DNA from: a bacterium
GTDB taxonomy: Bacteria > Patescibacteriota > Minisyncoccia > UBA11713 > 2-01-FULL-45-33
Direction of reading: 5' to 3'
Assembly (NCBI GenBank): GCA_030648495.1
Contig: JAUSHV010000037.1
Span: 1 to 33,412, forward strand
Length of the DNA: 33,412 bases
Shown: one piece after another, positions 1-33,412 of the stretch
Layout: each line of letters opens with the position of its first letter
Position numbering within the stretch: position 1 is the first letter of the stretch
Made by a program: the position numbers and the translations under genes
The notes under the pieces: model-generated
The model's input: the letters and a program-made list of their open reading frames with translations, nothing else
The model's database searches: none
Told to the model about the DNA's origin: nothing

Positions 1-558
1 AAGGACACGCATATTCTCCTGCTGGAGAATTGCTCTGCTCGCGCCGTCGCGCTGCGCAAGGTCTTGCAAAACCTGTGCCTTCGGCATCTCAATCAGCGCC
101 TTTCGCATCACCAACAATAAAAAATAAAACCCCCAGACCAAAAAGAACGGCGCCATGATAGCGCGGAAACCGATACGCGAAAAATTGATATGCCAAAAAG
201 ACGTTGCCATGAAAAAAGCGGAGAATACGGCAACGCGCCCGAAAAACAACTCTTTAGTCATTAAATACAGACCCAAAACCGTCAGTATTCCGAATATCGC
301 GCTTGGCAATCTCAAAACCCACGGTTCATGCCCCAGCGCTTTTACAAACAAAGCCTGGATATTTATAAAGAGGCCCTCTCTTCCAAAATTTTCCGGATAG
401 AAAACTTTCCATCCGCCACCCTCATTTGCTTGAATAGTATTCACCCCGTTCATTGCCTCATCCGACCAAAGCCCCGGCGGAATATTTTTCAGGTCCCAAA
501 GGCGAAAAAACGCCGCCAGCAATATTATGATAACTAAAATCCAATATTTTCTCCTCAT
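1..558 (-). CDS. GT39/PMT_2-type integral membrane glycosyltransferase, N-terminal part (gene continues off left edge)
   Basis: Own translation of the minus strand from ATG at 558: MRRKYWILVIIILLAAFFRLWDLKNIPPGLWSDEAMNGVNTIQANEGG...PWVLRLPSAIFGILTVLGLYLMTKELFFGRVAVFSAFFMATSFWHINFSRIGFRAIMAPFF...; open to base 1 (186 codons). 'PPGLWSDEA' and 'R.PSAIFG' resemble ArnT/PMT_2 first-loop motifs. Missing from the ORF track because no stop codon lies in the window. Confidence 0.85.
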   Translation of the reverse strand, partial: MRRKYWILVIIILLAAFFRLWDLKNIPPGLWSDEAMNGVNTIQANEGGGWKVFYPENFGREGLFINIQALFVKALGHEPWVLRLPSAIFGILTVLGLYLMTKELFFGRVAVFSAFFMATSFWHINFSRIGFRAIMAPFFLVWGFYFLLLVMRKALIEMPKAQVLQDLAQRDGASRAILQQENMRVL

Positions 559-651
559 TTTTTAATTATACATTCTTTAATGAGTTAAAACATCGGCCTT
601 GACTCCAATGCCTGAAACTTGCGACCATTAAGCTAGAATTTAGGTGTACTG

Positions 652-2109
652 ATGGCTTTTAAAGTAACCATTGAAGACATTGAAACCATTTTCGAAGAAG
701 TATTAAGGCCGCCGATGCAAGGCGTGTTTTTAGGTCAAGCGCCTTTAAATAAGCCCGCTTTGAACATAAGAATGTATATTAATTCTGACTCGGACCATTA
801 TGCCGTCTGGGCTATAATTCCCATGTCAATGAAGGGCAGAGTTGATGAATTAATTTTAGAAAAATTACATAAGAAACTGAAAAGTAGGAAAGTAGCTGAC
901 ATGCTTTTCGTTTTAAATGAAAAAGACGAAGCGGAAATCTCGATAGAATGGCGCAAAACGCCCGCCGTGAAAGGTATAGTGAATTTTCCTGCTCAAAACA
1001 TGTTAATCATTTCGATGGGCGAATCCGCGTCGCTCGTAAGAAAATCTTTAACAACTTTAGCAGGTTTTTCTAAGGAACTGAATCGTTTTGCTTCGTTTGT
1101 CGAATTAACCATAAATAATCTTTACGCCGTGCTGTTGAGCAAGGCGCCGGATATAACGCTGTATTTGCGCTTAATGAAAACTCCCGATCCGGAAGATGAC
1201 GATGATTATTTTGAAGACGGTCGGCCGCAACGGGAAGAATTCGACGCAAAAGCGCTGAAAAAAAGAATAATGATGGAAAAGCCAAATGTAGCATTCTCTG
1301 AAATCGGCGGCCAGCCAAAGGCCAGGGAAGATATGGAAATGCTTGCTTTGGGGCTACGGCATCCTGAAATCTATAAAAAATGGGGTACGAAATTGCCGAA
1401 AGGGATACTGCTCACCGGCCCGCCGGGCACAGGAAAAACTTTGCTTGCAAAAGCTATTGCAACTGCCGTTGATGGGATTTTTATCAAAGTGGACGTTGCC
1501 GATATCGGCTCAAAATGGGTTAGTGTCGGGGAAAAAATGATGCAGGAGGTTTTTAACATCGCAAAAAAAAGCAGGAAATTTGCAATAATTTTATGTGATG
1601 AAATAGACGCATTGGCGTCTAACCGCAATGATTCGCATGAAGCTAACCAAAAAATAGTCGCGGTTTTATTGAAAAATCTTGACGGCCTTGAATCAATGCC
1701 GAATGTCATGGTAATTGCCACGACAAACCGCATTGAAAGCGTTGACCCCGCATTTCTCCGCCCGGGTCGGATTGACAAACCCGTCGCGGTATTGATGCCG
1801 AACGAGGAAGGCCGAAAAGAAATTTTTAATATTCATGCCGGAAAAGCTGAAAAAATGGCCGGTCGGCGGCTCTTTGAAATAACCGACTGGCCTGATATAG
1901 CTTCCAAAGCCACAGGGTTTAGCGGGGCTGATATTGCGGAGATTATTAGGCGCGTGACGGAGGCAAAAGTCCGGCTGGAATTGAAAGGAGGTCAGACCTC
2001 CGCCATCGGTCCCGTTATTCACGAAGATGTATTGGAAGAAATAAGGCGGTTTGAACCCAAAACAAAGGGCTCAAAACAGATAAGAGGTTTCAGAGCTAAC
2101 CCCGTGTAA
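652..2109 (+). CDS. AAA+ ATPase (PAN/Cdc48/FtsH-like AAA domain) with uncharacterised ~200-aa N-terminal domain
   Basis: Walker A GPPGTGKTLLAKAIA, Walker B IILCDEID, sensor ATTNR, FLRPGRID arginine-finger region, C-terminal AAA lid. Confidence 0.9.
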   Translation: MAFKVTIEDIETIFEEVLRPPMQGVFLGQAPLNKPALNIRMYINSDSDHYAVWAIIPMSMKGRVDELILEKLHKKLKSRKVADMLFVLNEKDEAEISIEWRKTPAVKGIVNFPAQNMLIISMGESASLVRKSLTTLAGFSKELNRFASFVELTINNLYAVLLSKAPDITLYLRLMKTPDPEDDDDYFEDGRPQREEFDAKALKKRIMMEKPNVAFSEIGGQPKAREDMEMLALGLRHPEIYKKWGTKLPKGILLTGPPGTGKTLLAKAIATAVDGIFIKVDVADIGSKWVSVGEKMMQEVFNIAKKSRKFAIILCDEIDALASNRNDSHEANQKIVAVLLKNLDGLESMPNVMVIATTNRIESVDPAFLRPGRIDKPVAVLMPNEEGRKEIFNIHAGKAEKMAGRRLFEITDWPDIASKATGFSGADIAEIIRRVTEAKVRLELKGGQTSAIGPVIHEDVLEEIRRFEPKTKGSKQIRGFRANPV

Positions 2110-2130
2110 TGACGGGGTTTTATTTTTTTG
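2098..2130 (+). terminator. Rho-independent terminator overlapping the stop codon of the AAA ATPase
   Basis: AACCCCGT-gtaatg-ACGGGGTT perfect 8-bp stem followed by TTATTTTTTTG; stop codon TAA (2107-2109) lies in the loop. Confidence 0.8.
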
Positions 2131-2151
2131 CTATTATATACTTATAAACAT

Positions 2152-2547
2152 ATGGCTCAAGAATCTATTGCAGACGAAATAAAATGGCTGGAACAAAAGC
2201 TCGAAGCGAAGAGGCACGAGCTTGGCGGAGCCGCGGAAAGTAAGCCCGAAAAAGAGCTGGTAAAAGACGTGATAAAAGAAGTGGCGCTCCTACCTCCTCC
2301 GCCCGTTGTGCCTCCGGTTTTAGCGCCAACCACCGACGATGATTCAGACGCCAAGCATATAGAAGAGGAAAAAGAACATTCTGTTATAGTTGAAGACTTG
2401 GTTAAGGACGCACTAACAAATGGCATTTTACACGCGGTCAAGATGGCCGGCGCATTCAAAAATCCCCATATTTTGGATGATTTTCATGATACGTTGGCTG
2501 ACAAATATTATGAAAAACTTCTTGAATCCAGAAAATTGAAACAATGA
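2152..2547 (+). CDS. Hypothetical coiled-coil protein
   Basis: ATG at 2152 (MAQESIADEIKWLEQKLEAKRHELG...); the upstream TTG at 2128 is unlikely. ATGA overlap with the next gene. Confidence 0.7.
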   Translation: MAQESIADEIKWLEQKLEAKRHELGGAAESKPEKELVKDVIKEVALLPPPPVVPPVLAPTTDDDSDAKHIEEEKEHSVIVEDLVKDALTNGILHAVKMAGAFKNPHILDDFHDTLADKYYEKLLESRKLKQ

Positions 2548-4985
2548 GTTTGGATAATCTTATATTTTATATTTTTACACTGCTCGCATTTGCTTTCGTG
2601 GCATGGGCTTTGTTTTTTTGGTGGTATTTAAAGTCTAAAAGAATGCGCGATGTTTCGGGCGGTCTGGGCCTCCAGCTTTTTTTGATCTCGGCCCCTGAAG
2701 GCACTTTGATAGAAAAGGGCGGGGATGAACAGCAAATAATAAAGAATTTTATATCAAAAATGGAGCAATTCCTCTCCGGGCTCGTTTCCATAAAAAAAGA
2801 GGGTATTGGGAGCTCACTTTGGAAACAGCCCGTTTTTACTTTAGAGATTGCGGCGCATAACCGCGGTACAGAAATATTTTTTTATGTTGCGTTTCCGCGT
2901 ATTTACGACAAACTTTTGGAAAGCCGCCTTCACGGCGCTTTTCCCGATGCAAAAATAGAAAAAGTTGAAGACTATAATATTTTTAATTCCGCCGGAGCCA
3001 CAGCCGGAGGGATAGTAACTTCCGCGATGACCGAAATATTGCCTATCAAAACCTACCAAAACTTGACCTCCGACCCCTTAGAAACAGTAACTGCGCCATT
3101 TTCAAAGATAGATGAGTACGGTGAAGGCGCGGCGGTACAGATAGTTTTGCGTCCGGACGCGAAACACGTTGCGGAACGCGCGCACGAAGCGGCAATAAAG
3201 GTAAAAGAAGGAAAATCGAGGAAAGAAGTTTTTGGGGAAGACCAGGCGATGCGCGAAATCAAGAAATTTATCAAACCTTCAAAGCCCGAAGATAAAAAAC
3301 AATCAGCAGGCCATGACGAAGGTTTAGCCAAGCTTTTGGAAGAAAAAGGCGGAAAAGTTATTTTTGAATGCAATATACGCTTTTTAGCTTCCGCCACGAA
3401 CGCCGAGAAAGCAGATGCGATAGCCAGAAACCTCTCCGCGAGCTTCCAGCAATTTCAAAATCCGGAAGGGAATAGTTTGAAACCAAAAGAACTCTCGGGC
3501 GCTAAATTGCGTTCGCTCATCGAAAAATTTTCTTTCAGAACTTTTGACGAATCCAATATGATACACCTCAATATTGAGGAAATAGCCAGCATTTATCATT
3601 TTCCATACATGAAAAAATCGGCTTCCACTGTGCGGATGCTCCACGCGCAGGAAGCAGCTCCTCCGGTGAACCTTCCGAAAGAAGGTATATTAATAGGCGA
3701 GAGCAAATACAGAGGAGAAACAAAAAACATCTTTATTAAGAAAGATGACAGAAGACGGCATTTTTACTCCATCGGTCAAACCGGCACGGGAAAATCCACT
3801 CTCATGCAAAAAATGATTATTCAGGATATTCAAAATGGCGAAGGAGTGGCAGTTATTGACCCGCATGGAGACCTGATAGATAAAATTTTAGGGCATATCC
3901 CGAAAGAGCGGGCGGAGGATGTAATTTATTTTGACCCCGGAGATATTCAGCATCCGATGGGGCTTAACATGCTAGAATTTGATCCGCGATACCCCGAGCA
4001 AAGAAGTCTCATTGTGAACGAACTTTTGGAAATTTTTAATAAGCTTTTTAATATGTCGGTTGCCGGAGGCCCGATGTTTGAACAGTATTTCAGGAACGCG
4101 ACAATGCTTGTGATGGAGGACCCCGCAAGCGGGAACACGCTTTTAGAAATTGTGCGCGTGCTTTCCGACAAAGTTTTCCGTGATTACAAGCTTTCCAAAT
4201 CAAAAAATATCGTGGTTGATACATTTTGGAAGCAAATCGCAGAGAAGGCGGGAGGAGAATCGGCGCTCGCGAACATGGTGCCCTATGTTGTCTCTAAGCT
4301 CGACACCTTTTTGGCAAATGAGATAATGCGTCCTATTATCGCGCAGGAGCACTCTGCTTTCAATGTTCGCGATGTAATGGACCAGAAAAAAATTCTTTTG
4401 CTAAATCTTTCGAAAGGCAAATTGGGAGATATCAATTCAAGTTTGCTTGGTCTTATCATGGTCGGAAAAATTTTGATGGCCGCGCTTTCCCGCGTGGACA
4501 CGCCCGAATCCGAACGCAAGGATTTCTACCTATATATAGACGAGTTTCAAAATGTTACAACGAAATCTATCGCAACAATCTTATCAGAGGCAAGAAAGTA
4601 TAAACTTAATATGGCGATAACGCACCAATTCATCGGCCAGCTGGAAGAAGAGATAAAAAAATCCGTTTTCGGAAATGTCGGCACAATTTGTTCGTTTCGC
4701 ATCGGCTCCGACGACGCGGAATATATGGAAAAGCAATTTGCGCCGGTGTTCGCGGCTAAAGATTTGCTTAACATTGATAATTTAAACGCCTACATTAAAC
4801 TTCTGATAGACGGTCAGACTTCCAAGCCTTTCAATATGTTTATCCCGTTCCCGCCAAAAGGTAACGATGAAATTGCAGGCTACATCAAACAGCTTTCCCG
4901 TCAAAAATACTCCCGCCCCCGCGAAGAAGTGGAGGAGGAAATCCGCAAACGCCACCAGGCGCTTAATAAGCCAGCCGATGCGTGA
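2544..4985 (+). CDS. VirD4/TraG-like (type IV coupling / HerA-FtsK superfamily) membrane ATPase
   Basis: N-terminal TM segment; Walker A IGQTGTGKSTLMQKMI, VIDPHGDLIDKIL, Walker B FYLYIDEFQN, motif AITHQFIGQL. Confidence 0.85.
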   Translation: MSLDNLIFYIFTLLAFAFVAWALFFWWYLKSKRMRDVSGGLGLQLFLISAPEGTLIEKGGDEQQIIKNFISKMEQFLSGLVSIKKEGIGSSLWKQPVFTLEIAAHNRGTEIFFYVAFPRIYDKLLESRLHGAFPDAKIEKVEDYNIFNSAGATAGGIVTSAMTEILPIKTYQNLTSDPLETVTAPFSKIDEYGEGAAVQIVLRPDAKHVAERAHEAAIKVKEGKSRKEVFGEDQAMREIKKFIKPSKPEDKKQSAGHDEGLAKLLEEKGGKVIFECNIRFLASATNAEKADAIARNLSASFQQFQNPEGNSLKPKELSGAKLRSLIEKFSFRTFDESNMIHLNIEEIASIYHFPYMKKSASTVRMLHAQEAAPPVNLPKEGILIGESKYRGETKNIFIKKDDRRRHFYSIGQTGTGKSTLMQKMIIQDIQNGEGVAVIDPHGDLIDKILGHIPKERAEDVIYFDPGDIQHPMGLNMLEFDPRYPEQRSLIVNELLEIFNKLFNMSVAGGPMFEQYFRNATMLVMEDPASGNTLLEIVRVLSDKVFRDYKLSKSKNIVVDTFWKQIAEKAGGESALANMVPYVVSKLDTFLANEIMRPIIAQEHSAFNVRDVMDQKKILLLNLSKGKLGDINSSLLGLIMVGKILMAALSRVDTPESERKDFYLYIDEFQNVTTKSIATILSEARKYKLNMAITHQFIGQLEEEIKKSVFGNVGTICSFRIGSDDAEYMEKQFAPVFAAKDLLNIDNLNAYIKLLIDGQTSKPFNMFIPFPPKGNDEIAGYIKQLSRQKYSRPREEVEEEIRKRHQALNKPADA

Positions 4986-5000
4986 TAAATTGAATAAAAA

Positions 5001-5624
5001 ATGATAACCAAAAAAGACTATTTTATAGGGGCGGTGGTGGGGCTTTTGACGGCGATATTTTTATTGCCGACGCTGTATAATTTACAATACTTGAGCATGC
5101 CGACGGCGGTCATGGTATGCATAGGCATTCCGGTTCTCTGGGTATTTGGTGTTTGGTTTGGTAAATTTTTGGGACAGTGGCTGAAATTTTTTAACCAATT
5201 TGGAAAATATGTGGTAGTAGGGTTTTTTAATACTTCTATCAACTTTGGTATTTTAAATATTTTAAGTATTTTGACGGGGACTACAGCAGGCGTTTTACTG
5301 GGAGGTATAAGTGCGCCGGGGTTTTTACTCGCTGCCATGAACAGTTATTTTTGGAATAAATTTTGGGTTTTTAAAGATACCTCCGGCACGAACGAAACAG
5401 TATTTAAAGATCTGCCCAAATTTGCGCTGATTACTCTTTTGGGCGTGTTATTTAATAGTTTACTGATAATTTATCTTACTACTTATGTGGGACTGCGCTT
5501 CGGTCTGGATGAAAAGGCGTGGTTAAATGCAGCAAATGTTGCAGCCTCTGCAGCAATACTTATTTGGAATTTTTTAGGTTATAAATTTTTTGCTTTCAAC
5601 CAACAAAATAATCAAAATGTCTGA
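5001..5624 (+). CDS. GtrA-like membrane protein
   Basis: FGKYVVVGFFNTSINFGILNIL ... NSYFWNKFWVFKD ... WNFLGYKFFAF, typical of GtrA (PF04138). Confidence 0.85.
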   Translation: MITKKDYFIGAVVGLLTAIFLLPTLYNLQYLSMPTAVMVCIGIPVLWVFGVWFGKFLGQWLKFFNQFGKYVVVGFFNTSINFGILNILSILTGTTAGVLLGGISAPGFLLAAMNSYFWNKFWVFKDTSGTNETVFKDLPKFALITLLGVLFNSLLIIYLTTYVGLRFGLDEKAWLNAANVAASAAILIWNFLGYKFFAFNQQNNQNV

Positions 5625-6657
5625 AAATGAAAACAAACTGGTTTTCTACAGAAAATACCGGCCTCAAAAATTTGAGGAAGTCATCGGCCAGGAGCATATT
5701 ATCGGTATCTTAAAAAACGCAATCAAAGAAAAACGGCTTGCCCACGCCTATCTTTTTTCAGGGCCAAGAGGCACGGGTAAGACGACAATTGCAAGGATTT
5801 TGGCACGCGAATCAGGATGCTTTGACGAGGATGTTATTGAAATAGACGCCGCTTCGCAAAGGGGAATCGATGAGGCAAGGGCTTTGCGTGAGGCCGTGCA
5901 TATTTTGCCGCTCCGCTCGCCGTACAAAGTATATATCATAGACGAGGTGCATATGTTGACCAAAGAAGCATTCAACGCACTTTTGAAAACTTTGGAAGAA
6001 CCGCCGAAGCACGCGATATTCATTTTAGCAACAACCGAGCTTTCCAAAGTCCCCGACACAGTCGCTTCGCGCACCCAGCGCTTTGAGTTTTCAAAAATAG
6101 GCCTTGCAGATATTATCAAAGAACTTAGCATCATCATAAAAGCCGAGGGTATCAAAGCGGAAGATAAGGCTTTGAAGCTCATTGCTTTCTTTGCCGAAGG
6201 GTCCTTGCGCGACGCCGAAAATATACTTTTTCAGGCCTCAAGCCTTGGCGAGGCCACTATAAAAGAAGAGGATGTGCGCATGCTTCTTGGCGCACCTATG
6301 TCGGAAAGCATCAATAAGCTTTTGAAATTTGCTTTCGGCAAAAATGTTGCGGAGCTCATCTCGGCTTTAGACGAAATTTTGGAAGAGGGGGCGGACCCGC
6401 AATTGGTCTTGCGCCTGCTTCTCCGCAATATTCGCGCCATCTATTTTTTGGCGCTGGACGCGAAGACCGAAAATATTTTATCCCATGAATTTTCCGCCGA
6501 GGAAATTACCGCTTTAAAAGTGTTTGCGGGATCAGGCTCCAAAATAGTCGAATTCGCGCTTCGAGAAATAATGGAGGCGTCCCGCATCAAAATCGACGAC
6601 TACACCGCCGCGATACCTTTGGAGTTAGCGCTGATAAAGATAGCGACACAACAATAA
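5617..6657 (+). CDS. dnaX: DNA polymerase III gamma/tau-like subunit, short form
   Basis: MSENENKLVFYRKYRPQKFEEVIGQEHI..., SGPRGTGKTTIARILA, DVIEIDAASQRGIDEAR, YIIDEVHMLTKEAFNALLKTLEEPP. Start ATG 5617 overlaps gtrA by 8 nt. Confidence 0.9.
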   Translation: MSENENKLVFYRKYRPQKFEEVIGQEHIIGILKNAIKEKRLAHAYLFSGPRGTGKTTIARILARESGCFDEDVIEIDAASQRGIDEARALREAVHILPLRSPYKVYIIDEVHMLTKEAFNALLKTLEEPPKHAIFILATTELSKVPDTVASRTQRFEFSKIGLADIIKELSIIIKAEGIKAEDKALKLIAFFAEGSLRDAENILFQASSLGEATIKEEDVRMLLGAPMSESINKLLKFAFGKNVAELISALDEILEEGADPQLVLRLLLRNIRAIYFLALDAKTENILSHEFSAEEITALKVFAGSGSKIVEFALREIMEASRIKIDDYTAAIPLELALIKIATQQ

Positions 6658-6661
6658 TCCT

Positions 6662-8683
6662 ATGGAATTTTTGCAGGCATTGTTGTTTTATGCCGTATTC
6701 TCGCTTTTCGGCGTCTTCGGGCTAGCGGTCTCAATGCGCTTCATTCCGCATAAAACGCTCGCTTATGCGGTTTCAAAGCCCGCCGGGCTCATTCTCTTTG
6801 GATACACGGTCTGGTTTATGGCATCGTTCAAATTGCTGGATTATCAGAACAAGCTTTTTATAGGATTATTATTTCTGTTTTCGGTTTTTGCGGGTATTTA
6901 TTTGTGCCGCGATTTTCTTAAAGAAAACAAAAAGAAAATACTTTTAGCCGAAGGGTGCGCACTCCTTGCCTATCTTGTTTATCTTTTTTTTCGGAGTTGG
7001 AACCCGGCGATAAATGGGACCGAACGCTTTATGGATATGGCTTTGCTTGCTGCTTCAGGAAAAACACATTATTTTCCGTTTATTGACATGTGGTACGCCG
7101 GCAAAACTATAAATTATTATTATTACGGTTCTTATTTGATGAGCCTTGTCTCCAACCTTTCGGGCATTCCATACGCGCTTACATATAATTTCGCGCTGGG
7201 CATTCTCTATTGTGAAAGTGCGTTGCTTTCGGCGGCGATTGTTTTTGCTTTAACCGGCAGAAAATTTATTTCTGTTCTGTCAGCTTTTTTAGTAACCTCC
7301 GCTGGCACAATCTTTTTTGCGGTAGCGAGTGTGATGGGCTATTTTTCTGGGCATCTTTACACATACGCTTCCTCCACGCGTCTTTACACGCCATCCTACA
7401 TCATCAACGAAATCCCTTCTTATAGTTTTACCGTCGGGGACCTGCACGCGCATTTTTTGGCTCTGCCTTTCTTTCTTTTTGACCTCGCGCTCATATATGT
7501 TCTTGCGCTGTCAAAAAAAATGAACTGGGCGTTTTTTGCTTTTTTATCTCTCGCAGTAGCAACATCCGGAATGATAAATCTTTGGGATGCAATTACGGTT
7601 TATGCGCTCATTTTTATGGTGTTGATTTTTAAGTCCGGAAAATGGCTTGGCGCAGGTCTTTTTATGGCTGTTCTTTCTCTTATATTCATGTGGCCTAACC
7701 TGAAAAATTTTCAAAGTCCGGTGTTGGGTCTTAAATTCATTCCCTCCTACATCGCCAAGTATCATCTCTCAAATATCCAATGGCCGACTCCTTTCCTTGC
7801 GGAGCTTGGAATGTGGGGAATATTTTTGGCGGGGATTATTTTCGCGTTTTATCTGAAGCGCAAAAATTTTAGAGATTTTTATTTTGTGGCCTCTCTCGGC
7901 GCCGTGGCTTTGGGAATTATCATCGGCGTGGAGCTCTTTTTTATAGAAGATATTTACGGCGTCACAAATCCGCCGTACTTTCGCGCCAATACGACCTTTA
8001 AATTTGGGTATCATGCGTGGGTAATGTTGTCGTTGGCGTTTTCGGTGGCAGCGGCCGCTCTTATCCGGCGTCCGGATAATCTGCGCTATCGCGATCCGGC
8101 TTTGGCTCGCAGGATGGGATGGTGCATGCTTTCTTTAGCGGTTATCGCGGGCGCCTTTTATCCGTATCAGGCTTTCAAGCAATTTTATCTTCCAACCGGA
8201 AAGATGGGCGAGCTCGATGGCTCGGTATGGATGAAAACTCAAAGTCCGGAGGATTGGAATACTGTTCAATATATAAATAAAAATATTCCGGAGCGCTCCG
8301 TTATTGCGGAAGCCGTCGGCGACAGCTACACAACATACGCACGTATTTCGGCGTTTTCCGGGATGATAACTCCAATGGGATGGAAAACCCACGAGTGGAC
8401 GTGGAGGTTCGACGCATCAGCGGTAAAGAACGCGGTGCCAGGCCAGGCTTATGAAACCGGATGGGGGGCGGTCTCCGGAGTCGCGACAGACATTCAAAGA
8501 CTCTACGAAACGACCGATGTTTTCGTTGCGGATGGAATAATCCGCAAATACGGCATCCAATATGTCTATATAGGAGGCCTCGAGCGCACGGCTTACAAAA
8601 ATTTAAGCGAACAAAAATTCGCGCAATTGGGAGAAATCGTTTTTCATTCCGGCGCGAGCACGCTATATAAAATTGAGAGATAA
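6662..8683 (+). CDS. DUF2298 / Chlor_Arch_YYY-type multi-pass membrane protein
   Basis: Many TM segments; diagnostic DMWYAGKTINYYYYGSYLMSLVSNLSGIPYALTYN and SYSFTVGDLHAHFLALPFF. Confidence 0.85.
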   Translation: MEFLQALLFYAVFSLFGVFGLAVSMRFIPHKTLAYAVSKPAGLILFGYTVWFMASFKLLDYQNKLFIGLLFLFSVFAGIYLCRDFLKENKKKILLAEGCALLAYLVYLFFRSWNPAINGTERFMDMALLAASGKTHYFPFIDMWYAGKTINYYYYGSYLMSLVSNLSGIPYALTYNFALGILYCESALLSAAIVFALTGRKFISVLSAFLVTSAGTIFFAVASVMGYFSGHLYTYASSTRLYTPSYIINEIPSYSFTVGDLHAHFLALPFFLFDLALIYVLALSKKMNWAFFAFLSLAVATSGMINLWDAITVYALIFMVLIFKSGKWLGAGLFMAVLSLIFMWPNLKNFQSPVLGLKFIPSYIAKYHLSNIQWPTPFLAELGMWGIFLAGIIFAFYLKRKNFRDFYFVASLGAVALGIIIGVELFFIEDIYGVTNPPYFRANTTFKFGYHAWVMLSLAFSVAAAALIRRPDNLRYRDPALARRMGWCMLSLAVIAGAFYPYQAFKQFYLPTGKMGELDGSVWMKTQSPEDWNTVQYINKNIPERSVIAEAVGDSYTTYARISAFSGMITPMGWKTHEWTWRFDASAVKNAVPGQAYETGWGAVSGVATDIQRLYETTDVFVADGIIRKYGIQYVYIGGLERTAYKNLSEQKFAQLGEIVFHSGASTLYKIER

Positions 8684-8702
8684 ATCCGATGTGTAAGCAA
8701 AG

Positions 8703-9011
8703 CTAGATTAAAAAAACCGTAATTAAAATTATTGCGGTGATAACACCGAATGAGGCGAGGGTTTTTAAGAAAAGGCCGACGGCCCGCTCTTTTTCGCCGT
8801 CAAAATAAAGGCGCAACGGCTGATAGAAAAAAATAAATCCCATTGTCGCGGCCGAGAACACAAAAAGAGAAAGCATTACTATCGGGATAAGCACGCCGAA
8901 GTTTGTTTCGGCGAGCCGGTGCTCAAATTTGGGTCCATAGAACATCGCAGAAGACACCAGAGATACATAGAAAACAGCCGCCAGTGCATTTAAAAATGGG
9001 TTTTTAGTCAT
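8703..9011 (-). CDS. Small membrane protein (hypothetical)
   Basis: 102 aa, three predicted hydrophobic segments, fits the intergenic space and opposite strand. Confidence 0.65.
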   Translation of the reverse strand: MTKNPFLNALAAVFYVSLVSSAMFYGPKFEHRLAETNFGVLIPIVMLSLFVFSAATMGFIFFYQPLRLYFDGEKERAVGLFLKTLASFGVITAIILITVFLI

Positions 9012-9127
9012 ACTGATAAAACCTAATTGAGCTTAAAAAGTTACTTCAATAAGAATGCTCCTATTGAAATTATATTTGCATACAAATATTGATATGATAC
9101 TATAGAAAACATAAGCATTATTCGAAT

Positions 9128-9817
9128 ATGCAACTAAAAAACAAAGAAAAATTTAAAGCAATAAAACTCCGCAAAGACGGTTTATCATATAGCGAAATTT
9201 TAGAACAAGTTAAGGTGGCCCGCTCTACTTTGTCGCTTTGGCTCCGTAGCGTCGCTTTATCAAAGCCTCAAAGCCAAAGATTAACGGAGAAAAAACTGAA
9301 ATCTATGATGCGCGGGGCTCAAACCCGCCGGAAACAGCGCATTGATAGCTCCAATGCAATTTATCAAAAATCCGGTGGCGAGATAGGCAATATTTCAAGC
9401 CGAGAACTGCTTTTGATAGGTTCGGCCCTATATTGGGCGGAGGGTTCAAAACAAAAAGAGCACAATGTAAGCCAAGGAATTATTTTTGGTAATTCTGACC
9501 CAAATATGGTAAGGTTATTTTTAGTGTTTGCTAAAAATGTATTGGGCGTACAGGACAATGCTATTAAGTTCGAGCTATATATCCACCGTAACGGCAATGT
9601 GCCCCGGGCCGTCAAATATTGGGCGGGGGAGTTGAGGGAGCCTATAAAGAAATTTTCAACGGTATATTTCAAAAATGGCAATGCAAACACAAAAAGAAAA
9701 AACATTTCCGAAAATTATCACGGCTTGATTCGTGTGAGGATTCTTAAAAGCACTTCGCAAAACAGGCGCATTACTGGATGGATTCAAGGAATTGTAAAAC
9801 ATTGCGGGATCGTCTAG
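9128..9817 (+). CDS. HTH-domain protein with LAGLIDADG-like motif (putative homing-endonuclease-like)
   Basis: N-terminal resolvase-like HTH (KAIKLRKDGLSYSEILEQVKVARSTLSLWLR); ELLLIGSALYWAEGSK resembles a LAGLIDADG helix; final codons TGC GGG ATC GTC TAG lie inside tRNA-Gln. Confidence 0.65.
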   Translation: MQLKNKEKFKAIKLRKDGLSYSEILEQVKVARSTLSLWLRSVALSKPQSQRLTEKKLKSMMRGAQTRRKQRIDSSNAIYQKSGGEIGNISSRELLLIGSALYWAEGSKQKEHNVSQGIIFGNSDPNMVRLFLVFAKNVLGVQDNAIKFELYIHRNGNVPRAVKYWAGELREPIKKFSTVYFKNGNANTKRKNISENYHGLIRVRILKSTSQNRRITGWIQGIVKHCGIV

Positions 9818-9876
9818 CGGTAGGACACCAGGTTTTGGACCTGGGTACCTAGGTTCGAATCCTAGTCCCGCAGCCA
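9803..9876 (+). tRNA. tRNA-Gln (anticodon TTG)
   Basis: Acceptor TGCGGGA/TCCCGCA, D arm GTCTAGCGGTAGGAC, anticodon arm CCAGG-TTTTGGA-CCTGG, T arm CTAGGTTCGAATCCTAG, encoded GCCA 3' end. Confidence 0.95.
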
Positions 9877-9956
9877 CCTTGAGATGGGTTCGGACTCCGA
9901 GAGGAGCGTCGTTTAAATTACATTTATTACCGGATTACCAGTTATAATTAATTTCA

Positions 9957-10547
9957 ATGGGAAACGAACATTTATGGGAAGAAATACGTCCTACCGCGCG
10001 TGGCATGAGTGAGCATTTTGAGGACTTTGGTTTAAGCATTGATGATTTGAGGGGCAAAAAAATTCTTGATATTGGTTCGGGCCTGAATCAGCTTGCAAAT
10101 GAACTAAAAGAAGACAACCTCGACATTACTTCGCTTGATCCATTGTATGCGCTGTCAGCAGAGGAGCGGGAAGCGCTGTATGAAGATTACGAGGATGGGT
10201 CTGAGGAATTACAAAAACTCCTTCATCAACTTAAATCGGAAAATCGATCGTCTAAACTTGTTGCCGGGCGTAGCGACGCACTCCCATTTGCCAATGATTC
10301 GTTTGACCTGATTATCTCGCATTACGGCTCTCCATTTTATGCAGAAGATGCCGAAAAAGTTACACAATTTTTTTCGGAACTCAATCGAGTTTTGAGAAGC
10401 GGCGGAGAAGCTAGAATTTATCCGACATGGTTACGAAATTCAGATATCAAAAAATCTGCCGCTGTAAAAAAATGTCTTAAGGATCTCGAAGAAGGTGGAT
10501 TTCACATAGAGCAAATTGGGAGTTCCTGGATGTTAAAAAAAAGTTAG
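9957..10547 (+). CDS. Class I SAM-dependent methyltransferase-like protein
   Basis: GKKILDIGSGLNQLANEL motif I; DALPFANDSFDLIISHYG; FFSELNRVLRSGGEARIY. Confidence 0.8.
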   Translation: MGNEHLWEEIRPTARGMSEHFEDFGLSIDDLRGKKILDIGSGLNQLANELKEDNLDITSLDPLYALSAEEREALYEDYEDGSEELQKLLHQLKSENRSSKLVAGRSDALPFANDSFDLIISHYGSPFYAEDAEKVTQFFSELNRVLRSGGEARIYPTWLRNSDIKKSAAVKKCLKDLEEGGFHIEQIGSSWMLKKS

Positions 10548-10730
10548 GACAATTTTTGGGAAGATACCTAGTGTCCGAGGAGCGTTGATTTGATATGATT
10601 TAAAAATCACCGGAAAGCCTTACGGGGTCTCAATTTTTAAAAATTCGAGCTCGAGAAAGTTAGCCAAATGAACTTTTCATTATTAAAACACCCCGGGGCG
10701 CGGATGCCGGAAACATGATAGTATTAAAAT

Positions 10731-10937
10731 ATGTCATTACTTAATTTAGCGTTCTACATTCTCTGGCTGGTTTTGTTCGTCTGGGCATTATTGGACATTA
10801 TAGGGGCCAATAAGAGCATGGGATGGAAGGTAATATGGGGGTTGGTATGCCTTGCGTTCCCGGTGGCGGGCACGATACTTTACTACCTCGTTGCCAGGCA
10901 GAAAGACATGCATCTTCCGCAGGACTTTCAGAAATAG
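10731..10937 (+). CDS. PLDc_N-type small membrane protein
   Basis: 68 aa, two TM; ALLDIIGANKSMGWKVIWGLVCLAFPVAGTILYYLVAR matches the PLDc_N pattern. Confidence 0.75.
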   Translation: MSLLNLAFYILWLVLFVWALLDIIGANKSMGWKVIWGLVCLAFPVAGTILYYLVARQKDMHLPQDFQK

Positions 10938-10966
10938 AAACGAAGCAAACATGTTAAAATAAAAGC

Positions 10967-11419
10967 ATGCAGAATCGGATTATTTTAATTGTAGTAGGCT
11001 TAGCTCTGATTTTTGGAGTCGGTTTTTTTGTTTATTCTACCAAACAGCCTGTATTTATACCCCCGGAAGAAATAATTGACCAGACGCCATCTCCGACACC
11101 GACTCCGTCGGTCGTCGTAGCTACTCCTAAACCGACACCAACCCCAACCCCAACTCCGACATTTATTTCGACACCAACGCCGTCGGGCATAACCCTTTCC
11201 CAGATCGCATTGCATAATTCGCGTTCAAGCTGTTGGTCCGCCATAAACGGCAATGTCTATGATTTGACCAGCTGGATACCGTACCACCCCGGCGGCGAGA
11301 ACACCATTCTTTCTATTTGCGGTAAAAACGGGTCGGGCGCGTATAATGGTGAACATGGCGGTAGTTCAAAGACTGCAAAGATATTGATAGGTTTTAAAAT
11401 AGGCGTTCTGGTGCAATAG
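10967..11419 (+). CDS. Membrane-anchored cytochrome b5-like heme-binding domain protein with Thr/Pro linker
   Basis: N-terminal TM, TPTPTPTP linker, then ITLSQIALHNSRSSCWSAINGNVYDLTSWIPYHPGGENTILSICGKNGSGAYNGEHGG (HPGG heme-ligand motif and second His). Confidence 0.85.
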   Translation: MQNRIILIVVGLALIFGVGFFVYSTKQPVFIPPEEIIDQTPSPTPTPSVVVATPKPTPTPTPTPTFISTPTPSGITLSQIALHNSRSSCWSAINGNVYDLTSWIPYHPGGENTILSICGKNGSGAYNGEHGGSSKTAKILIGFKIGVLVQ

Positions 11420-11420
11420 T

Positions 11421-11810
11421 ATGACCATAAATATAAAATTTTCAAGATTGGAGTTGGGACAGAATCTGCTTCGTTTGGGCCTTGCGGCAGTGTTTTTGTG
11501 GTTCGGGTTTTCTCAACTTTTCGATAGTCTCAGATGGGTTTCAGTGGTTCCTGATTGGGCCGTTGAACTGTTTCATCTCCCGCCTGCTATCATTGTACTT
11601 GCGAATGGCGCTTTAGAAGTTATTTTGGGAAGTCTCATTGCGACGGATGTTTTAGTGCGTATCCCCGCCATCATTCTTGCCCTGCATTTGATACCTATCG
11701 CGTTGGATTTCGGGATTACCGCAACAGCTATCCGTGATTACGGTTTGGTTATTGCCGCGTTTACTTTGGCACTTATTTATGGGTATCATGAAAATAAACC
11801 CGAATTATAA
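11421..11810 (+). CDS. DoxX-like membrane protein
   Basis: LLRLGLAAVFLWFGFSQLFDSLRWVSVVPDW; four TM; directly downstream of the cyt b5 gene. Confidence 0.65.
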   Translation: MTINIKFSRLELGQNLLRLGLAAVFLWFGFSQLFDSLRWVSVVPDWAVELFHLPPAIIVLANGALEVILGSLIATDVLVRIPAIILALHLIPIALDFGITATAIRDYGLVIAAFTLALIYGYHENKPEL

Positions 11811-11957
11811 TTTACGGCTTAATACAAACATACTCAATTAGAATTACGATACACAAAAAAAGAAGCGCTACTTGTTTTAGCACTCCAGATTGCCACCGCC
11901 TTATTACCGATATCTGTGGTTTTTGCTCTAAAGTTGTAATCTGACTCTATAATAGAA

Positions 11958-12875
11958 TTACTTATCGTCGACGCCTTGGACAAGGCCAACTATATCGCTA
12001 CGACGAAGTGTTAATTTCAATTCAAGGTTCGACCCATATTGAAACGACTTTTCTGCCTCACTAAAAGAAATTTTATTTAGCATATCATCAAGTTTCCTTG
12101 CCGCCTCAACGAAATCTTTAAAGGACGTAAATTCCTTTTCGCGAAAAGACAAAATTACGGTAAAAATCTTTTTTTCTTGCTCTGTCAACTCCTCTACCGC
12201 CTTTTCTGATATATATTTAACTTGTATAAAAAAAGCTTCACTTAACGCTATTCGAGGTATAGCGTTTACTCTCAATGCTTCTTTTATTTGTGCCATCATT
12301 CCTTTTTCGACAGCCTCGGTAGTACACCCAAGCTGCTTGGCTAATTTGAAATATTCTGCTTCACTATCCTGTACCAGCTCAGCGCTTTCTAAGGAATCAA
12401 TGGTTGTTAAGCAAAGTTTATATATTTCTTCAGCCGATCTCTCCCAGTTATAGCTCTCTCGAAGTTCTTTAAATAATTTATGCGCTGCCGTTAAATCCTT
12501 TTGCCCGCGTTCTTTTGCGTAGAGATCAGGTTCGGTCATTACATATGGCACACTATGTCCTATTAAACTACTGAAACAATATTCTCCCATAAATCGGACC
12601 CTATCATCTCCTTGTTTGGGTAGGGCGCTTCCGGCTTCATAAGATGAAGTTATTGTTTTTGCTGTTTCAAGTAATCTTGCGGCCACCATAGAAACAGAAC
12701 AATCCGATACTTCGCTGGCCAATTCGTTAAGCCCCAACTTTCTCAGTTCGCTGGACACGGATTGCATATTAGTCATGTTGTGACTCGCAAAATATCCTTT
12801 TGCAAATTCAGGCAGCGAGCTTGCTTTCTCCGGTTCAATTTTTTCTTCGGAATTATTCAATTCATTTTCTTTCAT
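11958..12875 (-). CDS. Hypothetical soluble protein
   Basis: Long ORF; more plausible start is MKENELNNSEE at 12875 rather than 12911. Confidence 0.7.
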   Translation of the reverse strand: MKENELNNSEEKIEPEKASSLPEFAKGYFASHNMTNMQSVSSELRKLGLNELASEVSDCSVSMVAARLLETAKTITSSYEAGSALPKQGDDRVRFMGEYCFSSLIGHSVPYVMTEPDLYAKERGQKDLTAAHKLFKELRESYNWERSAEEIYKLCLTTIDSLESAELVQDSEAEYFKLAKQLGCTTEAVEKGMMAQIKEALRVNAIPRIALSEAFFIQVKYISEKAVEELTEQEKKIFTVILSFREKEFTSFKDFVEAARKLDDMLNKISFSEAEKSFQYGSNLELKLTLRRSDIVGLVQGVDDK

Positions 12876-12929
12876 AAAATCTATCGTATCATTTTTTGAT
12901 ATTTTATACAATTATGCTAAAATAATATC

Positions 12930-13475
12930 ATGAAAAAAATAATTCCGTTAGCAATAATTGTTTTGGTAATCATCGGATCAGGCGTAACGTGGAAGCTCAC
13001 AAAAAAAGAAGCGCCCGCGACGGTTGTAACGAATTTTGAAGAATGCGTAAAAACGGGGAACGCAGTAATGGAAAGCTACCCGCGCCAATGCAGGTATGGA
13101 GACAAAACATTCGTTGAGGATATAGGCAATACAATTGAAAAGACCGATTTAATCCACCTTGAATCTCCGCGACCAAACCAAATCGTCAAGAGCCCGCTTA
13201 CTATTAGAGGAGAGGCGCGGGGTAATTGGTTTTTTGAAGCTAGCTTTCCGGTGGCGCTTACAAACTGGGACGGGCTGATTATTGCCCAAGGAATTGCAAC
13301 GGCGAAAAGTGAATGGATGACAAACGATTTCGTTCCATTTGAAGCAGTTCTCACTTTTAAGTCCGATAAAAACGTGTATAGCAACAGAGGAACTCTCATA
13401 TTGCGCAAAGACAATCCGTCGGGTCTTCCCAAGCACGACGATGCCCTTGAGATTCCGGTATTAATTTCATTGTGA
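12930..13475 (+). CDS. Gmad2 immunoglobulin-like domain protein, membrane anchored
   Basis: N-terminal TM; IHLESPRPNQIVKSPLTIRGEARGNWFFEASFPVALTNWDG...; Gmad2 (PF10648)-like. Confidence 0.8.
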   Translation: MKKIIPLAIIVLVIIGSGVTWKLTKKEAPATVVTNFEECVKTGNAVMESYPRQCRYGDKTFVEDIGNTIEKTDLIHLESPRPNQIVKSPLTIRGEARGNWFFEASFPVALTNWDGLIIAQGIATAKSEWMTNDFVPFEAVLTFKSDKNVYSNRGTLILRKDNPSGLPKHDDALEIPVLISL

Positions 13476-13503
13476 GCATAGAAACGAAAAGAAATAAAAT
13501 TGT

Positions 13504-14754
13504 ATGCAAAGCGAACCACAATGGGATGTTGTAGTCATCGGCGGGGGTCCTGCGGGGATGATAGCGGCGGGGCGCGCGGCTCTGCGGGGGCGGCGCGTTT
13601 TATTGCTTGAAAAAAACCCTACTCTTGGGAAGAAGCTTTTAATCACGGGCGGCGGGAGATGCAATGTTACGAATAATAAACCCGATGTCCGCACAATGCT
13701 CGCAAAATATAAAAAAAGCGATAAATTTCTTTTTTCCGCGTTCGCGCAATTTGGCGTCCGAGAAACGCTCAATTTTTTTCATGAACATGGACTGGAAACA
13801 AAAGAAGAGGCAGAGGGGAGAGTGTTTCCGGTTTCAAATAAGGCAAAATCAGTGTGTGATGTGCTTCTGCAATATATAAAAAAAAACGGCGTAAATGTGC
13901 GAACCCGCGCCGAGGTTGTGGGGATTGTATACGATAAGCCGGCGGAGCAGATAGTTATAACGCTTGCCGATAAATCCAAAGTGCGTGCGCGGTCGTGCGT
14001 TGTTGCTAGCGGTGGAACATCGCGTCCGGAGACCGGCTCAACCGGTGAAGGATTTGTATGGTTGAAATCGCTTGGACACGCGATATCCCAAAATGATATG
14101 GCGCTCGTGCCCATCGCACTCAAAGATGCATGGGTGAAAAAAGTTGCCGGAGTAACGCTTAACGGTATCAAACTCACGTCGTTTAAAAATGGCGTAAAGC
14201 AAAAAGTATATAAAGGCAAGCTGCTCTTCACGCATATCGGTATTAGCGGGCCAACAGTCCTTAATATGAGCAGAGATGTCGGCGAACTATTGCAAGACGA
14301 AGAAGAGATTACGATTCTACTCGATCTTTTTCCGGTTTTAGACAACGACGCACTGCGGGGAAAAATTCAAACACTTCTAACCGAGCAAAGCAATAAAAAA
14401 ATAAAAAATTCTCTTTCCCCATTCATTTCTCCCGCTCTAGTCAATTCTTTACTGATGCTCGCCAATATTGACGGCGAAACGCCGAATCACAGTGTGCGGT
14501 CGGGAGAACGCAAGACACTTGTTGCTCTGCTGAAAGCTATCCCTTTGCATGTTGCGGGACTCCTCGGAAAAGACAAAGCAATAGTATCCTCGGGAGGCGT
14601 TGCTCTCGCCCAAGTAAATTTTAAAACAATGCAGTCGCGCATCGTGCCACGGCTCTATTTGGCGGGTGACATGTTAAACATCGACCGGCCTTCAGGCGGA
14701 TACAGCCTACAATTATGCTGGACAACCGGCTACGTTGCCGGGAATAACTGCTAA
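13504..14754 (+). CDS. HI0933/YhiN-family FAD-dependent oxidoreductase
   Basis: DVVVIGGGPAGMIAAGRAALRGRRVLLLEKNPTLGKKLLITGGGRCNVTN; LFTHIGISGPTVLNMSR; GDMLNIDRPSGGYSLQLCWTTGYVAG. Confidence 0.93.
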   Translation: MQSEPQWDVVVIGGGPAGMIAAGRAALRGRRVLLLEKNPTLGKKLLITGGGRCNVTNNKPDVRTMLAKYKKSDKFLFSAFAQFGVRETLNFFHEHGLETKEEAEGRVFPVSNKAKSVCDVLLQYIKKNGVNVRTRAEVVGIVYDKPAEQIVITLADKSKVRARSCVVASGGTSRPETGSTGEGFVWLKSLGHAISQNDMALVPIALKDAWVKKVAGVTLNGIKLTSFKNGVKQKVYKGKLLFTHIGISGPTVLNMSRDVGELLQDEEEITILLDLFPVLDNDALRGKIQTLLTEQSNKKIKNSLSPFISPALVNSLLMLANIDGETPNHSVRSGERKTLVALLKAIPLHVAGLLGKDKAIVSSGGVALAQVNFKTMQSRIVPRLYLAGDMLNIDRPSGGYSLQLCWTTGYVAGNNC

Positions 14755-14777
14755 AAAACTTATCCACAGGCGGGGTA

Positions 14778-14807
14778 TTGCATGGTGAACGCTTGTTCAC
14801 CTATAAT
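14778..14807 (+). promoter_or_regulatory. Promoter TTGCAT-N18-TATAAT with SOS-type operator GGTGAACGCTTGTTCACC filling the spacer
   Basis: -35 14778-14783, perfect 7-bp inverted repeat with 4-nt centre at 14784-14801, -10 14802-14807; core GAAC-N4-GTTC matches the Bacillus-type LexA/DinR box. Confidence 0.85.
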
Positions 14808-14813
14808 TAATTT

Positions 14814-15017
14814 ATGACCAAATATCAAACTTTTAAAACGATTCGCGAAGAGATTGAAAGGCTGAACCACGAGATAGATCTCAAGATAATCCTAGGCCGG
14901 CCATATATGGTGGAGTCTAGGCGGCACAAAATGCTTTTAGCGAGGTTTGAGAGGCTTGCTCCAGGGCGAGCATGGTTCAAACGCTCCATGAACATAATGG
15001 CCTCGTTAGTTTTATAA
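14814..15017 (+). CDS. Small hypothetical protein, first gene of the lexA operon
   Basis: 67 aa ORF starting 6 nt after the -10; stop 2 nt before the lexA ATG. Confidence 0.65.
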   Translation: MTKYQTFKTIREEIERLNHEIDLKIILGRPYMVESRRHKMLLARFERLAPGRAWFKRSMNIMASLVL

Positions 15018-15019
15018 TT

Positions 15020-15589
15020 ATGTTTTCCTCATATAAACAAAAAATTATTTTGTTTTATAAATCGCGTAAGCGCATGCCCACATACGCCGAGATAATGAAG
15101 CTTGTCGGTTTTAAGTCAAAAAATGCCGCATATAAACTAGTCAATAAATTAATTGAGGAGGGCGCTCTGTCCAAAGATCCAAGCGGCCATTTGATACCCA
15201 ACCGTCTTCAAGATGAATTGCCGCTTTTAGGTTTAGTCGAAGCCGGGTTCCCGTCTTTGGCCGAAGAACAAATTTTGGATACTTTTAATTTTGACGACTA
15301 TCTTATTAAAAACAAGGAATCTACTTATATACTTAAAGTTAAAGGCGACTCTATGATAGATGCGGGGATACATGAAGGCGACTTAGTAATTGCTGAGAAG
15401 GGCCGTGAAGCCAGAGTCGGAGATATTGTCATAGCGGAAGTAGACGGAGGGTGGACAATGAAATATTTCAAGAAAATGGGAAGTCTTGTGTATCTTGAGC
15501 CGGCGAATAAAGAATACAAGCCGATATTCGCAAAGCGCGAGCTCAACATCGCCGCGGTCGTAAGCGGAGTAATCCGCAAATATAGATAA
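15020..15589 (+). CDS. lexA: LexA-like repressor (S24 autopeptidase)
   Basis: ATG at 15020 (MFSSYKQKIILFYKSRKRMPTYAEIMKLVGFKSKNAAYKLVNKLIEEGALS winged helix), Ala-Gly cleavage site LVEAGFPS, catalytic Ser KGDSMIDAGI, Lys in GGWTMKYFKK. Confidence 0.88.
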   Translation: MFSSYKQKIILFYKSRKRMPTYAEIMKLVGFKSKNAAYKLVNKLIEEGALSKDPSGHLIPNRLQDELPLLGLVEAGFPSLAEEQILDTFNFDDYLIKNKESTYILKVKGDSMIDAGIHEGDLVIAEKGREARVGDIVIAEVDGGWTMKYFKKMGSLVYLEPANKEYKPIFAKRELNIAAVVSGVIRKYR

Positions 15590-15640
15590 TCCACAGAACA
15601 AGATTGCTTGGTATAAATAGATTATGCTATACTGTATTTC

Positions 15641-16234
15641 ATGAACATTATAGATATTAAGTCAAAAAAAGCAGTCATTATTGGTGTAGTAGTCGTCGTT
15701 TTGGGAGTTCTTGTTTTTCTTTATAAGGGTTTATTTATCGCCGCCTTGGTCAACGGCTCGCCCATCAGCCGCTTTGAGGTTTTAGGACAGCTTGAGAAGA
15801 CTTCAGGCAAGAGCGTGCTTGACTCACTTATCACTAAAAAATTGATTGAGGATGAAGCAAAGAAAAAGGGAATATCGGTAAGTACCGACGAAGTGAAAAC
15901 AGAAATCTCGAAAATAGAAGAGCAGGTAAAATCTCAAGGAGGGACTTTAGACGCAGCGCTTGCACAGCAGGGAATGACCCGCGCTGATCTCGAAACGCAA
16001 ATCTTCGTGAATGGCAAGATTCAAAAACTGCTTGCTGATAAATTAAATATTACTGACGACGAGATTGCAAAATATATTACAGACAACAAAGTAGAGATTC
16101 CGAAAGGCCAGGAACAGCAATTTAAAGACAACATCAAGTCTCAGCTCTCCCAGCAAAAATTGAGCGCCGAAGCCCAAACGCTTATTGCTTCGTTGAAAGC
16201 CGCCGCAAAAATAAAATATTTTGTGAGTTACTAG
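15641..16234 (+). CDS. SurA N-terminal domain-like secreted/membrane chaperone (no PPIase domain)
   Basis: TM anchor, then VNGSPISRFEVLGQLEKTSGKSVLDSLITKKLIEDEAKKKGISVSTDEVKTEI. Confidence 0.8.
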   Translation: MNIIDIKSKKAVIIGVVVVVLGVLVFLYKGLFIAALVNGSPISRFEVLGQLEKTSGKSVLDSLITKKLIEDEAKKKGISVSTDEVKTEISKIEEQVKSQGGTLDAALAQQGMTRADLETQIFVNGKIQKLLADKLNITDDEIAKYITDNKVEIPKGQEQQFKDNIKSQLSQQKLSAEAQTLIASLKAAAKIKYFVSY

Positions 16235-16238
16235 GAAT

Positions 16239-17696
16239 ATGTTTGGGGCGATCGACTCTCTTCTCAACCGGGTGACGATGTACCGTTTGGCGCTTTATTA
16301 CCTGTTTTTTTTAGTTCTTTACGCGTCTTTATTTGGATTTTTGGGCGCGTTGCCATATAGAGCACAGGATTTCCTTATTTTGACAGCCATTTTAATGGCT
16401 GTTTCCTGGGGTACAAACAAAGTTCTCGCCCGCATTTTCCACGTGAATGAGAATATTGAATCCTCTTTAATAACCGGGCTTATTTTGGCTTTGATAATAA
16501 ATCCGGACCCGGCGCTTGCCGGATCTTCTTTAGTCTTCTGGTCGCTAGCCGGATTTTTGGCCAGCATTTCTAAATATATTTTTGCGCCTTTTAGAAAACA
16601 TATTTTTAATCCCGCTGCTTTCGCTGTTGCCGCGACTGCCTTTACCATAGGCCAGCCGGCCGGGTGGTGGGTTGGTTCTTTCCCAATTATGCTTCCGCCG
16701 GTATTTTTTGGAGGACTTCTTATAGCAAGAAAGCTCCGTAGGGGAGACTTAGTTTTGAGTTTTCTCGTTTCCTCATTAATATTGCTATTTTGGAAAGGTG
16801 GCTGGACAGTTATTCCGCAAACAATTTACTATGCTCCGTTTTTTTTCTTTGCGTTCATCATGCTCACTGAACCGTCGACAGCACCGCCTAGGCAGGGCAA
16901 GCGCATTGCCTACGGAGCTGTGGTCGGAGTTTTATCAATACTTACCACTTATGAGCTAGCGCTCCTTTGCGGCAATATTTTTTCTTATTTAGTAAGCCCA
17001 AAGCACCGCTTTATTATGAAATTAAAAGAACAAAAAGAAATAGCCTCGAATATTTATGAGTTTTCTTTTGCCCATCAGGAAAAAATATCACATCTTCCCG
17101 GACAATATTTTGAATGGACCCTAAAACACAAAAACTCGGATACTAGAGGAATCCGCCGCTACTTCACTATCGCTTCTTCGCCTACGGAGAACGAGATAAG
17201 GTTGGGTACAAAATTCAACCGGCAAGGAAGCACATTCAAAAAAACTCTGGCAGCAATGCGTCCCGGAGACAAAATTTCCGCCTGCCAGCTTGCGGGAGAT
17301 TTTACGTTGCCGGCGGATAAAAACAAAAAACTAGTCTTCATTGCAGGAGGAATCGGCATTACGCCTTTTCGCAGCATGATTAAATATCTCATCGATATAA
17401 AAGAAAAAAGAGATATTATTTTACTGTATTCAAATAAAACTGAATCAGAGATCGCTTACCGTGAAATTTTTGAGGAAGCGCGCACAAAACTCAGCATAAA
17501 AACAGTTTATATTAACAACGACAAAGACGGGTTTATCAACGATAAAACTATTATGTGGGAAGCGCCTGATTTTAAAGAGAGGCATTTCTATATTTCCGGT
17601 CCGCCATCGATGATAGAAGCTTTTCAGCATACTCTTACCGCAATCGGCGTCCCACGCTCGCAAATAAAAACCGATTTTTTCCCGGGATACGTTTAA
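16239..17696 (+). CDS. Fusion of RnfD/NqrB-like membrane domain with ferredoxin-reductase (FAD/NAD) domain
   Basis: N-terminal multi-TM with RKHIFNPAAFAVAATAF and ILTEPSTAP-like segment (MLTEPSTAPPRQ); C-terminal GIRRYFTIASSPTENEIRLGTKF, GIGITPFRSMIKYL, HFYISGPPSMIEAF. Confidence 0.85.
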   Translation: MFGAIDSLLNRVTMYRLALYYLFFLVLYASLFGFLGALPYRAQDFLILTAILMAVSWGTNKVLARIFHVNENIESSLITGLILALIINPDPALAGSSLVFWSLAGFLASISKYIFAPFRKHIFNPAAFAVAATAFTIGQPAGWWVGSFPIMLPPVFFGGLLIARKLRRGDLVLSFLVSSLILLFWKGGWTVIPQTIYYAPFFFFAFIMLTEPSTAPPRQGKRIAYGAVVGVLSILTTYELALLCGNIFSYLVSPKHRFIMKLKEQKEIASNIYEFSFAHQEKISHLPGQYFEWTLKHKNSDTRGIRRYFTIASSPTENEIRLGTKFNRQGSTFKKTLAAMRPGDKISACQLAGDFTLPADKNKKLVFIAGGIGITPFRSMIKYLIDIKEKRDIILLYSNKTESEIAYREIFEEARTKLSIKTVYINNDKDGFINDKTIMWEAPDFKERHFYISGPPSMIEAFQHTLTAIGVPRSQIKTDFFPGYV

Positions 17697-18949
17697 GCGC
17701 TGTTCTTTTTTTCTCCGGCTTTTTCTGAATAGCCGAGTATTTTATTCCACCTCTCAAAACGATCATAAATAAAAAAATGCCCAGGCGATTTGAAAGGAAC
17801 TTCAAGAGATTTTCCTTTTTGAAAAAACGGGAATGTACCATTTTTTTTATTGTCTTTTTGCCATATTTCCAACAATCTTTTTGGCGTAAAAGTCAAAGGG
17901 TCATAGATGCCGCGCCTGATAAAAGAACGTGTATTTTCTGTATCCATTGGAGAACCTTTAAGTAGAGCAAGCGCTTCGCCCATCGTAGCTTTCAGTTTTA
18001 GTTTTTTTTGCTCATCGTTGTCCGTCGGGATGCCTGTTTCCTTTGAAAGCTTTTCTATAAAAGGCCCGCCGAACTTCATGAGATTCCGCATTGTAGAATC
18101 CAAAAGAATTCTGCTGATAGTTTCCCCAATCATTGCGCCGGCAATCTGTGTGCCTTTCAGCCATTTTGTCACTCCTTGTTTTTTATGCTCGCCGGCCGGG
18201 TTATCTAGAAGACGCTGGGTATTTTTTTGTAATTCTTCAGGTAAATATTTGGAAGTTTTTTCCGCAATAATCGCGCCTTTGGAAACACCTTGTAAAACCA
18301 CGTGGACGTCTTTGCCGTCAGCCGGCTCCTGCCGGCTGATAAATTCAGCATAAAGCTTCGCGTGACCGTCAAGCCCATTTTTTTCAATATTTTCTATCCA
18401 TTTTTCATTGACTGCGCCGCCGAAACCTGTCGGTGCACCAAGAAGGTGGACATTCACTTCAGGTGGAACTTCGCCGCGTTTAATTGGGCCTGCTACACGT
18501 GGCAAAAGCCTGATAAATCGGTCAATAGCTAAATCTTCGACTCCAAAAGCGTTGCCTCCCTCGGGCGGGAAAGCGAAGGCGCCAAAAAGAAAATAATCCT
18601 GGCGTTTAGCATTTGTATTTTCTTCTTTGCCCTCAATCTCTTTTTTTGTTGCCATTTCAGTCTCCGCGACAGCAGAATTTTTTGAGAGCTTATTTATTAG
18701 TTCAGTGGTGATGGTAAGTTTTGTGTGCGAAAAAGCGACTCCAGGCATCGCCTCCGAACGGAAGATGCTAAAATTTTTGATTCCTTGTTCGTCAAATTCA
18801 TCGAGCACCGTTCTTATCGTCTCAATTTTTTCCGGATGTTTTTTTCCGAATTCAGTCAGCAATACCTCATAATTCGGTGTGTGAAGTGTCGGTTTTTTTT
18901 CTTGTGATTCTTGTTGCGGTTCTTGGACCGATGGCTGGTCGAAATTCAT
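17693..18949 (-). CDS. Hypothetical protein, possible alpha/beta-hydrolase-like fold
   Basis: DVHVVLQGVSKGAIIAEK resembles a nucleophile elbow (GxSxG); preferred start MNFDQPS at 18949. Stop codon overlaps the convergent stop at 17694-17696. Confidence 0.6.
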   Translation of the reverse strand: MNFDQPSVQEPQQESQEKKPTLHTPNYEVLLTEFGKKHPEKIETIRTVLDEFDEQGIKNFSIFRSEAMPGVAFSHTKLTITTELINKLSKNSAVAETEMATKKEIEGKEENTNAKRQDYFLFGAFAFPPEGGNAFGVEDLAIDRFIRLLPRVAGPIKRGEVPPEVNVHLLGAPTGFGGAVNEKWIENIEKNGLDGHAKLYAEFISRQEPADGKDVHVVLQGVSKGAIIAEKTSKYLPEELQKNTQRLLDNPAGEHKKQGVTKWLKGTQIAGAMIGETISRILLDSTMRNLMKFGGPFIEKLSKETGIPTDNDEQKKLKLKATMGEALALLKGSPMDTENTRSFIRRGIYDPLTFTPKRLLEIWQKDNKKNGTFPFFQKGKSLEVPFKSPGHFFIYDRFERWNKILGYSEKAGEKKNSA

Positions 18950-18987
18950 GATATTATAATATATCAAAAAGAGTATATAATCAAGTT

Positions 18988-19581
18988 ATGCCGGGATTAA
19001 ATTTGGAAAACTTTACCGCCCTGATTACCGCATACGGGTATTTTGTTATCCTGCCGATTGCGATATTGGAAGGGCCGATTCTTGCCGTACTTTCAGGTTT
19101 CTTGGCCTCCATGGGATATTTAAATCCTGTTATTGTTTTTTTAATATTATTGGCCGGGGACGGGATAGGCGATTTTATTTACTATTTTTTAGGAAGGTGG
19201 GCAAAACACGGCTTGATACACCGTTTGGAAAAATACATCGGAGCAACTGACGAAAAACTGGAGAAATTGAAAAAATATTACCAAAAGCACAATTGGAAAA
19301 TCATCGCTTTTTCCAAAACCCAGCCGTTCGGCGCCGTGTTTTTGACGGCTGCCGGAATGGCTGAGATGCCGTTCAAAAAATATATTTTCTACGCACTTTT
19401 AGGCTCCGCTCCAAAAGTACTTTTATTCGAGGGTATCGGTTATTTTTTCGGTAAAAGCATAGTAAACGCGGGAAAATTTGTAGATTACGCCGGGATCGCG
19501 TCGTTTTTTGTCGCAGTGTTACTTGCTGCCGCGTATTATTTTTATCTGCGCTTTGCTAAAAAACAAATAGAAAATATTTAG
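18988..19581 (+). CDS. DedA / SNARE-associated family membrane protein
   Basis: ILEGPILAVLSGFLASMGYLNPVIVFLILLAGDGIGDFIYYFLGRW; PFGAVFLTAAGMAEMPFKKYI. Confidence 0.85.
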   Translation: MPGLNLENFTALITAYGYFVILPIAILEGPILAVLSGFLASMGYLNPVIVFLILLAGDGIGDFIYYFLGRWAKHGLIHRLEKYIGATDEKLEKLKKYYQKHNWKIIAFSKTQPFGAVFLTAAGMAEMPFKKYIFYALLGSAPKVLLFEGIGYFFGKSIVNAGKFVDYAGIASFFVAVLLAAAYYFYLRFAKKQIENI

Positions 19582-19587
19582 ACCAAT

Positions 19588-20628
19588 ATGAAAAAAATAC
19601 TTATCGCAACAGACGCCTGGAAACCTCAAATAAATGGAGTGGTAACCGTGCTCGATAATCTGATCGTTTTGCTCGAAAAAAAAGGTTTTGCCGTCGCAAT
19701 AATTCATCCGGCGCTGTTTTGGAATATGCCGGTCTTCTGGTTTCCGGACTTAAAGCTGACATTGCTCAACATTAAAACTATCAACGACATTATAAAAAAA
19801 GAAAAGCCGGATTTTGTGCATATTGTCACGGAAGGGCCTATCGGGCTCGCGGTGCGCGGAATTTGTTTGAGAAAAAAAATTAAATTCACAACATCTTATC
19901 ATACAAATTTTCACCAGTTTATTAAAATGCGTATGGGAGAAACTGCCGGAGAACTTTTTGTAGAGCCAACTTATAAATATATGCGTTGGTTCCATAGTAA
20001 GGCGGAGCGGACAATGGTGGGTAGTCAAAGTTTATCGGATGAACTTACTCAAAATAAGTTTAAGAATATCGTCATGTGGCCGCTAGGAGTCGATACGGAG
20101 ATTTTCAGAAAAAATCCGGCAGCCCGGATTCATGAGGAATGGAAGAGGCCGATATTCGTAACCTTAGGCAGAGTTGCCATGGAAAAAAGCCCGGAGGAAT
20201 TTCTTAAACTTAATCTTCCCGGCACCAAACTAGTAATCGGCGACGGGCCGCTGCGAAAAACGCTTGAAGCCCAATATCCTCACGCGGTGTTTGTCGGTTT
20301 TAAAAAAAAGGATGAGCTTGTAGACCTTTTGTCTATTTCCGACTGTTTCGTATTTCCATCACGGACGGAAACATTGGGTCTTGTGGCTTTGGAAGCTATG
20401 AGTTGCGGCGTCCCTGTCGCCGCGCACGATGTAATGGGTCCGAAAGATATAATTACAAATGGAGTAGACGGTTATCTGGACGAAGACTTAGAACGGGCGG
20501 CGAATGATTGTTTAAAACTGGACCGCGCTAAATGCCGGGAAAAAGCGCTTCAATTTACATGGAATGCATCCGCCGAAGCATTTATTCAAAATTTGGTATT
20601 GTCCCGCGAAAGCTTAAATAAAGAATAA
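19588..20628 (+). CDS. Glycosyltransferase family 4/1 (mannosyltransferase-like)
   Basis: MKKILIATDAWKPQINGVVTVLDNL; TSYHTNFHQ; FVFPSRTETLGLVALEAMSCGVPVAAHDVMGPKDII. Confidence 0.92.
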   Translation: MKKILIATDAWKPQINGVVTVLDNLIVLLEKKGFAVAIIHPALFWNMPVFWFPDLKLTLLNIKTINDIIKKEKPDFVHIVTEGPIGLAVRGICLRKKIKFTTSYHTNFHQFIKMRMGETAGELFVEPTYKYMRWFHSKAERTMVGSQSLSDELTQNKFKNIVMWPLGVDTEIFRKNPAARIHEEWKRPIFVTLGRVAMEKSPEEFLKLNLPGTKLVIGDGPLRKTLEAQYPHAVFVGFKKKDELVDLLSISDCFVFPSRTETLGLVALEAMSCGVPVAAHDVMGPKDIITNGVDGYLDEDLERAANDCLKLDRAKCREKALQFTWNASAEAFIQNLVLSRESLNKE

Positions 20629-21314
20629 TTTTGATAAATTATTTCGCGCAGTGACAGAACTTTAAATATTTGATTTACCATACGAAACTCTCCGCCTAGT
20701 CCTTTCCAGAATCCTTCCTTTGCGGATTTTGTGGGATTTGAAACATTTTCCCAGCGGACAACGGCAACTCTCATTTTATTTTTTATAATTAGTTTATTCA
20801 TAAAAGATTCCACTCCATATCCCGGTAATTTACTTATCTCGTCTGCGTGCGGAAGCAAAAGGGAACGTGGCAGAACCCTTTCTCCCGTCAGATAATCAAG
20901 CGCTAAGATCTTTTGAAAAAGGAAATCCGCGCCTATGTATGTATAAATCGATGTGGTATTTTTCCTTAAACTAAATGCAACATCCGCCTGACCGGAAAGT
21001 ACCGGTTCTGCGAGGTCGGAAATGTTTTCGTCTTTTAAACCAACGAGATCGGCATCTATAAACATTAGTAATTCATTTTTGGCGGCGTTTATTCCTGCAG
21101 CCATTGCGTGGCTTTTGCCTTTATTTACCTCCTGGGCGAGTAAGCGGACATTTTTATATTGGCCTACAATTTCCCTGGTTTTGTCCCGAGAGCCGTCATC
21201 AACTACAATAACTTCATCCAATAAGGGATGCCTATCAAGTATTTTTAAAACGTCGCTTATTCTTTGCTCCTCATTATATGCGCAGATAATGCAGGATATC
21301 TTATCCTTTGCCAT
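20586..21314 (-). CDS. Glycosyltransferase family 2
   Basis: ISCIICAYNEEQRISDVLKIL...DEVIVVDDGSRDKTREIV...GKSHAMAAGINAAKNELLMFIDADL. Confidence 0.92.
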   Translation of the reverse strand: MAKDKISCIICAYNEEQRISDVLKILDRHPLLDEVIVVDDGSRDKTREIVGQYKNVRLLAQEVNKGKSHAMAAGINAAKNELLMFIDADLVGLKDENISDLAEPVLSGQADVAFSLRKNTTSIYTYIGADFLFQKILALDYLTGERVLPRSLLLPHADEISKLPGYGVESFMNKLIIKNKMRVAVVRWENVSNPTKSAKEGFWKGLGGEFRMVNQIFKVLSLREIIYQNYSLFKLSRDNTKF

Positions 21315-21343
21315 ATTTTGATTATAATCTAAAATTGATTAAT

Positions 21344-21988
21344 ATGCCCATGAGCGCTTTAAGTAAAAAATATAAGGAGTATTTTTCCCAACGTGAATTC
21401 AGGCTGGAATGCATAAAGGCGGCCCTGTTGCTTATTGTCAGCCTCGTGGTCAATTTCTACGCCGGGCTCTATGCCACGGCGCGTGCATCAAACTCCGTCT
21501 CAGACATTATTCTCTCAAACCTGCCCGTATATAATATTGATGGAACTTTTATTTGGGCTACTTTCTGTTTTTGGACTTTTGTAATTCTTTTATGCCTCAC
21601 CGAACCGAAAAGAATACCTTTTGTTCTTAATTCCATCGCCACTTTTACCATCATCCGTTCGGGCTTCATCAGTCTCACGCATCTCGGGCCTTATCCGACA
21701 CAGACAATAATAGATTCTTATATCCTCTCCTTTTTTGTTTTTGACGCTGATCTTTTTTTCTCCGGTCACACGGGCATGCCCTTCTTATTTGCGCTTATGT
21801 TCTGGGAAGAGCGGGTTTTACGCTACGCGTTCATCGTAATGGCGCTCGCGTTCGGGACAATAGTGCTTTTGGCGCACCTTCATTATTCCATTGATGTGGC
21901 ATCCGCGTTTTTTATCACCTACGCCATTTATCATATTACGGAGGTGCTTTTCAAAAAGAACCAGATTATGTTTGAAAAAGGATTATGA
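21344..21988 (+). CDS. PAP2_C/sphingomyelin-synthase-like membrane phosphatase
   Basis: DLFFSGHTGMPFLFALMFW and AHLHYSIDVASAFFITY (PAP2 catalytic motifs); start MPMSALSKKY at 21344. Confidence 0.8.
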   Translation: MPMSALSKKYKEYFSQREFRLECIKAALLLIVSLVVNFYAGLYATARASNSVSDIILSNLPVYNIDGTFIWATFCFWTFVILLCLTEPKRIPFVLNSIATFTIIRSGFISLTHLGPYPTQTIIDSYILSFFVFDADLFFSGHTGMPFLFALMFWEERVLRYAFIVMALAFGTIVLLAHLHYSIDVASAFFITYAIYHITEVLFKKNQIMFEKGL

Positions 21989-22473
21989 ATCAATATCTCG
22001 GACTTTTCAAAAATCCTCCTTGGGATTTTGCCTTGGTTTTAACACTCATTGCGGTGGCTTTTTTTTGGGGAGCTTCCAAAGGCAAGCGGTCCATCGGGTT
22101 TATCATAATCAATCTTTATATAATGCTGGCTTTGTGGCCGTTCTTTCCCATTGATATCCTGACCGCGGGGCGCACACCGGTTGAAACATGGGCATTCCGT
22201 GCCGGAGCTTTCTTGCTCATTTTAATATTGCTTTTGCTTTTTATGTCGCGGGCTTTTGATTGGGGGGGTAGAGACGGGGTTTGGTGGGAAGTTTTGATAC
22301 TTAGTATTCTGGCGGGCGGTTTTTTTATCTCAATACTGATGAGCCTTGCTCCGCCGGGAGCCATAGAAAAAAATATTTTATTTTTGAATCCTCTTGTTTT
22401 AAATCTTTTCGCCGACGCGCAAATAGTCCGTTGGTGGACGATACTTCCGATTTTGGGTGTATTGTTTGTCTAG
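21985..22473 (+). CDS. Hypothetical membrane protein
   Basis: ATGA overlap with PAP2-like gene; several TM segments. Confidence 0.7.
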   Translation: MNQYLGLFKNPPWDFALVLTLIAVAFFWGASKGKRSIGFIIINLYIMLALWPFFPIDILTAGRTPVETWAFRAGAFLLILILLLLFMSRAFDWGGRDGVWWEVLILSILAGGFFISILMSLAPPGAIEKNILFLNPLVLNLFADAQIVRWWTILPILGVLFV

Positions 22474-22485
22474 TATTATTAAGGC

Positions 22486-22761
22486 TTGATATTTTTTAAA
22501 ACTTCTGATAATCTATGCTTAGATATTTTTTTTGGAGATTCAGTGGATCAAAAAAAATTTGAGAAAAATAAGAAGCTCATGGATAAATATCATGATTTTA
22601 TATTTTCTCTACCCGGTTTGATGTGCGTAGGGTGGGACGACAAAGAAATTACCATCGACATTAAGCCAGAAAATGTTGCATTAGCAGAACAGTTTATCTC
22701 AAATTATATTGAGGGTGTTCCGATAAAAATAATCCCACGAACGAACCCCCCATCATTTTAA
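22486..22761 (+). CDS. Hypothetical small protein (start uncertain)
   Basis: 91-aa ORF ending immediately at a strong terminator; C-terminal KEITIDIKPENVALAEQFISNYIEGVPIKII. Confidence 0.55.
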   Translation: MIFFKTSDNLCLDIFFGDSVDQKKFEKNKKLMDKYHDFIFSLPGLMCVGWDDKEITIDIKPENVALAEQFISNYIEGVPIKIIPRTNPPSF

Positions 22762-22789
22762 GGTATCAGCTTGATACCTTTTTTCTTTT
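22760..22789 (+). terminator. Rho-independent terminator
   Basis: AAGGTATCA-GCT-TGATACCTT perfect 9-bp stem followed by TTTTCTTTT. Confidence 0.9.
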
Positions 22790-22945
22790 GTCCGCCCGGT
22801 TGCCTGCCCGAACGACTGAAGCGTTTAGTCGGGCGGGGAATCACCCCTCGTAGTGCTCTGCTCGGAACCTACACTTCCTGAATGCGGGCGCTCTCGCGCA
22901 CAACCTGCTGGTTGCCCGCGGTTTGATTTCTGTTCGAACAAGACA
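22788..22945. repeat. GC-rich structured intergenic element with tRNA-Lys acceptor-like sequences; candidate repeat or ncRNA
   Basis: Read on the minus strand: GCGGGC-AACC..GGTT..GCCCGC, AGTG..CACT, GGGGTGATTCCCC, and CCGCCCG-ACTAAACGCTTCAGTCGTTCGGGCAGGCAAC-CGGGCGG hairpins; no ORF. Confidence 0.5.
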
Positions 22946-22989
22946 ACTCAAAATAAAAATACCCACCATGGAGTATTTTTATTTTGAGT
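22946..22989. terminator. Long perfect inverted repeat, likely (bidirectional) terminator
   Basis: ACTCAAAATAAAAATAC-CCACCATGGA-GTATTTTTATTTTGAGT, 17-bp perfect stem just downstream of the minus-strand gene ending at 23003. Confidence 0.7.
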
Positions 22990-23002
22990 GTCCGCCCTTA
23001 TT

Positions 23003-23407
23003 TTATTCGGCGCCTTTGCCACTAGTTTCTATGTCTTCTAATGCTTCGAGTGATAATTTATAATAGATAAGTGCGCATTTTTTCTGTCTAAGTCCTTCTT
23101 GCCAATTCAATATAGTAATTTTGTCAGTACCTTTTGTTTGCATTCTTTCTATTTCTCTTTCGGTTTCTTTAACTTCTTCTGATACAAACTCCAACATGCC
23201 AACAAGATTTTTATTAAGCGTCTCTCTTTCGACTCCTGGTACCATTTTCAAAACATCATAAAAAGCATCTCGAATATTAACCTTAAAATCACCGCCCTTC
23301 TCTAATAATTGATCTGGAGTTTCTTCTGGCGGTAACACCTCTGGGTTTATTGCCTTATTTCCGCCAGATGTTTCTGCGGGTAATTGTTTTGGAATTTTTT
23401 CATCCAT
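23003..23407 (-). CDS. Hypothetical protein
   Basis: 134-aa ORF with charged helical composition (MDEKIPKQLPAETSGGNKAINPEVLPPEE...). Confidence 0.65.
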   Translation of the reverse strand: MDEKIPKQLPAETSGGNKAINPEVLPPEETPDQLLEKGGDFKVNIRDAFYDVLKMVPGVERETLNKNLVGMLEFVSEEVKETEREIERMQTKGTDKITILNWQEGLRQKKCALIYYKLSLEALEDIETSGKGAE

Positions 23408-23487
23408 ATATCTATGCTACTAAAAAATTCGAATGTCTACTAGACTCTTAAACTCGAAACTTAGATTTAACTCGATTTTTGAACTAG

Positions 23488-23560
23488 TCCGCCCGGTTGG
23501 AATCGAACCAACGACCGTCTCCTTAAAAGGGAGCTGCTCTACCGACTGAGCTACGGGCGG
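23488..23560 (-). tRNA. tRNA-Lys (anticodon TTT), CCA not encoded
   Basis: CCGCCCGTAGCTCAGTCGGTAGAGCAGCTCCCTTTTAAGGAGACGGTCGTTGGTTCGATTCCAACCGGGCGGA; loop CTTTTAA. Confidence 0.95.
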
Positions 23561-23817
23561 ATATTTTGAATTAAATTTTTAATAAACTCTCTTCCTCTAT
23601 AACTTTTTAATTGCTTTTCTCTTTTCAGTGCCTCTTGTCTGGTTTGATAATCTTCTTTATGTACCAGCTTCCATGGACCCTTATTTTGCCTAGTGAATTG
23701 ACTCAAATGCGTTTCATCTAAGGCGTTGTGCTGTTTTAGTCTAGCTTCTAAATCAGCAGTTTGGCCTATATAGATTTTGCAGTTTGATTTGCTAACTATG
23801 GCATATACCGTAAACAT
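23551..23817 (-). CDS. Stand-alone GIY-YIG domain protein (UPF0213-like)
   Basis: MFTVYAIVSKSNCKIYIGQTADLEARLKQHN...; last codons ATC CGC CCG TAG run into tRNA-Lys. Confidence 0.92.
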   Translation of the reverse strand: MFTVYAIVSKSNCKIYIGQTADLEARLKQHNALDETHLSQFTRQNKGPWKLVHKEDYQTRQEALKREKQLKSYRGREFIKNLIQNIRP

Positions 23818-23843
23818 TTTATTTAATCATTATATCATTGAAA

Positions 23844-23883
23844 CTGCTCTACCTCCGCCAGCTGGCGGATGAGCTACGGGCGG
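23844..23883 (-). pseudogene. tRNA-Lys 5' fragment with 16-bp palindrome in the D-loop
   Basis: Minus strand CCGCCCGTAGCTCA-TCCGCCAGCTGGCGGA-GGTAGAGCAG versus functional CCGCCCGTAGCTCA-GTC-GGTAGAGCAG. Confidence 0.85.
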
Positions 23884-23958
23884 GAAAAGACACACTTTAT
23901 TTTGACGTATTTTAGTCGAATATGCAAATATTATTTTAATAAAAAGGCCATAACTAAA

Positions 23959-24513
23959 TTAATAGCTATAGCCATTTTTGAGTCTGATAATATGTCTGGA
24001 TATTTTTTTAACGATTTTATTAGATATTTTTATTTCAATGATTGCGGCTATCAAAATTATTATCAAAGCGCTTAAGGCAAGGATGATGTCGTTCTTCCTT
24101 AATATGAAAATTGTCCATAACAAATTTATTCCATAGAGCTCAGGTAGAGAGTGTGCGGCAAGCATATAGAATAATTCTTTCAGCGAAAAACCATCGTCCA
24201 GAATTAAACTCAGACACTTTCCGTGTGCGCCTATATTGCTAGCATAATAAACAATTAGAAAGCCCAGACCGAGTATATAAAAATTGTCCCAAACATATAG
24301 AATAATAAAACTCAAAAATGGGGGCCAAGCATTATTTATCCAAACCATCCATACTTTTTCATTAATTATTCCGTTTTTAGCCAAGTAATTCAACATAACC
24401 CCTCTATTGGAGCGGCGATGTTTGCGCGTGATGAAGACGAAAGATATTGTTAGCAAAATTTGCGCGACCGATAGAAGCGCGGCTGTGAGCAAGAGCCTGA
24501 TTTCCGGCATCAA
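23959..24513 (-). CDS. Multi-pass membrane protein, possibly SpoIIM-like
   Basis: VWINNAWPPFLSFIILYVWDNFYILGLGFLI...FYMLAAHSLPELYGINLLWTIF resembles the SpoIIM 'NN...' and 'HGxxEL' layout, weakly. Confidence 0.55.
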   Translation of the reverse strand: MMPEIRLLLTAALLSVAQILLTISFVFITRKHRRSNRGVMLNYLAKNGIINEKVWMVWINNAWPPFLSFIILYVWDNFYILGLGFLIVYYASNIGAHGKCLSLILDDGFSLKELFYMLAAHSLPELYGINLLWTIFILRKNDIILALSALIIILIAAIIEIKISNKIVKKISRHIIRLKNGYSY

Positions 24514-24628
24514 AGAACCTCCCGTGTGTTTGGCGTCTTTTTAGAAGATAGCATAGATTGTAACAATTTGTCAAGTTTGCCAGATTTGGTCTAAGAGGTA
24601 TAAGCTTTAGATAGATTAGGCTTTGAAA

Positions 24629-25468
24629 ATGACAATAAACAGCGCCACAGTTAAAAAGCAGGTTTTTATGATTGAGCCTACACATTTTGAGGTTATTTAT
24701 AATATAAATCCCGCCATGGCCGAAACTTTAGAAAAAGGTCAAAAGATCAAAAAAAAGCCAGCAAGGCGGGAATGGGAAGGTCTTAGAAATATTTATACGG
24801 ATAATGGTCTCGAGCGTGTTGGTATGGACTCAATCAAAGGCCTCCCGGATATTGTTTTTACTGCAAACGGCGGCTTTGCGCATAACGGCAGAATTGTGAT
24901 GGGGCGGTTTAAGTATCCTGAACGCCAGCCTGAATCGGAACATTTTTATAAATGGTTTACCGAAAATGAATATGAAACCGTACGGATAGATGAAGATTTC
25001 GAAGGCGGAGGAGATATGCTTTTGTGGCAGGGCAAATTCATCGGCGGGCACGGTTTTAGATCAACTTTTGACGGAATTAAAACCGCGGCAAGCTTCGCGA
25101 CTTTTTGGGGCAAAGAAGATGATTTAGTTCCCTTGAAATTAATCGACCCCAGATTTTATCATTTAGATACTTGTTTTTGTCCGATAGGCGAGCACGCTTT
25201 TTATTTTCCTGGCGCTATCGCGCCCGACTCCTGTGAGGCATTACTGAAGCTCGGCAAAGCAGTTCCCGTTAGCGAAGCAGATGCGTTGAAGATGGTCTGC
25301 AACGGAGTATATTTTGAAGGTTCGTCCGGACCAAAATTCGTTGTCAACGATATCAGTAGAAAGCTGGAAAAGATGCTCGAAAAATGGGGCATTGAAACTA
25401 TCATCAACAAAACCTCTGAATTCCAAAAATCCGGCGGCTCAAATCGCTGTCTCTCGCTTTTTCTCTAA
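24629..25468 (+). CDS. Amidinotransferase/DDAH-family protein (arginine-modifying enzyme superfamily)
   Basis: MIEPTHFEVIYNINPAM; DIVFTANGGFAHNGRIVMGRFKYPER; FEGGGDMLLWQGKFIGGHGFRS; C-terminal KSGGSNRCLSL with catalytic-type Cys. ATG 24629 preferred over TTG 24623. Confidence 0.85.
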   Translation: MTINSATVKKQVFMIEPTHFEVIYNINPAMAETLEKGQKIKKKPARREWEGLRNIYTDNGLERVGMDSIKGLPDIVFTANGGFAHNGRIVMGRFKYPERQPESEHFYKWFTENEYETVRIDEDFEGGGDMLLWQGKFIGGHGFRSTFDGIKTAASFATFWGKEDDLVPLKLIDPRFYHLDTCFCPIGEHAFYFPGAIAPDSCEALLKLGKAVPVSEADALKMVCNGVYFEGSSGPKFVVNDISRKLEKMLEKWGIETIINKTSEFQKSGGSNRCLSLFL

Positions 25469-25470
25469 AT

Positions 25471-25498
25471 ACCCTTGCAAAGCAAGGGTTTTTGTTTT
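25471..25498 (+). terminator. Rho-independent terminator
   Basis: ACCCTTGC-AAA-GCAAGGGT then TTTTGTTTT. Confidence 0.88.
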
Positions 25499-25538
25499 AT
25501 GCTTTACAAAGATATTGAAAGTGAAAGAGGTACGCATC

Positions 25539-26075
25539 ATGCATGGAAGAAAAATCGCTATTGAAAGATTTTTAGAAGTCGCTCTGCCCGAAGATATGGT
25601 TTTGCCAGATGGCGAGCTAAGATTTTTTGTAGAACAGGATATAAACGATTTAATTTTGGAGAGAAAGCCCTTTTTTTGGATTGATAAAGCAGTAAGCATA
25701 GGAACTGATTTTATGCTTACTTCGACGCTGGTTACTGCGGCACATTGCGAAGGGCATTACCCGGGCTATCCAGTCGTGCCATTGATTGAAATAGGCCGAG
25801 TAGCCGCGCAAACTGGTTTTTTTCTTGTAACCATAAATATGCCGGCAGATCAAGAGACAATCGCGGTCGGTTCAGATAAATTTTATCCCAAAATTAATGA
25901 ATTTATAGATACGCCGGCAATTCTTTTGGCAAAAGCCCAAAAAACTCATTATACAGCAGGCTTCTATTTTGTTGATATTGTGATTTATGTAGACCAGAAA
26001 ACTGTTGCTTTAGCAAAAAATGTGGTTTATGGCACTAAGCCCAAGTCAGAAATATTGGCAAAAGTTAAAGCCTAG
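25539..26075 (+). CDS. FabZ/FabA-like hotdog-fold (3-hydroxyacyl-ACP dehydratase-like) protein
   Basis: PFFWIDKAVSIG...HCEGHYPGYPVVPLIEIGRVAAQTGFF matches the FabZ GHFPGxPVMPG..ExxAQ pattern with His and Glu. SD AAAGAGG at 25524-25530. Confidence 0.75.
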   Translation: MHGRKIAIERFLEVALPEDMVLPDGELRFFVEQDINDLILERKPFFWIDKAVSIGTDFMLTSTLVTAAHCEGHYPGYPVVPLIEIGRVAAQTGFFLVTINMPADQETIAVGSDKFYPKINEFIDTPAILLAKAQKTHYTAGFYFVDIVIYVDQKTVALAKNVVYGTKPKSEILAKVKA

Positions 26076-26080
26076 GCAGA

Positions 26081-26100
26081 AAGCCCGGGCTTTTTTATTT
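26081..26100 (+). terminator. Short rho-independent terminator
   Basis: AAGCCCGGGCTT palindrome followed by TTTTATTT. Confidence 0.6.
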
Positions 26101-26126
26101 GGCTTAACTCGATTATAATTATATTT

Positions 26127-27788
26127 ATGAATTTCTTCCAGATATTAATCCTTTCGATGTCGGTTTTGAATATTGTTTTTGCTTTTATACTCTATTTGCA
26201 CAGCAAAAAATCAATCTCGGAAGGGCTTTTTGCATTTTTAACTCTAAATGTAGGCATCTGGTCTTTAGCAATTTTTTTGATTAATTATCCAAATATAGAT
26301 TTAAGTTATTTAAAGTTTGGGATACTATTGCATTATTTTGCCGGCAATTTAATATTTTTATCATTTTTTTGGTTTGTTTTATTTTACCAAAGAGAAGAGG
26401 TGGCGGTTCATCTAATTTGGCCAATTTTGCTCAGTATAGGGGATTTTACTTTGCTATTTTTTATGGTTTTTTCTAAATTTATTTTTGTGGATATTGTGAA
26501 AGCCGCCACTTTAAGCGAAAGTATGGTTTTTAATAAAGCAGGATATCTTTTTTATTCAGTGTTTTTATTCAGCTTGTTTATGGCGGCAGAACTGATTATG
26601 TGGAGGCGCTTTAAAAACTCAACAGATTTGCTCCGCAAACATTTGAAATATATTATCCTAGGAACTTCGGTTGCCGGACTTCTTGGACAGACGACCAATT
26701 TAATATTACCCGCTTTCGGTATTTTCTTTGGGTTTGCCATTGGGCCGGTACTCTCCACTATTTTCATCGGAATAATAGGATACGCGGTATTACGGCACGG
26801 ACTTTTCAATCTAAAAATAATAGCTACGGAAATTTTCACTTTGATTTTAGTTATAACAATATCGGCGCAACTGCTTACTTCTCAAAGCCAATTTGAAATT
26901 GTAAGCAGAGGTTTTGTTTTATTGGTGGCGGTGGTATTCGGCTACTTTCTTATCCGCAGCGTATATCAAGAGGTCCGTTCCAAAGAAAAGATTGAAAATC
27001 TGGCGAATAGCCTTGAGGCTGCCAATGTTGAATTAAAACGCCTTGACCAGGCAAAATCAGAATTTATTTCCATTGCTTCGCACCAATTACGTACGCCTCT
27101 CACGATAATCAAAGGCTATCTTTCGATGATTCGCGAGGGTAGTTTCGGCAAAGTTTCCACGGACATATCTTCAACCGTTAATAAAGTGTATCTCTCCAAC
27201 GAACGGCTTATAAAATTGGTCAACGATCTTCTGGATTTGTCGCGGATGGAATCTGGAAAAATGAAATATGAATTTGCTGAAACGAATCTGGAAGAGATTA
27301 TCGAGTCTACGGTTGATGAGTTCCAGTTGCCGGCAAAAGACAAAAATATAAAGATTACCTGGAAAGAAGGCGGCAATGATATGCCTAAAATCTGGGGAGA
27401 TGCCTGGAAGCTGCGGCAGGTTATTTTCAATTTGATAGATAACGCTTTGAAATACAGCCACGACGACGATATTGAAATAAAGCTCGAAAAAGAAGATGAT
27501 AGTCTTAAGCTCAGTGTCCGCGACAGCGGCATAGGAATGACCAAGGAAACTATCGGCAATATCTTTCAAAAATTTTCCCGCGGGCGCGAAAGCACTGTTG
27601 CCAAAGTAAATGCGGTCGGAGTCGGGCTCGGGCTTTACATCGCCAAACGCATTGTTGATGACCATGGCGGGAAAATCTGGGTTGAGTCGCCTGGGGAGGG
27701 CAAAGGAAGTGTGTTTTATGTCAGACTTCCACTTGTCAGTGCTGTAAAAAGAAACAGTCAAATGAACGAATTTATAGAAAAAATATGA
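26127..27788 (+). CDS. Sensor histidine kinase with N-terminal 7TM-type membrane region
   Basis: H-box SIASHQLRTPLTIIKGYLSMI; N-box QVIFNLIDNALKYS; G1/G2 DSGIGMTKE, GVGLGLYIAKRIVDDHGG. Confidence 0.93.
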   Translation: MNFFQILILSMSVLNIVFAFILYLHSKKSISEGLFAFLTLNVGIWSLAIFLINYPNIDLSYLKFGILLHYFAGNLIFLSFFWFVLFYQREEVAVHLIWPILLSIGDFTLLFFMVFSKFIFVDIVKAATLSESMVFNKAGYLFYSVFLFSLFMAAELIMWRRFKNSTDLLRKHLKYIILGTSVAGLLGQTTNLILPAFGIFFGFAIGPVLSTIFIGIIGYAVLRHGLFNLKIIATEIFTLILVITISAQLLTSQSQFEIVSRGFVLLVAVVFGYFLIRSVYQEVRSKEKIENLANSLEAANVELKRLDQAKSEFISIASHQLRTPLTIIKGYLSMIREGSFGKVSTDISSTVNKVYLSNERLIKLVNDLLDLSRMESGKMKYEFAETNLEEIIESTVDEFQLPAKDKNIKITWKEGGNDMPKIWGDAWKLRQVIFNLIDNALKYSHDDDIEIKLEKEDDSLKLSVRDSGIGMTKETIGNIFQKFSRGRESTVAKVNAVGVGLGLYIAKRIVDDHGGKIWVESPGEGKGSVFYVRLPLVSAVKRNSQMNEFIEKI

Positions 27789-29194
27789 TGAGAAAATTAA
27801 ATCTTAGCCAGGTTTCTCAATATCTCGATAAAGAAGTCGAGCTTTTTGGTTGGATAGATGTGAGGCGCGACCACGGTAAGCTGATATTTTTGGATTTAAG
27901 AGATCGCTCGGGAAAAGTTCAATTGGTTGTTGCTCCGTCCGACAAAGAAACTCATGCTATAGCCTCGGGTCTCCGTCCAGAATGGGTCATAAAAATAACT
28001 GGCATTGTTGCAAGTCGTCCGGAAGGAATGGTCAACCTAAAAGAAGGGATGAGCGGGAAAATAGAAGTTAAGGTGTCAAAAATAGAAGTGTTGTCCGAAG
28101 CAAAAACGCCTCCGTTTGCGCTAGATTCCGACGGGCGCGAAATTGACGAGGAAATAAGATTGAAATATCGTTATCTTGATTTAAGAAGAGCGCGCTTGCA
28201 AAAAAACTTGATTTTGCGGAGCGAATTTTTAAAACATATCCGCGACTTTTTATACAATAAAGATTTTTTGGAAATAGAGACACCGATGCTTACAAAATCT
28301 ACTCCCGAAGGCTCGCGCGATTTCGTTGTGCCTTCAAGATTGCATTCCGGAAAATTTTATGCTTTGCCGCAGAGTCCACAGCAATATAAACAGCTTTTGA
28401 TGGTTGCCGGGTTTGAAAGATATTTTCAGATAGCCCGAGCCATGCGGGACGAAGATACCAGAGCCGACAGGGGATTGGAGCACACTCAAATTGATCTCGA
28501 GATGAGTTTTGTTGAGCAGAAGGATGTGATGAGCTTGGTTGAGGAGATGGTAATTTTTGCTTCTGAAAAAATCGGACAAAAAATAATGCAAAAACCATTC
28601 CCGATTTTCACTTATGACGAAGCCATGGAAAAATTTAAAGCGGATAAATTTGATTTGCGCGCGGACAAAGATTCTAAAGAGCTTGCTTTTGCCTGGGTGG
28701 TGGATTTTCCGGTTTTTTCCGCCGAAGGCGGATCCGCCTCTGGCGGAGAAAAAGCCTTAACCTATTCGCATAATCCCTTTACAGCACCTAAGGCAGACCA
28801 TGTTGAGAATTTGTTGCTGGGGAAAAATTTGGAGCTATTAACATCGTTGCAGTATGATCTTGTTTGTAATGGCCACGAAGTCGGTGGCGGTGGGATACGC
28901 ATAAATAAACCGGAGGTTTTGGAAAAAGTTTTTGAAATCCTAGGGCATTCTAAAGAAGAGATTAGAGAAAAGTTTGGGCATATGCTGGATGCTTTTGAAT
29001 ACGGAGCTCCGCCCCACGGTGGCATTGCCTTGGGGCTAGATCGTCTCATTATGATGTTCCAAGGTGAAGAAGCTCTCCGCGAAGTGGTCGCTTTCCCGCT
29101 CACAGGCGACGGCCGAGACCCAATGATGGACTCTCCCTCTACCCTAACAAAAAAACAGCTCGAAGAGCTTCATATTAAGGTGGAGGAAAAATAA
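27785..29194 (+). CDS. aspS: Aspartyl-tRNA synthetase (class II), lacking the GAD insertion
   Basis: LFGWIDVRRDHGKLIFLDLRDRSG; FLEIETPMLTKSTPEGSRDFVVPSR; YALPQSPQQYKQLLMVAGFERYFQIARAMRDEDTRADR; GIALGLDRLIMM. ATGA overlap with the kinase. Confidence 0.95.
   Translation: MMRKLNLSQVSQYLDKEVELFGWIDVRRDHGKLIFLDLRDRSGKVQLVVAPSDKETHAIASGLRPEWVIKITGIVASRPEGMVNLKEGMSGKIEVKVSKIEVLSEAKTPPFALDSDGREIDEEIRLKYRYLDLRRARLQKNLILRSEFLKHIRDFLYNKDFLEIETPMLTKSTPEGSRDFVVPSRLHSGKFYALPQSPQQYKQLLMVAGFERYFQIARAMRDEDTRADRGLEHTQIDLEMSFVEQKDVMSLVEEMVIFASEKIGQKIMQKPFPIFTYDEAMEKFKADKFDLRADKDSKELAFAWVVDFPVFSAEGGSASGGEKALTYSHNPFTAPKADHVENLLLGKNLELLTSLQYDLVCNGHEVGGGGIRINKPEVLEKVFEILGHSKEEIREKFGHMLDAFEYGAPPHGGIALGLDRLIMMFQGEEALREVVAFPLTGDGRDPMMDSPSTLTKKQLEELHIKVEEK
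28718..28747. repeat. Tandem palindromic element inside aspS
   Basis: TCCGCC-GAA-GGCGGA-TCCGCC-TCT-GGCGGA, in frame, encoding S-A-E-G-G-S-A-S-G-G-E. Confidence 0.8.
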
Positions 29195-29221
29195 AAAAAC
29201 GCAGCGAAAACTGCGTTTTTT
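29194..29221. terminator. Bidirectional terminator between aspS and the convergent metalloprotease gene
   Basis: AAAAAACGCAG-CGAAAA-CTGCGTTTTTT. Confidence 0.88.
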
Positions 29222-29732
29222 AAATTTGTGCCGTGGCGGATTTAAATATTTTGGGATGTTTTTTGACCATCTTCTGAAGGAAATCCGCGCGGTCATCTAA
29301 TTGAGCTTTCCAAATGCGTCTTCTCCACCAGTGCATTAATTTGGTTACCTTTTGCAATAGCGACACTCCATGCACTGGGTCTATGAACTGGGCCGAGAAT
29401 GCATCGCAAAGATATTCATTGTCGGTCTCAAGCTCTTTATGAGCTATCTCGTGCATCAGACAAAAACTTATCTCTCCGTCAGAAAGTACTTTTGCCAACC
29501 TACTGCTCAGAAATATATTGGTGCTTTTCCGGTATGAATAAACTATTGAATCGTCTCGCCAATGGTACCTCAGTTTTATTGTGAGTTTCTTATGCCCGGT
29601 CAAAAAGCATAATTCGTCCAAAATAGCCTGTATATTCATGAGTAATTCCTTATTGAAAGATTTAAAAGAGAGCATTTCTACGCAAAACCGAAGTGCCAAG
29701 ATCGCGGCTAAGCAAAGCAAAGATTTTCGCAT
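29220..29732 (-). CDS. Putative zinc metallopeptidase (HExxH, gluzincin-like)
   Basis: ISFCLMHEIAHKELETDNEYLCDAFSAQF; N-terminal hydrophobic segment; SD AGGAG upstream of ATG. Confidence 0.7.
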   Translation of the reverse strand: MRKSLLCLAAILALRFCVEMLSFKSFNKELLMNIQAILDELCFLTGHKKLTIKLRYHWRDDSIVYSYRKSTNIFLSSRLAKVLSDGEISFCLMHEIAHKELETDNEYLCDAFSAQFIDPVHGVSLLQKVTKLMHWWRRRIWKAQLDDRADFLQKMVKKHPKIFKSATAQI

Positions 29733-29764
29733 TTTTTACACTCCTAAATTTTCAAACTAATTTA

Positions 29765-29793
29765 AGTATAGCTTACTGGGTTATCTTTGTCAA
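29765..29793 (-). promoter_or_regulatory. Consensus promoter for the metallopeptidase gene
   Basis: Minus strand TTGACA-N17-TATACT. Confidence 0.8.
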
Positions 29794-29832
29794 GTTCTTT
29801 TGAGTGAGGCTTTGGAGTAGAATGGACAAATC

Positions 29833-30534
29833 GTGTATCAATTTAACTTAGATAAATTTTCGGGGCCGTTGGATTTGCTGCTTAACTTGGTGGAGGAAGA
29901 GAAGCTTTCCATCAACGAAATTTCGCTGTCTCGCGTGGCGGAAGAATATATTGCATATTTAAAATCTCTTGAAGAAATGCCCAAAGAAGAGCTCGCGGCG
30001 TTTTTGGTTATAGCTTCGACATTGATGCTTATCAAGTCGCGCTCGCTTATTCCAAATTTGAAACTCTCCGAGGAGGAAGAGGTGGATATCAAAGATCTCG
30101 AACGGCGCCTCAAAACTTATAAATTTTTTAAAGAGCTGGCAGAATCGCTCAAAGCCTTAAATAAAGGGGGAAGGCATTTATTTGGCCGCGAAGCGTATGT
30201 CGGCATGCAAGCGGTATTTTTCCCGCCGCAGGACCTTACCAAAGAAATCCTTTCAAAAATAGTCGAAGAGCTTCTGACGGCTATTCCACAAAAGGAATCT
30301 TTGCCGGAAGACACCCTAAAAAAAGCTGTTTCCTTGGACGAGAAAATGAGCGAGCTTAGAGACCGCCTCGAAAGCATGGTTGCGGTAAATTTTGAAGAGA
30401 TGCGAAAAGATGGAAAAGAAAAAGTTGAAGTTATCGTAAGCTTCCTTGCGCTCTTGGAACTTGTGCGCCAAGGGTTCGCTATATTTGAACAAAAAGGAAT
30501 ATTTGCTAACATTGAAATGAAAAAAAATGGATAG
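29833..30534 (+). CDS. scpA: Segregation and condensation protein A
   Basis: YQFNLDKFSGPLDLLLNLVEEEKLSINEISLSRVAEEYIAYL; GTG start. Confidence 0.93.
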   Translation: MYQFNLDKFSGPLDLLLNLVEEEKLSINEISLSRVAEEYIAYLKSLEEMPKEELAAFLVIASTLMLIKSRSLIPNLKLSEEEEVDIKDLERRLKTYKFFKELAESLKALNKGGRHLFGREAYVGMQAVFFPPQDLTKEILSKIVEELLTAIPQKESLPEDTLKKAVSLDEKMSELRDRLESMVAVNFEEMRKDGKEKVEVIVSFLALLELVRQGFAIFEQKGIFANIEMKKNG

Positions 30535-31285
30535 TATGGAAAATAATCAAAAAACAGAAAGTCCGGAAGCAAAAATTTTTAATGACCAACAAAGCGAAGT
30601 ACTTCAGGAACGCACTAAAGAACTTATTGAAGAAATCGTTTACGTAAAACCGCAGATGCTTATTTTTATGGACCGCGGAGCCAGACCAATTTCATGGATG
30701 TTGCGCGAGGCGTGGGACCAATACGCCGCTCCAAAGCAGGAAATGCCACAGATTAGATTTGTTAACATTGGCCGTGAAAAAGGAGAATATATAAATTTCC
30801 GAGCATTGCCTTACAGAGAAGATTATGACTCTGAAAAACTTTATCAAGAAGAAGTTAAAAAATTCTGGTCTAAATTCGATACTGAAGAATCAAAAAAATA
30901 TATTGATAAATTAAAAAAAGATATCAAGCCCGTTACTAAAAAAAACGCCTTTGATGAAGGTGGAGGCATTATGCTTGTGGATGATTATTCCGTAAGCGGT
31001 TTTTCTCTTGAATTGGCTAGGAATTTTTTTGAAAAGAATTTCCCAAATCTCCCAAAAAGCTACCAGCTGTTTTTAAAAAAACAGGACGAAAAAGTATTTT
31101 CAAAAGAAAACTGGCTTGGAACGCATTTACCTTGGAATACCGATAAGTCATATACGCTTTTAAGCGAAGACGAAGACCCGGAAAAATTTCTTGCAACTCC
31201 CGAGAAAGATAAGGCATTGAGAGAAAAAGGGCTTGCTTTAAGGCGCGAAATAGAGCATATATTTAATAAGGCATGGATGAATTAA
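30527..31285 (+). CDS. Phosphoribosyltransferase-fold protein
   Basis: PRPP-loop-like IMLVDDYSVSGFSLELA and LIFMDRGARPISWMLREAW; lies between scpA and scpB with overlaps on both sides. Confidence 0.7.
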   Translation: MDSMENNQKTESPEAKIFNDQQSEVLQERTKELIEEIVYVKPQMLIFMDRGARPISWMLREAWDQYAAPKQEMPQIRFVNIGREKGEYINFRALPYREDYDSEKLYQEEVKKFWSKFDTEESKKYIDKLKKDIKPVTKKNAFDEGGGIMLVDDYSVSGFSLELARNFFEKNFPNLPKSYQLFLKKQDEKVFSKENWLGTHLPWNTDKSYTLLSEDEDPEKFLATPEKDKALREKGLALRREIEHIFNKAWMN

Positions 31286-31824
31286 GCAAAAAAATAGAGG
31301 CGCTTTTGTTTGTGGCTGGGGAGGGGATGACCGTTTCGCGGCTTGCTTCGGCGTTGAAAAAAAACGACGAAGAAATAAAAAAAGCTCTTTCTGAACTAGA
31401 ATCCCATTTGACGGAATCACATTCTTTATCGGTTTTGAAAGACGGAGACCATGTCGCGCTTGTTACCGGGAACGCCGTTTCCAAAGTCGTGGAAGATTTT
31501 GCGAAAGAGGAATTTTCCGAAGAGTTAACCCGCGCGGGGCTCGAAACCTTGGCCATAGTCGCTTACAAAGGCCCAATCAAACGCTCGGAGATAGATTATA
31601 TCCGCGGGGTAAACTCGTCTTTTATGGTAAGAAATTTGCTTATGCGCGGACTAATGGAGCGCGTTCGCGATCCGAAAGATGCCCGTGCGTATGTTTATAG
31701 AATATCTTCGGATTTTCTTAAATTTTTGGGAATTTCTTCGCGCGCCCAGCTTCCCGAATATGGGGACTATGCGCAAAAGCTCGAAGAATTTTTGAAGGAA
31801 GGTACGGAAAATGAACAAAAATAA
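31273..31824 (+). CDS. scpB: Segregation and condensation protein B
   Basis: LSKKIEALLFVAGEGMTVSRLASALK; GLETLAIVAYKGPIKRSEIDYIRGVNSSFMVRNLLMRGLMERV. Confidence 0.93.
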   Translation: MDELSKKIEALLFVAGEGMTVSRLASALKKNDEEIKKALSELESHLTESHSLSVLKDGDHVALVTGNAVSKVVEDFAKEEFSEELTRAGLETLAIVAYKGPIKRSEIDYIRGVNSSFMVRNLLMRGLMERVRDPKDARAYVYRISSDFLKFLGISSRAQLPEYGDYAQKLEEFLKEGTENEQK

Positions 31825-32704
31825 TTTTTTAGCTATCACAGTTGCCGCTCTTTTTGCTATTTTATTGTTTACCCCGAGCAACAGTGAACAATTTAATAAA
31901 CAATTGCCAGCGTTCCCCAGCCCGGCCACAATTGAAATTTTGTCCCTTCCCGATATTGAAGCCCAAAGCGCGCTTGCCTATGACTTTTCATCGGAAAAAA
32001 TAATTTTTGAAAAAAATAAAGAAGATGTCCGTCCGCTCGCAAGCCTCACAAAAGTGGTAAGCATGCTCACTATCTTAAAAGAACTTAATACGGAAGAAGA
32101 AGTAGAAATCTCGAAACGAGCAATATTAACGGAGGGGCCAAGCGGGCTTTTAGTCGGAGAACATTTTAGAGTACGGGATCTTTTAGCTTTTGTGATGGTT
32201 GAATCGTCCAACGATGCGGTTGAGGCATTGGTGGAACATCTTGCTAAAAAGAACGGCGTGGCCGCAGAAGCGGCCGATGCCTGGTTTTTGAATTTAATGC
32301 GCGATGAAGCCCAATCATTAGGAGCCGGTACAATGATGTTTTACAATCCGACGGGATTGGATATAGGTTTAGAAGCAGGTGCGTATGGCTCGACGGAAGA
32401 TTTAATAAATATTATCAAATCTTCGCTCGGTTCAGAGCTTTGGCAATTCGGAAGCGTAACAGAAGTTGCGTCGCAGGGAGGCAAAATACATAAATTAAAA
32501 CCGACAAATCTTTTGCAAGGCGACCTCAATTTGCTCATCGGAGCAAAAACCGGCTCTACAGATCTGGCAGGCGGGAATCTTCTAGTCATTGTCCAATACC
32601 CGCTGGGGCACCCAATCGGCATTGTTGTTTTGGGCTCGACGGACGATGGTCGCTTTTCTGATGTCAAAGCGATTTTTGAGTGGGTTAAGAATAACCCCCT
32701 TTAA
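31811..32704 (+). CDS. D-alanyl-D-alanine carboxypeptidase (S11 family, DacA-like)
   Basis: SxxK in RPLASLTKVVSM, SxN in VESSNDAVEAL, KTG in LIGAKTGST. Confidence 0.9.
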   Translation: MNKNNFLAITVAALFAILLFTPSNSEQFNKQLPAFPSPATIEILSLPDIEAQSALAYDFSSEKIIFEKNKEDVRPLASLTKVVSMLTILKELNTEEEVEISKRAILTEGPSGLLVGEHFRVRDLLAFVMVESSNDAVEALVEHLAKKNGVAAEAADAWFLNLMRDEAQSLGAGTMMFYNPTGLDIGLEAGAYGSTEDLINIIKSSLGSELWQFGSVTEVASQGGKIHKLKPTNLLQGDLNLLIGAKTGSTDLAGGNLLVIVQYPLGHPIGIVVLGSTDDGRFSDVKAIFEWVKNNPL

Positions 32705-32770
32705 TCCCCCTTATTTTAAGGGGGACACAAATTAGTGCCCCTCTTAAGGTAAGAGGGGTTTAGGGGAGTT
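32693..32770. repeat. MITE-like palindromic element with imperfect terminal inverted repeats
   Basis: AACCCCCTTTAATCCCCCTTA ... TAAGAGGGGTTTAGGGGAGTT (21-bp imperfect TIRs) with two internal hairpins; left end overlaps the dac stop codon. Confidence 0.6.
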
Positions 32771-32812
32771 ATGAAATGCAAAAACCCTATGAAAATAAGG
32801 AGATTTTACCCA

Positions 32813-32841
32813 TTGACTTGCCATTAAAATAGTGCTATAAT
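32813..32841 (+). promoter_or_regulatory. Strong sigma70-type promoter
   Basis: TTGACT-N17-TATAAT with extended -10 (TGC-TATAAT). Confidence 0.85.
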
Positions 32842-32906
32842 TGGGCTAGAGTTCTCATTATTAACGGTTTTCTAAATTCGAAGCCGAAAGGTGGAAAGGA
32901 TCGCAA

Positions 32907-33188
32907 ATGGATTTTCAAGGAATGGTTGTCTTTGGATTGTCATTGGTAATGATATTCTATGCTGTACCAAAACAGATCCTGAAAAATTATCGCGAAGGAA
33001 AATGTAGCTTTGAATTGGCTATCATTCTCTTGCCCCTTGCAATTTATATGGCAAGAGCGATTTTTGCTTTCAACAAAGGGTTTGTCGGTGCTTGGTTCTT
33101 GTATGTGCCAGATGCCGTTGGAGCCCTTGTTATGATGGGGTTACTGTTGCAATATCTCGGCTACTTTATCGGAGGGGAGCGAAAATAG
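32907..33188 (+). CDS. Small PQ-loop/SemiSWEET-like membrane protein
   Basis: 93 aa, about three TM; MIFYAVPKQILKNYREGKCSFELA resembles the PQ-loop motif; SD-like AAAGGA upstream. Confidence 0.5.
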   Translation: MDFQGMVVFGLSLVMIFYAVPKQILKNYREGKCSFELAIILLPLAIYMARAIFAFNKGFVGAWFLYVPDAVGALVMMGLLLQYLGYFIGGERK

Positions 33189-33280
33189 CTCCCCATCCCT
33201 CAGAGTTTTTAAATCAAGTTTGAAAATTCTGATAGATATTGTTTGAAAATAAAAGTAGAGTCCCTAATCAAGGAGGAATT

Positions 33281-33355
33281 ATGTCGGAAAAGAGAATGTT
33301 GGTTTTGTGCGCGGTCGCTATTGTAGTTATTGCCGTGGCGTTTACGATTTTATAA
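33281..33355 (+). CDS. 24-aa single-TM membrane microprotein
   Basis: ATG TCG GAA AAG AGA ATG TTG ... ATT TTA TAA = MSEKRMLVLCAVAIVVIAVAFTIL; perfect SD AAGGAGG at 33270-33276, ideal spacing. Below the ORF track size cutoff. Confidence 0.65.
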   Translation: MSEKRMLVLCAVAIVVIAVAFTIL

Positions 33356-33412
33356 ACCTACACATTTGCCAAATGACATTAACTATATCGCGCGGTTACT
33401 AAACTAACCTCG

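Follow-up and report, generated by a model that had tools for sequence, protein, structure and literature searches.

Transfer RNA genes are classic landing sites for mobile DNA, reached via integrases at their 3' ends; tyrosine-recombinase integrative elements carry such an integrase, land at the 3' end of a tRNA gene and preserve a working tRNA. A free-standing homing endonuclease that specialises in tRNA genes has a known precedent in T4 SegB, and the end of segB lies 5 nt 5' of tRNA-Arg on the same strand. SegB of T-even phages cuts within tRNA genes (PMC13096335) and drives the inheritance and amplification of the tRNA region (PMC13096335, PMC2988022). The mORFs of fungal mitochondria (Allomyces atp6; Glomus atp6, atp9, cox2 and nad3) are LAGLIDADG or GIY-YIG genes that insert with a replacement gene part and leave the displaced native part behind (PMC3630166), and the repetitive or double hairpin-forming elements of mitochondrial DNA are short palindromes and double hairpins lodged in RNA genes and spacers (PMC2800124). 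For CPR bacteria, the searched text of Tsurumaki et al (2024) describes LAGLIDADG and GIY-YIG insertion sequences in rRNA genes, mostly group I/II introns, as well as GIY-YIG insertions outside recognisable introns, and does not mention tRNA genes (PMC11270868).

The window analysed here (the whole 33,412-nt stretch of DNA) contains two tRNA genes only, tRNA-Gln(UUG) and tRNA-Lys(UUU), on which ARAGORN and Rfam agree (Table 1). Since the Rfam scan of the window gives just these two, there is no intron around the GIY-YIG ORF. Genome-wide, the first is the sole tRNA-Gln found and the second the sole UUU copy, each element-linked tRNA being single-copy for its anticodon. The coordinates bear out what an earlier note had read from the letters, namely that two nuclease-type ORFs lie on the same strand as these tRNAs, immediately 5' of them, with the TAG stop inside the tRNA. 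Of its nuclease labels, GIY-YIG holds (PF01541, E 2.8e-16), but LAGLIDADG-like was a guess from sequence, as the Pfam match of the other protein (ORF1) is confined to an N-terminal HTH. We consider it likely that both ORFs are free-standing homing-endonuclease-type genes specialised on tRNA genes, and that they are of two independent kinds.

Table 1 Features of the two tRNA loci in the window.
Feature	Position	Strand	Basis or remark
ORF1, HTH + LAGLIDADG-like, 229 aa	9128-9817	+	stop TAG 9815-9817 = tRNA-Gln nt 13-15
tRNA-Gln(UUG), intact	9803-9876	+	ARAGORN, Rfam; shares 15 nt with ORF1
Broken tRNA-Lys 5' part: nt 1-14, then palindrome, then GGTAGAGCAG	23883-23844	-	read from sequence; 92% match to relative G062
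Palindrome TCCGCCAGCTGGCGGA in D-loop of broken tRNA-Lys copy	23854-23869		member of genome-wide repeat
GIY-YIG ORF, 88 aa	23817-23551	-	stop TAG = tRNA-Lys nt 8-10
tRNA-Lys(UUU), intact, directly 3' of GIY-YIG ORF	23560-23487	-	ARAGORN, Rfam
134-aa ORF between intact tRNA-Lys and 3' stub	23003-23407	-	insert membership uncertain
8-nt stub GGGCGGAC, resident tRNA-Lys 3' end	22997-22990	-	comparison with congener G060

Phylum-wide, small GIY-YIG ORFs lay at -45 to +110 nt of a tRNA in 22/95 cases, compared with 17/814 for control ORFs (Fisher p 3e-13) and a chance expectation of about 0.4% (arithmetic from 44 tRNAs per ~0.85 Mb genome), while none of the 95 was found downstream on the opposite strand. 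The linked fraction was 15/29 in the host's own family. The 73 of the 95 without tRNA linkage are a point against our explanation. Where linkage exists, the ORF usually sits, together with a whole intact tRNA, within what is left of a disrupted resident tRNA gene: same-tRNA remnants were detected at 15/22 loci (upstream, downstream or both, p<=0.05), the first base of the 5' remnants is tRNA nt 1, and the intact copy is enclosed by 5' and 3' pieces of a single gene. At three loci (L098, L099 and L210) the resident's two remnants have mutually complementary acceptor stems and the inner tRNA has a different stem. In the window, the score of the upstream remnant is above those at other loci, and the flank beyond the 3' stub is homologous to the flank that follows the 3' remnant in congener G060. 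The palindrome in the D-loop of the broken 5' copy belongs to a repeat of 22 copies genome-wide (reversed-pattern control, 0). The text of the earlier note omits this broken 5' copy, though its end coordinate, 23883, is the first base of the copy.

Comparison among relatives gave both occupied and unoccupied forms. The orthologous tRNA-Lys locus is occupied in G000, G060 and G061 by dissimilar GIY-YIG ORFs (identical residues 36/80, 26/87 and 28/80) at three insertion points, and in G065 the same locus is syntenic and has no ORF. An orthologous Lys/Gln tRNA pair of another family presents empty, LAGLIDADG-like, GIY-YIG and remnant states. Against phage, the window's GIY-YIG ORF gave two weak matches, both to staphylococcal phages. 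In our explanation, a GIY-YIG element consists of the ORF and a whole intact tRNA and has settled within a resident gene for the same tRNA; the carried tRNA would take over from the broken resident, whose 5' and 3' parts persist as remnants studded with genome-wide palindromes. Spread may proceed by cleavage of an unoccupied tRNA gene by the endonuclease, followed by recombinational repair from the occupied allele. The predicted cut lies near tRNA-Lys nt 36/37 for the GIY-YIG proteins of G060 and G062, and in the tRNA-Gln D-loop for those of G061, G062 and G064. A point against cleavage of the tRNA gene is that the intact copy beside the ORF should itself remain a target.

Two other accounts of this anatomy were weighed. 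First, it might be debris, that is, a tandem tRNA duplication in which one copy decayed and gained palindromes, with the GIY-YIG ORF as a junk-tolerant passenger. The palindromes are indeed genome-wide and not bound to the ORF, and tRNA-in-tRNA inserts without an ORF occur (L249 of G083), but we consider this account unlikely given the strict orientation and flush position of the ORFs, the remnants that start at tRNA nt 1 and the three dissimilar ORFs at one orthologous tRNA; simple tandem duplication is further disfavoured because it gives no intact tRNA between one gene's two remnants. Second, the elements might be palindrome-bounded transposons whose hairpin ends enter tRNA loops, the GIY-YIG protein being transposase-like and solo hairpins non-autonomous. 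The insert ends at L099, which form TCCCGATT/AATCGGGA, and the inverted ends CCCCGTTAGATAT/ATATCTAACGGGG of the ORF-less L249 insert would fit, as would hairpin stems that are longer upstream of tRNA-linked GIY-YIG ORFs than of ORF1 (p 2e-7) or of unlinked GIY-YIG ORFs (p 2e-5). However, terminal sequences are inconsistent between loci, many loci have no matching right end, and inverted repeats around the inner tRNA, though general by eye, are found in a subset only (8/35 vs 17/236 at >=8, with significance at this threshold, which was chosen afterwards; rank test p 0.07), which makes a transposon quite improbable.

For ORF1, no LAGLIDADG family was found in Pfam, NCBIfam or PHROGs, nor was any Pfam LAGLIDADG match among 29 family members. 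Its AlphaFold2 model (pLDDT 92) had zero Foldseek matches in the PDB at E<=0.001; with a second structural aligner, chains of I-DmoI surfaced as the top match to the C-terminal domain (Z 6.6, which is below 8 and thus modest; rmsd 2.6, 86 residues), the next-best unrelated structures over this domain reaching Z ~4.5. At position 105, which aligns with the catalytic acid that closes the motif helix, all 134 homologues have an acidic residue (E in 131, D in 3). On this modest structural match and the conserved residue, ORF1 is a candidate free-standing LAGLIDADG-like endonuclease gene.

The family of ORF1, for which a scan with a 4-sequence alignment as query gave 469 candidate loci of the tRNA-Gln clade, is closely tied to tRNA 5' ends. 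In the phylum-wide sample, 56/61 homologues lay 5' of a tRNA at a distance of at most 120 nt, 48/61 of them at most 25 nt away; among named loci of the family, 59/79 fell at -20 to +15 nt of a tRNA, compared with 1/321 control ORFs. Stop codons of 126 tRNA-linked homologues were located inside the tRNA in 58 cases and 0-12 nt before it in a near-equal 48. The stop-in-tRNA pattern arises because the end of the ORF sits flush against the tRNA, and a special function for the stop codon was rejected, flush insertion being simpler. Protein clades pair with 15 tRNA isotypes, each clade being loyal to one (18 isotype changes on the family tree, at least 35 in shuffles), and in the clade of the window's ORF1, 70/79 named loci are tRNA-linked, with tRNA-Gln(UUG) in 70/70. 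Such a gene would insert exactly where the tRNA's 5' leader/promoter gives way to the mature tRNA, which stays intact, with each clade recognising one isotype, here tRNA-Gln(UUG); ORF1 is probably co-transcribed with its tRNA, from which RNase P would then separate it. As the alignment of the empty leader of G005 with the occupied G028 allele stayed within the range of scores reached by 300 shuffles, the exact insertion point is placed by position. G058 and G124, examined as a candidate empty site, were both occupied by ORF1.

Could ORF1 instead be immobile, its LAGLIDADG-like fold belonging to a DNA-binding host protein that regulates tRNA operons and is inherited with its tRNA? WhiA is a DNA-binding regulator with such a fold, ORF1 has an N-terminal HTH, the pairing of one clade with one isotype is also expected under vertical inheritance, and upstream synteny is kept in some pairs (L306/L333 and L331/L336). 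We nevertheless find a regulator very doubtful, considering that the catalytic-acid position is retained in all 134 homologues and that the distribution is patchy (37/145 genomes phylum-wide), with ORF1 missing in both congeners and in 8/10 genomes of the host's family and its closest relatives in distant CPR groups. Broken copies also exist (G028), and relatives are found in tRNA arrays on viral contigs; a tblastn search of ORF1 against 50,697 phage records gave zero matches. Counting against tRNA specialisation, Omnitrophota homologues precede a glmU-like gene, with no tRNA there. A tRNA-integrating element with a tyrosine recombinase does not fit the window, where an HTH/LAGLIDADG-like and a GIY-YIG ORF take the place of an integrase gene and each adjoins its tRNA on the 5' side.

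The earlier note had proposed to look across CPR genomes for enrichment of nuclease genes at tRNA 5' ends, which both families display, and its idea of 5'-end targeting by free-standing endonucleases is a good fit for the LAGLIDADG-like family. The addiction strategy that it also raised would be compatible with element-linked tRNAs that are the genome's single copy for their anticodon. The common mechanism that it suggested is unsupported: same-tRNA remnants flank GIY-YIG loci but were found at 3/25 LAGLIDADG-like loci (about chance level), and the GIY-YIG family, unlike the other, shows nearly no tRNA-isotype loyalty. On these two grounds, a mechanism shared by ORF1 and GIY-YIG was rejected.

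More tentatively, as plausible rather than probable, we propose a new class of CPR tRNA-parasitising elements, in which GIY-YIG tRNA-carriers and their ORF-less kin stand beside a separate, isotype-specific HTH-LAGLIDADG family that seizes the tRNA leader/promoter, both entrenched in the host. If so, GIY-YIG elements enter essential single-copy tRNA genes and offset the damage with a complete carried tRNA, and as a host that lost either kind of element would also lose an essential tRNA, both would be entrenched in minimal genomes. Apart from this proposal, the pattern seen here looks like a widespread, hitherto undescribed route for selfish DNA to occupy sites that hosts cannot lose, with nuclease genes at the tRNA 5' end or interior across an entire bacterial radiation of minimal genomes. 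It accounts for small nuclease ORFs adjoining CPR tRNAs that are otherwise easily overlooked, and the code between protein clades and 15 isotypes provides a ready-made panel of candidate nucleases specific to tRNA genes. For annotation, it is a warning that CPR tRNA pseudogenes and tRNA-derived protein tails may originate from such elements.

Compared with known systems, the tyrosine-recombinase elements use the 3' end and an integrase, whereas here the 5' end or interior is used and only nucleases are found. The mitochondrial hairpin elements are similar in form, and those described here are bacterial and concentrated in tRNA remnants beside GIY-YIG ORFs. The window's GIY-YIG ORF resembles SegB in its catalytic GIY-YIG domain, its position outside any intron and 5' of a tRNA on the same strand, and it has occupied and unoccupied alleles (G000/G060/G061 vs G065); SegB differs in being a larger protein, in residing in phage rather than a chromosome and in having no carried replacement in a split tRNA, and no broken tRNA remnants were found upstream of T4 segB. 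Replacement with a displaced native part, as in mORFs, characterises the GIY-YIG class (15/22 loci; in the window, 23883-23844 and 22997-22990) and not the ORF1 class, with its chance-level remnant signal; mORFs, however, occupy mitochondrial protein genes, replace a C-terminus and have no loyalty of the isotype type, whereas the CPR GIY-YIG elements bring a whole tRNA. The CPR rRNA insertion sequences share hosts and nuclease families with the elements described here, their target being rRNA where ours is tRNA.

The window, contig C25 of a draft genome of 824 kb that by its size and by the named homologues would belong to Patescibacteria/CPR, holds two tRNAs, and both ORFs singled out in the earlier note end, as it had read, at a TAG inside the 5′ end of the same-strand tRNA. 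Its assignment of the two ORFs to nuclease families is firm for the 88-aa ORF, which belongs to the GIY-YIG family; for the first ORF (ORF1), LAGLIDADG likeness is suggested by predicted structure; sequence libraries return an N-terminal HTH and nothing else. In that predicted structure (pLDDT 92), the C-terminal domain has I-DmoI chains as its best matches (Z 6.6), and 134/134 ORF1 homologues carry an acidic residue at the position of the GSALYWAEGSK motif that the alignment ranges place opposite the I-DmoI catalytic acid. The most economical account is that these are two kinds of free-standing homing endonuclease whose targets would be tRNA genes.

Features of the window at the two loci
Feature	Position	Strand	Remarks
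ORF1	9128–9817	+	229 aa; overlaps tRNA 5′ end
GIY-YIG ORF	23817–23551	−	88 aa; overlaps tRNA 5′ end
Broken tRNA-Lys, 5′ part	23883–23844		palindrome in D-loop; upstream of GIY-YIG ORF
TCCGCCNNNNGGCGGA-family copy	23854–23869		
134-aa ORF	23003–23407	−	no Pfam match; between intact tRNA-Lys and 8-nt stub
Apparent 8-nt stub of resident tRNA-Lys 3′ end	22997–22990	−	alignment with G060

The enrichment of nuclease ORFs at tRNA 5′ ends, for which the earlier note had proposed a test, is found for both kinds. A PF01541 search of 59 Patescibacteria genomes (57 positive) gave 80 loci, each of at most ~18 kb, in which a same-strand tRNA starts −45 to +110 nt from the stop of 22/95 distinct small GIY-YIG ORFs vs 17/814 other ORFs (odds ratio 14, p = 3e-13); as the control ORFs come from loci selected for GIY-YIG, this contrast is conservative. 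None of the 95 ORFs in this phylum sample has an opposite-strand tRNA downstream, and 73 have no tRNA directly downstream. Linkage to a tRNA is seen for 15 of the 29 distinct GIY-YIG ORFs in the family to which the window's genome belongs.

ORF1 homologues are present in 37/145 genomes and absent from both congeners of the window's genome. The phylum sample contains 61 intact homologues; a tRNA on the same strand follows downstream within 120 nt for 56 of them, and within 25 nt for 48. Named homologues (38–64% identity; Parcubacteria, Microgenomates, CPR2 and others) lie −20 to +15 nt from a tRNA in 59/79 cases vs 1/321 control ORFs; 70 of the 79 scorable ones are tRNA-linked, to tRNA-Gln(UUG) in 70/70. 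Across 15 isotypes, the tree of 52 phylum-sample proteins requires 18 isotype changes, compared with a minimum of 35 in 200 label shuffles. GIY-YIG proteins show little isotype loyalty (23 changes vs a shuffle mean of 26.3, minimum 23).

One genome of the same class (G072) carries about nine ORF1-family matches at different isotypes, including Gly, Ile, Arg and Ala. Four homologues from Omnitrophota MAGs (L299, L302, L345, L354) immediately precede a glmU-like gene, away from any tRNA; this branch may be domesticated or aimed at a different target. At loci L194 and L183, the tRNA right after the homologue (Phe, Asn-like) seems to have its anticodon region interrupted, perhaps by an intron. Relatives on five viral contigs all lie among tRNAs (5/5; one match spans only 37 residues), and those on IMG/VR contigs L430–L433 sit in tRNA arrays, with 4 to 19 tRNAs within 4.5 kb.

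Same-tRNA remnants flank 15/22 GIY-YIG loci on at least one side (p ≤ 0.05, scored against flanks of other loci); the ORF1-family figure is 3/25, about chance level. The sequences read in order are a 5′ remnant from tRNA nt 1, the ORF and an intact tRNA, followed in several loci by a 3′ remnant. At three loci (L098, L099, L210), the acceptor stems of the two remnants complement each other and differ from that of the inner tRNA, which places the ORF and a whole tRNA within what was once a tRNA gene. Both sides of the G062 insert carry a stretch of about 60 nt (tRNA nt 23–48, double hairpin at 36/37); G060 has this arrangement spread over two contigs. A second degenerate tRNA 5′ part separates the ORF from the intact tRNA in L122 (from G005) and L006 (contig C59 of the window's genome), which look as if invaded more than once.

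G060 (same genus), G061 and G065 share synteny with the window at its tRNA-Lys locus. Beyond the 3′ remnant, G060 aligns to window 22997–22790, starting at GGGCGGAC, which makes up the 3′-terminal 8 nt of tRNA-Lys; because the alignment begins at the tRNA end, the window appears to retain a resident stub beyond the 134-aa ORF. Dissimilar GIY-YIG ORFs occupy three different points of this one orthologous tRNA-Lys in the window's genome, G060 and G061. This points to repeated invasion. A divergent tRNA-Lys/tRNA-Gln pair of another family exists in several states: unoccupied in G005 (127 nt), with a broken ORF1-family ORF in G028 (779 nt), with a further copy in G179 (846 nt), with a GIY-YIG ORF 3 nt ahead of tRNA-Gln in G176, and with a 5′ remnant in G173. 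The G005/G028 leader alignment is no better than shuffles, so orthology rests here on the tRNA pair.

The TCCGCCNNNNGGCGGA palindrome family has 22 copies in the window's 824-kb genome (reversed control 0), and upstream hairpin stems are longer at tRNA-linked GIY-YIG ORFs than at the ORF1 family or unlinked GIY-YIG ORFs. One ORF-less insert with inner and outer inverted repeats (L249, on G083 contig C11) holds only a tRNA-Gln(CUG) (L249:1500–1572) within the T arm of a broken tRNA-Gln. The palindromes may play a part in insertion or may only have accumulated in dead tRNA sequence.

Under the homing account, both kinds would cleave tRNA genes and home into them. The ORF1-family product lies flush with the tRNA, whose isotype is set by clade, as would follow from recognition of the tRNA gene by the protein; in the GIY-YIG class, the resident gene is broken and a carried copy takes its place. 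ORF and tRNA would be co-transcribed and separated by RNase P. For each of the four element-linked tRNAs of the window's genome (Gln-UUG, Lys-UUU, Ser-GGA, Ala-GGC), no second gene with the same anticodon is among the tRNAs found, so disabling it would come at a cost to the host.

The literature searched, mostly outside subscription papers, yielded no description of CPR tRNA elements of these kinds. T4 segB, which shares the strand of tRNA-Arg, stops 5 nt short of that tRNA; no tRNA remnant was found upstream of segB. SegB cleaves within tRNA genes, and association with tRNAs is a feature of segB-like genes across phages (PMC13096335). To us, the SegB motif RAWTSGAAC reads like the complement of the T-loop consensus. 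The replacement logic of fungal mORFs matches that of the GIY-YIG class (PMC3630166).

Follow-up and report, generated by a model that had tools for sequence, protein, structure and literature searches.

Positions 14778-14807 of the window, the whole 33,412-nucleotide stretch of DNA that was analysed, very probably form the promoter through which LexA controls its own SOS operon in a Paceibacteria species with a reduced genome. This agrees with the original prediction of an autoregulated SOS switch, which is now supported by a second copy of the operator at dinB, by 62 related loci in which the arrangement is conserved, and by the family assignment and catalytic residues of the encoded LexA (Table 1).

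Table 1 Features of the lexA operon, the second operator and the LexA-methyltransferase fusions
Feature	Position	Strand	Sequence or basis
-35 element	14778-14783	+	TTGCAT; sequence read; weak
LexA operator (predicted)	14784-14801		GGTGAAC-GCTT-GTTCACC, GGTGAACGCTTGTTCACC; sequence, genome scan and conservation
-10 element	14802-14807	+	TATAAT; sequence read and locus comparison
67-aa basic protein ORF, first operon gene	14814-15017	+	predicted leaderless start; conserved family
lexA, 189 aa	15020-15589	+	winged-helix N-terminus, Ala75-Gly76 cleavage site, Ser111/Lys148 dyad
Second operator, dinB promoter	G000:C3:23902		TTGTCA-[17 nt]-TATAAT-6 nt-ATG; genome pattern search
LexA-methyltransferase fusions	L030 1453-3024; L031 1489-3348; L034 1465-2886; L039 1285-2679; L047 1435-3009; L048 1456-3315		
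LexA-methyltransferase fusions	L032 529-2088; L036 571-2091; L037 532-2091; L052 655-2088	-	

Direct reading of the segment confirmed that a palindrome, with perfect 7-bp arms around a 4-nt centre, takes up 18 of the 18 spacer bases between TTGCAT and TATAAT. The -35 hexamer matches the TTGACA consensus at three of six positions, and because of this weakness a consensus promoter scan requiring four of six did not list the promoter; the same hexamer recurs at the same position in three of the compared loci (L058, L064 and L082). The -10 element is followed by TAATTT and then by the ATG at 14814. The originally described 6-nt distance to a start codon was thus correct, but the gene that begins there, which the original prediction had missed, is an ORF of 67 amino acids rather than lexA, whose start lies two bases after the stop of that ORF. 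The expected +1, the seventh base past the -10 hexamer, coincides with the A of the ATG, so that the transcript of the lexA operon would be leaderless, provided that this promoter is used. A second promoter-like match in the window (14989-15019; TGAACA-18-TATAAT, 10 of 12 positions) ends one base 5′ of the lexA ATG, which leaves too little room for an ordinary leaderless start. Leaderless transcription seems common in this genome, to judge from the spacing of promoter elements across the window: a good -10 hexamer lies 6-7 nt before the start of 8 of 35 window ORFs, compared with about 2% of all ATGs (examples at 558 (-), 10967, 12930, 15641, 18988, 21314 (-) and 26127).

The operon encodes a protein that by its sequence is a true LexA. 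The NCBIfam lexA equivalog model TIGR00498 matches over its full length with 130.9 bits against a cut-off of 110.95, and the S24 peptidase domain PF00717 is recognized with an E value of 1.2e-28. A75-G76, S111 and K148 align with LexA structures and are invariant in six orthologues, upholding the claim of a downstream LexA with an intact Ala-Gly cleavage site and Ser/Lys dyad. The winged-helix DNA-binding domain PF01726 scores 17.9 bits at the expected place, under its cut-off of 23.7, and is similarly weak in six of six orthologues.

The bare core of the palindrome carries little information. At least one copy of GAAC-N4-GTTC appeared in 31 of 100 shuffled versions of the window, showing no excess there, and a pattern search of the 824-kb genome with the reversed motif as control returned 13 copies of each. 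We therefore rejected the bare core as evidence of an operator, and a comparison across genomes was needed to decide. For the extended form, GTGAAC-N4-GTTCAC, the genome has two copies, and none of its reversed control. These two good operators, the only ones found, lie in the promoters of the lexA operon and of dinB, the gene for DNA polymerase IV; both fill the spacer, and both are followed by 6 nt between the -10 element and the start codon. The original prediction had proposed scanning for further copies 5′ of repair genes, and dinB, with its matching geometry, is the one other repair gene at which the scan found an operator. Sites with two or three mismatches, of which the genome has seven, were not supported as additional operators, since the control was no lower and the one two-mismatch site falls inside a coding frame.

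Comparison with relatives decides in favour of an operator. Among the 57 genomes compared first, the palindrome was present in the lexA operon promoter of five of five LexA orthologues with at least 56% identity, and in none of the more distant S24 matches that were fetched. We then assembled 87 non-redundant loci, mostly from Paceibacteria, by searching GTDB species genomes and 387 genomes of the class for LexA at E < 1e-60 and dropping duplicates. The exact core lies near lexA in 69 of these loci, and in 62 it sits at the centre of a spacer of 17 or 18 nt, which it fills; 18 of the 87 have no exact core near lexA, some carrying one-mismatch versions and others none. Across the 62 loci, the distance from the -10 element to the first ATG is bimodal, with 25 at 5-8 nt (17 of them at exactly 6) and the rest mostly at 15 nt or more. 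Near relatives are labelled as Taylor-, Nomura-, Zambryski- and Kaiserbacteria, and the layout is shared by relatives labelled as Nitrospirota, Omnitrophota and Betaproteobacteria, in which the flanks differ (for example, TTGACA-ACAGAACGCTCGTTCTT-TACGAT). A related LexA is encoded by 54 of the 387 class genomes, and GTGAAC-N4-GTTCAC is present in 29 of these 54 compared with 7 of the 333 others (odds ratio 54, p = 2e-22, a value that overstates independence because the genomes are related). Given this kinship, the conserved geometry is a stronger argument than the co-occurrence p-value.

Most of the sites in genomes without a related lexA look incidental, with no promoter in register. In one such genome (G002), the palindrome lies 5′ of a C5 DNA methyltransferase-like gene (L217, site 1876), and in G001 it lies 5′ of a 565-aa frame (L218, site 2174); neither has a clear in-register promoter. 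In a tree of lexA, the window protein falls within a clade of 31 rows, all 31 of which have the small ORF. Deep forks of this tree are weakly supported, and we therefore make no claim as to transfer or loss of lexA.

The genome encodes recA once, with no operator; in the 600 bp upstream of it, the closest match differs at five positions. The predicted regulon, consisting of the lexA operon and a translesion polymerase, accordingly looks minimal and narrower than the classical SOS regulon. Polymerases recur as partners in relatives, some of which have operators at polymerase genes elsewhere in the genome: a Y-family polymerase gene stands under an operator-bearing promoter with its start codon 6 nt past TATAAT in G293, as do Y-family polymerase, BRO-N domain and uncharacterised genes in G249. 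The uncharacterised gene of G249 (L222 3727-4833) lies within 4 kb of lexA, and its promoter both bears the operator and has the leaderless spacing; the 369-aa product begins with a hydrophobic stretch and had no match in Pfam or NCBIfam.

Such a narrow regulon raises the alternative that the operator is real but the protein acts as a dedicated regulator of a mutagenic polymerase module instead of a general SOS repressor, a reading that differs from ours in the breadth of the regulon. Precedents are HdiR (Streptococcaceae) and UmuDAb (Acinetobacter); both are S24 repressors that regulate their own expression together with that of Y-family polymerases (PMC8565304). Restriction of the good operators to the lexA operon and dinB, with recA left out, fits this alternative, as do a polymerase gene directly or closely 3′ of lexA in 34 of the 87 loci and an S24 part whose score on the UmuD subfamily model is good but stays under the cut-off. 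However, HdiR and UmuDAb are described as LexA-like or as UmuD variants and not as LexA (PMC8565304), whereas the protein studied here scores above the cut-off of the lexA equivalog, and in its DNA-binding part it aligns with LexA and not with phage-type HTH domains. We consider a dedicated polymerase regulator rather unlikely.

The 67-aa ORF belongs to a family of which we collected 35 diverse members. All are strongly basic, with net charges from +5 to +11, and N18, I21, I25, Y31 and H38 are invariant. About 35 loci keep the gene next to lexA, and 25 of the 27 class genomes (out of 387) that encode it also encode a related lexA. Partners in the lexA operon are nearly mutually exclusive, with the small protein only in 33 of the 87 loci, a polymerase only in 31, both in 3 and neither in 20. 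It is very improbable that this ORF is non-coding and merely forms a leader on the lexA mRNA, with lexA simply far from its promoter. In most loci it separates lexA from the promoter, and here its stop codon is followed after 2 bases by the start of lexA; both would suit a leader, but its conservation is at the protein level, it lies 3′ of lexA in L138, L141, L156, L159 and L170, and in G111 and G130 it is divergent beside a different S24 repressor (L255 2003-3046 and L256 349-1391). No GAAC-N4-GTTC palindrome was found between the two divergent genes in either of these genomes, where the same small effector is possibly under another operator.

Searches of Pfam, NCBIfam and PADLOC returned no family match for the small protein. 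AlphaFold2 models it as a helical hairpin (mean pLDDT 82) in which the C-terminal helix is predicted poorly, and the best match of this model in a fold search against the PDB was not significant (E = 0.98). The idea that its C-terminus forms an amphipathic membrane helix was not supported, the mean helical moment being no better than that of shuffled tails. We tentatively raise the possibility that this basic helical hairpin, which ends in a short hydrophobic tail, is a new effector of the DNA-damage response: it would be produced only once LexA has been inactivated, and would halt division for a time or alter replication. Small proteins encoded beside lexA and induced in the SOS response include the division inhibitors YneA, SosA and DivS; the 67-aa protein, whose induction is predicted here from the operator, differs from them in that neither its sequence nor its fold matched a known family. 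If the proposal is true, the protein would play the part of SulA/YneA in reduced-genome bacteria while being unrelated to either.

It is hardly credible that the inverted repeat arose by chance beside an ordinary promoter and that lexA is controlled in some other way, as the chance-level counts of the bare core and the weak -35 would allow, given that sequence and exact position are kept in 62 lexA loci and reappear at dinB.

We thus favour the autoregulated LexA promoter, for which LexA binding, self-cleavage and induction are proposed from established knowledge of the LexA/RecA pathway. In an undamaged cell, a LexA dimer on the palindrome would cover the entire -35/-10 spacer, excluding RNA polymerase from the operon of the small protein and lexA and from the dinB promoter. 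Upon DNA damage, RecA loaded on single-stranded DNA would stimulate self-cleavage of LexA at Ala75-Gly76, and both promoters would open, giving leaderless transcripts that begin with the first base of the start codon, an A. The output would be mainly translesion synthesis by DinB, together with more LexA to reset the switch and the 67-aa effector. Points against this explanation are the weak -35, the sub-threshold PF01726 score, the lack of an operator at recA and the 18 of 87 loci without an exact core. As the arrangement recurs in dozens of relatives, it is almost certainly a working and largely ordinary SOS switch.

Much of the arrangement has counterparts elsewhere. The supposed match to the Gram-positive (DinR/Cheo) SOS box holds for the GAAC-N4-GTTC core and fails at the outer bases, which read TGAACN4GTTCA here and CGAACN4GTTCG in Bacillus subtilis and Staphylococcus aureus (PMC9578287). 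The present system shares with those of Bacillus and Staphylococcus the core, a LexA repressor, autoregulation (here predicted) and polymerase targets, and differs in its GTG...CAC rather than C...G flanks, in an operator that fills the spacer of one promoter and in a regulon that seems much smaller and leaves out recA. An SOS box inside a promoter spacer is an already known arrangement: in the Escherichia coli recA promoter, TTGATA-CTGTATGAGCATACAG-TATAAT, found 5′ of recA in 5,399 of 5,426 genomes, the LexA box also lies exactly between -35 and -10, although that box is CTGT-N8-ACAG, the gene is recA and the transcript has a leader. Within the same broad bacterial group, a LexA network and a LexA-controlled SOS response in Patescibacteria were reportedly described by Sanchez-Osuna, Barbe and Erill in 2017 (doi 10.1111/1462-2920.13826, as cited in PMC7739468), and the operator motif may already have been described in that work.

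A separate observation concerns full LexA-like repressors of Paceibacteria, with PF01726 and S24 both above cut-off, that carry a DNA methyltransferase as a C-terminal fusion (Table 1). The methyltransferase is of the C5 type in L030 and L047 and of the N6/N4 type in the other eight. One fusion used as a query had matches in 46 of 191 class genomes, some covering the LexA part only or short frames. Self-cleavage would split the DNA-binding part from the methyltransferase, and these fusions could constitute a modification system that responds to damage. No paper obviously describing them turned up in a full-text literature search.

Whether the SOS response is kept or lost is a live choice in reduced genomes, with about one in seven of the sampled class genomes encoding a related LexA. 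Here the response appears to retain lexA, one translesion polymerase and a small protein. With a promoter geometry this strict, the regulon can be predicted from sequence in mostly unculturable organisms, and the geometry also points to one conserved small protein as a candidate damage effector.
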